Source: Magnetococcales bacterium (lineage in GTDB: Bacteria; Pseudomonadota; Magnetococcia; Magnetococcales; Magnetaquicoccaceae). From it: 47,335 nucleotides of DNA. Below, in pieces: positions 1 through 47,335 of the stretch. The stretch covers positions 1-47,335 of the forward strand of contig JADGAR010000028.1 of NCBI GenBank assembly GCA_015231915.1, read 5' to 3'. A program made the position numbers and the translations under genes. Within the stretch, counting starts at the first letter, position 1, and each line of letters opens with the position of its first letter. Below the pieces are notes generated by a model. The model ran no database searches. It saw nothing but the letters and a program-made list of their open reading frames with translations, and was not told the DNA's origin.

Positions 1-2
1 CA

Positions 3-794
3 GAGGCGATTCTGGCCGGGGGCGACGACTTCGGCGGGATGATCCGGCAGATTTTCGCGCAATACGCCCTCCTGCACCGCAAGACCGGCTGGGTGGACAA
101 CAGTTCGTTTTACGAACCGATCTCCCTGGAGGTCTGGCGGCGGCACCTCCCGGATCTCAAGATCATCCACATCGTGCGGGATGGTCGGGATGTGGCCCTC
201 TCCTGGCTGCGCTCCTGGTGGGGACCCGCCACCCTGGGAGAGGCGGTCCGGTTGTGGAGTCGCCATGTGCTCGACAAGCGGGAGTGGGGCGTTGCCCATC
301 CCGACAACTACCTGGAGGTACGCTACGAGGATCTCCTGAGCGATCCGGAAGGGACGTTGGCACAGATCGCCGCGTTTCTCGGTCGTCGTATCGATGACGC
401 GCAAGCCGATCTGACCGCAAGCACCACCGCCCGGATTCTCTCCGTGGGGGGGACCCATGATCTCCTGCGCGGTCCCATCGTGGCGACCAACCGGGGCAAG
501 TGGCAGGGCGTCATGAGCGGCAGGGAGCAGGCCTATTGCGAGTTCATCGCCAGCGCCACCCTGGCATCCAGCGGCTATCCCATCCTGCATGCGCCGATTT
601 CTTTTATGAACCGGTTTCTGTTTGGGGCGAGATTGCTGGCTGCCTTGTCGAAAAGATATTTGACCTTTGTTTATTATGCAAAGAAAATCAAATGGATGGT
701 CCCGTCGGTACTCTTTCTGGCCGGGCCTTTGGGCGGGCGGATCGCCGCCATGATTGTCGCGCGGGCGCGCGCGAAAGCGGAGAGAAAACCGTGA
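3..794 (+). CDS. Sulfotransferase family protein, 3' part (5' end outside window)
   Basis: The reading frame is open from the first in-frame codon of the window, so the true start lies upstream; an internal ATG at 39 is not needed as a start. The visible part holds the 3'-phosphate-binding signature of PAPS sulfotransferases, IHIVRDGRDVALSW, followed by YLEVRYEDLLSDPEGTL, typical of the Sulfotransfer_1/3 families. These enzymes move sulfate from PAPS to a hydroxyl or amine, in bacteria often on surface glycans or lipids. The N-terminal 5'-phosphosulfate loop is missing because of the window edge. The C-terminus is basic (RARAKAERKP) after a hydrophobic stretch, so membrane association is possible. 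The stop (TGA 792-794) overlaps the GTG of the next gene, implying translational coupling. The family is secure; the substrate is unknown. Confidence 0.85.
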   Translation, partial: EAILAGGDDFGGMIRQIFAQYALLHRKTGWVDNSSFYEPISLEVWRRHLPDLKIIHIVRDGRDVALSWLRSWWGPATLGEAVRLWSRHVLDKREWGVAHPDNYLEVRYEDLLSDPEGTLAQIAAFLGRRIDDAQADLTASTTARILSVGGTHDLLRGPIVATNRGKWQGVMSGREQAYCEFIASATLASSGYPILHAPISFMNRFLFGARLLAALSKRYLTFVYYAKKIKWMVPSVLFLAGPLGGRIAAMIVARARAKAERKP

Positions 795-1768
795 ACCGGT
801 TGGAATGTCGGCTCTGTCCGCGCTATTGCGTCATCCCGGAAGGGGGAGCCGGGGACTGTCGCGTGCGGGTCCATCGGAACGGCAAACTGCGCGCCGTGAC
901 CTATGGGCGACCCTCGGCCATCCATATCGACCCCATGGAAAAGAAACCGATGTTTCATTTCCTGCCCGGAACCGCCATCTTTTCCATCGCCACCGCCGGG
1001 TGCAATCTCCACTGCCTGAACTGCCAGAACTGGCAACTCTCCCAGCGGGGCGGCGAGGAGATGGAGGTGATCTATCGGGCGCCGCCCGAGGAGGTGGTGG
1101 AGATGGCCGTGGACAAGCGGTGTCCCTCCATTGCCTATACCTATTCCGAGCCTTTGGTCTTTTATGAATACGTGCGCGATACCAGCATCATCGCGCGGCA
1201 AAAGGGGGTCAGGAATCTCCTGGTTTCTGCCGGTTACATAAACCGGCAGCCGATGAAGGAGCTGGCACCCCTGATCGACGGGGCCAATATCGACATCAAG
1301 GCCTTCGACGAGCGGTTCTATCGGGAGGTGTGCGGGGCGACCCTCAAGCCGGTGCTGGAGGCCCTGGAAGTGATGAAGGAGGCCGGGGTGTGGCTGGAGA
1401 TCACCAATCTGGTGATCCCGGGCCTCAACGACGACATGAGCAAGGTGCGTGCCCTGGCCATCTGGGTCCGGGACCATCTCGGCGCCGAGACCCCGCTGCA
1501 CTTCAGCCGGTTTACCCCCATGTACCGGATGCGCAATCTGCCACCGACGCCCGCCGAACTGCTGGTCCATTGTCGCCAGGAGGCCCTGGCCGCCGGACTC
1601 CGGCATGTCTATATCGGCAATCAGCCCGGCATCGACGGGGAGTCCACGTTCTGTCCCCACGATGGCACCTTGCTGATTCGGAGGTTTGGGTTCACCATTA
1701 TGGAATATCATCTTGTGGGCGGGCGATGCCCGGTATGTCGTCAGGCGATATCTGGGGTGTGGACATGA
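791..1768 (+). CDS. amrS: AmmeMemoRadiSam system radical SAM enzyme
   Basis: This 325-residue protein belongs to the AmmeMemoRadiSam radical SAM family, once annotated as pyruvate-formate-lyase-activating-like. The radical SAM cluster motif CNLHCLNC (CxxxCxxC, Cys71, Cys75, Cys78) sits in AGCNLHCLNCQNWQ. A Cys-rich N-terminus (Cys6, 9, 13, 23) precedes it. The frame stays open upstream to 500, but that extension lies on the sulfotransferase gene, and the GTG at 791 overlapping its stop (GTGA) gives the family's usual N-terminus (MNRLECRLCPRYC). The reaction is not established; the family co-occurs with Memo and AMMECR1 proteins, and a Memo-AMMECR1 fusion lies two genes downstream. The stop overlaps the next ATG (ATGA). 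Family assignment is firm, reaction unknown. Confidence 0.93.
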   Translation: MNRLECRLCPRYCVIPEGGAGDCRVRVHRNGKLRAVTYGRPSAIHIDPMEKKPMFHFLPGTAIFSIATAGCNLHCLNCQNWQLSQRGGEEMEVIYRAPPEEVVEMAVDKRCPSIAYTYSEPLVFYEYVRDTSIIARQKGVRNLLVSAGYINRQPMKELAPLIDGANIDIKAFDERFYREVCGATLKPVLEALEVMKEAGVWLEITNLVIPGLNDDMSKVRALAIWVRDHLGAETPLHFSRFTPMYRMRNLPPTPAELLVHCRQEALAAGLRHVYIGNQPGIDGESTFCPHDGTLLIRRFGFTIMEYHLVGGRCPVCRQAISGVWT

Positions 1769-1971
1769 ATGAATATGTGTGCGCTGGTGACAAACAGGGT
1801 ACAATCTGGCATCATGAGTCTCGTACCCGGCGTCAGGTGTTGACCGCGCTGGCGGCGGGCGGGGCGCTGCTGGTCGAACCGGATCTGGCCGTATCCGGCG
1901 GCGCTACACGGCCCAGGGAACTGCCGTTGGCGGCGGCGGATGTTTCCGTGGCCTGGCATCTGGCAGGCTGA
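1765..1971 (+). CDS. Small protein with a twin-arginine motif inside the AmmeMemoRadiSam locus
   Basis: This 68-residue protein starts on the ATG that overlaps the amrS stop and ends 12 nt before the Memo-AMMECR1 gene. After about 18 polar residues it has TRRQVLTALAAGGALL (Arg22-Arg23), close to the Tat consensus (S/T)RRxFLK followed by a short hydrophobic core. The remaining tail of about 30 residues ends in AWHLAG. I do not recognise a family. The tight spacing on both sides and the RR motif suggest a real, coupled gene whose product is exported or membrane-held. It could instead be a degenerate signal-peptide remnant of a longer Tat protein, because the tail is very short and carries no catalytic motif. 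Confidence 0.6.
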   Translation: MNEYVCAGDKQGTIWHHESRTRRQVLTALAAGGALLVEPDLAVSGGATRPRELPLAAADVSVAWHLAG

Positions 1972-1983
1972 AAGGAGAACAGG

Positions 1984-3516
1984 ATGCGCGTATTGTTCCT
2001 GGTGGCATGGTGTTGGCTGTTGATTGTGGGGAGCGCTGACGCGGCGGGGGCGGAAAACGCGGAAAAACGGGTGCGTCCGGCGGCAGTGGCCGGTTCCTGG
2101 TATCCGGGTCAGCCGGAAGAACTGCGCGCCTATCTGGAGAACCAGCTCTCCCAGGCCGAACCGCCGTCCCTCGCGGGACGGGGGGATGTGCGGGCCGTGC
2201 TGGTCCCCCACGCCGGCTACCGTTTCAGTGGCCCGACCGCCGCCCTGGGCTTCAAGCCCCTGGTGGGCAAGCGGTTCAAACGGGTGGTGGTGATGGGGCC
2301 GTCCCATCATGGGGATTTCGCGGGTCTGGCCGTGTCGGACGCCACCCATTTCGCGACTCCGTTGGGGGAGATCCCCCTGGATGGCGAGGCGATCCGCCAG
2401 TTGCGCCGCGCAGAGGGGGTTCGGGTGGTCCCCGGAGTGGACCGCAACGAGCACAGCCTGGAGATGCAACTCCCCTGGTTGCAGGTCGCGCTGGAGCCGG
2501 GCTGGCAACTGGTGCCCGTGCTGGTGGGACATGCGGACGCGGCGGGATTCGCCAGGGCGGCGGCAGCGTTGCGGCCCCTGCTTTCCGGGGAGACCCTGCT
2601 GGTTCTGTCCGGGGATTGGACCCATTATGGTCCCAATTACGGCTATCTGCCCTTTCCCCCGGACGACAAGGCCGCAGAACGTCTCAAGCAACTGGATCTG
2701 GGGGCCTGGGAGCGGATCGAGCGCGCGGATGCCAAGGGATTGTACGCCTATCGGGAACGCACCGGGATCACCGCCTGCGCCTTTGGGCCGATGATGGTCT
2801 TTTTGCAACTGTCCGGACGGGAGTTGACCGCCACGCTGGCCGGCATGGCCACCAGCGGGCCGGTGACGCGGGAGAATCCCAATTCGGTGGGTTATCTGGC
2901 CGCCTGGTTCGTCTCCGCGCATCCCCTGGCCGGCGCAACCCACGGGGAGTTGACGCAGGAGGAGATGACGCAGTTGCATGGACTGGCGCGTCAGGCGTTG
3001 CAACTGGCGGTCACCCGCGGGCCGGAGGCGGTCACCGCCCAGGCCGTGGTCGCCGGGCTGACCTTGCCCGAGGCGCTGAAACAGCCGCGCGGGGCCTTCG
3101 TCACCCTGAAACGGGGGGAGGATCTGCGGGGTTGCATCGGTTACATCGCCCCCGTCAAGCCGTTGTACGAAGCGGTGGTGGAGAACGCGGTGAATGCCGC
3201 CTTGCGGGATCACCGTTTCCGTCCGGTCGGCCCGGATGAGTTGCCGGGGCTGAACCTGGAAGTGAGCGTCCTGAGTCCGCTGACCCCGGTGGACTCCTTT
3301 CGGGAAATCGAGGTGGGACGCCATGGCATGACCTTGAGCAAAATGGGACGTAACGCCGTCTTCCTGCCGGAGGTGGCCCCGGAACAGGGTTGGAACCGGG
3401 AGCAGACCTTGACGCAACTCGCCATCAAGGCGGGTCTGCCCGGCGACGCCTGGAAGGAAAACGCCCGTTTCGAGGTCTTCACTGCGCAGAAGTGGACTGC
3501 GCCTTATGCACAATGA
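1984..3516 (+). CDS. Secreted AmmeMemoRadiSam protein B-protein A fusion (Memo + AMMECR1)
   Basis: The protein has 510 residues. The start ATG follows AGGAGAACAGG. Residues 1-21 look like a Sec signal peptide (MRVLFLVAWCWLLIVGSADA). Residues about 31-305 are a Memo-like domain with GSWYPG, VPHAGY (His76), GPSHHGDF (His108-109), NEHSLEMQLPW (His157) and SGDWTHYG, the pocket residues shared with dioxygenase-fold Memo proteins. Residues about 320-510 are an AMMECR1 domain with RGAFVTLK and LRGCIGYI, the invariant LRGCIG motif. In many genomes the two domains are separate genes; here they are fused and apparently exported, while the radical SAM partner AmrS has no signal. The biochemical role of the family is unknown. 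The next gene, a chemoreceptor, starts 15 nt downstream, so all may share one transcript. Confidence 0.92.
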   Translation: MRVLFLVAWCWLLIVGSADAAGAENAEKRVRPAAVAGSWYPGQPEELRAYLENQLSQAEPPSLAGRGDVRAVLVPHAGYRFSGPTAALGFKPLVGKRFKRVVVMGPSHHGDFAGLAVSDATHFATPLGEIPLDGEAIRQLRRAEGVRVVPGVDRNEHSLEMQLPWLQVALEPGWQLVPVLVGHADAAGFARAAAALRPLLSGETLLVLSGDWTHYGPNYGYLPFPPDDKAAERLKQLDLGAWERIERADAKGLYAYRERTGITACAFGPMMVFLQLSGRELTATLAGMATSGPVTRENPNSVGYLAAWFVSAHPLAGATHGELTQEEMTQLHGLARQALQLAVTRGPEAVTAQAVVAGLTLPEALKQPRGAFVTLKRGEDLRGCIGYIAPVKPLYEAVVENAVNAALRDHRFRPVGPDELPGLNLEVSVLSPLTPVDSFREIEVGRHGMTLSKMGRNAVFLPEVAPEQGWNREQTLTQLAIKAGLPGDAWKENARFEVFTAQKWTAPYAQ

Positions 3517-3531
3517 GGGAGGGTAATCAGC

Positions 3532-5571
3532 ATGTGGAACAATCTGAGCCTTGGCAAAAAAATCCTGACCGGTATCGGCGTGGTCCTGCTGTCGCTGATT
3601 GGGGTGGCGGGGTGGTCCCTGATGGGGATGACCCGCATGGTGGATGAAGGGATGCAGGTGGTGGAGGGGAACAAGCTGCGGGGCGAGATCCTGCAGCGCG
3701 AGGTGGATCATCTCAACTGGGCCAACCGGGTGGGCGCCTTCATCAACGACGAGAAGATCACCGAGATCGGCGTGCAGTTGGATCACACCCAGTGCGCGTT
3801 CGGCAAGTGGTTTTATGGCGAGGGACGCAGGCACGCGGAAGCGCTGGTCCCGGCCCTGCAGACGGTCCTGGCCGCCGTGGAGGAGCCGCACAAGCTGTTG
3901 CATGCCACTGCGCGCAAGATCAACGAGGTGTTCAAACGGGCCGACATGGGGTTGCCGGAGTTTCTCGTCCAGCGCGAGGTGGATCACCTGGTCTGGTCGG
4001 GCAAGGTGCAGGACAGCATCCTGCAAGGCCAGAAGGATCTGACCGTGCAGCTCGATCCCACCAAGTGCGGATTGGGAAAGTTCATGTTCGGCGAGGAGGG
4101 GAAAAAGATGCGCGCCTCGGACGCGGAACTGGGGCGGATGCTGGATGAGATGGACCCGGAACACCGCAAGCTGCACAAGGCCGGGGAGGGAATCAAGGCC
4201 GCGCTGGTGACCGGGGATCACGCCCTGGCGGGCAAGCGTTATCAGGAGGAGGTGGTGCCGGCCCTGGGCAAGGTGCGCGGCGTGCTGGCGAAAATGCAGG
4301 AGCGGGCGAGAAAGAACCTGGATGGCAAGAGTCAGGCCGAAAAGATCTTCTCCGAGGAGACCCAGGTCCATCTGGCCGCAGTGAAGAAGCAGTTTCACGA
4401 GATGAACAAGCTCACCGAGGAACACATCCTGTCCGAGCAGCAGATGCTCGGCAACGCCCGCAACGTGCGCGGCGTGGTGGTGATGGTGGCCCTGGCAGCC
4501 ATCGTCATCGGGTTGTTGCTGGCGTTGTGGATCAGCCGTTCCATCACCCGGCCAATACTGGTCAGTCTCCACTTCGCCGAAAAGGTGGCGAACGGGGATT
4601 TGACCGCAGTTTGCGATTGCGATGCGAACCGCAAGGATGAGGCCGGGCGCATGGCGCTGGCGCTCAACAACATGGTTGCCCATTTGCGGGTGGTGGTGGA
4701 GGAGGTGATCCAGGCCGCCGAGACCGTGGCCAATGGCAGCCAGGAGTTGTCTTCCAACGCCCAGAACCTCTCCACGGGGGCCACCGAACAGGCCGCCTCC
4801 ATCGAGGAGACCTCTTCGGCCATGGAGGAGATGGTTTCCAACATTCAGCACAACACCGACAATGCCCAGACCACCGAGAAGATCGCCACCCAGGCCGCCC
4901 GTGACGCCCTGGAGGGGGGGAAGTCGGTGACCGAGGCAGTGGCGGCCATGCGGGAGATCGCCAGCAAGATTTCCATCATCGAGGAGATCGCGCGCCAGAC
5001 CAATCTGTTGGCCTTGAACGCGGCGATCGAGGCCGCCCGGGCCGGAGAGCACGGCAAGGGGTTCGCAGTGGTGGCCGCCGAGGTGAGAAAACTGGCAGAG
5101 CGCAGTCAGACCGCTGCGGGCGAGATCGGCCATCTTTCCGCCTCCAGCGTGGAGGTGGCGGAGCGGACCGGACAGATCATGAGCAAGCTGGTCCCGGACA
5201 TTCAGCGCACCTCGGAGTTGGTGCAGGAGATCGCCTCCTCCAGCGTGGAGCAGAATCAGGGCGCCACCCAGATCAACAACGCGATTCAGCAGTTGGATCA
5301 TGTGATTCAGCGCAATGCCGGGGCAAGCGAGGAGATGGCGGCCACCGCCGACGAGTTGTCCGGTCAGGCCGCTTTGTTGCGGCAGAGCATGGCGTTCTTC
5401 AAGATCGGCAACTCCGGGCGGGAGGCGTCAGGGCGGGTTGCGCTGCCTGCCGTGCGTCGCGAGCCGCGCCTGGAGGCGCCGGTGGTCGTCAAAAAGCAGG
5501 GCGCCGTTGCGTCCGCCAAGGCGTTGCCCGCCCCCAAACAGGCCACTGACGATGAGTTCGAGACCTTCTGA
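3532..5571 (+). CDS. Methyl-accepting chemotaxis protein with two CZB zinc-binding domains in the ligand region
   Basis: This 679-residue chemoreceptor has TM1 at about 10-32 and TM2 at 314-334, a HAMP domain at about 335-388 and the signalling domain at about 400-630, including the hairpin core [20 protein letters not shown]. Between the TMs lie two CZB domains with all zinc ligands: His60, Cys88, His120, His124 and His152, Cys179, His211, His215. The spacing is almost identical (27-28, 32, 4), so they arose by internal duplication. CZB domains are usually cytoplasmic; by this topology both would be periplasmic. The last five residues, EFETF, resemble the NWETF tether used by CheR/CheB. A sensor of zinc or of oxidants acting on the zinc thiolate is the family expectation. 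It sits between the AmmeMemoRadiSam and SpmAB genes. Confidence 0.93.
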
Positions 5572-5613
5572 CGGCATCTCCGGCCCGGTGTGCGCGGGGA
5601 GGGGTAGCGGCGG

Positions 5614-6900
5614 GTGAATCTGTTTTTTTTCGCCATGGTCGCCATCGCCTTCGGCGTGAGCGCGGTTCGGCAGATCGCGTGGACGCCGGGCGATGGCGGC
5701 GACGCCCCCATGCAGGCGTTGACCAACGGCATGGTGGAGGCCGCTTCCGGCTCCGTGACCCTCTCCATCGGGATGGTGGGGGTGATGGCGTTGTTTTTGG
5801 GGCTGATGAAGGTGGCGGAGGCGGGGGGATTGCTCACCATTCTGGCGCGGTTGATCCGGCCCATGATGGTGCGTCTGTTTCCCGAAGTTCCGGCGGACCA
5901 TCCGGCGATGGGGGCGATGATCCTGAATCTGTCGGCCAACGCCCTGGGCCTTGGCAATGCGGCGACCCCGTTCGGGATTCGCGCCATGAAGGAACTGGAC
6001 CGGCTCAATCCCCGGCCCGGATGCGCCACCAACGCCATGGCGTTGTTTCTGGCCATCAACACCTCCAGCGTCACGCTGGTGCCGACCAGCGTGATCGCCT
6101 TGCGGGCCTCGGCGGGTTCCGCCGATCCGGCGGCGATCTTGTCCACCACGTTGTTTGCCACCTTTTTTTCCACCACGGTGGCGATTGTGGCCGCCAAGTG
6201 GTTGCAGAGGTTTTTTCCTTCCGACCTGCCGGAAGCCGGCGCGCCGGAGGGGGCATCCATGCCCGTGGAGCGTGATCCCTCCCTGGTGGTGGAAGGGGGG
6301 TATCCGGGGTGGGTCTCGGTGGTGGCGCTGTTGGCGTTGATCGGGCTGATTCCATTGGCCATCGTTTACGGGCGTGCCATTTCGCCATGGGTCTTGCCCG
6401 GAATCATGGTGGGGATGTTGGCCTTTGGCTGGTGGCGCGGGGTGTTGGTCTACGAGGTGTTCGTGGAGGGGGCGCGGGAAGGGTTCGAGGTGGGGGTGCG
6501 GATCATCCCCTATCTGGTGGCGATCCTGACGGCAGTGGGGATGTTGCGGGTGAGCGGGGCGTTGGGGGCCTTCACCGGTCTGCTGGGACCGTTCACCGCT
6601 GCCATCGGTCTGCCCGCAGATGCCCTGACCATGGCCATTTTGCGTCCGCTGTCCGGCTCCGGGGCGCAGGGGTATCTGGCCTCCCTGTTGCAAAATCCGG
6701 CCATTGGTCCCGACGGCTACATCGGGATGCTGACCAGCACCCTGCAAGGCTCCTCGGAGACGACTTTTTATATTTTGGCAGTCTATTATGGCGCCATTCG
6801 CATCCGCCGCATCCGCCACACCCTGGCCGCCGCCCTGCTGGGCGACCTGGCCGGGGTGGCGGCATCGGTTGTCATCTGCTCGCTATTGTATGCATCATGA
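5614..6900 (+). CDS. SpmA-SpmB fusion, nucleoside-recognition (Gate) domain membrane protein
   Basis: The 428-residue integral membrane protein starts at GTG (5614), preceded by GGGGAGGGG at 5597-5605. Two Gate (nucleoside recognition) domains are visible: an SpmA-like one at about 40-190 (NALGLGNAATPFGIRAMKEL) and an SpmB-like one at about 285-425 (RPLSGSGAQGYLASLL, STLQGSSETTFY). In Firmicutes spmA and spmB are separate genes affecting spore core dehydration; fused versions occur in non-sporulating proteobacteria, where they are thought to be transport-related without a defined substrate. It lies 42 nt after the chemoreceptor, and its stop overlaps the next ATG (ATGA at 6897-6900). No sporulation gene is nearby, so a sporulation role is not supported. 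Confidence 0.88.
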   Translation: MNLFFFAMVAIAFGVSAVRQIAWTPGDGGDAPMQALTNGMVEAASGSVTLSIGMVGVMALFLGLMKVAEAGGLLTILARLIRPMMVRLFPEVPADHPAMGAMILNLSANALGLGNAATPFGIRAMKELDRLNPRPGCATNAMALFLAINTSSVTLVPTSVIALRASAGSADPAAILSTTLFATFFSTTVAIVAAKWLQRFFPSDLPEAGAPEGASMPVERDPSLVVEGGYPGWVSVVALLALIGLIPLAIVYGRAISPWVLPGIMVGMLAFGWWRGVLVYEVFVEGAREGFEVGVRIIPYLVAILTAVGMLRVSGALGAFTGLLGPFTAAIGLPADALTMAILRPLSGSGAQGYLASLLQNPAIGPDGYIGMLTSTLQGSSETTFYILAVYYGAIRIRRIRHTLAAALLGDLAGVAASVVICSLLYAS

Positions 6901-7421
6901 TCACCGCCGCCACCCTGGAGAGCGAATGGCTGGGCAACCTGGGACGCCGGACGCGGCGGACGGTGCGGGAAGTGGCCGGGGAGGCGCTGCTGGCGGTGAA
7001 CTCCGGGCCGGACGAAACCTTTTTCGCCGCCCTGGGGGTGGCGTCCCACCAGGTGATCGTGCGGCATCTCCTGCGGCGCCATTATCCCCCGTTGCGGCTC
7101 TTCGTCTGGCGACAGGCGGTGGTGGCCACCCATCCGGCATGGCATGCACCCCTCCTGGCGGCCCTGGACGGTCAATTGCCGGGCAAACCGGCTGAGGTGG
7201 CGCGCATCCGCAGCGATCTGGCCTTTTTGCAACTCATCACCGACCAGTTCGCCGAGGAGGGGTTTCTCAGCGTGGCCTTGCATCTGGTGCAAAAGGTGCA
7301 TGGCGAGATCCCCAGGCGTCCCGGCAATCTGGAATTCGCCGTGAGCTTGAGCGCCTGGCTCGACGAACGGTATCAGGAGGATCTGGAGCGGCTGGGCAGG
7401 GCGGAAATCAAACCGGGGTAA
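6897..7421 (+). CDS. Hypothetical protein coupled to the SpmAB fusion
   Basis: This 174-residue, largely helical, soluble-looking protein starts on the ATG that overlaps the SpmAB stop, which strongly favours this start. It is rich in Arg, Leu and Ala and has no signal peptide, membrane segment, Cys cluster or nucleotide-binding motif that I can see. I do not recognise the family. The ATGA overlap suggests it is made in fixed ratio with SpmAB. Its last 14 nt overlap the 3' end of the opposite-strand TPR-glycosyltransferase frame. An in-frame ORF extending upstream to 6309 is a shadow of SpmAB. Confidence 0.65.
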   Translation: MITAATLESEWLGNLGRRTRRTVREVAGEALLAVNSGPDETFFAALGVASHQVIVRHLLRRHYPPLRLFVWRQAVVATHPAWHAPLLAALDGQLPGKPAEVARIRSDLAFLQLITDQFAEEGFLSVALHLVQKVHGEIPRRPGNLEFAVSLSAWLDERYQEDLERLGRAEIKPG

Positions 7422-9414
7422 ACCTGCGAGGGGAGGGGGGAACATGTTGCGTTTGCTTTGTTACGGGGTCGGCATCGGCCTCATGGTGAGCGGGTATCTC
7501 TATTATCTCCTGCCTCCCTACGTCTCCGGCGCGGCCAGCACCGAGGAGTCCGCCATCATCGGCATGCGCATGGTGATCGGCGGCGGGATCATCACCCTGT
7601 TGCCGATCCTGGTGTTTCGCAAACGCAACCGTTTGTGATCGCTCGTGCGCCAACGCGGCGCGCATCTCCTCGACCACCTCGGCCCAGTCGCCGGGTTGGC
7701 GCTGACGGAACAGGCGCATCACCCCAGGATACCACGGCGATTCCGTGTGCGCCTCTCCCCAGCGCCAGTCGATACCGATGCACGGCAACATCAACCAGCA
7801 CCGTTTGCCCAATGCCCCGCTCAGATGGGCGATGGCCGTATCCACGCAGATCACCAGATCCAGTTGCGCGATGATCGCCGCCGTGTCGGCGAAATCCCGC
7901 ACCCGGTTGCCCAGATCCACCAGGGGCTGCCCTTGCGGAGGCGTCTTGGCCTCCACCCCCCCTTTCTGCAAACCGACGAATCCGACCCCCGGCACCCTCC
8001 ACAAGGGCGCCAGCACCTCCAGCCCAGGCAAAGAACGGTTGACATCGTTCCCGTGACTCGCATTCCCCTTCCAGGCCAGCCCGATGCGGAATCCCGCCTC
8101 CGGCAGCAGACCGCGCCAGAGGGCGATATCCTCCGGCGCGGCACGCAAATAGGGAATCGTTGACGCCATGAGATCATTGCCCAGAGGCAGATGAGCAGGC
8201 AGACTCATCAGCAATGACCAATAGTCATACTCGCAGGTCTCCGGGAAGTGGGTCGAGACGCTCAAGCCCTCCTGCTCCAGGCCTTTGCACAGTCGTTCGA
8301 GAGAGGCATGACAGACGAACCGGACCATTGCCACCCCCTGGCGCAGCAACGCGGGCAAGAAGCGGCAGAATTGCAGCATGTCGCCAAATCCCTGTTCCTT
8401 GACCACCAGCAGCCTTTTTCCCGCCAGCGACTCGCCCCTCCAGGGGGGCAAAGGGAGGTCCGGCGGGGTCACCAGGCGGTGGCGCAAGCCCGGATGCGAC
8501 CGGTATTCGAACCAGGGCCAGCCCTCGGCGAACCGTCCGCAGCGCAACAGAAACAGACCCAGGCCAAGGCAGGCGTCGGCCAGTTCCGGTTGTCGCCGGA
8601 TCGCCTCCCGAAAGGCCGTCTCGGCCTCAGCCATGCGTCCTTGCGACTGGTACAAAAGCCCCAGATTGTTGTGCGTTTCGGCCAGTTCCGGTTGCAGGCG
8701 AATCGCTTCCCGCAAGGCCTGCTCGGCCTCGGGAAAACGCCGCTGTTCCATCAGGGTCAGCCCCAGCAGGTTGCAGGCCTCCGCATGGCCGGGCCGGATG
8801 CCGAGCGCCTCCCGGCAGGCGGACTCGGCCTCGGCGGTGCGTTTTTGTTCCAGCAAGACCCTCCCCAGGCGGACCCAGGCGGCCACATGATCGGGTTGGG
8901 CGTGCAAAGCCTGCCGGAATGCGCTTTCCGCCTCATCCGGTCGTTTGTGTTCACGGTGGAGCAGGCATCCCAGGTTGTAAAGGGCCTCGACGCCATCCGG
9001 CTTCAGCCGGAGCGCCTCCCGGAAGGCGGCCTCGGCGGCTTCCGGGAGGTGCCGCTGCAGCAGCGCCACCCCCAGGTTGGAATGGGCCTCGGCCCACTCC
9101 GGGCGCGCCCGGATCGTCTCCCGCAAGGCGGTTTCGGCCTCCTCGTACCGCTCTTGCGCCAGCAGCAGATTTCCAAGCTGGAAACCGGCCTCGGCGAAAT
9201 CCGGCTGGAGGCGCAGTGTCCGGTGGAAACAGGCCTCGGCCTCCCCGTCGCCGCCCCGCTGCAGGATGGCGTTGCCCAGGGCATTCCAACAGAATGCGCA
9301 GTCGGGAAACCGTTCGGTCAAGAACCTGGCCAGGGTTTCCGCATCGGCGAGCCGCCCTGCGGAAAACAGGCCGATCAGCCGGTGCAACTCATCCGGTTCC
9401 GGCATGGCGCTCAT
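7408..9414 (-). CDS. TPR-repeat glycosyltransferase (GT9-like C-terminal domain)
   Basis: The frame encodes 668 residues. The start ATG (9414) overlaps the epimerase stop as ATGA; a longer frame to 9579 is only the epimerase's shadow. Residues about 30-330 are eight or more tetratricopeptide repeats (recurring ALYNLGCLLH, AEAHSNLGVALLQ, EAETAFREAIRRQPE). Residues about 355-590 resemble heptosyltransferase-type GT9 enzymes: KRLLVVKEQGFGDMLQFCRF, then DLVICVDTAIAHLSGALGK. Such TPR-GT proteins often act in surface-glycan or flagellin glycosylation. Residues about 592-668 are low-complexity and lie opposite the 64-residue membrane gene. They do not look like a folded extension, so the original stop may have been lost, or the tail is tolerated. 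Translational coupling with the epimerase suggests a shared glycan pathway. Confidence 0.85.
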   Translation of the reverse strand: MSAMPEPDELHRLIGLFSAGRLADAETLARFLTERFPDCAFCWNALGNAILQRGGDGEAEACFHRTLRLQPDFAEAGFQLGNLLLAQERYEEAETALRETIRARPEWAEAHSNLGVALLQRHLPEAAEAAFREALRLKPDGVEALYNLGCLLHREHKRPDEAESAFRQALHAQPDHVAAWVRLGRVLLEQKRTAEAESACREALGIRPGHAEACNLLGLTLMEQRRFPEAEQALREAIRLQPELAETHNNLGLLYQSQGRMAEAETAFREAIRRQPELADACLGLGLFLLRCGRFAEGWPWFEYRSHPGLRHRLVTPPDLPLPPWRGESLAGKRLLVVKEQGFGDMLQFCRFLPALLRQGVAMVRFVCHASLERLCKGLEQEGLSVSTHFPETCEYDYWSLLMSLPAHLPLGNDLMASTIPYLRAAPEDIALWRGLLPEAGFRIGLAWKGNASHGNDVNRSLPGLEVLAPLWRVPGVGFVGLQKGGVEAKTPPQGQPLVDLGNRVRDFADTAAIIAQLDLVICVDTAIAHLSGALGKRCWLMLPCIGIDWRWGEAHTESPWYPGVMRLFRQRQPGDWAEVVEEMRAALAHERSQTVAFAKHQDRQQGDDPAADHHAHADDGGLLGAGRAGDVGRQEIIEIPAHHEADADPVTKQTQHVPPSPRRFTPV
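7444..7638 (+). CDS. Small two-helix membrane protein, fully antisense to a glycosyltransferase 3' end
   Basis: This 64-residue protein is preceded by a strong GGGGAGGGGGGAAC site directly before the ATG. It has two hydrophobic helices, at about 3-24 and 38-58, and a basic end (RKRNRL), giving a predicted hairpin in the membrane with a cytoplasmic positive tail. A short inverted repeat, CAAACG-CAAC-CGTTTG (7620-7635), covers its last codons but no T-run follows. The whole gene lies inside the last 77 codons of the - strand TPR-glycosyltransferase frame. Both frames are open, but the ribosome site and hydrophobic pattern make this one the more natural gene here. The function is unknown. Confidence 0.6.
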   Translation: MLRLLCYGVGIGLMVSGYLYYLLPPYVSGAASTEESAIIGMRMVIGGGIITLLPILVFRKRNRL

Positions 9415-10304
9415 CGGTCGATTTTCGGATCGTCCGGCAGGCTGCGGACAATGCCTTCCGCCAGGCTCACCTCCGGAGACCAGCCGGGCAGGCGTTCGCC
9501 TTTGTCCCAGGGTTGCATCATCTCGCGCGGGTGATAGGGGCGTCCTCCCCAAAGCACGGGCAATCGGCGTCCGGTGCAATCCTCGATCATGCGCACCAGA
9601 TCCTTGATCCGCACCGCCTGCCCGGAAGAGACGGCAAACCGCTCGTGACCGATCCCCTGGCCGGCCAGCAACCGTTCGGCGGCCACCCGGAAGGCGCTGG
9701 TCACGTCATCGATGTGAATCAGATCGATTTTCTGTTCGCCGGGGGACATGGCCAGTTGCGGGCTGTCGCTCTTCAGACCGGCGAGCAGCGCGAACAGCAT
9801 CCGGCGCGGGTCGTCGGGTCCGTAGGTGTTGGAAAGATGCAGGGTGATCGCCCGCATCCCGAAGGCCTCCACGTAGTAGGTGACGATCTCTTCGAAGGCC
9901 TGCTTGGTGGCGGCGTAGAGATTGACCGGACCGTAATCCCGGTTGTCGTGGTGTTGCCAGAACGAGCCGGTATTGACCAGTCGCGTCACCCCGTGACGGG
10001 CCATGGCCTCGAGCAGTTGCGTGGCGAACAACAGATTGGCCTCCACCATGGGGGTGACATCGGCCTGGCGATGCTGGGCCGTGGTGACCGCTGCCAGATG
10101 CAACACCACCTCTGGCCGCACCCTTTCCAGCAGGCTGCCCAGCCCCTCGGTGGTGCCGTCATGGAGGTGGGCAGTCACCCCGGCGGGGAGGGGCGCCATG
10201 CGGCGCACCACGGCATGGACGGTCCATCCCCAGCCCATCAGCGCCCTGGCCAGCCGGGAACCGACATAACCGGTGGCCCCGGTGATCAGGCAGACCGGCG
10301 GCAT
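9411..10304 (-). CDS. NAD-dependent epimerase/dehydratase (SDR family)
   Basis: This 297-residue extended short-chain dehydrogenase has the Rossmann motif TGATGYVG (residues 8-15), HLAAVT, NTGSFW and the catalytic YAATK (YxxxK). These enzymes change sugar nucleotides such as UDP- or dTDP-hexoses. I chose the ATG at 10304 because the Rossmann strand begins straight after it; AGGAGG lies 13 nt upstream, slightly far. The frame stays open to 10391 with no better ribosome site. Its stop overlaps the ATG of the TPR-glycosyltransferase. It is divergent from the first radical SAM gene. The exact sugar substrate cannot be read from the sequence. Confidence 0.87.
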   Translation of the reverse strand: MPPVCLITGATGYVGSRLARALMGWGWTVHAVVRRMAPLPAGVTAHLHDGTTEGLGSLLERVRPEVVLHLAAVTTAQHRQADVTPMVEANLLFATQLLEAMARHGVTRLVNTGSFWQHHDNRDYGPVNLYAATKQAFEEIVTYYVEAFGMRAITLHLSNTYGPDDPRRMLFALLAGLKSDSPQLAMSPGEQKIDLIHIDDVTSAFRVAAERLLAGQGIGHERFAVSSGQAVRIKDLVRMIEDCTGRRLPVLWGGRPYHPREMMQPWDKGERLPGWSPEVSLAEGIVRSLPDDPKIDR

Positions 10305-10427
10305 CGGACGATCATCGCCTCCTTGTTTGAAAAGATGACGCATGAGTGGTTGCAGCATTCGATGCGGGCATGATCCCCTGGCGCGGGACAAAAGTCAAAG
10401 GCGAAACCGTGGCGCGGGTGCGCGCAC

Positions 10428-10457
10428 TTGACCATGGGGGGGACGGGCTGGTATTTT
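10428..10457 (+). promoter_or_regulatory. Candidate sigma70 promoter for the radical SAM/glycosyltransferase operon
   Basis: TTGACC (10428-10433) and TATTTT (10452-10457) are separated by 18 nt in the 197-nt gap between the divergent epimerase and radical SAM genes. Transcription would start near 10464, giving a short leader to the ATG at 10502. The match is good at -35 and moderate at -10, and there is no experimental support. Confidence 0.45.
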
Positions 10458-10501
10458 AATGTGAGTTGGTGTATCCATGAAGCAAAAAATAGGGGTCATG
10501 C

Positions 10502-11518
10502 ATGAAGGCCAAGATCATACCCAGGATCAATCTGGAAGGACGGACCCCCTTGCAGACCGTCATTCCCCTCTCCACGCCGTATATTCTGTACGTGGACCCG
10601 GCCAGCATCTGCAATTTTCGTTGTGATTTCTGCCCCACCGGCGACAAGGAACTGATCGCCGCCACCGGGCGCTGGCAGGGGCGCATGGATTGGGATCTCT
10701 ATCGCAAGGTGATCGACGACCTTGCCGCCTTCGAGCATCCCCTCAAGGTGCTGCGACTCTACAAGGAAGGGGAGCCGCTGCTCAACAAGAAAATGCCCGA
10801 CATGATCCGTTATGCCAAGGCGAGCGGTCGGGTCAACTACATCGATACCACCACCAACGGCGAACCCCTGACGCCTGAGCTTTCGCTGGCCCTGATCGAG
10901 GCGGGTCTCGACAAGATCAACATCTCGGTGGACGGCTTGACGGACGAGCAGTTTCTCAAATTCACTAAAACAAAAGTTAATATCAACAAATATGTCGGGA
11001 AGGTGCGCTTTCTCTATGAAAATCGCGGCAACTGCGAGATCGTGGTCAAGACCTCCGGCGACATGTTGAGCGAGGATGACAAAAAGCGCTTTTTCGAGCT
11101 GTTCGGCGACATCTGCGACCGGATCTTCATCGAGAATTTCGCCCCCTGCTGGCCGGAGTTCGACGTGGAGGAGCGCACCGGCATCGAGATTCGCAAGGGG
11201 ATCTACGACAACCCCATCGGCCAGGTGGACACCTGTCCTTACATCTTCTATTCCCTGTCGATCAATTCGGATGGCACGGTGAGCCTCTGTTTTCTCGACT
11301 GGGCCAGGAAACTGATCGTGGGCGACGCCCGCACCCAGAGCCTGAGCGACATCTGGAACGGCGCGGAACTCCATGCGCACCGGGTGGCCAATCTCTCCGG
11401 CGCGCGCCGGCAGAATCCCACCTGTGGCGCCTGCGGGCAGTTGAGTCACTGTCTTCCCGACAACATCGATCCCTATGCCGCCGAGTTGCTGGCCAGGATC
11501 CAGGCGCGGCGCGGGTGA
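10502..11518 (+). CDS. Radical SAM/SPASM-type protein, copy 1
   Basis: This 338-residue protein carries the radical SAM motif CNFRCDFC (Cys37, 41, 44) and C-terminal cysteines typical of a SPASM-like auxiliary cluster region (TCPYIFY, SLCFLDWARKL, then CGACGQLSHC). Between them are LYKEGEPLLN and TTTNGE, as in SPASM enzymes that modify peptides or sugars. It is a clear paralogue of the - strand gene at 18000-19019 (shared ELIAATGR, YKEGEPLLN, INSDGTVSLC). It opens a four-gene + strand run with glycosyltransferases and begins 3 nt before the next gene, so action on a sugar nucleotide or glycan precursor is the best guess. Codons 152-164 (about 10955-10995) are unusually AT-rich compared with the rest. 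Confidence 0.87.
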   Translation: MKAKIIPRINLEGRTPLQTVIPLSTPYILYVDPASICNFRCDFCPTGDKELIAATGRWQGRMDWDLYRKVIDDLAAFEHPLKVLRLYKEGEPLLNKKMPDMIRYAKASGRVNYIDTTTNGEPLTPELSLALIEAGLDKINISVDGLTDEQFLKFTKTKVNINKYVGKVRFLYENRGNCEIVVKTSGDMLSEDDKKRFFELFGDICDRIFIENFAPCWPEFDVEERTGIEIRKGIYDNPIGQVDTCPYIFYSLSINSDGTVSLCFLDWARKLIVGDARTQSLSDIWNGAELHAHRVANLSGARRQNPTCGACGQLSHCLPDNIDPYAAELLARIQARRG

Positions 11519-11521
11519 GCG

Positions 11522-12796
11522 ATGGGTGGTGACTTTCGGCTGCTGCATGTCGTGCCCCACCTGGGGGGAGGGGTGGGCCGGGTGCTGTCCAGCGTGGCGG
11601 CCCTGCGTCGCCGGCAGAACTCCCCTGTGGAGGAGCGCTTCGTCTGCCTGGAGGCGCCGGAAAAGAGCCGTTATGTCGAAATCCTGCGTGAGGCCGGCGT
11701 GTCGGTGCGCATCGCTCTGGACAACCGGGAACTGGAAGAGGAGATCCGGGCCGCCGATGTGGTGCAGGCCGAGTGGTGGAACCACCCCCTGACCGCCTCC
11801 TGGCTGGCGGGGGTCCATGCCATCGACATGCGACTGGTGATGTGGAGCCATACCTCCGGGATGCACTATCCGGCAATTCCGGAGGCGTTGATCGCCATGC
11901 CTCACGCCTTTTTGTTCACCACGCCTCTTTCCATGCGGCCCGAACATGCCCGGTTTGGCAATCTGGTCGAGGTGGTACACAGCTCCGGGGGGTTCGACGA
12001 CTTCCCGCCGGTTCCTCGCGAGGTCACCTCCGGGCCGTTGCGTTGCGGTTATCTGGGCACCCTGAATTTCGCCAAATTGCACCCGGAGATCCTGCGTTTC
12101 CTTGGCGCGGTGGATCTGCCGGGCTTTGCCGTCGATTTTTTTGGCGACGCGGATTCCAATCCGGATCTGGTGCGCCTGGCCTCCGGGAGGGTGCGCATCC
12201 ACGGTTTCACCGATCGCCCGGATCTGGCGTTGCGCGGGATGGATCTTTTCATCTATCTGCTCTCTCCCCTGCACTACGGCACCACGGAGAATGCCCTGCT
12301 GGAGGCCATGGCCTGCGGGGTCGTACCCATCGTGCTGGACAATCCGGTGGAAAAGACCATCGTGCGGCACGGCGAGACCGGCCTGATCGTCGCCGACCCC
12401 GATGGATTCGCCCAGGCCGTGGCATGGCTGCACGATCACCCGGAAGAGCGTCTGCGCATGAGCCGCACCGGGGCCGGGGAGGTCAGACGGCTCTTCGCCC
12501 TGGAGGAGACCGAACGCCGCCTGAGCGATAGTTACGCCAGGGTGCTCGCCATGCCCAAGCGTGCCTTCGATTTTCGCCCGGTGATCGGGACCTCCCCTGG
12601 GGCGTGGTTTCTCTCCTGTGCCGGGCGCTATGCCGACTGTTTCGGTGATGGGCCGTGCGCTTTCTTGCCCCCGTTTTTGTTCGAGAAGTCTAAAAGCTCC
12701 ATTTTTCATTATTTGCGATATTTCCACGAGGATGCGCAACTGCAACGTCTGGCCGGCAACCTGACGAGGCGGAATGGTCATGTCGGAATCTCTTGA
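11522..12796 (+). CDS. Glycosyltransferase family 4-like protein
   Basis: The 424-residue protein has the GT-B layout: an N-terminal half starting RLLHVVPHLGGGVGRVL (glycine-rich acceptor loop) and a C-terminal half with GYLGTLNF, VRIHGFTDRPDLAL and the donor motif TTENALLEAMACGVVPI (E-x7-E), diagnostic of GT4 retaining enzymes. It likely transfers a hexose from a nucleotide sugar to a growing glycan on the cytoplasmic side. After the GT4 core there is a tail of about 70 residues of unknown role. It starts 3 nt after the radical SAM stop, and its 3' end overlaps the next gene by 23 nt. Confidence 0.88.
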   Translation: MGGDFRLLHVVPHLGGGVGRVLSSVAALRRRQNSPVEERFVCLEAPEKSRYVEILREAGVSVRIALDNRELEEEIRAADVVQAEWWNHPLTASWLAGVHAIDMRLVMWSHTSGMHYPAIPEALIAMPHAFLFTTPLSMRPEHARFGNLVEVVHSSGGFDDFPPVPREVTSGPLRCGYLGTLNFAKLHPEILRFLGAVDLPGFAVDFFGDADSNPDLVRLASGRVRIHGFTDRPDLALRGMDLFIYLLSPLHYGTTENALLEAMACGVVPIVLDNPVEKTIVRHGETGLIVADPDGFAQAVAWLHDHPEERLRMSRTGAGEVRRLFALEETERRLSDSYARVLAMPKRAFDFRPVIGTSPGAWFLSCAGRYADCFGDGPCAFLPPFLFEKSKSSIFHYLRYFHEDAQLQRLAGNLTRRNGHVGIS

Positions 12797-13970
12797 GACG
12801 ATTGTTCGTCTTATTAATGAAAAAAATCATTCCGGGCTGTTGGATTATGTTCGGACCACGCCGGGCGATCCCAATCAACTTCTCACCATCCTGTATCATC
12901 TGCTCGCCTTGCGCCATTATGCGCCGGCCCTGGTGTTGGCCAGCCATTTGCAATCTGGCGGTTTTCGGCATCAGATCATCTCCCTGGCTTTGGCCATCGG
13001 CGGGGTGGTTTTTGACCAGCCGGAGATGGAAACACTCGGCATGGCCGATCTCGCCCTGTTGGCCGACCGGTTGACCCCCGAGCAACAGGACGGCACCTAT
13101 ACGCAGATCATCGTGCCGGTGATGAAGGAGTTGCTGGGCGAATGCCTGCGCGGGCAAGATACCGGGCGCATCCTGAAATTGCTGGAGATCTTCAAGGCGG
13201 ATGTGCCCCGTTGGCGTGAGATTTTCGATCCGGGGACCGAGCCGGAGCCGGATCCGCCTGCGGGGCCAGGGATGTCATGGGCCGGGGAGTGGTTGGGCGA
13301 GGAGAATTTTTTGCAGGTTTTTTGGTATTACGCGGCAGTGGCATGCGGGGTGCCCATCGAGCGCAACCCGACGCCGGGCCTGACTGCGTGCCACATCCGT
13401 TTCACCAGTCGGCCCGGTCAGGCCCGCGTCCTTTCCGGGCAGGGGGTCGAGTCGATGCGGCAAGGGGCGTTGCTGGTGCAGGAGTATGCGGAGGAGATGC
13501 ACCGTGATTTTACGCCCGGGGTGCATTATCTGGAGTTTTCCACTCTGGGGCAGTTGCGCGCCATCGCCCGTTTCATCCGGGAACATCCGGAGGAGGCGGA
13601 AGCGATCCGCCGGCAGGGTCAGGCATGCGCGCGGGAACGGTACGGCCCTGACCGGTTGCCCGGAGTTGTCGATGGGTTGGCCCGAGCGGTGGTGGAACGG
13701 TTCGCTGGCATGGCCGGAAGCCGGTGGCTGGTCTTGTGCGAGGTGGAGGAGGCGCTGGTGCTGCTGGGCGCAATCCGCAGCATGGCGCCCCACATCGGTC
13801 TGCGGATTCAGGATCGCGCGGCGATCCTGGCCGATCCGGCACGGGCGGAGGGCGTCTGTTGCACGGACCACGAGGAGGTGCGGGAGTGGTTGGTGCGTGA
13901 TGGCGGGTTGGCTGCGGAGCGGGTCATCGCGCTGGCGGAGTTGCGGAACCTGTCGTGCGCGCCGGTATGA
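12774..13970 (+). CDS. Short CgeB-like glycosyltransferase paralogue lacking the GT2 domain
   Basis: This 398-residue protein shares three blocks with the larger gene that follows: an N-terminal helical module (residues about 8-150, ending ADVPRWREIFDP), the donor half of a CgeB-type GT-B fold (about 175-310, CHIRFTSRPGQ, GALLVQE, GVHYLEF) and a C-terminal module (about 320-398, WLVLCEVEEALVLL). The acceptor half of the GT-B domain and the entire GT2 domain of its neighbour are missing, so it may be inactive alone, regulatory, or a partner subunit. ATG codons at 12774 and 12780 are both possible; GAGG at 12766 is 4 or 10 nt away. It overlaps the preceding GT4 gene. Confidence 0.75.
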   Translation: MVMSESLETIVRLINEKNHSGLLDYVRTTPGDPNQLLTILYHLLALRHYAPALVLASHLQSGGFRHQIISLALAIGGVVFDQPEMETLGMADLALLADRLTPEQQDGTYTQIIVPVMKELLGECLRGQDTGRILKLLEIFKADVPRWREIFDPGTEPEPDPPAGPGMSWAGEWLGEENFLQVFWYYAAVACGVPIERNPTPGLTACHIRFTSRPGQARVLSGQGVESMRQGALLVQEYAEEMHRDFTPGVHYLEFSTLGQLRAIARFIREHPEEAEAIRRQGQACARERYGPDRLPGVVDGLARAVVERFAGMAGSRWLVLCEVEEALVLLGAIRSMAPHIGLRIQDRAAILADPARAEGVCCTDHEEVREWLVRDGGLAAERVIALAELRNLSCAPV

Positions 13971-14063
13971 CATTTCCTTTGACTTTTGCCCGGAACGCTA
14001 TCATGTTCTTCGGGTTTATCAAAAAATTTGTCCGCCGATGCCCGACGAGGAGGGGTGTTCGCC

Positions 14064-16988
14064 ATGCCGGATACGACCATTCAGACCATTCTGCAACTGG
14101 ATGCGGATGACAACCGGGAGGGGCTGCTCTCCTTCATTCAGGAGGGTCCCAAGGATCACTTCGCGATCCTGTCGGCTGCCTACCACCTGCTCTCTCGCAA
14201 TCGTCTCCAGTCCGCCTATGTCCTGGCCATGTTCCTGGCCAATCAGGGGTATCAGCACCAGCTTATCGCCCTGACCCTGGCCATCGGCGGGGTGGTGTAC
14301 GACAATGCCGACGAGGAACGGCGTGGGATGGCCAACCTCGCCACCCTGGCCGACCAGTTGACCCCGGAACAGCAGGAGAATACCTACCGGCAGATCGTCA
14401 TCCCGGTGATGACCCCCCTGCTGACCGAGGCCGTGAAACACGGCAACGCCACCACGGCGATGCGGTTGCTTGCGATCCTGCGGGCCGATGTCCCCTTTCT
14501 GCGCACCATTTTCGACCCTCATGCGCCCCTTTCTCCCACCTTTCTCGACGATATGCGGCAACGCGGCCAGGCGCGGTTCGCGCCTCTCTCCCTGCCGCTC
14601 CCCGGCCCGGATACGCCCCGTCGCCCCCGTTGCGCAGTGGTGGCGTTTCGTCCCGGAGGACCCCGCGATCATCACCTCCTGGTCCACGACGGCGTGCGTC
14701 TGGTCGAGGCCATGCAGGTCTACGGCTGGCAAGCCACCCTTCTGCCTCTCCGACCCCAAGCCCTGGCCGGGGACCGGATGCCGCTCTTCCAGGAGATCGT
14801 ATCGGTGTGTCGTGCCCAGCGGGCCGACATCCTGCTCCTCGATGACGCCCTGCTCCTCGACTCCCGGCAGTTGCGCACCGCCATGATCGATCAACTGCGC
14901 GCCGAAAACCCGGAACTCAGGGTGGTGGGGTGCCACCCCGATCCCTGGGTCGGCGATGCACAACCGCTGCGCGACTCCGCAGCCCGGCTCGACGCCCTCT
15001 GGAGCGTGGATGACCCCGATGCCCCGGCCTGGCGCCACCCGGAACTGTCCGGCAAGACGCTTTTCATGCCCATGCCCACCATGCGCCAGGGCGAGGTGCT
15101 CGGCGAACCGCTGGGACCGCGCATGCTGCTGGTCGGGGAACCCCTGGACGCGCAGAACTGGCTGCACATGGGTTGGGTTTGCGCCGCCGAGGATCTTGGC
15201 GTGCCGATCAAGCGCAATCTCGCCAGCTACCGGGCCGATCTGCTCGGGGAATTGACCCGGCGCGGGCAATCGGTCATCACGTTGAGCGATGCCTCTTGTC
15301 ATGTGCGTTTTACCCTGCGTGGCGATCAGAGCCGTACCATCACCCGGCATGCCTTCGACTCCCTGGCGAGCGGCGCGCTCCTGATTCAGGAGTCCTCGCC
15401 CCAGATGGATCGCCGCTTCATGGCCGGAGAACACTACCTGGAGTTCGCGAACCTCGCGGAACTGGCCGCCCTGGCCCGCTTCGTGACCGAACGCCCGCAG
15501 GAAGCGGAAGCGATCCGGCAGCGCGGTCACGCCTTTGCCATGGCCCATTACGGCAACGACCGGCTGATGGGGGGTCTGGATCGGCGCCTCTTCGGTCCTG
15601 GGCACCGCCCTGTGGTTGCGCCGCCCGCCGACCAGGCCGCGCTCCTCTCCGTGAATCCCGATGGTTCCGTGACGCCGCTTTTTGCGGTCTTGCCGCCCCC
15701 GCAACCGGTGTCGGAACCTCCCGCCATCATGCTGACCATCTGCATCCCCACCTACAACCGCCATCTCCTGCTCGCCCACACCCTGGACAGCCTGCAATGG
15801 ACCCTGGAGGCCGGCGTTCCCATCGAGATCATCGTCTCGGACAATGCCTCGGACGACGCGACCGGAGAGGCTGCGCGGGCCAAGGGGGCGCTCTTCCCCT
15901 GGTTTCGTTATGTGCGTCAGTCGCGCAATCTGACCCAGCCCACCCACTGGATTTCCGCCATGCGGCTGGCCCGTGGCCGTTATTCCATCGCCTTGTCGGA
16001 CGACGACTACATCCTGCCCCAGGCACTGCTCGCCGAACTCGAGTTGCTGGAAAGCCACCCCGAACTGATCGCCAGTTACGCCTCGCCTTTGATGTGGAAT
16101 GATGCCACGGGGACCGATCATGGCAATACCTATGGAATCGACGCGCCCCGCATCTATCGCCGCGAGGATAGCGTCGAGTTGTTCAATTTTTTCATGGATC
16201 GGCGCGTCATCCCCGAGTTCGCCGTCTATCGCACCCTGGAGTACTCCCCGATGCTGTTCGAGTCTCCGACGGTCTACCCCTGTTTCATCTGGCCCTTGCA
16301 GGCCTTGCGGTACGGCCAGATCCGTTTTCATGACAACACCCTCTACCGGGTGGTGCTCTACACCCCGTTGAAGACCCCTGCCGCCAATCTTACGAATGTG
16401 GGATTGGTGCAGGTGACCAGCCTTACGGATCAATACCGGGCCGGGATCGAACTGGCGGTGGCCCAGGCGCTGGCCAACGTGGGGCTGGAGGAGTTCACGC
16501 CCGGCAACCGTCCGGTGATGCTGGACGTGATCAACGACTTCGTGATCGGGCGGATCAGCGTGGCTTCGCGGGTGGCCCAGCAGCAGGGGAATTACACCGG
16601 TGCGGTCGAGTTTCTGAAACGCTGGTCGTTGTGGGTCAAGCACGATGCCGATCGGGAGTTGATCCGCAAGGCGGATCACGAGGTGGTGGGCGGGGCGGTG
16701 GTGCAGACCCTGGAGCGGTTGTGCCAAATCGTCACCGGCACCCGGCGGGTGGTGTTGTGCGAGGTGCCTCATGTCGAATACTGGCTGGGGCATTTCACGA
16801 GGGTCGCCCCCCAGCTGTCGGTGGAGGCGCGGGCGCTGACGGAGGCCGCGTCCGCTGCGGATCGCGGGGAGGCGCTCTATCTCACCGATCAGGCCGAGGG
16901 GCGCGCGACGCTGTTGCAGGCAGGGGTCGAGGCCGGCAGGATCCTGCTGCTGTCCGACCTGGTACTCATGTTGCGCGTGCGGAAATGA
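14064..16988 (+). CDS. Bifunctional glycosyltransferase: CgeB-like GT-B plus GT2 domain
   Basis: The 974-residue protein starts at the ATG after GAGGAGGGG; the open frame back to 13986 has no ribosome site. Order: helical module (about 1-150, ending ADVPFLRTIFDP), CgeB-like GT-B region (about 185-530; CHVRFTLRGDQ, GALLIQESSP, GEHYLEF), GT-A family 2 domain (about 555-790; LTICIPTYNRHLLL, EIIVSDNASDDATGE, IALSDDDYI with the metal-binding DDD), then a C-terminal module from about 870 (VVLCEVPHVEYWLGHF). Two catalytic folds suggest it adds two different sugars, probably to a surface or flagellar glycan. It is convergent with the epimerase at 17008, with only 19 nt between. Confidence 0.85.
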   Translation: MPDTTIQTILQLDADDNREGLLSFIQEGPKDHFAILSAAYHLLSRNRLQSAYVLAMFLANQGYQHQLIALTLAIGGVVYDNADEERRGMANLATLADQLTPEQQENTYRQIVIPVMTPLLTEAVKHGNATTAMRLLAILRADVPFLRTIFDPHAPLSPTFLDDMRQRGQARFAPLSLPLPGPDTPRRPRCAVVAFRPGGPRDHHLLVHDGVRLVEAMQVYGWQATLLPLRPQALAGDRMPLFQEIVSVCRAQRADILLLDDALLLDSRQLRTAMIDQLRAENPELRVVGCHPDPWVGDAQPLRDSAARLDALWSVDDPDAPAWRHPELSGKTLFMPMPTMRQGEVLGEPLGPRMLLVGEPLDAQNWLHMGWVCAAEDLGVPIKRNLASYRADLLGELTRRGQSVITLSDASCHVRFTLRGDQSRTITRHAFDSLASGALLIQESSPQMDRRFMAGEHYLEFANLAELAALARFVTERPQEAEAIRQRGHAFAMAHYGNDRLMGGLDRRLFGPGHRPVVAPPADQAALLSVNPDGSVTPLFAVLPPPQPVSEPPAIMLTICIPTYNRHLLLAHTLDSLQWTLEAGVPIEIIVSDNASDDATGEAARAKGALFPWFRYVRQSRNLTQPTHWISAMRLARGRYSIALSDDDYILPQALLAELELLESHPELIASYASPLMWNDATGTDHGNTYGIDAPRIYRREDSVELFNFFMDRRVIPEFAVYRTLEYSPMLFESPTVYPCFIWPLQALRYGQIRFHDNTLYRVVLYTPLKTPAANLTNVGLVQVTSLTDQYRAGIELAVAQALANVGLEEFTPGNRPVMLDVINDFVIGRISVASRVAQQQGNYTGAVEFLKRWSLWVKHDADRELIRKADHEVVGGAVVQTLERLCQIVTGTRRVVLCEVPHVEYWLGHFTRVAPQLSVEARALTEAASAADRGEALYLTDQAEGRATLLQAGVEAGRILLLSDLVLMLRVRK

Positions 16989-16997
16989 AAAGGATCG

Positions 16998-17020
16998 GGC
17001 GTGCCTCTTATGAGGGCGCC
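16998..17020. repeat. Inverted repeat in a convergent gene junction
   Basis: GGCGTGCCTC, loop TTAT and GAGGGCGCC can form a 9-bp stem with one bulged G and one wobble pair. It spans the stop codon of the - strand epimerase and the gap to the + strand glycosyltransferase. No T-run follows on either strand, so it is not a typical intrinsic terminator; it may still stabilise mRNA 3' ends. Confidence 0.35.
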
Positions 17021-18003
17021 TGGGCGCACAGGGTGTCCAGCAGGCGGTTGACCTCGTCGTTGGGGAGCAGCAGACGCGGATCGCTGCGGAAATACCCCAC
17101 CAGTTCCGCCAGCCCCTGCTCCAGGGTGACCTCGGCCCGCCAGTCGGGACAGAACCGTTTGATCTTGCTGTTGTCGTACAGGTCGCACCACATCTTGTGC
17201 CACAGGATCACTTCCCCCAGGCGCACAGAGGCGGCGGCGATGTCGGCGCTGGTGCGATAGCGCAAATCGGGAGGGGCCACTTCCAGTGCTCTGGCCAGGG
17301 CCAGGGTGATCTCACGCCAGGTCAGGACCTCGTCGGAGGTGATGTGGAAGACCTCTCCGAAGCTGTCGGGATTGCCGTACAACCCCATCACCCCACGGGC
17401 GAAGTCGCTGGAGTGGGTCAGGGTCCACAAGGTGGTGCCATCGCCATGCAGCAGGATGGGACGGCGGTTTTGCATGCGCCAGGGAATGGTCCAGTCCGGG
17501 TCGCCCACCGCCACCGGGACAATGGTGTCGTAGGTGTGGGCCGCGCGCACCACGGTGACGGGAAAGCCCCGCTCCCGCCAGGCGGCGAGCAACACCTCCT
17601 CGGCCTGGCGTTTGCCGACGGCATAGGGCCAGCCGTGGGTCAGCAGGTCAGCATCCTCGGTGAAGGGGAGCCTGGCCCGCGTCCGGTCGTACATCCCGGT
17701 GGTGCTGACGAACAGATAATGACCGGTCCGTCCGGCGAAATAGTCGAGGACCTGCGTGGCCTGCGGGGCGTTGTAACAGAGAACGTCGAGCACCACGTCG
17801 AAGCATTGCCCCTCCAGGCGGGCGAAGACGGCAGCCGGGTCGCGGATGTCCGCGAAGAGCACCCGGCAACCGGGCGGGGCAAGACGGCGAATTCTGGCCG
17901 GCGCGCCCCGGTTCAGGAGGGTCACCTCCCATCCCGCAGCCAGGGCGGCCTGGGCCGAGCGCCAACTGATGTTGCCCGTGCCGCCGACGATCAAAAGCTT
18001 CAT
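17008..18003 (-). CDS. NAD-dependent epimerase/dehydratase, second copy
   Basis: The 331-residue protein begins MKLLIVGGTGNIS, a glycine-rich Rossmann loop, and has VSTTGMYD and YAVGK (YxxxK) in the active-site positions, then WTLTHSSDFARGV. It is only distantly related to the epimerase at 9411-10304 and closer to the atypical SDR type with GGTGxxS. It probably acts on a nucleotide sugar in the glycan island. The ATG overlaps the stop of the radical SAM gene upstream (ATGA at 18003-18000), a strong argument for this start and for coupled translation. A longer frame to 18486 is a shadow of the radical SAM gene. Confidence 0.85.
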   Translation of the reverse strand: MKLLIVGGTGNISWRSAQAALAAGWEVTLLNRGAPARIRRLAPPGCRVLFADIRDPAAVFARLEGQCFDVVLDVLCYNAPQATQVLDYFAGRTGHYLFVSTTGMYDRTRARLPFTEDADLLTHGWPYAVGKRQAEEVLLAAWRERGFPVTVVRAAHTYDTIVPVAVGDPDWTIPWRMQNRRPILLHGDGTTLWTLTHSSDFARGVMGLYGNPDSFGEVFHITSDEVLTWREITLALARALEVAPPDLRYRTSADIAAASVRLGEVILWHKMWCDLYDNSKIKRFCPDWRAEVTLEQGLAELVGYFRSDPRLLLPNDEVNRLLDTLCAQAPS

Positions 18004-19019
18004 GGCGTCTGCCTGGCGAGCAGACGTTTCCTGATATCGTCCGCATTGGCGTCGATGTTGTCCAGCACCCCATACGACATCACCTGACAGATGGCGCAGG
18101 TCGGATCCTCCTTGCGCCGTCCCTCCAGATGGGCCAGCCGGTGGGCGGTGATGCGCTGTCCCTCCCAGATCTTCTGCAACGACTCCTCCCGCACGTCGCC
18201 GATCACCAGTTTGCGCGCCCAGTCCTGCACGCACAGGCTCACCGTGCCATCGGAATTGATCACGGTCAGGTAGAAGAAATAGGGACAGACCTTTCGTTCC
18301 AGCACCTCCTGGCCGTAATGGCCGATGGTGAAGTTCATCGGCATCTCTTCGAACGCGAAGCCCGGCCAGGCCGGGGAGATGTGTTCGAAAAAGATGCGAT
18401 CCGCGATCTCTCCGAAAATCTCCAGAAACCGCTGTTGATCCTCCTCCGAGAGATTCTCCTGAATCGCCTTGATGTAGATCTCGCACTTGCCGCGTATGGC
18501 GTAGAGGTGACGAATGTTTTCGACATATTTGGAAAACCGGGTCCGGGTCCTGACGTATTTCAGGAACTGGGCGTCGTTGACCCCGTTGACCGAAATGTTG
18601 ATCTGGTCGATTCCGGCAGCGATCAGCCGTTCGTTGAGTTTGGGCGAAAAGAGCGAACCGTTGGTGGTCATGTCGATCCTGCCCACCCGGTCGCTCTCCC
18701 TGGCGTAGCGGATCATCTCCGGAAGGTGGCGGTTGAGGAGCGGTTCGCCCTCCTTGTAGAAACGCAGGACGCGGATCGGTTCGGGAAACTCCTGCAGGTC
18801 ATCGACGATCTTGCGGAACAGGCCTAAATCCATCGGTCCCTGGTAACGCCCCGTTGCCGCGATCAACTCCCGGTTGCCGGTGGCGCAGAAGCGGCAGCGA
18901 TAGTTGCAGTGGCTCGCCGGATCGACCATCACCACGAACGGGGTTGCCAGGGGCAGGACCTGCCCCAGGTCGGTTCTTTTTTGCGGGTCCATGGTGCGAG
19001 CCTGATATTCCGCTTTCAT
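18000..19019 (-). CDS. Radical SAM/SPASM-type protein, copy 2
   Basis: This 339-residue paralogue of the protein at 10502-11518 has the radical SAM motif CNYRCRFC (Cys38, 42, 45), LRFYKEGEPLLN, TTNGSL, INSDGTVSLC and CAIC near the C-terminus. The C-terminal cysteine set is smaller than in copy 1 (copy 1 has CGACGQLSHC), so the auxiliary cluster may differ. It is coupled to the epimerase by an ATGA overlap and lies 19 nt after the methyltransferase, giving a methyltransferase-radical SAM-epimerase unit. A role in making an unusual sugar is plausible but not shown. Confidence 0.87.
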   Translation of the reverse strand: MKAEYQARTMDPQKRTDLGQVLPLATPFVVMVDPASHCNYRCRFCATGNRELIAATGRYQGPMDLGLFRKIVDDLQEFPEPIRVLRFYKEGEPLLNRHLPEMIRYARESDRVGRIDMTTNGSLFSPKLNERLIAAGIDQINISVNGVNDAQFLKYVRTRTRFSKYVENIRHLYAIRGKCEIYIKAIQENLSEEDQQRFLEIFGEIADRIFFEHISPAWPGFAFEEMPMNFTIGHYGQEVLERKVCPYFFYLTVINSDGTVSLCVQDWARKLVIGDVREESLQKIWEGQRITAHRLAHLEGRRKEDPTCAICQVMSYGVLDNIDANADDIRKRLLARQTP

Positions 19020-19038
19020 GCGGCATCTCCCGTAGGCA

Positions 19039-20274
19039 TCAGAGGATTCGCAATTCGGGCACCGGAATGACGAAACGGCCTCCCCACTCGCGGATGTGCG
19101 CCATTTGTTCCATGATTTCGTCTTGAATGTTCCAGGGGAGGATCAGCAGATAATCCGGGCGCACGGTGTCGATCCTCGCAGGGGCATGGATCGGGATGCG
19201 GTTGCCGGGCAGGAACATCCCCTGCTTGTGGGGGCTGATATCCACCGTGAAGGGCAGCAGATCGGGCCGGATGCCGCAGAAGTTGAGCAGGGTGTTCCCC
19301 TTGGCCGGTGCGCCGTAACCCACCACGCTGCGTCCTTCCTCGTGTGCCCTGATCAGAAATTTCAGCAAATCGAGTTTGATCTGCAAGACCTGCTCCCGGA
19401 AGGTGGTGTAGCTTTCCATCCGTTCCCATCCCTGCTCATGTTCCAGTGCCGCCAGGGCGCGCATCCGGCTGGTGGGGAGCCTCTCCTCTTCTTCGATGTG
19501 GGCCGCGTAGATGCGCAGCGAGCCGCCGTGGGTGGGCAGTTCCTCGATGTCGAAGATCCGCAAGCCGTGATGGGCGAAAATCCGTTGCGCGGTCAGCAGG
19601 GAAAAATAAGAAAAATGTTCGTGATAGATGGTGTCGAACTGTTTTCCCTCCACCATGCGCAGCAGGTGAGGGAACTCCATGGTGATCGTGCCGCCGGGTT
19701 TGAGCAGGATCTTCATGCCGGCCACGAAGTCGTTGAGGTTGGGGACGTGGGCCAGGACGTTGTTGCCGATCAGCAGGTCGGGGCGAACGCCACGCGCCAC
19801 CAGCTGGCGGGCGGTTTCCACGCCGAAGAAATCCATGTGGGTGGGAATGCCCTTGGCCATGGCCACTTCCGCCACATTGCGCGCCGGTTCCACCCCCAGG
19901 ACCGGAATGCCCTTGTCCATCAGGTAGCGGAGCAGATAGCCGTCGTTGCTGGCGATCTCCACCACCAGGCTTGCCTGGTGCAACCCGAACCGTTCCACGG
20001 CCATGTCGGCATAGCGTTCCATGTGGCGCAGCCAGGTTTGGGAATACGATGAAAAATAGACGTATTCGGTAAAGATATTGTCCGGGGTCTGGAACATCTC
20101 CAGTTGAACCAGAAAGCAACTGTCACAAACGTAGACCCGCAAGGGGAAGTGCGGTTCCATTTCGTTTTGCTGATCGGGGCGCAGAAAGCGATTGGAAATG
20201 GGGCTGGTGCCGAGATCGATGAATTCGAACGTCACCACCTTGCTGCAAAACCGACAATGGACTGTGTTGTTCAT
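19039..20274 (-). CDS. Class I SAM-dependent C-methyltransferase (sugar C-methyltransferase type)
   Basis: The protein has 411 residues, the usual length for TylC3/EvaC-type sugar C-methyltransferases. An N-terminal zinc-binding motif (Cys7, Cys10, Cys50, Cys53) precedes a SAM-binding core (VVEIASNDGYLL, GVEPA, GGTITMEFPHL) and the family's C-terminal Rossmann-like domain (VVGYGAPAKGNTLLN). The motif YHEHFSYFS carries the His/Tyr residues of the active site. Such enzymes put a branching methyl on a keto-sugar nucleotide, which fits the epimerase and glycosyltransferase neighbours. AGGAGAA lies 5 nt before the ATG. It is the first of three genes in this - strand unit and begins only 9 nt after mltA. 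Confidence 0.9.
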   Translation of the reverse strand: MNNTVHCRFCSKVVTFEFIDLGTSPISNRFLRPDQQNEMEPHFPLRVYVCDSCFLVQLEMFQTPDNIFTEYVYFSSYSQTWLRHMERYADMAVERFGLHQASLVVEIASNDGYLLRYLMDKGIPVLGVEPARNVAEVAMAKGIPTHMDFFGVETARQLVARGVRPDLLIGNNVLAHVPNLNDFVAGMKILLKPGGTITMEFPHLLRMVEGKQFDTIYHEHFSYFSLLTAQRIFAHHGLRIFDIEELPTHGGSLRIYAAHIEEEERLPTSRMRALAALEHEQGWERMESYTTFREQVLQIKLDLLKFLIRAHEEGRSVVGYGAPAKGNTLLNFCGIRPDLLPFTVDISPHKQGMFLPGNRIPIHAPARIDTVRPDYLLILPWNIQDEIMEQMAHIREWGGRFVIPVPELRIL

Positions 20275-20283
20275 GAGGTTCTC

Positions 20284-21618
20284 CTATGAGACGCCCGGAC
20301 GGGGCGCGATGAAGTAGAGACGGGAACCGTTCTGCTTCATCACTCCGGCCTGGTATTCCATCAACTCCCCGAAGCCGAAGAAAAGATCCACCCGTCCAGG
20401 CCCGCGAATCGCGCCTCCCGTGTCCTGATTGACCACGAAACGGACATCCTGACGCCAGCCGGTCACGGTTTTGCCGTCTGCGTCCATGTTGGGCAGCGTG
20501 GTGGAGAGAATCCCGGGCGCCCCACGGGGAAACAGCCGGTGATCGGTGGCAATCGAGCGGTCTTTGGTCAAGGGGACATTGATGTTGCCCACGGCATCCC
20601 CCTTCAATTCGTGGAAGAAGACGTAGGAGCGATCGGCGAAGAAGAGCCGTCGCTGCTGCAGGGGATGCTCTTCCAGCCAGCGACGCAGGCGGGGCATGGT
20701 CATCTCCTGATGGGGAATCTCCCCCTCGTCGATCAGAATCTGGCCGACCGCCTTGTAGGGCTGTCCGTTGGCCCCGTCGAAGCCGATGCGCAGGATGCGT
20801 CCGTCCTCCATCTTGACACGGCCCGAACCCTGGATGTGCAGGAAGAAGGCGTCGATGGCGTTGTCCACCCAGACCAGTTCCAGGCCGCGTCCGGCCAATG
20901 CGCCTGCCGGAGGGGCGGGATTGGCCGGTTTTTTCTTGCCCGTTTTGCCTTTCGCTTGCGCCTTGGGATCCGGGGCTTTGGGCGGCGGTTTGCGGATGAA
21001 CGGGTCGTCGATTTCGGCACGGGTGTAATAGGGCACGCGTTTGCCCTTCACCACGCGGTAGCCGTTTCCGGAACCGGCATTCACCAGTTCGGGCGGGCGG
21101 CGGTAGATCGGATAGAAATAGCGCTTGGAGGGGGTGGTGGAGCCGTACAACAGCGGCTCGAAATAGCCGGTGACCAGGATGTTGCCCTTGGAATTGCCCC
21201 CCACCGACCGGTACAGACGATAGCGTTCCTTCAGGGCGCGTTCCAGGGCCTCGGCATCTCCGGAGGCGGCCAGGTCCGCCAGTTCGCGGCTGATTTCGCG
21301 CATGCGTGCGGCATTGATGCGCAGGGAGCCGAACTGGAACTCCTGGTCCGCCGGAATGCGCTGGTAATAGAGCGCGCTTTGTTTCAGGGCCTCGGCCCAG
21401 GTATGGAGCATCTCGTCCCGGAACACATCCGGGGGGATTTCCTGCCAGGTGACGGCGCGCAGGCTGGCGCCTGGCGGTGCGTCTTCCTCCATCACCTCGA
21501 CGATGGGGGGCTTGGCCTTGGGGGCCGGGGGGAGCATCACCTCGTGGACCGGCTGGCTCTGACATCCGGTGAACGTGATCAGTACCACGAATCCCAACCA
21601 TTGCATCAATCGTTTCAT
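20284..21618 (-). CDS. mltA: Membrane-bound lytic murein transglycosylase A
   Basis: The lipoprotein has 444 residues with a lipobox-like FTGC (Cys19) after a hydrophobic signal. The MltA domain (residues about 100-330, TGYFEPLLYGS, PIYRRPPEL) and the C-terminal 3D domain (DTGGAIRGPGRVDLFFG) with conserved acidic residues identify the enzyme, which cleaves peptidoglycan to 1,6-anhydromuropeptides at the outer membrane. A basic, Pro/Lys-rich insertion at about 207-240 (KAPDPKAQAKGKTGKKKP) is not typical and may be a surface loop. I chose the ATG at 21618 because GGAGG lies 5 nt upstream; an ATG at 21630 would overlap that site. Confidence 0.93.
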   Translation of the reverse strand: MKRLMQWLGFVVLITFTGCQSQPVHEVMLPPAPKAKPPIVEVMEEDAPPGASLRAVTWQEIPPDVFRDEMLHTWAEALKQSALYYQRIPADQEFQFGSLRINAARMREISRELADLAASGDAEALERALKERYRLYRSVGGNSKGNILVTGYFEPLLYGSTTPSKRYFYPIYRRPPELVNAGSGNGYRVVKGKRVPYYTRAEIDDPFIRKPPPKAPDPKAQAKGKTGKKKPANPAPPAGALAGRGLELVWVDNAIDAFFLHIQGSGRVKMEDGRILRIGFDGANGQPYKAVGQILIDEGEIPHQEMTMPRLRRWLEEHPLQQRRLFFADRSYVFFHELKGDAVGNINVPLTKDRSIATDHRLFPRGAPGILSTTLPNMDADGKTVTGWRQDVRFVVNQDTGGAIRGPGRVDLFFGFGELMEYQAGVMKQNGSRLYFIAPRPGVS

Positions 21619-21645
21619 GGCATCCTCCAACCTTGATGTCCGGCA

Positions 21646-21662
21646 AACCTGAATTTCAGGTT
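21646..21662. promoter_or_regulatory. Palindrome upstream of mltA
   Basis: AACCTGAA-T-TTCAGGTT is a perfect 8-bp inverted repeat with a single central base, flanked by GGC on one side and GCC on the other. A direct repeat TTAATGCC-A-TTAATGCC follows at 21661-21677. It lies in the 80-nt gap between the deacetylase stop and the mltA start. A dimeric regulator site or a transcript hairpin are both possible; no T-run follows, so a terminator is unlikely. Confidence 0.4.
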
Positions 21663-21698
21663 AATGCCATTAATGCCGAACAATTGCAAGGTCTTTCG

Positions 21699-22670
21699 TT
21701 AAACCAGGCTGGCGAGGGGCAGCAGGGCCGGAGTCCCGTTAGCGGCGAGAAGACGCAGGAAGCGCTTTACGCCGTGCGGTTCGTTGCCGTTGCCGTGCAG
21801 CAGGAGGATGCCGCCGTCGCGGATGGGGTCGCCGTCCGCCATGATGGCGTCGCAGCCCACCACCAGCAGCCCCAGGTCGGTGAGGGTTGCGATCGACTCC
21901 CGGTTGGAGACGAGACCGGGAAAGCGAAAGAACGGCGTGGGCGTCACACCGTTTTGCAGCAAAAGCCATTCGAGGGAGAGGGCCTCGCAAACGGGATCGC
22001 TGCCTGGGGCCAGGAGAAAATTGTCGGCGTTGCGGCGGTCGCGGGCGTAAAAGTGGGTCAGGGTGTGATTGATCCAGGTGATGGCGAGGGCGTCGGGCCG
22101 GTCGTGGGCGCGCAGCCAGGCGAAGTCGTCGGGGTGGCGCCGGATCCATCCCCCGGAAACCGCGATGGCCACCGGGATGGGGCGGGGCAGGGGGCTGGCC
22201 AGGAGCGCCTCGAAGAGGGGGTGGTCCATGGGCCGGGGCGAAGGGCAAAGATCGATGGAGAGGCAGAAGCCTGCGGCGGGGTGGGCGGCGCGGCGCAGGC
22301 CGTCGTTGATGAGGGGATGGGGAGGGGCGGTCTGCCGGTGGAGCGCCAGGGCATAGGGGGACTGGGCAAAGGTGGCGGGCGGGTCGGCGGACCAGGGGAG
22401 GCGGGCGGCATCCTCGATGGCGGTGGCGAGGGTGGCGGGATCCAGCGTCACCAGTCGCTGCGTGCCTTCCTGCTCGAATTCGCGCAATACCAGGAGGTGA
22501 CGACCCGATGCGTCCTTGCGGAATTGGCGCACCGGTCGATAGGGGGCGTCGAGGCGGCACGGGCGGGGTCCGTCGGCGGCCAGCAAAGGGAGGGGCGTCA
22601 GGGCGCATCCCAGCAGGAGCCGTCCCAGCATGCGGCGCGAAAGAACGGGGGGGACGGCGCTGGTGGGCAT
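21699..22670 (-). CDS. Polysaccharide deacetylase-like protein with a twin-arginine-type signal
   Basis: The 323-residue protein has an N-terminus containing SRRMLGRLLLGCALT, a twin-arginine-like signal. The NodB-fold motifs are recognisable though divergent: FCLSIDLCPS (motif 1 Asp), INHTLTHFY (H-x3-H metal motif), and FFRFPGL (motif 3 Arg-Pro). It likely removes acetyl groups from a cell-wall or envelope polysaccharide in the periplasm. Its start lies 6 nt after the acetyltransferase stop. The neighbouring MltA suggests a peptidoglycan role, but that is inference. Confidence 0.75.
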   Translation of the reverse strand: MPTSAVPPVLSRRMLGRLLLGCALTPLPLLAADGPRPCRLDAPYRPVRQFRKDASGRHLLVLREFEQEGTQRLVTLDPATLATAIEDAARLPWSADPPATFAQSPYALALHRQTAPPHPLINDGLRRAAHPAAGFCLSIDLCPSPRPMDHPLFEALLASPLPRPIPVAIAVSGGWIRRHPDDFAWLRAHDRPDALAITWINHTLTHFYARDRRNADNFLLAPGSDPVCEALSLEWLLLQNGVTPTPFFRFPGLVSNRESIATLTDLGLLVVGCDAIMADGDPIRDGGILLLHGNGNEPHGVKRFLRLLAANGTPALLPLASLV

Positions 22671-22676
22671 TGGCGT

Positions 22677-23186
22677 TCAGTCCGGGGCGCCAGGCAGCGG
22701 GTGGCGGCGCAGCAGGATATCGTCGTGACCGGGTTGGAGCAGGCCGGGAATCCGTGCCAGTTCGACGAATCCCAGTTGGCGATAGAATGTCAGGGCAACG
22801 GGATTGCCATCCGAGACGGTGACCCAGAGATTGCGGCTCGTGGTGGCGGCGCGGGCGAGGATCCCGCCCATGACGGCACGACCCAATCCCTGGCGGCGGA
22901 AGGGTTCCAGGATGGCGAGCAGTTCCACGAAGGGACCTGCCAGCCAGGGATGGCGGATGCAGATCACGCCGGCCTCGTTTGCCTCGTGCAGAATCCGGTA
23001 GCGCGCCAGTGCAGGGTCGGGACGGACGAGATGGCGGCGCAGACCGTCGGCGGTCGCCCCGAGGGTGCGCCACGGCTCCATGTCGGCCAGCCGGGCACCC
23101 CATTGCCGATCATTGGCTCCGAAAGGCTCCAGGACGATGGCGGCATCGATCATCAGTGGCGCGGCGGGAAAGGGCGGCTCCGTCAA
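22677..23186 (-). CDS. GNAT-family N-acetyltransferase
   Basis: The 169-residue protein shows the acetyl-CoA-binding GNAT motif A (FVELLAILEPFRRQGLGRAV, R/Q-x-x-G-x-G/A) and the C-terminal NPVALTFYRQLGF motif B. The substrate cannot be predicted. A TTG at 23186 overlaps the stop of the preceding gene (TTGA), which suggests coupling; an ATG at 23153 (MIDAAIVLEPF) is an alternative that also matches where GNAT proteins usually begin. Neither has a clear ribosome site. The stop is 6 nt before the deacetylase ATG, so the two are probably co-expressed. Confidence 0.85.
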   Translation of the reverse strand: MTEPPFPAAPLMIDAAIVLEPFGANDRQWGARLADMEPWRTLGATADGLRRHLVRPDPALARYRILHEANEAGVICIRHPWLAGPFVELLAILEPFRRQGLGRAVMGGILARAATTSRNLWVTVSDGNPVALTFYRQLGFVELARIPGLLQPGHDDILLRRHPLPGAPD

Positions 23187-23968
23187 TGGAGCTTGTCCCT
23201 GGGGGGGGTCGGGATGATTTCACCCGATTCCATGGCCCGCAGCAGGGCATCGACCTCCTCGTGGACCACCGCGAAATCGTCCGGGAGGGTGGAATTGCCC
23301 GGGTAGCCGATAAAGCGGGTCATGCCCAGGGAGTCGCGCATCGCCTTGGCGATACGCGGGTCCGAGGCGGCGAACTCCCGGACCGAGGCCAGGGTGGTTT
23401 CCACCAGTTCCCGGTATTCCGGGTCCTCTTCCATGGAGCGCATGTGGCGCTGACGGGCTTCCATGGAGGGGGTTTTCATGGGTGGGGAGTGCATTGCCCT
23501 GGTGACGAGTCCTGGGCCAACCCGTTCCATGAGGAAGTCGGCGTTCTTGTCGCGTTTTTCGCACTCCTGGCAGAGTTGCAGAAAAATCATGAAATTGAAA
23601 TCCGATCCCGGTCGTTGCATGCTGGAGAGGTAATCGGAATCCTGATGGTGTTCCCACATTTCCAGCCAGCGCGGGTCTGCCGGATCCATTTCGGCCAGTT
23701 TGCCTTCCAGCCAGCGGGCCATTTCCGGGTTGTGGGGGACTTCGGGATAGATGTCCCGCAGCAGGCGACCGGCGGTGGCCTTGTCGAGCAGATGGGGATC
23801 GTCCGGGGTGACTGCCGCGCGTTCCAGCATGGCGCGGCGGCACGTTTCGAGGGGTTGGTCGGTCAGGAAAGGCTCCAGCAGGTGACGCAGAAATCCGGCC
23901 ACCCGGAAGAAGACCTGGGGTGCGTTCAACTGGCGTGTCAACAGGGCCTCGCGGTCATTTTCTTTCAT
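23183..23968 (-). CDS. Hypothetical protein (261 aa), first of the deacetylase unit
   Basis: This soluble, acidic, helix-rich protein has no signal peptide or membrane segment. A Cys-containing stretch, LQLCQECEKRDKNADF, is the only distinctive motif; it is too short to call a metal site. I do not recognise the family. The ATG at 23968 is 7 nt after the stop of the preceding gene, and the 3' end overlaps the GNAT gene. The longer frame to 24103 is the shadow of the neighbour. Operon position suggests a link to the deacetylase/acetyltransferase pair. Confidence 0.65.
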   Translation of the reverse strand: MKENDREALLTRQLNAPQVFFRVAGFLRHLLEPFLTDQPLETCRRAMLERAAVTPDDPHLLDKATAGRLLRDIYPEVPHNPEMARWLEGKLAEMDPADPRWLEMWEHHQDSDYLSSMQRPGSDFNFMIFLQLCQECEKRDKNADFLMERVGPGLVTRAMHSPPMKTPSMEARQRHMRSMEEDPEYRELVETTLASVREFAASDPRIAKAMRDSLGMTRFIGYPGNSTLPDDFAVVHEEVDALLRAMESGEIIPTPPRDKLH

Positions 23969-23975
23969 GCTGGTG

Positions 23976-24590
23976 TCATCCGAACCAGGCCTTGAGCCAG
24001 AAATGCATGCCCCGATTGGAGGCATCCAGCAGAAACGTGACCGGGGTGAACAGTTCTTCGCGTTGCCTGAGGGCCACCAGCCACTCCTCGCGTTTGTGGG
24101 CAAGGGTGGTCATCCGCTCCAGGGTGGGGATTGCTCCCGGGGGGACGGGGGCGACGAGCAGGGCGATGCGTTCCTTTTCGGGGGTTTCGACGAACACGGG
24201 CAGGCCCTGCAGGGGGCAATGGCGTTCCCGTCCGGTGCGGTTGCAGTGCCCCTCCGGGGTTGCGGAACGGCAGGGGATGGTGGCCAGTTGCAGCGGGGCG
24301 GCGAAATGGGGATCGGTCGTCATGGCGCCGAAACCGGCGGTGAAGACGCACCGTTCGGCCACCCCCTGGAGCGCCTGGATGGGGATGGGGGTGGAGACGG
24401 CTTCCTCGTCGCTGGCTTCCGATTCGGTCATCAGCAGGCCCAGGACCCGCAGGACCCGTGCCGGCACGGTAGCCCGCACGGCGAGGCGTTCCTTGCCGCT
24501 GGCATCGACGATGGTTTCAAGGAGGTCATCGGGCAGAATCATGCGTGTATGCTGGCTATCAAGGTTGTGAATTGAAAGGGAAACCGGCAT
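23976..24590 (-). CDS. Hypothetical protein (204 aa)
   Basis: The protein is of unknown family. It has a block with spaced cysteines (IPCRSATPEGHCNRTG, then RHCPLQG) that could bind a metal, and the region ALLVAPVPPGAIP. There is no signal peptide and no membrane helix. Two starts are possible: ATG at 24590 (used here) and ATG at 24542 (MILPDDLLETIV); neither has a convincing ribosome site. It heads the - strand unit that runs through the unknown gene, GNAT and deacetylase, and is divergent from the giant adhesin. Confidence 0.6.
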   Translation of the reverse strand: MPVSLSIHNLDSQHTRMILPDDLLETIVDASGKERLAVRATVPARVLRVLGLLMTESEASDEEAVSTPIPIQALQGVAERCVFTAGFGAMTTDPHFAAPLQLATIPCRSATPEGHCNRTGRERHCPLQGLPVFVETPEKERIALLVAPVPPGAIPTLERMTTLAHKREEWLVALRQREELFTPVTFLLDASNRGMHFWLKAWFG

Positions 24591-24601
24591 TCATGGAACG
24601 T

Positions 24602-24677
24602 CATCATGCCATGAAACGGGACGGGTTGCAAGGCTTGCGCAACCGGTTTCATGCCTCATCCGGATCCTGGCATGATG
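24602..24677. repeat. Nested inverted repeats in the divergent adhesin upstream region
   Basis: An outer pair CATCATGCC (24602-24610) / GGCATGATG (24669-24677) encloses CATGAAAC (24610-24617) / GTTTCATG (24646-24653), which encloses GGTTGC (24624-24629) / GCAACC (24639-24644). All three can pair in one 76-nt hairpin or cruciform. It lies between the divergent hypothetical gene and the adhesin, upstream of the probable adhesin promoter. No T-run follows, so a regulatory site is more likely than a terminator. Confidence 0.5.
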
Positions 24678-24694
24678 TTTCGTAAAATGATCTC

Positions 24695-24721
24695 TTGCGC
24701 ACTAACAAACGATCATATATT
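24695..24721 (+). promoter_or_regulatory. Possible promoter of the giant adhesin
   Basis: TTGCGC (24695-24700) and TATATT (24716-24721) lie 15 nt apart in a local AT-rich stretch that is rare in this GC-rich window. The spacing is short. It would give a leader of about 45 nt before the ATG at 24773. The TTG here also opens the longer reading frame, which I reject as a start. Confidence 0.35.
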
Positions 24722-24772
24722 TTTGACTCTCATCCATTGCCGCCCCTCATGCAATCCTTCAAGGAGAATCTC

Positions 24773-27700
24773 ATGATTCCGTCGGATGACTTGAACCCAC
24801 AAGATGCTGCTTCTCAGGAGCAGGAGCATGAGCAGGAGCAGGAGGAGGATCGGCAAAACCTGGATGACCTGACCGTGCTGCAGGAGGTGAGCAAGGTCGA
24901 CCTCGATGCCGAAGAGCATCGTTTCCTGCAAGATGATGACGATGCGCAGGAGTTGCATGGCCGCGCAACGATCCAGATGGGTTCTCGCCCCGATCTTGTC
25001 CCGGAATACGACCGGGCCGGGGGCGGCGGAGGGGCTGCCTGGGAAGAGTCCCTGGATGCGGGTGCCGAAGGAAACCTTGCACGCCTCAGCCGACCAGGCC
25101 AGGCGGTCGGTACGGAGGAAGGGGACCAGGAAACCGCTCGGGGGGATGTCGTGCTGCCGGAATCCGACGACAGGACGCTCCCGTTGCCGGGACAGGTCGT
25201 CATGGAGGCGGCCCTGCAGCCATCACCCGACACGGCGCCCGCAGCAGGCGAGCCGGTCGCGGCGCAGAACGTCGCGAGGGATCAGGGGCAAGAGATCGGG
25301 CAACTTCCCCTCCCGCATGCTGCCCCGCTCGTTGCAGCCCCCATACCGCTCCAGTCCGCTCCCGCCGCCTCCCCTGGGGAACAACCCGAGGCGGCATCGC
25401 CAACCCTGACCACAACGCCGGATCCTGATTGGTCCCGACCCGTAGAGATAGCGGACGGAGTGGGCATCTCTGCGGAAGATGGCGCCGGCATCGAGGATCG
25501 TCCGATTCCGTTGCGCATCGCGGTGCAACAGGTGGATGGCAGCGAAAACCTGACGGTCTATATCGAGGATCTCCCGCCAGGGGCGCGGTTGTCGGCTGGG
25601 GTGGATCTCGGCCATGGTGTCTGGCAGTTGACCGGCGCGGATCTGGAGGGCTTGACCATCACCCCGCCGGAAAACTCGGATGACGATTTCGCCGTGCAGG
25701 TGCGGGCGGTCAGCAGCGAGGAAGGAGGCAGCTTCCGCGAAGCGCTCCAGACGATCCAGGTGGCGGTGGAAGCGGAGGCCGATGGCCCGCGACTGGATCT
25801 GACGAACGTTGCCGGCGTCGAGGATCGCGCCATTCCCTTGTCGATCTCGTCTGCCCTGGTCGATACCGACGGCTCGGAATCCCTGACGGTCATGATTGCC
25901 GGGGTGCCCGCCGGGGCGACCCTCTCCGTCGGAACCGACAACGGCGACGGCTCCTGGAGCCTGACCCCGGATCAATTGACCGGATTGACCCTCACCCCAC
26001 CGCCCGACTCGGATCAACCCTTTTCCCTCACCATCTCCGCCATCGCCACGGAAGCCCACGGCGGGGACAGCTCCACGACCATCGGGACCATGCTGGTATC
26101 GCCGGCAGGGGATGCCGATGCCCCGTTGCTGGTCCTGAACGACGCCTTCGGGGTGGAGGACCGGGTCATTCCACTGGATCTTTCGGCCACCCTGACCGAT
26201 CTGGACGGCTCGGAGGCGTTGACCATCACCCTCTCTGGCCTGCCGGCAGGGGCGCTCCTTTCCGCAGGCATCGACAACGGCGACGGTTCCTGGACGTTGT
26301 CGCCCGCGGAATTGCACGGTCTGACCCTCACCCCTCCCGCCGACTCGGACCAGGATTTCACCCTTTCGGTTGCGGCCACGGCCACGGAACAAAACGGGGG
26401 GGACACGCAAACCACCCTTGGCACCATGAGGGTCTCCCTGGCCGCGGATGTCGATATGCCGACCCTGGTGGTGCATGACGCCGCCGGGGTCGAGGACCAC
26501 CCCATCGCCCTTGATCTTGCCGCAGCCCTGAGCGACATCGACGGCTCGGAGTCCCTCACCGTCACCTTGTCCGGTCTGCCGGAGGGGGCGCAGCTTTCCG
26601 CAGGCATCGACAACGGCGATGGCTCCTGGACCCTGACCGCCGACCAGTTGCCCGGCCTGCTCCTCACCCCGCCAGCCGATTCGGATCGGGAGTTTGCCAT
26701 TCTGCTCCGTGCCACCGCCACGGAAGGGGATGGGGGAGCAAGCCGGGAGACCTTCGGCACCCTCGCGATCTCCCTCGATGCCGATGCCGACGTCCCTGTC
26801 CTCACCCTGCACGATGCCTCGGGAGTGGAGGACCAGGCGGTTCCCCTGGATCTTTCCGCCGCCCTGAGCGACCGGGATGGTTCGGAAACCCTGACGATCA
26901 CCCTCACCGGCCTGCCGGACGGGGCGTTTCTTTCCGCAGGCGCGCGCAATGAGGACGGCTCCTGGAGCCTGACCCCAGCTCAACTCGACGGCCTGACCCT
27001 GACCCCGCCCAGCGGTTCGGATCAGGGCTTCACCCTCTCGGTGGTCGCCACATCCCGCGAAAGCGATGGCGGAGGGGAGGCGACGACTCTTGGCAGCATT
27101 CAGGTCGGCCTGTCGGGGGATGCCGATGCCCCGACCTTGGTCTTGCAGGATGCTGCCGGGGTCGAGGATCGCGTGATCCCCCTCGACATCGCCGCAGCTC
27201 TGACCGATCTGGACGGCTCGGAATCGTTGACCATCACCCTGTCCGGTCTGCCGGACGGGGCGATCCTTTCCGCCGGAATCCATCACGGCGACGGTTCCTG
27301 GACCCTGACCCCCGTCGAACTGACGGGGCTGACCCTCACCCCGCCTGCCGACTCGGATCGGGATTTCACCATTGCGGTCGCCGCCACGGCCACGGAACGG
27401 GCAGGTGGTGATGCGACGACCACTTACGGCACCATGGCGGTCTCCCTGGCCCCCGACGCCGATGCCCCGCGCCTGGATCTGCACGATATCTCCGGCGTCG
27501 AGGACCGGGCAATTCCTCTGGATTTGACCGCCGCATTGACCGATCCGGACGGTTCCGAATCCCTCGCCATCACCATTTCCGGTCTGCCGGACGGGGCGGT
27601 TCTGTCCGCAGGTGTCGCGCATGGCGACGGTTCCTGGCTCCTGACTCCGGATCAGTTGACCGGATTGACGCTCACGCCGCCGGCCAATTCCGATCAGGGC

Positions 27701-30700
27701 TTCTCCCTGACGGTTGCCGCCGTGACCACGGAAGCCGACGGAGGCGCCACGGCCACCACCCTTGGCACCATGGCCATTTCCCTGGCCGGCGACGCGGACC
27801 TTCCCACCCTGGCGCTCCTCGATGCCGCCGGTGCCGAGGACCAGGGGATCGGGGTCGATCTCTCCGCCGCCCTCAGCGACCTGGATGGTTCCGAAACGTT
27901 GACCGTGGTCATCTCCGGGCTTCCGGAAGGGGCGACCCTTTCGGACGGCAATGATCTCGGCAATGGCAGCTGGGGTTTTACCGGGAGCGCGGAGCAACCC
28001 CTGGACCTCGCCGGTCTGAAGATTCTCCCCCCTGACAACTGGTCCGGCGATTTCGTGTTGACGGTGCAGGCCAGCGCCACCGAGAGGGGGTCGGGGGATG
28101 TCGCCCAGGTCTCCGATACCTTCAAAATCACGGTCCATCCCGAAGCGGACCAGGTGACGCTTCTCGCACCCCAGGCTGCGGGCCGGGAAGATCAGGCGGT
28201 CGAACTCTCTCTGCGCTTCGCCTTGCAGGATCCCGACGGCTCGGAGAGCATCGACGGCGATCTCGTTCTGACCCACATTCCCGATGGCGCCATCTTGAGC
28301 ATCGGTGTCGCAGGGCCGGATCACACCTGGGTGATTCCCCAAGAGGCGTTGCAGGTGGAGGAGACCCGCAACGGCAACCCGGTGGCCTGGAGCATTCCCG
28401 GTCTCAGCTTCCATCCCCCCGCCGATTCCAATGTGGATCTGGTGCTGGGGGTCGAGGTGACGACCCGTGATGGGGAGGATACCTGGACCACCTCCGGTTC
28501 CCTGGATCTCGATTTGACCGGGATCGCGGACGGCGTGAGCGGCATCGATGCCACCAGCGGCTCAGGCGGGGAGGATCAATACGTCTATCTCAATGGAGCC
28601 GGCCTGGCCCCGCACCTTTCCGCATCTCTGATCGATGCCGACGGTTCCGAGAAGTTGAGCTATCAGTTGGAATTCTCGCAGGCCATGTCCAAGGTCCAGA
28701 TCAAGGATGGCGCGGTCTGGAAGGATGTGGTCAAGGATGCCCAGGGGAAATACACGGTCAGTGGCGAGGACGTGGCCGCCGGGGAGGTGCGGGTGATGGG
28801 ACCCGCCAACCACCATGGCGCCATTCATGTGAACGTGACTGCCTTCACGACCGATTATGCCGAGGATGGCGTCACGGTGGACGATCGTTCGGTGGGGACG
28901 ATGACCTCGTTCGATCTCGATCTGACCGCCATCGCCGACAGCGTGAGCTACAGTGGGACCACCAACCCGACCGTGTCGGAGGATCAGGTCGGTCCCTTCC
29001 CCATGACGGTGAAGATCAAACTCGGCGATCTGGACGGCTCGGAAGCGCTTTCGGGAGATGTGGTGATCCGGTTCGATCCCGCTACCCTGCCCGCTGGTTC
29101 CATCCTGACCATCGACAACGATCCGGGCGGGTGGGTGCGCGATCTGGGAGGCGGCTCCTTTTCCATTTCCCGGGAGGCCCTGACCTCCACTGCCACCAAT
29201 GCCAGCGGGGATGAGATCGCCTGGCAGATCAACGGACTCAAGCTCAACGCCACCCTGCCGGCCAACTCCGATACCGACATTCCCTTCACCATTGCCACCA
29301 CTGTGGTGGAGGAGTCGAATGGTTCGACAAAGGTGAGCAGCTTCAGCGGCAAGGTCAATGTCAACGCGGTGGCGGATGCGCCGGAGGTGGAGTTCGTCAC
29401 CTCCGGTGGCTCCGAGGATCACTGGATTGCCCTTTCCGGAGGGATCGCCCTCACCGATACCGATGGCTCGGAACGGTTGCTGGGGGATGTGGAGGTTCGC
29501 TCCAGCGACCCGGACGCCCAGGGCGCCGCCATGCGCATCGACGGGGTGGCGATCACAGGGGTCACCAGCGGCGGGGTCACCACCTGGTCGATCCCCCAGT
29601 CCTTGCTGCATGCCACCGAAACCAATGGTCAGGGGAAGGCGATCGCATGGGATCTGGACGGGCTGGAGATCAAGCCGCCGCAAAACAGCGACGGCGACAT
29701 CTCTTTGTCCATGACCGTCAAGGTGCTGGACAACAACAACAGCGTCGCGACCATGACCACCAATGTCGAGGTGGCGGTGGATGCGGTGGCCGACGCCCCG
29801 TTGCTGACGCGGGGGGTGGCCCAGGGCCGCGAGGATCATCCGATTGACCTGGACCTGACCGCTGCCCTGCGCGATGCCGACGGTTCGGAGTCGCTGGCCA
29901 TCACCATCGCCGATGTGCCGGAAGGAGCGGTGTTGTCGGCGGGCATCGACAACGGCGATGGCACATGGAGTCTGACCGCCGCGCAACTGCAGGGGCTGAC
30001 CATCACCCCGCCCCATGACGCCAATGCCGATTTTACCCTGCGCATCACCGCCACGGCCACGGAAGGCGCCAACGGCGACACTGCCGTCACCGCGATCACC
30101 CAGAACGTGCGGGTGCTCGGCGTGGCCGATGCTGTCGATATCCCGGCTACGCTCGCGGTTTCCGGGGTCGAGGATGCGGTGGTGGGGGGCGGATTCCCCG
30201 ATGGTTCCATCGCCCTCGATTTTTCCGCAGTCTCCCTGACCGATACCGACGGCTCGGAGAAGTTGTCGCTCATCCTCAGCGACCTGCCCGAAGGGGCGCG
30301 CTTGTGGTTGCCGGAGAGTGCCACGGGGGGCCTCTCCTATGCCGGCAACGGACGCTGGGCCGTAAGCAACGACCACATGGGGGAGGTGCGCATCATTCCG
30401 CGCGCCGATTTTTCCGGGGAGTTCGACATCAAGGTACGCTTCGTCACCACCGAAGACGACGGCAATAAATGGCTGGTGGACCGTACCATGACCGTCACCG
30501 TGACTCCCGATGCGGATGCCCCCGACATCCGGGCGACGGCAGGCGGTCTGGAGGATACGCCCGGTGGCGTGGATCTCGATCTGGGGGTGGCGGCGGGGGA
30601 TGCCGATGGTTCCGAAACGATTGCCGCCATCGCCGTCTCCGGACTGCCGGAGGGCGTGACCCTGGCGGGGGGGGCGGTGCTCTCCGGCCCGGACGCGCAC

Positions 30701-33586
30701 GGGGTGTGGCAGGTGGATCCGGCCAACCCCTCCGGCTTGAAACTGATCGGCATGGCGGAAAACAGCAATACCGATTTCGCCATTCAGGTGGAGGTGACGG
30801 TGCGGGACGGGGAAGTGTCCCAGACCACCACCCGCACCCTGGACGTGAACCTGCATGGCGTTGCGGACGGGGTGGCGAACCTGGTGGCCGACGACCTGGC
30901 GGGGGCCACGGCAGCGCCGATTCCCTTGTCCATCGCCTTCGACATGGTCGATCAGGATGGTTCCGAGTCTCTTTCCTGTGTCGTCTCCAACGTGCCGGAC
31001 GGGGTGATGCTGGTCAAGGGGGATGGCGCGGGAGGCTGGGAACTGGCCGGCGTCAACGCGGGTGACGGCTCCTGGCTGGTCTCTCAGGCAGAGATGGCCG
31101 GCCTGGCGGTGCTGCCACCCGCCAGCACCCAGGCCGGAAGCTTCGATCTGACCGTGACTGTGGTCACCACCGAAAACGATGGCGACATCGATACACACGC
31201 AGCCCGTTCCTTCACCGTCTCTTATGCCGCCGGCGCCGGCGGCGGTGCAGGGGGAGACGCCGTGGCCAGCGCGGGGGAATGGATTCAAGGCAATGCATCC
31301 GGCAGCGAGGACACCCCGATCCCCCTCGATCTGACCGCTGTCCTGCCCGACGGGGACGGCTCCGAGAGACTCACCTTCGCGGTGGACCCGGCGACGCTGC
31401 CGGCAGGGACGACGATCACCGGGGGGACGGTCCATCCGTTGACCGGAGCGTTGCTGTTCACCTCCGCCACCATCGGCAATCTCGCCATCACGCCCCCTGC
31501 CGATTTCAGTGGCGAGATCGCCTTCGACATCAAGACGATCACGACCGAGATCGGCGGAGACCAACAGATTGCGAGCAGGCGGGTGACGGTGGAGGTCGAT
31601 CCCGTTTCCGACGGTCCCGTCATTCGACTCGCCTCGTCGGGTGGGGAGGAGGATCAGCCCATCCCGGTCGATCTGCAACTCTCCCTGCCGGATGCGGACG
31701 GCTCCGAATCCCTGGGAGAGGGGCCATTGTTGCTGACGGGGCTGCCGGAAGGCGCGACGATGAATATCGGCTCTGCAGGTCCCGAACCCGGTACATGGAG
31801 CATCCCCCAGGCAGGCCTGCACGTCACTGCGACCAACGCCGCCGGGGAACCGGTGGCCTGGGATCTGCCCGGTTTGACCGTCACGCCGCCTGCCGGTTCC
31901 GATCAGGCTTTCACCCTCGGCATTTCCTTCTCCGGAGGGGAAACGGGGGGAGAGGTGGTGACGACCAGTGCGGCGGCAAGCGTGGATGTGACAGCGGTGG
32001 CCGATGCCCCGGAGCTTGCCGCAGCCGACAACACGGGCGGGGAGGACGCCCCCCTCACCCTGACCGGACTGGTCGCCGCCCTGACCGACCTCGATGGCTC
32101 GGAGTCGTTGACCGTGGTGATCTCCGGGGTCGGGGAAGGGGTCTTCTTCAACAGCGTGACGGGTGCCGTGGCCGGCACGGACAACGGCGACGGTTCCTGG
32201 ACCTTCCAGAGCGGCGAGTTGGCCCACCTGACGCTTTCCATGCCGCCGGACTGGTCTGGGCGACTCGACCTGACCGCCACGGCCTTTGGCGTGGAGACGG
32301 AAAACGGCGATGTCGCCCAGACCGCCAGAAGTTTCGCGCTCTCCTTCGAGTCGGCTGCCGACGAACCGGTTGTTACGTTGGGTGACGCCTCTGGACGCGA
32401 AGATTCCCCCATCCCTCTGACGATCCAGGTCGCCAGTGCCGACATGGACGGTTCGGAGATCCTGAATATCCGGATTGGGGAGATCCCCGACGGAGCCATG
32501 CTCTCCGGGGGCACCGACAATGGGGATGGCACCTGGAGCCTGACCCTGGCCGATCTGGAAGGATTGACCATCACCCCTCCCCGGGACGCGGACGCGGATT
32601 TCACGCTCAAGGTGACGGTGAATGCGCTCGATCCGTACAGCGGCGCGGTCTCTCCCCGGACGGTGATGGACCTGAACGTGAGCATCGAGGCGGTGGACGA
32701 CCGCGCCGGCCTGACCGTCGATTCCGGGACGCAATTTGGCCGGGTGGGCGGGTCGGCCTTCCTGGTGGCCCCGGAACTGACCCTGACCGATGTGGACAGC
32801 ACGGAAGTGAATGGCGCTGTGGTCAGGATCGCCGGCGGGATGCAAAGCGGGGATGCGCTCACCCTCGACGGGTATACCATCACCACGGTGGCCCCCGGTG
32901 TCCACCAGATCGATGGCACGCATATCCAGGTGGTGGGTGGTGGCTTCAATGCCACGACCGGTGCCCTCACCCTGACGGGCAGCGATGATCTCGCCACCTA
33001 CCAGTCGGTGCTGGAATCGGTCAAGCTGACCGCCACCAGGGATGGTGATCGCGCCATCTCCTTTCAGGTGGTCGGCTTTGACGGCACTCCTGGCGCGGCG
33101 CAATCCGTGGATGCGGTCGTGACCCGCAGCATGGTGCAGGGGGACAACCTCCAGGCCGATACCATGACGGGAACCTCCGGCAATGACTGGCTGTCCGGAC
33201 GCGGCGGCAACGATACCCTGAACGGCGGCGCGGGCAACGACGTGTTGCAGGGGGGCGATGGCAACGACCAACTGCGGGGCGATACGGGCAATGACCGTCT
33301 GGAGGGGGGTGCGGGAAATGATCTGTTCCTGTTCGGAGTGGGTCAGGGACAGGATACGGCTTCCGGTGGACTGGAAAACGGTTGGCTGGATGTGGTGCAA
33401 CTGGAGGGGGTGCCGGGCACTCCGTCCGACTCGCTCACGGCAGCGGGGGATTGGACCCTGGAGACCGATGATGCCTATGGACAAAATGCCGACAGCATCG
33501 ATTTCACGAATGGCGCGGGATCCGGGGTGATTACCATGCAGGATGGTTCCACCCTGGAATTCGAGAACATGGATCGCATACAGTAG
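24773..33586 (+). CDS. Giant repeat adhesin with RTX C-terminus (type I secretion substrate)
   Basis: The protein has 2937 residues; the ATG at 24773 follows AAGGAG by 6 nt. There is no Sec signal. A Glu/Gln-rich N-terminus (about 12-35) and an acidic, Pro/Ala-rich linker to about 235 are followed by 20 repeats, each carrying DGSE. The best conserved (about 25.8-27.8 kb) recur every 335-336 nt, about 112 residues, with LSAGIDNGDGSWTLT and LTPPADSD; repeats 9-12 and 14-18 have diverged. A different beta-rich domain at about 2640-2790 leads to six RTX nonapeptides (GGNDTLNGG type, about 33170-33320) that bind Ca2+ and a C-terminal type I secretion region. Surface attachment is the likely role. 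No LapA-type retention module or neighbouring T1SS genes are visible. Confidence 0.92.
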   Translation: MIPSDDLNPQDAASQEQEHEQEQEEDRQNLDDLTVLQEVSKVDLDAEEHRFLQDDDDAQELHGRATIQMGSRPDLVPEYDRAGGGGGAAWEESLDAGAEGNLARLSRPGQAVGTEEGDQETARGDVVLPESDDRTLPLPGQVVMEAALQPSPDTAPAAGEPVAAQNVARDQGQEIGQLPLPHAAPLVAAPIPLQSAPAASPGEQPEAASPTLTTTPDPDWSRPVEIADGVGISAEDGAGIEDRPIPLRIAVQQVDGSENLTVYIEDLPPGARLSAGVDLGHGVWQLTGADLEGLTITPPENSDDDFAVQVRAVSSEEGGSFREALQTIQVAVEAEADGPRLDLTNVAGVEDRAIPLSISSALVDTDGSESLTVMIAGVPAGATLSVGTDNGDGSWSLTPDQLTGLTLTPPPDSDQPFSLTISAIATEAHGGDSSTTIGTMLVSPAGDADAPLLVLNDAFGVEDRVIPLDLSATLTDLDGSEALTITLSGLPAGALLSAGIDNGDGSWTLSPAELHGLTLTPPADSDQDFTLSVAATATEQNGGDTQTTLGTMRVSLAADVDMPTLVVHDAAGVEDHPIALDLAAALSDIDGSESLTVTLSGLPEGAQLSAGIDNGDGSWTLTADQLPGLLLTPPADSDREFAILLRATATEGDGGASRETFGTLAISLDADADVPVLTLHDASGVEDQAVPLDLSAALSDRDGSETLTITLTGLPDGAFLSAGARNEDGSWSLTPAQLDGLTLTPPSGSDQGFTLSVVATSRESDGGGEATTLGSIQVGLSGDADAPTLVLQDAAGVEDRVIPLDIAAALTDLDGSESLTITLSGLPDGAILSAGIHHGDGSWTLTPVELTGLTLTPPADSDRDFTIAVAATATERAGGDATTTYGTMAVSLAPDADAPRLDLHDISGVEDRAIPLDLTAALTDPDGSESLAITISGLPDGAVLSAGVAHGDGSWLLTPDQLTGLTLTPPANSDQGFSLTVAAVTTEADGGATATTLGTMAISLAGDADLPTLALLDAAGAEDQGIGVDLSAALSDLDGSETLTVVISGLPEGATLSDGNDLGNGSWGFTGSAEQPLDLAGLKILPPDNWSGDFVLTVQASATERGSGDVAQVSDTFKITVHPEADQVTLLAPQAAGREDQAVELSLRFALQDPDGSESIDGDLVLTHIPDGAILSIGVAGPDHTWVIPQEALQVEETRNGNPVAWSIPGLSFHPPADSNVDLVLGVEVTTRDGEDTWTTSGSLDLDLTGIADGVSGIDATSGSGGEDQYVYLNGAGLAPHLSASLIDADGSEKLSYQLEFSQAMSKVQIKDGAVWKDVVKDAQGKYTVSGEDVAAGEVRVMGPANHHGAIHVNVTAFTTDYAEDGVTVDDRSVGTMTSFDLDLTAIADSVSYSGTTNPTVSEDQVGPFPMTVKIKLGDLDGSEALSGDVVIRFDPATLPAGSILTIDNDPGGWVRDLGGGSFSISREALTSTATNASGDEIAWQINGLKLNATLPANSDTDIPFTIATTVVEESNGSTKVSSFSGKVNVNAVADAPEVEFVTSGGSEDHWIALSGGIALTDTDGSERLLGDVEVRSSDPDAQGAAMRIDGVAITGVTSGGVTTWSIPQSLLHATETNGQGKAIAWDLDGLEIKPPQNSDGDISLSMTVKVLDNNNSVATMTTNVEVAVDAVADAPLLTRGVAQGREDHPIDLDLTAALRDADGSESLAITIADVPEGAVLSAGIDNGDGTWSLTAAQLQGLTITPPHDANADFTLRITATATEGANGDTAVTAITQNVRVLGVADAVDIPATLAVSGVEDAVVGGGFPDGSIALDFSAVSLTDTDGSEKLSLILSDLPEGARLWLPESATGGLSYAGNGRWAVSNDHMGEVRIIPRADFSGEFDIKVRFVTTEDDGNKWLVDRTMTVTVTPDADAPDIRATAGGLEDTPGGVDLDLGVAAGDADGSETIAAIAVSGLPEGVTLAGGAVLSGPDAHGVWQVDPANPSGLKLIGMAENSNTDFAIQVEVTVRDGEVSQTTTRTLDVNLHGVADGVANLVADDLAGATAAPIPLSIAFDMVDQDGSESLSCVVSNVPDGVMLVKGDGAGGWELAGVNAGDGSWLVSQAEMAGLAVLPPASTQAGSFDLTVTVVTTENDGDIDTHAARSFTVSYAAGAGGGAGGDAVASAGEWIQGNASGSEDTPIPLDLTAVLPDGDGSERLTFAVDPATLPAGTTITGGTVHPLTGALLFTSATIGNLAITPPADFSGEIAFDIKTITTEIGGDQQIASRRVTVEVDPVSDGPVIRLASSGGEEDQPIPVDLQLSLPDADGSESLGEGPLLLTGLPEGATMNIGSAGPEPGTWSIPQAGLHVTATNAAGEPVAWDLPGLTVTPPAGSDQAFTLGISFSGGETGGEVVTTSAAASVDVTAVADAPELAAADNTGGEDAPLTLTGLVAALTDLDGSESLTVVISGVGEGVFFNSVTGAVAGTDNGDGSWTFQSGELAHLTLSMPPDWSGRLDLTATAFGVETENGDVAQTARSFALSFESAADEPVVTLGDASGREDSPIPLTIQVASADMDGSEILNIRIGEIPDGAMLSGGTDNGDGTWSLTLADLEGLTITPPRDADADFTLKVTVNALDPYSGAVSPRTVMDLNVSIEAVDDRAGLTVDSGTQFGRVGGSAFLVAPELTLTDVDSTEVNGAVVRIAGGMQSGDALTLDGYTITTVAPGVHQIDGTHIQVVGGGFNATTGALTLTGSDDLATYQSVLESVKLTATRDGDRAISFQVVGFDGTPGAAQSVDAVVTRSMVQGDNLQADTMTGTSGNDWLSGRGGNDTLNGGAGNDVLQGGDGNDQLRGDTGNDRLEGGAGNDLFLFGVGQGQDTASGGLENGWLDVVQLEGVPGTPSDSLTAAGDWTLETDDAYGQNADSIDFTNGAGSGVITMQDGSTLEFENMDRIQ

Positions 33587-33748
33587 TAGCCGTCCATCAG
33601 GCCGCAGACTGCACATGGATCTTTCTGCAGCAGGTGACAAGTGGCAAGATCTGCGATTTTGGCCCTGAAGTGAACCACAATGCATGCACCGACCCGCGAA
33701 AAAGCACGAATATTTCCTGCACCTCCCCTTCCTGATCGTTCCCTGCCT

Positions 33749-33786
33749 TGATCCGGCCAGCGGATCATGGCATGCTTGCCTTTTTT
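33749..33786 (+). terminator. Possible terminator of the adhesin gene (two small stems and T6)
   Basis: TGATCCG-GCCAG-CGGATCA (33749-33767) is a 7-bp inverted repeat, directly followed by GGCA-TGCT-TGCC (33769-33780) and TTTTTT (33781-33786). The second stem is short, so terminator strength is doubtful. The first stem resembles the one at 45025-45043. The rest of the 256-nt gap between the adhesin and the frdB-like gene shows nothing I can name. Confidence 0.4.
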
Positions 33787-33842
33787 GTCCGGGAGCGCAA
33801 GGCAGCGCCCTGACGACGTGACCCCTTGGAGAAAGTCGAATC

Positions 33843-34592
33843 TTGGCCAAACCAACCAAAACGCCCGTCAGCGTCACCATTCATTATGACGAACACCGTC
33901 TGGAAGTCCCTGCGGGCCGAACCATATTGACCGCCCTCGAGGCGGCGGGTGTGCGCCTGGTGCGCGGGGTGGGGTGCCGCGGCGGCGTCTGCGGTGCCTG
34001 CGCGGTGCTCTTCCGTGTCCCCTCCCGCTCCCACGACCTTTCCGCCGGCCTGATGTGCCAGGAGATCGTCCAGCACGGGATGGAGATCCTGCCCCTGCCG
34101 TATGTCCCGCAACGCAAGGTCCGTCACGACCTGGAACTGGCCGGGGACGAAACCGCCGCCTTCCATGTGCAACATCTCTACCCGGAAATCCACAACTGCA
34201 TCATGTGCAAGGAGTGCGTCCGGGTCTGCCCCATGAAAATCGATGTCATGGGCTACGTCGGCATGATCAAGCAGGGCGATCTCAAGGGCGCTGCCCGCGA
34301 ATCCTTCACCTGCATCGGTTGCCAATTGTGCGTGGCGCGTTGCCCCTCCAGCATCTCCCAACCCAACGCCGCCCTGGCTGCCCGCCGCTGGTATGGCCGC
34401 CACGTGGAACCCAAGGCCGAACACCTGGAAAAAATGCGGGAAAAGATCGAGTCCGGCCATTTCGCTCCCATCATGCGTCGCCTGCGCCTCCTGGACAGCG
34501 AAAAATTCAAGGCGCTCTATCAACGCCGCGAAATGGAACCGGACGACGCCCCACCAGGAACCTGGCTCCCGGACGACAGGTGCATGCTGTGA
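33843..34592 (+). CDS. frdB: Fumarate reductase/succinate dehydrogenase iron-sulfur subunit (soluble type)
   Basis: The 249-residue protein starts at TTG (33843), about 11 nt after GGAG. A plant-type 2Fe-2S domain comes first (Cys45, Cys50, Cys53, Cys72 in CRGGVCGAC...MC), then two complete 4Fe-4S motifs, CIMCKECVRVCP and CIGCQLCVARCP. Classical FrdB/SdhB proteins have a 3Fe-4S site with altered spacing, so the two full 4Fe-4S motifs are a difference. It passes electrons to the flavoprotein encoded by the next gene, whose GTG overlaps this stop. The position before sucCD and korAB makes fumarate reduction in the reductive TCA cycle the likely direction. The electron donor is not visible: no membrane anchor or CCG subunit follows. 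Confidence 0.82.
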   Translation: MAKPTKTPVSVTIHYDEHRLEVPAGRTILTALEAAGVRLVRGVGCRGGVCGACAVLFRVPSRSHDLSAGLMCQEIVQHGMEILPLPYVPQRKVRHDLELAGDETAAFHVQHLYPEIHNCIMCKECVRVCPMKIDVMGYVGMIKQGDLKGAARESFTCIGCQLCVARCPSSISQPNAALAARRWYGRHVEPKAEHLEKMREKIESGHFAPIMRRLRLLDSEKFKALYQRREMEPDDAPPGTWLPDDRCML

Positions 34593-36235
34593 CCATACTG
34601 CCCGATTTTCTGCGCGACTCCGCGAAAAAGGTGCGGACCACCCGCGAGGCCCGCCTGGCCAAACGCCAGCGCGGCGAAACCTTTGAACGCTTCTCCCTCT
34701 CCGACCGCCGCGCCCTGATCCGGGAATACCATCCCGATTTTCGGGAGGACGGTCACCGCCCCCTCGCCATGGGGGCCTCCAGGGATCTCATGGTCCCCAC
34801 GGAACTCGCCAACCTCCTGGAGGCGTGGCCACGCCCACGGATTCTGAGCCTTTGCGCGGAACGCGCCACCCCGCCGCCCCCGGACATGGAAACCGATGTC
34901 CTGGTGATCGGCGGCGGCGGGGCGGGCTGCGCGGCGGCCATCACCGCCGCCGAGGCCGGCGCGCGCGTCCTGATGACCACCAAGTTGCGCCTCGGCGACT
35001 CCAATACCGTCATGGCCGAAGGCGGCATGCAGGTCGCCGACCACGAATGCGACTCCCCGGCCCAGCACTTTCTCGACGTGATGGGCGGTGGCCATTTCAC
35101 CAGTGATCCCGATCTGGTGGAGACCCTGGTCATGGATGGTCCCGCTGTATTGCGCTGGCTCGAAGATCTGGGCATGCTCTTCGACAAGTATCCCACAGGC
35201 CGCATGAAGGTCCGCCACGGCGGCGGGACCTCGCGCAAACGCCTGCATGCCTCCGGCGATGTCACCGGACTCGAAATGATGCGCGTGCTCGCCGACCGCG
35301 CCGCCTGCCTGGACACCATCACCGTGCAACCCTTCCACCCGGCGGTGGAACTGCTCACCGACGACAACGGACGCGCGGTGGGCGCCATCCTGGAAGAGAT
35401 CCCCTCCGGTACGCTGCGCGTGGTCCACGCCAAGGCCGTGATTCTGGCCACCGGCGGTTTCGGACGGCTCCATCTTCAGGGATTCCCCACCTCCAACCAC
35501 TACGGCGCCACCGCCGACGGACTGGTGATGGCCTATCGCGCGGGTCTACCATTGCGTGACCTCAAGGATTGCCAGTATCATCCCACCGGAGTGGTTTATC
35601 CGGAAAAACTGGCGGGCCTGCTGCTCACCGAGAAGTTCCGTGGGCTGGGCGCGCAAATCCTCAATCGGCATGGAGACGAGTTCGTCTTCAGTCTGGAACC
35701 GCGCGATGTCACCACCGCCGCCATCATCCGGGAGTGCGGAGAATTCGCCAACGGCGTCCGCCTGCCCGGCGGCGAAACCGGCGTGTGGCTGGATATCCCC
35801 ATGATCGATTACATTCATGGGCGCGGCACCATCGAACGCGAGTTCCCGGGTCGCTTCAAAGAGTACCTGCGCATGGGCCTGGATATCCGGCAGATCCCCC
35901 TGCTGGCCTACCCCACCCTCCATTACCAGAACGGCGGGGTGGTCATCTGGCAGGACGGCAAGACCGATATGCCGGGACTCTACGCCTGCGGCGAGGTGAC
36001 CGGCGGCATCCATGGTCACAATCGCCTGATGGGCAACGCCCTGCTGGAGATCCTGGTCTTCGGACGCCGCGCGGGAATCGCCGCCGCCCGATTCGCCGCC
36101 TCGAGCGGCAAGGCGCACAATCCTGGCATTGGCCACCTGGAACCCTTCCTGGAGGAACTGGCGGCCATGAATGTCCCCAGGGAACGCACCGCCCCCAGGC
36201 TGTTGCCCGGTTATGGCAGGGTGGCGCATTATTGA
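34589..36235 (+). CDS. frdA: Fumarate reductase flavoprotein subunit without the flavinylation histidine
   Basis: The 548-residue protein starts at GTG overlapping the upstream stop (GTGA). An N-terminal extension of about 100 residues precedes the FAD motif VIGGGGAGCAAAI (residues about 107-119). In E. coli FrdA the covalently flavinylated His lies in SHTVAAEGG; here it is SNTVMAEGG (Asn139), so FAD should be non-covalent. The catalytic residues appear kept: CQYHPTG, LTEKFRG, EPRD (the Arg proton shuttle), LHYQNGG and GHNRLMGNAL. The C-terminal helical domain of FrdA/SdhA is largely absent. L-aspartate oxidase and APS reductase are related, but the iron-sulfur partner and sucCD context favour fumarate reductase. 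Confidence 0.82.
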   Translation: MTILPDFLRDSAKKVRTTREARLAKRQRGETFERFSLSDRRALIREYHPDFREDGHRPLAMGASRDLMVPTELANLLEAWPRPRILSLCAERATPPPPDMETDVLVIGGGGAGCAAAITAAEAGARVLMTTKLRLGDSNTVMAEGGMQVADHECDSPAQHFLDVMGGGHFTSDPDLVETLVMDGPAVLRWLEDLGMLFDKYPTGRMKVRHGGGTSRKRLHASGDVTGLEMMRVLADRAACLDTITVQPFHPAVELLTDDNGRAVGAILEEIPSGTLRVVHAKAVILATGGFGRLHLQGFPTSNHYGATADGLVMAYRAGLPLRDLKDCQYHPTGVVYPEKLAGLLLTEKFRGLGAQILNRHGDEFVFSLEPRDVTTAAIIRECGEFANGVRLPGGETGVWLDIPMIDYIHGRGTIEREFPGRFKEYLRMGLDIRQIPLLAYPTLHYQNGGVVIWQDGKTDMPGLYACGEVTGGIHGHNRLMGNALLEILVFGRRAGIAAARFAASSGKAHNPGIGHLEPFLEELAAMNVPRERTAPRLLPGYGRVAHY

Positions 36236-36325
36236 CGGTTGCATCGGCTGTTGTTTGCCTTGGTTGGGGGATTCGTCCCTCGCTCGTTCGACTTTGACCG
36301 TTGGAGCACACTGGTGAGATAGAGT

Positions 36326-37486
36326 ATGAACATTCATGAATATCAAGCAAAGAAGATTCTGTCCGGTTTCGGAGTGAAGGTCCCCCGCGGGCTGGTGGCC
36401 TACACCCCGGCTGAGGCGGAAGCGGCGGCCAATGAGCTGGGATCCCCGGTTTTCGTGGTCAAGGCCCAGATTCACGCGGGCGGACGCGGCAAGGGCGGTG
36501 GCGTCAAGGTGGTCAAGAGCATTGACGAGGCGCGCGAGGAGGCCAAACGCATGCTCGGCATGACCCTGGTCACCAAGCAGACCGGCCCCCAGGGCAAGGA
36601 AGTGAAACGGGTCTACATCGAGGAAGGGTGCCGGATTGCACGCGAACTCTATCTCGGCATGGTGATCGACCGCGCCAATGGCCGCGTCACCATGATGGCC
36701 TCCACCGAAGGGGGCATGGAGATCGAGGAAGTGGCCGCCCGCACCCCGGAAAAGATCCTCAAGGAGGCCATCGACCCGGCGGTGGGTTTTCAGGCCTATC
36801 AGGCGCGCAACCTCGCCTTCGGCCTGGGCCTGGTCGGCCCGCAGGTGAACAAGGGGGTGCAGTTCATGACCGCCCTCTACAACGCCTTCGTCAGTTGCGA
36901 CGCCTCCCTGGCCGAAATCAATCCCCTGGTGGTCACCGAGGACGGGGACGTGATGGCCCTGGACGCCAAGATGAATTTCGACAGCAACGCCCTCTACCGC
37001 CACAAGGACATCCTGGAACTGCGCGACCTCGACGAGGAGAACCCCCGCGAGGTGGAGGCCTCCAAGCATGACCTCAACTACATCAGCCTGGATGGCAGCA
37101 TCGGCTGCATGGTCAACGGCGCCGGTCTGGCCATGGCCACCATGGACATCATCAAGCTCAAGGGCGGCAGCCCGGCCAACTTCCTGGACGTGGGCGGCGG
37201 AGCCACCACCGAAGCGGTGACGGCGGCGTTGCAGCTGATTCTTTCCGACCCGAACGTCAAGGGGGTGCTGATCAACATCTTCGGCGGCATCATGCGCTGC
37301 GATGTCATCGCCGAGGGCGTGGTGGCCGCTGCACGGCAGATCGATGTCAAGGTGCCTCTGGTGGTGCGGTTGGAAGGCACCAATGTGGATCGGGGCAAGG
37401 AGATCCTCCGGCAATCGGGTCTTGCCATCATTGCCGCCGACGATCTCGACGACGCCGCCACCAAGGTGGTGGCCGCCATTCAATGA
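36326..37486 (+). CDS. sucC: Succinyl-CoA synthetase beta subunit (ADP-forming)
   Basis: The 386-residue protein begins [12 protein letters not shown], the standard SucC start, with an ATP-grasp domain ([32 protein letters not shown]) and a C-terminal CoA-ligase-type domain ([22 protein letters not shown]). With SucD it makes succinyl-CoA from succinate, CoA and ATP in the reductive direction, or the reverse in the oxidative cycle. SucD follows after 14 nt. The 90-nt gap before it contains TTGACC at 36296 but no good -10, so the gene may be transcribed from upstream. Confidence 0.97.
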
Positions 37487-37500
37487 AGGAGAGCTGATCC

Positions 37501-38373
37501 ATGAGCATTCTGGTTGACAAGAATACACGGGTGATTTGCCAGGGCTTCACCGGGGCCAACGGCACCTTCCACTCCGAACAGGCCATCGCCTATGGCACCC
37601 AGCTGGTGGGCGGGGTCACCCCCGGCAAGGGGGGCACCCGGCATCTGGACCGCCCGGTCTTCAATACCGTGAAAGACGCGGTCCAGGAGACCGGCGCCGA
37701 CGCATCGGTCATCTTCGTCCCCCCCCCGTTCGCGGCGGACGCCATCATGGAAGCCGCCGACGCCGGCATACGCCTGGTGGTCTGCATCACCGAGGGGATC
37801 CCGGTGCTGGACATGGTCAAGGTCAAGCGGTTTTTGTCCGGACGCCCCACCCGGCTGGTGGGACCCAACTGCCCCGGCGTGATCACCCCGGGGGCCTGCA
37901 AGATCGGCATCATGCCCGGCCACATTCACAAGGTCGGCAACGTGGGGGTGGTCTCCCGCTCCGGAACCCTCACCTACGAGGCCGTGGCCCAGACCTCCGC
38001 CGTCGGACTGGGACAGAGCACCTGCGTCGGGCTGGGTGGTGACCCCATCAACGGGACCAACTTCATCGACTGCCTCTCCATGTTCCAAAACGATCCGCAA
38101 ACCGAGGCCGTGATCATGATCGGCGAAATCGGCGGTACCGCCGAGGAGGAGGCCGCCGCCTGGATCAAGGCGCACATGACCAAGCCGGTCACCGCCTTCA
38201 TCGCCGGCGCCACCGCCCCCAAGGGCAAGCGCATGGGCCATGCCGGGGCCATCATCTCCGGCGGCAAGGGCACCGCTGCAGAAAAGTTCGCCGCCCTCGA
38301 GCAGGCTGGCGTCCATATCGCTCGCTCTCCTGCCGAAATGGGAATCGTTGTCAAACGGTCGCTCAACGGCTAG
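37501..38373 (+). CDS. sucD: Succinyl-CoA synthetase alpha subunit
   Basis: This 290-residue protein is the usual SucD length. It has the CoA-binding N-terminus ([17 protein letters not shown]), [11 protein letters not shown] and the phosphohistidine motif [14 protein letters not shown] containing the catalytic His. AAGGAGAG precedes the ATG. It works with SucC at the step between fumarate reductase and 2-oxoglutarate synthase, whose genes flank it. Spacing to korA is 45 nt, with an AT-rich stretch but no clear terminator, so frdBA-sucCD-korAB may be one transcription unit. Confidence 0.97.
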
Positions 38374-38418
38374 GTTGGTGATTCGCTTTTTTAACACAAG
38401 CAATAAAGGAACTCTTCA

Positions 38419-40137
38419 ATGGCAAAAGACAATGACATGATCATCCGGGTCGCCGGGGAAGGGGGCGAGGGCGTCGTCTCCACCGGTGACTTCATCGCTG
38501 CGGCCTGTGCCCGCGCGGGACTGGAGGTTTACACCTTCAAGACCTTCCCCGCCGAGGTCCGGGGCGGTTATTGCATGTACCAGATTCGCGTCAGTTCCGA
38601 CCGGGTCTACAACCAGGGTGACAGTTTCGACGTGCTGTGCGCCTTCAACGGCGAAGCCTATGAAGTCAACAAGCATCTCCTCACGCCTGGCACCTGCCTG
38701 GTCTACGACGCCCCCGGCGGCGACCTGGAAATCGACACCATCCCGGAAGGGGTGACGGTCTACAGTATTCCCATGTCCGCAGCCGCCAAGGAGTTGGGTT
38801 CCTACCGCTCCAAGAACATGGTGGCCATGGGCGCCTTGTCCGCCCTGTTCAATCTCAACGAAAACACCTTGAAAGAGGTCCTCACCAAGAAATTCAAGAA
38901 GAAGGGTGAAGAGATCCTCAATTTCAACCTCACGGCATTCGACAAGGGCAAGGAGTTGGGACTGGCCCACAAGAAGGTCGATACCTGGCGCATGGCCGAT
39001 TCCCAGGGCAAGAAGGATGTCATCATCATCGCGGGCAACGACGCCGTGGGCATGGGTGCCATCCTGGGCGGGCTGGAGTTCTTCTCCGCCTATCCCATCA
39101 CCCCGGCCACCGAGATCGCCAAGTTCGTCGCCACCCACCTGCCCAAGCGGGCGGGCACTCTGGTGCAGGCCGAGGACGAAATCGCCTCCATCGGTCAGGT
39201 GCTGGGGGCATCCTATGCCGGCAAAAAGTCCATGACCGCCACTTCCGGCCCCGGCCTGTCCCTGATGAGCGAAATGCTGGGCATGGCCTTCATGGGCGAA
39301 ATTCCCTGTCTTCTGGTGGACGTGCAGCGCGGCGGTCCTTCCACGGGCATGCCCACCAAGCACGAACAGTCCGATCTCTTCCTGGCCATTCACGGCACCC
39401 ACGGCGATGCCCCGCGCATCGTGCTGTCGGTGGAGGATGTCAAGGACTGCATCGACATGACCGTGGACGCCCTCAATCTGGCGGAACAGTTCCAGTGCCC
39501 GGTGATCCTGCTGTCCGACGGTTCGCTGGCTTTCTCCACCCAGACCGTCCCCACCCCGAAGCCGGAGGACTACCAGCAGGTCTATCGCAAGCGGTGGGAC
39601 GGCCAAGGGAAGTATCTGCGCTATATCATGACCGATGACCTGATCTCGCCGATCACCGATCCCGGTACGCCTGGGGGCGAATACATCGCTACCGGTCTGG
39701 AGCATGGGGCCAATGGTGCGCCTTCGTGGGTTCCCGCCAATCACGAGGCCATGCAGCGCAAACGCCATGACAAGATCAATGTCCTGGCCACCACCTACAA
39801 GCCCACGGAAGTGGACGGCGACGGCGATGCCGACGTGGGGATCATCACCTGGGGCAGCACCATCGGCGTTGCCCGCGAGGCCGTGGCCCGTCTGCGTGCC
39901 GAGGGACTCAAGGTGAAGGGGTTCTATCCCAAGCTGATGTGGCCCATGCCCGTGCATGAATACGAGGCCTTCGGGGCGACCTGCAAGAAGATCCTCGTGC
40001 CGGAAGTGAACTTCCAGGGACAACTCGCCCATTTCATCCGGGCCGAGACCTCCCTCAAGCCTATTTCCCATACCATCTGCGGCGGATTGCCGTTCACCCC
40101 CTCGATGATCGTCAACAAAGTGAAGGAGATCCTTTGA
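38419..40137 (+). CDS. korA: 2-Oxoglutarate:ferredoxin oxidoreductase alpha subunit (gamma domain fused)
   Basis: The 572-residue protein has the gamma domain at residues about 1-185 (VAGEGGEGVVSTGDFIA, EVRGGYCMYQIRV) fused to the alpha domain, which carries the signature YPITPATEIA (about 219-228). In the reductive TCA cycle this enzyme carboxylates succinyl-CoA to 2-oxoglutarate with reduced ferredoxin. No delta ferredoxin subunit is encoded alongside, so a separate ferredoxin must supply electrons. AAAGGAAC precedes the ATG. The stop overlaps the korB start (TGATG). Confidence 0.95.
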   Translation: MAKDNDMIIRVAGEGGEGVVSTGDFIAAACARAGLEVYTFKTFPAEVRGGYCMYQIRVSSDRVYNQGDSFDVLCAFNGEAYEVNKHLLTPGTCLVYDAPGGDLEIDTIPEGVTVYSIPMSAAAKELGSYRSKNMVAMGALSALFNLNENTLKEVLTKKFKKKGEEILNFNLTAFDKGKELGLAHKKVDTWRMADSQGKKDVIIIAGNDAVGMGAILGGLEFFSAYPITPATEIAKFVATHLPKRAGTLVQAEDEIASIGQVLGASYAGKKSMTATSGPGLSLMSEMLGMAFMGEIPCLLVDVQRGGPSTGMPTKHEQSDLFLAIHGTHGDAPRIVLSVEDVKDCIDMTVDALNLAEQFQCPVILLSDGSLAFSTQTVPTPKPEDYQQVYRKRWDGQGKYLRYIMTDDLISPITDPGTPGGEYIATGLEHGANGAPSWVPANHEAMQRKRHDKINVLATTYKPTEVDGDGDADVGIITWGSTIGVAREAVARLRAEGLKVKGFYPKLMWPMPVHEYEAFGATCKKILVPEVNFQGQLAHFIRAETSLKPISHTICGGLPFTPSMIVNKVKEIL

Positions 40138-41015
40138 TGTCTACTGCGGCCCTGCACAAGAAAGAACTGACGCCCAAGGAGTACAAGTCCGACGTGAATG
40201 TCGTCTGGTGTCCCGGTTGCGGTCATCACGGCATTTTGAACGCCATTCTGCGCGCCCTGGCCGATTGCGGCGTGGACACCACCAACCTGATCAATGTGTC
40301 GGGCATCGGATGTTCCTCCCGCACGCCGTATTTTCTCAACTCCTACAAGATGCACACCCTGCACGGTCGGGCCGGACCGGTGGCCTCCGGTGCCCAGCTC
40401 GCCCGCCCCGACCAGTTGGTGGTGATCACCGGCGGTGACGGCGACGGTTTCGCCATCGGTGGCGGTCATATGCCCCACATGGCCCGCCGCAACATCAATT
40501 TGACCTACATCCTGTTCGACAACGGCATCTACGGCCTGACCAAGGGGCAGTACTCCCCCACCTCGCGCCGGGAACTGAAGGCCTACACCACCCCCTATGG
40601 CGGCCCGGACGATCCGATGAATCCGTTGCTCTACATGCTCACCTACGGGGCCACCTATGTCGGTCAGGCCTTTGCCGGCAAGCCCAAGGTTTGCGCGGAC
40701 CTCATCAAGGGCGCCCTGGAGCACAAGGGATTCTCCTATGTCAACATCTACTCCCAGTGCACCAGCTACAACCACATCGACACGATCCAGTACTATCGTG
40801 ATCTGATGAAGGAGATTCCGGCGGGTCACGACGTGACCGACCTTGCCGCCGCCACGGAACTGGCGCGGGGCGACGGGGAAGGTCATCGTCCCATGGGTCT
40901 TTTGTACCAGGTGCAGCGCGACACCTTGGACGAGCGCCTGGAGGCCATCGTCAAGCTGGTCGGCGGGCATCGCGACTATGACCTGAACAAGGTCGTCGAT
41001 CTGTTCCGTCCGTAA
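40137..41015 (+). CDS. korB: 2-Oxoglutarate:ferredoxin oxidoreductase beta subunit
   Basis: The 292-residue protein has the thiamine-diphosphate motif GGDGDGFAIGGGHM...N and cysteines expected for the 4Fe-4S cluster (WCPGCGHHG, SGIGCSS, SQCTSYN). I use the ATG at 40137 that shares its A with the korA stop (TGATG); AAGGAG lies 8 nt upstream. An upstream TTG at 40134 is not a better start. It completes the KorAB enzyme, and a strong terminator follows 15 nt after the stop. Confidence 0.96.
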   Translation: MSTAALHKKELTPKEYKSDVNVVWCPGCGHHGILNAILRALADCGVDTTNLINVSGIGCSSRTPYFLNSYKMHTLHGRAGPVASGAQLARPDQLVVITGGDGDGFAIGGGHMPHMARRNINLTYILFDNGIYGLTKGQYSPTSRRELKAYTTPYGGPDDPMNPLLYMLTYGATYVGQAFAGKPKVCADLIKGALEHKGFSYVNIYSQCTSYNHIDTIQYYRDLMKEIPAGHDVTDLAAATELARGDGEGHRPMGLLYQVQRDTLDERLEAIVKLVGGHRDYDLNKVVDLFRP

Positions 41016-41030
41016 CTTTTTGGCAGTCCC

Positions 41031-41072
41031 GGCGTCCCTTCCCCGGCCAGGAGAAGGGACGCCTTTTTTTTT
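41031..41072 (+). terminator. Intrinsic terminator of the frd-suc-kor block
   Basis: A perfect 10-bp stem, GGCGTCCCTT (41031-41040) / AAGGGACGCC (41054-41063), with a 13-nt loop is followed by nine T residues (41064-41072). On the other strand no T-run follows, so it acts for the + strand only. It separates korB from the convergent leuA. Confidence 0.93.
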
Positions 41073-41078
41073 GTCCGG

Positions 41079-42734
41079 CTATGGCGCGATGCGGTGCATC
41101 GCGGCCAGAATGGCCAGGAGCGAAGCGGTGACGATATTGGCGTCGCAACCGACTCCGAACGCGCGCTCACCGCTGTTGTTGGCCAGTTCCACGAATGCCG
41201 CTGCCTGCGCCGATGCATCGGGTGCCAGGGCGTGTTCCTCGTAATGGAGCAGACGCCACTCTCCCGGCATTCCCCGGATGGCGGCGTCCACCGGGCCATT
41301 GCCCTCGCCGGTGCCTTGCCATGGGGCGCCCTGCCAGAGCAGCCGCAATGCCATGCGGGTGCGTCCGGGGGCGATTTCGCGCATGCGCCATTTGCGCAGC
41401 ATGGCCCTGGCGGCAGGGGGCTGATAGGTGGCGTGGAAGAGTTGCGTCACCTCGTTGGCGCTCAGTTCCCGTTCGCCCGCTTCGCAGGCGCGCTGCACCA
41501 GGAGGGCGAATTCCACTTGCAGGGGACGGGGCAGGGTCATCCCGGTGGCCCGTTCCACCACGAAGGCCGCTCCCCCCTTGCCGGATTGGGAGTTGACGCG
41601 GATCACCGCCTCGCGGCTGCGTCCCAGGTCCGCCGGATCCAATGGCAGATAGGGCACCTCCCAGATGCCGCCTGTTTCCTTCCATGCGGCCAGCCCCTTG
41701 CGGATGGCATCCTGATGGGAGCCGGAAAACGCGGTGAAGATCAAGCTGCCGGCATAGGGATGGCGCGGGGGCACACGCATGCCGGTACAGTTTTCGTATG
41801 TCCGTGTCACGGCGTCGATGTCGGCAAAGCGCAAGCCCGGATCCACCCCCTGGGTGTGGAGATTGAGGGCCAGGGTGATCAGGTCCACGTTGCCGGTGCG
41901 CTCGCCGTTGCCGAACAGGGCGCCTTCCACCCGCTGCGCCCCGGCCATGAGGGCCAGTTCGGCGGCTGCCACGGCAGTGCCCCGGTCGTTGTGGGGATGG
42001 ACCGAGAGAATCACCGCCTCCCGGCAGGAGAGGTGATCCCCGAACCACTCGATCTGATCCGCGTAGCGGTTGGGGGTGGCCACCTCCACGGTGGCGGGGA
42101 GGTTGAGGATCACCGGGTTGGCGGGGGTGGGACGCCACACCTCGCAGACGGCCTCGCAGACCGCGAGGGCGAACTCCGGTTCTGTGGCGGAGAAGCTTTC
42201 CGGGGAGAACTGGAGCCTCCATTGCGTTTCGGGGTGACGCGCGGTCTCCTCCAGGGCATATTTGGCCCCTTGCACCGCCATTTGGATCACCCCGGCGCGA
42301 TCCAGTCCGAACACCAGTCGTCGTTGTGCCGGGTTGGTGGAGAGATAGAGATGGAGAATGGCGCTGTGCGCCCCGTGCAAGGCCGCGCAGGCGCGTCGGA
42401 TGTGGTCCTGGCGGGCCGGGGCGAGCACCATGACGGTGACATCCTCGGGCACCGCCTGCTCCTGGATGAGACTTTGCACGAAGTCGAATTCGGGTTGGGA
42501 TGCCGACGGGAACCCCACCTCGATCTCCCGGATGCCGCAGGTCACGAGTGTTTGAAACAATTGGCGTTTTTGTTCCGGAGGCATGGGGACGGGCAGGCTC
42601 TGGTTGCCATCCCGCAGGTCGATCCCGCACCAGATGGGGGGCTTTTGGATGACCTGGTCCGGCCAACGCCGGGCAGGAAGAGCAATCGGGGGGGCTGGAC
42701 GGTATTTTTCGGCAATGCGGGTGGCATTCAACAT
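41079..42734 (-). CDS. leuA: 2-Isopropylmalate synthase (type 2)
   Basis: The 551-residue protein is of the longer, actinobacterial-like LeuA type: RRWPDQVIQKPPIWCGIDLRDGNQSL, GFPSASQPEFDF, HPHNDRG (metal-binding HxH), GNGERTGNVDL, and a C-terminal leucine-feedback domain from about residue 430. It condenses acetyl-CoA with 2-oxoisovalerate, the first committed step of leucine synthesis. The ATG at 42734 has AGGGAG 9 nt upstream; the open frame to 42782 is not needed. The roughly 350-nt leader carries a leucine-codon attenuator (see the separate entries), so expression should rise when charged leucyl-tRNA is scarce. Confidence 0.95.
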   Translation of the reverse strand: MLNATRIAEKYRPAPPIALPARRWPDQVIQKPPIWCGIDLRDGNQSLPVPMPPEQKRQLFQTLVTCGIREIEVGFPSASQPEFDFVQSLIQEQAVPEDVTVMVLAPARQDHIRRACAALHGAHSAILHLYLSTNPAQRRLVFGLDRAGVIQMAVQGAKYALEETARHPETQWRLQFSPESFSATEPEFALAVCEAVCEVWRPTPANPVILNLPATVEVATPNRYADQIEWFGDHLSCREAVILSVHPHNDRGTAVAAAELALMAGAQRVEGALFGNGERTGNVDLITLALNLHTQGVDPGLRFADIDAVTRTYENCTGMRVPPRHPYAGSLIFTAFSGSHQDAIRKGLAAWKETGGIWEVPYLPLDPADLGRSREAVIRVNSQSGKGGAAFVVERATGMTLPRPLQVEFALLVQRACEAGERELSANEVTQLFHATYQPPAARAMLRKWRMREIAPGRTRMALRLLWQGAPWQGTGEGNGPVDAAIRGMPGEWRLLHYEEHALAPDASAQAAAFVELANNSGERAFGVGCDANIVTASLLAILAAMHRIAP

Positions 42735-42868
42735 CGCTGTAAACTCCCTGGAGGTCGGTGAACGAAAGCGGAGGCAAGACAATCACGGTCGCCAATGCCC
42801 AACCGGGCCATGTGCTGGCGACCGTCATGCAGTCGTCGGGTTTGCGGCAAGTCACGCAGTGGATTCAT
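42728..42868 (-). CDS. Possible upstream ORF overlapping the leuA start
   Basis: This frame encodes 46 residues (MNPLRDLPQTRRLHDG...) after GGGAG with an 8-nt spacer. Its TGA comes one nt after the leuA ATG (ATGTTGA), a geometry often seen in translational coupling. It lies between the attenuator terminator and leuA and contains six leucine codons, not enough to call it a second leader peptide. It may be chance; no homologue is known to me. Confidence 0.3.
   Translation of the reverse strand: MNPLRDLPQTRRLHDGRQHMARLGIGDRDCLASAFVHRPPGSLQRC
42785..42825. repeat. Strong hairpin in the leuA 5' untranslated region
   Basis: Arms ACGGTCGCCA (42785-42794) and TGGCGACCGT (42816-42825) pair perfectly; inside, ATGCCC (42795-42800) and GGGCCAT (42805-42811) extend the stem with bulges around an AACC loop. 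It lies about 50 nt upstream of the leuA ATG, downstream of the attenuator. No T-run follows on either strand. A role in mRNA stability or in translation of leuA is possible. Confidence 0.55.
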
Positions 42869-42907
42869 TTTGGGTGCTCCCGGGTTTGAGTGGTGTCGAT
42901 TGGAGAG

Positions 42908-42941
42908 AAAAAAAAGGCCACGAGTCTTGCGACTCATGGCC
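42908..42941 (-). terminator. leuA transcription attenuator (intrinsic terminator)
   Basis: In the leuA direction the RNA forms GGCCATGAGTC-GCAA-GACTCGTGGCC (11 bp with one G-U pair) followed by eight U. The 3' arm shares a 9-nt sequence (GACTCGTGG) with a site inside the leader peptide gene (43015-43007), so that site can pair with the terminator's 5' arm (CCATGAGTC) and block the terminator. A separate small stem GGGG-AAAT-CCCC (42962-42973) lies between. Confidence 0.9.
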
Positions 42942-42985
42942 TTGAAAAGATCGGGACGGCAGGGGATTTCCCCAGAGAGAGATTT

Positions 42986-43081
42986 TTACCGTTCTTTGCC
43001 CTTCGACCACGAGTCATCGCCTGGCCACGGCAGTCGTAGCAGGGGCAGTCGGATCGCGAGCAGGGAGAGGTGGCTGTTCAT
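42986..43081 (-). CDS. leuL: Leucine-rich leader peptide of leuA
   Basis: A 31-residue peptide, MNSHLSLLAIRLPLLRLPWP and then GDDSWSKGKER, contains seven leucine codons, four of them at positions 12-17 including a CTA. The gene ends 45 nt before the attenuator stem. Leader nt 67-75 (GACTCGTGG) lie 16-24 nt past the last Leu codon: a ribosome stalled for lack of Leu-tRNA leaves them free to form the antiterminator, and a ribosome reading on to the stop codon covers them. There is no ribosome site in front of the ATG; the promoter position suggests a leaderless start. Confidence 0.85.
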   Translation of the reverse strand: MNSHLSLLAIRLPLLRLPWPGDDSWSKGKER

Positions 43082-43088
43082 GGAATCA

Positions 43089-43117
43089 GGATTACCACAT
43101 TCCGCATCGTTTGTCAA
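43089..43117 (-). promoter_or_regulatory. Promoter of the leuA leader transcript
   Basis: A perfect TTGACA (43117-43112) is followed after 17 nt by TAATCC (43094-43089), with TGTGG just upstream, offering a partial extended -10. Transcription would start within a few nt of 43082, that is, at or next to the leader ATG (43081). The -10 hexamer is weak, so the exact start is an estimate. Confidence 0.6.
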
Positions 43118-43269
43118 GCAGGAAAGCAGGTGCTGCAGGTGCATGCGTCTGGCCGTAGGGAAAATTCGCGCCCCTGCCGGATTTGTTCTGGCGGGCAGGT
43201 CTGGCGCGTGTTAAATTGCCTTCTGTTTGCGCTCCTTAATGACCATCTTGAACCGTTCCTCTTAAGACA

Positions 43270-43905
43270 ATGCAACGCTATACCGACCTGACTTCCCTGA
43301 TCGCCGCCTGCGGGCACGACGGCTCGCTGGTGGATGCGGATATGACTTTCGCGCATTTGGAAGGCATCGATCTGTCGGGTTTGGACCTTTCCGGGGTGAA
43401 TTTTTCCGGAGGTTCCCTGACCGACGTGATTTTGGATGGCTGCCTGCTGGACCACATGCATGCCATCGAGTGTCGCATGACCCGGGTTTCGTTCAAGCAT
43501 GCCCGTCTGGGGCACGCTTTGTTCCAAAAGAGCGTGATGGAGGCGGTCACCTTCGCCGGTGCGGACTTGACGGCAGGATCCTTTTTGATCAGCGAGTTGC
43601 CTGACGCGGATTTTCGCAATGCCCGGCTGATCAGGACCCAGTTTTTGCAGTGCAATCTGGAGCGGGTGGATTTTACCGGTGCCGATCTTTCCAGGGGGAG
43701 TTTGCGGGAATCCTCCCTGGAGGGGACCCGCTTTGTCTCCACGGATCTGCGGGAAACCGATTTCCGCAAGACCAATCTGCATCATGCCCATTATCACCAT
43801 GTCTGCGCCGATGGCGCCCTTTTTTATGGCAAGCCCCCCTGGGAGGGAGAAGCCATCCTGGGGCGGGACTGGCACCTGGAACTGGTCGTGTTCGACGGGG
43901 AATGA
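43270..43905 (+). CDS. Pentapeptide-repeat protein
   Basis: The 211-residue protein is built of A(D/N)LxX-type repeats over residues about 20-185 (GIDLSGLDLSGVNFSG, DADFRNARLIRTQF, VDFTGADLSRGSLRES), which form a right-handed quadrilateral beta helix. It is cytosolic, with no signal peptide. Some pentapeptide proteins protect DNA gyrase, but most are of unknown role and nothing here favours one. The ATG has no strong ribosome site (CTTAAGACA). It lies 4 nt before the SdhE-like gene and is divergent from the leuA leader. Confidence 0.85.
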   Translation: MQRYTDLTSLIAACGHDGSLVDADMTFAHLEGIDLSGLDLSGVNFSGGSLTDVILDGCLLDHMHAIECRMTRVSFKHARLGHALFQKSVMEAVTFAGADLTAGSFLISELPDADFRNARLIRTQFLQCNLERVDFTGADLSRGSLRESSLEGTRFVSTDLRETDFRKTNLHHAHYHHVCADGALFYGKPPWEGEAILGRDWHLELVVFDGE

Positions 43906-43909
43906 GACC

Positions 43910-44194
43910 ATGCTGCCGCGGCTTCCTCTCCCCACCACCCCCGCGCAGCGCCAATTGATCTATCATGCGGGTCGTCGTTCCATGGCCGAGATGGAGCGAC
44001 TGATGGCCCGTTTTCTGGAAACCGAACTGACCACCCTGAACGATGGGGAGTGCGCGAGTCTGGAGGCGCTGTTGCGCCACCCGGACGTGGACCTGCTGGA
44101 CTGGCTGGCGGGGGTGGTGCCGGTTCCGTCCGGGGTGGACGGGGAGGTGCTGGCACGTCTGCGCCCCCATGCCAGGGAGCATCCTGGGGGGTGA
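43910..44194 (+). CDS. sdhE: SdhE-like FAD assembly factor (Sdh5 family)
   Basis: This 94-residue protein matches the size and helix pattern of SdhE/Sdh5: RQLIYHAGRRSMAEMERLMARFLETEL, then LNDGECASLEALLRHPDVDLLDWLAG. SdhE helps attach FAD covalently to SdhA/FrdA. The family motif RGxxE reads RSMAE here, with Ser in place of Gly. The FrdA-like protein in this window lacks the target histidine, so the client is probably another flavoprotein. The start at 43910 is 4 nt after the pentapeptide gene stop. Confidence 0.8.
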   Translation: MLPRLPLPTTPAQRQLIYHAGRRSMAEMERLMARFLETELTTLNDGECASLEALLRHPDVDLLDWLAGVVPVPSGVDGEVLARLRPHAREHPGG

Positions 44195-44215
44195 CGCCGC
44201 AGGCGCATTTTTTTT
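44195..44215 (+). terminator. Weak intrinsic terminator after sdhE
   Basis: CGCC-GCA-GGCG (44195-44205) is followed by CA and eight T residues (44208-44215). The stem has only four GC pairs. The region after it, to the adk ribosome site, is the most AT-rich part of the window (for example around 44255-44315) and probably holds the adk promoter, but I cannot fix its hexamers. Confidence 0.5.
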
Positions 44216-44361
44216 CTGGTCGTCGCGATTTTTCGTGGACATCGCGGGGAGAGTTTCATAGAATAATTTTTGAGACACAAAATTGAATTAGGCTTGATAA
44301 GGTTTTTTTATTCATCATCCGATACACCATTCCCACCCGCTCGCATCCTTAGGAGTTGTGC

Positions 44362-45003
44362 ATGAACCTGATCTTCATGGGTCCCCCCGGTGCCGGAAAG
44401 GGCACACAAGCACGCAGAATCGCGGAAAAATACTCCATTCCTCAGCTTTCCACCGGCGACATGCTGCGCGCTGCGGTGAAGGCCGGCACCCCGGTGGGGT
44501 TGCAGGCCAAGGCCGCCATGGAGAGCGGCGGACTGGTGACCGATGCCATTGTGGTCGGGATCATCGGCGACCGGATTGCCGAGGCGGATTGTGCCAACGG
44601 GTTCATTCTGGACGGTTTTCCCCGCACCGTGGCCCAGGCGGAGGCCCTGGACGGCATGTTGCGCGAGCGGAATCTGCATATCGACCACGTCATCGACATC
44701 ACGGCGGATGACGAGGCCCTGGTGGCGCGCATCACCGGACGCCGTACCTGCGGCAAATGCGGCGAAGGGTATCACATACAGTTCAAGAAGCCCGCCACCC
44801 CCGAAGTGTGCGATCAATGCGGCGCTGCCCTGGTGACCCGTGCCGACGACACCGAGGAGACGGTGCGCAACCGCCTGTCGGTTTATCACGCGCAGACCGC
44901 GCCGGTGTTGAATTTCTATCGCGGCAAGGGAAAAATCGAGACCGTGGATGGCATGCAGGAAATGAATGCGGTGTTTGGCGCGCTCTGTGCCATCATTGGT
45001 TGA
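44362..45003 (+). CDS. adk: Adenylate kinase with zinc-binding lid
   Basis: The 213-residue enzyme has the P-loop GPPGAGKGTQ (residues 7-16), FILDGFPRTVAQAEAL and a long LID domain with two CxxC pairs (CGKCGEGYH and CDQCGAAL), so the lid is of the structural zinc type. It interconverts AMP, ATP and ADP. AGGAG lies 6 nt before the ATG at 44362; the TTG at 44356 is not the start. Here it precedes hppA and aprB instead of lying in the ribosomal-protein secY-adk cluster common elsewhere, which fits disposal of AMP from APS chemistry. Confidence 0.96.
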   Translation: MNLIFMGPPGAGKGTQARRIAEKYSIPQLSTGDMLRAAVKAGTPVGLQAKAAMESGGLVTDAIVVGIIGDRIAEADCANGFILDGFPRTVAQAEALDGMLRERNLHIDHVIDITADDEALVARITGRRTCGKCGEGYHIQFKKPATPEVCDQCGAALVTRADDTEETVRNRLSVYHAQTAPVLNFYRGKGKIETVDGMQEMNAVFGALCAIIG

Positions 45004-45024
45004 ATGGACATGTGAATACCAGGT

Positions 45025-45043
45025 GATCCGCACAGGGCGGATC
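45025..45043. repeat. Hairpin between adk and hppA
   Basis: GATCCGC-ACAGG-GCGGATC is a perfect 7-bp inverted repeat in the 76-nt gap. It is not followed by a T-run. It resembles the inverted repeat at 33749-33767 (shared TGATCCG...CGGATC). An mRNA-processing or regulator site is possible. Confidence 0.4.
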
Positions 45044-45079
45044 TGAAGAAACTATCTCTTGGAGAAGGGGTTCGGGCCG

Positions 45080-47116
45080 ATGGATATGTCGATGAAGGCG
45101 TTGTACCTGTCCATATTGTGTGGACTGGGAGCAGTGGTGTACGGATGGTTGTCCCGCGCATGGATTCTGGAGCTTCCGGCGGGTTCGGAGCGGATGCAGC
45201 AGATTTCCGGTGCCGTGGAGGAGGGCGCGCGTGCCTACATGCGGCGCCAGTATACCACGATCGCCTATGTGGGCGGCGTGCTGTTCATGTTGATGGCCCT
45301 GTTTTTGGACATGCTCACCGCGTTCGGTTTCGTGGTGGGCGCGCTGTTGTCCGGGGCCACGGGCTTCATCGGCATGGGGATCTCCGTGAAGGCCAACGTG
45401 CGCACCGCAGAAGCTGCCAAGAACGGCATGGACGCGGCGTTGCAGGTGGCCTTCCGCGGCGGCGCCATCACCGGCCTGCTGGTGGTGGGTCTCGGGCTGC
45501 TGGGTGTGGCGATCTTCTTTTTGCTGCTGCTCAAGAGCGCCAGCGCCGGGGCGAGCATGGCGCAGATCATGCACCCGCTGGTGGGCGTGGCCTTCGGTGG
45601 TTCGTTGATTTCGATCTTCGCGCGGCTTGGCGGCGGCATCTTCACCAAGGGCGCGGATGTGGGCGCCGACCTGGTGGGCAAGGTGGAAGCCGGCATCCCT
45701 GAGGATGACCCGCGCAACCCGGCGGTGATCGCGGACAACGTGGGCGACAACGTGGGCGACTGCGCCGGTATGGCCGCCGACCTCTTCGAGACCTATGTGG
45801 TGACCGTGGTGGCCACCATGCTGCTGGGCGCCCTGCTGCTGCCGAAGTTCGGCAACGCGGTGGTCTATCCTCTGGTTCTGGGTGGCGTCTCCATCATCGC
45901 TTCGATCATCGGCGTTTATTTCGTCAAGTACCTCGAGGGCCGGAAGATCATGACCGCCCTCTATCGCGGTTTGATCGTCTCCGGTGCCATCGCGGCGGTG
46001 GTCTATTATCCCGTCACCAAGTGGATCATGAGCGGCAACGGGCAGCACAGCATCACGGCGCTGTACGGCGCGGCGCTGATCGGTCTGGTGCTGACTGCAG
46101 CGATGGTGATGATCACCGAATACTACACCGCCACCGAGTTCAGCCCGGTGCGTGGCGTGGCCAAGGCCTCCGAGACCGGTCACGGCACCAACGTGATCGC
46201 GGGACTGGGTCTCTCCATGAAGGCGACTGCCGCCCCGGTGCTCGCGGTGTGCGCCAGCATCGTGGCCGCCCATGACCTGGCCGGACTGTACGGCATCGCC
46301 GTGGCCGCCACTTCCATGCTCTCCATGACCGGCATCATCGTGGCGCTGGATGCCTATGGTCCCATCACCGACAATGCCGGTGGCATCGCCGAGATGGCCG
46401 ACCTCCCCTCTGAAATTCGCGACATCACCGACCCCCTGGACGCCGTGGGCAACACCACCAAGGCGGTGACCAAGGGCTATGCCATCGGTTCTGCCGGTCT
46501 GGCCGCCCTGGTGCTCTTCGCCGACTACACCCATGCCCTCGAGAAAGTGGTGCATGGCATCAGCTTCAATCTTTCGGATCACATGGTGATCGTGGGTCTG
46601 TTCATCGGTGGTCTGATGCCCTATCTGTTCGCGGCCATGGGCATGGAGGCGGTGGGACGCGCGGCTGGCAGCGTGGTGATCGAGGTGCGTCGTCAGTTCC
46701 GCGAGATCCCCGGCATCATGGAAGGGACCGCCAAGCCCGACTACTCCAGGGCTGTGGACATGTTGACCAAGGCCGCCATCTCCGAAATGATCGCGCCTTC
46801 CCTGTTGCCGGTGCTCGGGCCGCTGCTGGTTGGTTTCCTGTTGGGGCCGCAGGCTCTGGGCGGCGTGCTGATGGGCACCATCATCACCGGCATCTTCGTG
46901 GCCATCTCCATGACCACGGGTGGCGGCGCCTGGGACAACGCCAAGAAATACATCGAAATGGGCAATCACGGTGGCAAGGGTTCCGAAGCCCACAAGGCGG
47001 CGGTCACCGGCGACACGGTGGGCGACCCCTACAAGGATACGGCTGGTCCGGCGGTCAATCCCATGATCAAGATCACCAACATCGTGGCATTGCTGATCGT
47101 CAGCCTGATTGTCTGA
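45080..47116 (+). CDS. hppA: Membrane-bound proton-pumping pyrophosphatase, K+-independent type
   Basis: The 678-residue protein has about 16 transmembrane helices and the catalytic segment [18 protein letters not shown] then [18 protein letters not shown], which binds Mg-PPi. The motif GNTTKA has Lys where K+-dependent enzymes have Ala, so it is predicted to be K+-independent and to pump H+. It would recover energy from PPi released by biosynthesis and sulfur metabolism. I chose the ATG at 45080 with GGAGAAGGGG 10-20 nt upstream; the frame is open to a TTG at 45059. aprB follows. Confidence 0.96.
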
Positions 47117-47174
47117 GTCAAGCAGGAAAGTGATGTAGTTTCATTATCCACCCAATTTGAGACGGGAGAGTTTT

Positions 47175-47335
47175 ATGCCAAGTTTTGTCATCCAAGCGAA
47201 ATGCGACGGCTGTAAGGGTCAGGACCGGACCGCCTGCATGTACATCTGCCCCAACGACCTGATGAAGTTGGACAAGGCCCGCATGAAGGGCTACAACCAG
47301 GAGCCGGATCAGTGCTGGGAGTGCTACTCCTGCGT
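47175..47335 (+). CDS. aprB: Adenylylsulfate (APS) reductase beta subunit, 5' part (3' end outside window)
   Basis: The first 53 residues are visible: MPSFVIQAKCDGCKGQDRTA, then CMYICPNDLM and PDQCWECYSC. This matches AprB, an iron-sulfur protein with two 4Fe-4S clusters that passes electrons to or from AprA in dissimilatory sulfate reduction or sulfur oxidation. GGGAGAG precedes the ATG. With an autotrophic reductive-TCA block nearby, the oxidative direction (sulfite to APS) is more likely, but the direction cannot be settled from this fragment. aprA presumably follows or lies nearby. Confidence 0.95.
   Translation, partial: MPSFVIQAKCDGCKGQDRTACMYICPNDLMKLDKARMKGYNQEPDQCWECYSC

Follow-up and report, generated by a model that had tools for sequence, protein, structure and literature searches.

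The classical enterobacterial leu and trp attenuators combine regulatory codons, competing 2:3 and 3:4 hairpins and a U-tract terminator. Leaderless leucine leaders are known in Streptomyces and other Actinobacteria, including before leuA (PMC8079986). In S. lividans the leuL1 leader that precedes leuA is leaderless, encodes 15 residues and has no typical terminator; the leuL2 leader before leuS has a hairpin and a U stretch (PMC8079986). The C. glutamicum leuA gene is preceded by a leader peptide (PMC4046766), and actinobacterial leuA regions have been described as a pseudoknot LEU element, not as a classical attenuator (PMC1262725). In C. jejuni a Leu-rich LeuL with an upstream ribosome-binding site lies before leuA, and transcription ends soon after the stop codon of the leader (PMC3847290). 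The S. meliloti trp attenuator (rnTrpL/trpL) has a leaderless ORF and releases a small RNA (PMC10117765).

Here we describe a leader upstream of the leuA gene of a Magnetococcales bacterium, found in a window (the whole stretch of DNA analysed) of 47,335 nucleotides. The classical enterobacterial leaders have a 5' untranslated region with a Shine-Dalgarno sequence, whereas the Magnetococcales leader is predicted to have neither. It shares with actinobacterial LeuL a leucine-rich leader before leuA, and the S. lividans transcript is leaderless, as this one is predicted to be. In contrast to the 15-residue LeuL1 of S. lividans, however, the Magnetococcales ORFs have 29-33 codons and a strong terminator, and the antiterminator segment (segment 2) lies within the ORF. 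The actinobacterial LEU element has no obvious terminator, whereas the Magnetococcales leader has one, and the stem of the LEU element, in which the Leu run pairs with the leuA Shine-Dalgarno sequence, is absent in the window species and shows no covariation in its relatives. C. jejuni LeuL is likewise a Leu-rich leader before leuA but differs in its upstream ribosome-binding site. The original prediction for this DNA had likened the start to that of the leaderless Sinorhizobium trpL, an apt likeness (the S. meliloti attenuator is leaderless; PMC10117765), although that leader is a tryptophan leader with known trans activity and this one is a leucine leader. Calling the start unusual was too strong, as leaderless leucine leaders before leuA had already been reported in Actinobacteria (PMC8079986). 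Rfam 15 gave no family at the gathering score for the window and 19 related loci, and our search of the open-access literature found nothing on attenuation in Magnetococcales. The order is a new lineage for a known type of control.

Results

Anatomy of the leuA leader

The gene on the far side of the leader promoter is divergent and therefore the leader must have its own promoter. The features of the locus are as follows.

43112..43117, minus strand: -35 element TTGACA, 36 nt before the leader ATG at 43081
43089..43094, minus strand: weak -10-like element TAATCC, preceded by TGG; spacer 17, 7 nt to the ATG
42986..43081, minus strand: leuL, 31-codon leader ORF, predicted to be leaderless; seven Leu codons and no ribosome-binding site
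43046..43051, minus strand: site of the rare Arg codon CGA that lies between Leu codons, leader nt 31-36
43020..43043, minus strand: segment 1, hairpin overlapping the Leu codons, from folding
43005..43015, minus strand: segment 2 (GACTCGTGGTC), inside the ORF, antiterminator partner of segment 3
42931..42943, minus strand: segment 3, the terminator 5' arm and antiterminator 3' arm
42908..42926, minus strand: segment 4 (terminator 3' arm) and U8 tract
41079..42734, minus strand: leuA, 2-isopropylmalate synthase, yeast-type (NF002991 / TIGR00970 relative)

The leuL ORF reads MNSHLSLLAIRLPLLRLPWPGDDSWSKGKER up to its stop codon, and its Leu codons begin at nt 13, 19, 22, 34, 40, 43 and 49 of the leader. 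The sequence GACTCGTGG occurs twice, once within the ORF (nt 67-75) and once in the 3' arm of the terminator (nt 156-164); either copy can pair with CCATGAGTC (nt 143-151). The terminator (42943-42908) is a 13-bp hairpin of AAGGCCATGAGTC and GACTCGTGGCCTT closed by a GCAA loop, with a folding energy of -23.2 kcal/mol, and is followed by a U8 tract (T8 at 42915-42908). The competing 2:3 duplex has 11 bp and -18.6 kcal/mol. The original prediction had named the TTGACA element and the 31-codon ORF with its seven Leu codons, and both proved exact to the base; the 9-nt repeat in the leader and the terminator 3' arm, their shared pairing partner and the U8 tract were likewise where it had put them, and we found no convincing Shine-Dalgarno sequence before leuL, as it had held. 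Its description can be refined: segment 2 falls within leuL, a further hairpin upstream of it overlaps the Leu codons, and the -10 element of the window species is poor.

We conclude that this leader is very probably a ribosome-mediated transcription attenuator of leuA, the peptide of which would be translated from a leaderless or nearly leaderless transcript. We infer each of its working parts: the start site, leaderless initiation, stalling and read-through. Transcription would begin at most about 2 nt from the AUG, and a ribosome would load directly on the 5' end of the transcript. With charged Leu-tRNA the ribosome would reach the stop codon (nt 94) and cover segment 2 (nt 67-77), so that segments 3 and 4 would pair and transcription would end at the U8 tract after about 174 nt. 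If Leu-tRNA is scarce, the ribosome would stall on the Leu block (nt 13-51) and leave segment 2 free; 2:3 pairing would then allow polymerase to continue into leuA.

Conservation of the leader in the order

Seventeen leaders from the order were gathered by a pattern that included the TTGAC of the -35 element and were aligned, and a covariance model was built from them. The model gave 20 full-length matches in the order (E <= 4.3e-21) and, among 299 genomes drawn from the phylum, no leader match of comparable score outside the order. Three of the 20 matches (G006, G009 and G011) had no part in building the model; each carries the Leu block and a terminator, with TTGAC lying 37-38 nt upstream of the ATG. 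The G009 and G011 leaders precede leuA; the sequence downstream of the G006 leader is not a recognisable leuA, the sole exception among the 20 strong matches (leuA confirmed in 19). The carriers of the leader span four families. In the sister species (G001), the LeuA of which is 90% identical, the leader region has 83% DNA identity, and the promoter, the ORF, each of the seven Leu codons and the three pairing segments are retained. The original prediction had staked itself beforehand on conservation of the Leu codons among relatives, and these codons are conserved in about 20 genomes, including the three held-out ones. The reading of the leader as a leucine attenuator is supported by about 20 related genomes, three of them held-out, at the level of sequence.

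Several other observations were made in these genomes. Magnetochrome domains were found in all 48 genomes of the order that were searched, the window's own included, and in none of 14 control genomes. A yeast-type LeuA match (E <= 1e-100) was missing in 17 of the 48, and several same-genus genomes without it have only a distant LeuA-like protein that is about 30% identical. One genome has a second, truncated leucine leader (L144, G035:C62:3078-3165) about 1.3 kb upstream of the intact copy, with an ORF between the two. Two weaker model matches, L146 (G037:C269:12676-12837) and L147 (G041:C1:6051-6205), have Trp codons (..VWKN..GLWGW), a terminator and TTGAC about 36-38 nt before the ATG, and sit upstream not of leuA but of a predicted membrane transporter that is EamA/DMT-like by eye. 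A lineage-wide leaderless habit for amino-acid operons was considered and rejected, there being no such trpE or ilvB leaders in the loci of the order that we examined.

Pairing of the competing segments

In the alignment 97.6% of the cells of the 3:4 helix were paired and eight pairs had two-sided changes, a covariation score reached by none of 500 shuffles. The 2:3 helix had 75.9% of its cells paired (34-44% when slid) and its covariation was modest, 19 of 500 shuffles reaching the score. The equivalent of the segment 1 hairpin was paired in 81% of cells, compared with 41-45% when slid. The compensatory changes that the original prediction had proposed to look for in the pairing segments are strong in 3:4 and partial in 2:3. 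The 9-nt repeat, the conservation of which it had also expected, is kept less uniformly than the Leu codons: a 2:3 duplex of -9 kcal/mol or better was found at the homologous site in about 12 of the 17 leaders, often with different letters, but four (L089, L091, L100 and L101) have no good 2:3 pairing there. In L095 the 2:3 pairing is in a different register.

When a ribosome was placed on the last Leu codon, segment 3 paired with the late part of the ORF at a mean probability of 0.74 versus 0.29 for leaders with shuffled middles, the highest shuffled mean in 60 rounds being 0.51. The pairing score of zero with the ribosome at the stop codon arises solely from the masking of segment 2. Swapping the terminator arms between species gave no discrimination, as the arms are alike. 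In the window species the antiterminator was predicted to form without a ribosome, before segment 4 emerges, and so an untranslated transcript might read through in this model; in several relatives it was predicted not to form in the untranslated leader. A short Leu-rich ORF upstream of leuA and an intrinsic terminator between the two, as in attenuators, are present. The mutually exclusive antiterminator, left free by a ribosome on the Leu codons, is present also, though not uniformly across the relatives.

A second small ORF between the terminator and leuA

Downstream of the terminator the window contains a second small ORF.

42728..42868, minus strand: second small ORF (MNPLRDLPQTRRLHDGRQHMARLGIGDRDCLASAFVHRPPGSLQRC, then stop), with Shine-Dalgarno sequence GGGAG
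42786..42824, minus strand: conserved hairpin inside the second ORF (arms CGGTCGCCA / TGGCGACCG)

The second ORF is present in 15 of the 17 relatives having leuL (alignment A2 comprises the window and 14 relatives) and its TGA stop codon overlaps the leuA start (ATGTTGA) in the window, an overlap found in nearly all carriers. In the other two leaders, L089 and L097, leuA comes directly after the terminator. The sequence CGACT is invariant in the second ORF, where the rare Arg codon CGA recurs between Leu codons. The hairpin had 91.7% of its cells paired versus at most 59% when slid, and none of 500 shuffles reached its covariation score. A model of the second ORF gave no match in 80 leuA loci from other groups, and that its LRL-G-R motif resembles leaders elsewhere is an impression. 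Translational coupling and a second leucine sensor are both possible roles. We raise only tentatively the idea that leuA is under two tandem leucine-sensing leaders, a leaderless attenuator and then one led by a Shine-Dalgarno sequence, which together would control read-through and translation. If so, leucine would set both the read-through and the translation of a single gene.

The second ORF also bears on whether control is mainly translational, as in the proposed actinobacterial LEU element, with the second ORF and its hairpin gating the leuA ribosome site and the terminator acting as a basal brake. Such control would account for the Shine-Dalgarno sequence, invariant CGACT, covarying hairpin and overlapping stop codon of the 15 carriers, and in about half of these CGACT is able to pair with AGTCG at the leuA Shine-Dalgarno sequence. 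However, the CGACT:AGTCG stem shows no covariation and is missing in the window species, the second ORF is absent from L089 and L097, which do carry the leader, predicted to be leaderless, and its terminator, and the Leu codons cluster in the first ORF. We therefore regard mainly translational control as unlikely.

Promoter and predicted start of the transcript

The TTGAC element lies 35-38 nt before the leader ATG in all 17 aligned relatives, which were chosen on a pattern containing it, and the same spacing holds in all 20 strong matches, three of which were chosen independently of the pattern. The best -10-like hexamer was at a spacer of 17-18 in nearly all of the 17 aligned leaders. The G001 leader has its best-scoring -10 at spacer 15, with TAGTCA at spacer 17, 7 nt from the ATG. 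The hexamers of the relatives are (T/C)ANNAT-like and mostly 6-8 nt before the ATG. The window hexamer TAATCC matches the consensus poorly, though its position is conserved. Shine-Dalgarno sequences were not convincing in most of the 17 leaders, and the weak G-rich stretch present in four would, provided that the promoter is correctly assigned, coincide with its discriminator or adjoin it. The best reading of these sequences is that transcription starts at the AUG or within about 2 nt of it, and about 20 related genomes support this predicted leaderless start.

The attenuator could also work without being leaderless, if the true start were further upstream and the ORF were initiated without a Shine-Dalgarno sequence. 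The weak -10 element of the window would fit such a start, and the leaderless 5' end is itself a prediction. Nevertheless, 20 leaders drawn from four families all keep TTGAC 35-38 nt from the AUG and mostly have the (T/C)ANNAT-like hexamer 6-8 nt before it, which makes a more distant start quite improbable.

Regulatory codons and drift of the leader peptide

Over codons 5-18 of the 17 leaders 78 of 238 codons (33%) specify Leu, whereas the Leu share of the corresponding LeuA genes is 8.7% (binomial p about 1e-25). The Leu codon CTA makes up 11 of the 92 leader Leu codons but only 1 of 795 in the LeuA genes and none of 290 in eight window genes. Between close pairs, most substitutions in the ORF alter the amino acid. 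The leader retains its frame and its codons although the peptide sequence drifts, as would be expected of the predicted cis-acting leader. Given this substitution pattern a conserved trans-acting peptide is unlikely. The anatomy does predict a discrete leaderless RNA having a strong terminator, and this RNA, about 174 nt long, or the peptide that it encodes might also act in trans, as do Sinorhizobium rnTrpL and peTrpL; we consider this very unlikely, as the mostly amino-acid-changing substitutions show no conservation of the peptide sequence.

Several Leu codons in a short ORF are nothing unusual, but an ordinary terminator preceded by a chance Leu-rich ORF is scarcely credible, since the ORF start, Leu block, spacing and terminator are conserved over four families, and conservation in the sister species, Leu enrichment and 3:4 covariation make the leader more than chance.

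The Arg codon of the Leu-Arg-Leu block is CGA in 16 of the 17 aligned leaders and in all three held-out leaders, whereas CGA is rare elsewhere, accounting for 2% of the Arg codons of eight genes in the window and for 8% of those of the LeuA genes. Some leucine leaders elsewhere in the proteobacteria contain the block CTxCGACTx as well; in the sequences preceding 80 leuA genes it was found nine times in the sense orientation and never in the antisense orientation, with 2.6 occurrences expected. A stem between CGACT and the Shine-Dalgarno sequence was rejected as an explanation of the CGA codon; about half of the relatives fit, the window species does not and there is no covariation. The near-invariant CGA is outside the reach of every mechanism proposed here.

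Discussion

Leu-rich, leaderless-looking small ORFs were also seen before leuA in Pseudomonas, Steroidobacter-like, Granulosicoccaceae and alphaproteobacterial records (L002, L005, L008, L009, L011, L013, L014, L016, L029, L030, L048, L057, L071, L076, L078 and L102). These ORFs have a -10-like hexamer 6-8 nt before the ATG and mostly no U-tract terminator. One of them, L008 from an alphaproteobacterial MAG, has two tandem leucine leaders upstream of leuA, like the window, MNTPSCKRFLSLLLTGPAS and a second that contains ALLSLRLRAGRRV. As there are many such proteobacterial leaders and none of those tested had an Rfam match, leaderless leucine control of leuA seems to be under-annotated.

The near-invariant rare CGA codon and the second conserved small ORF pose specific questions open to testing, and the leader offers a clean case in which to ask how a ribosome that loads on a bare 5' AUG keeps up with the polymerase. 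For the magnetotactic bacteria, these about 20 genomes would extend to them leaderless leader-peptide attenuation, as predicted from their leuA leaders.
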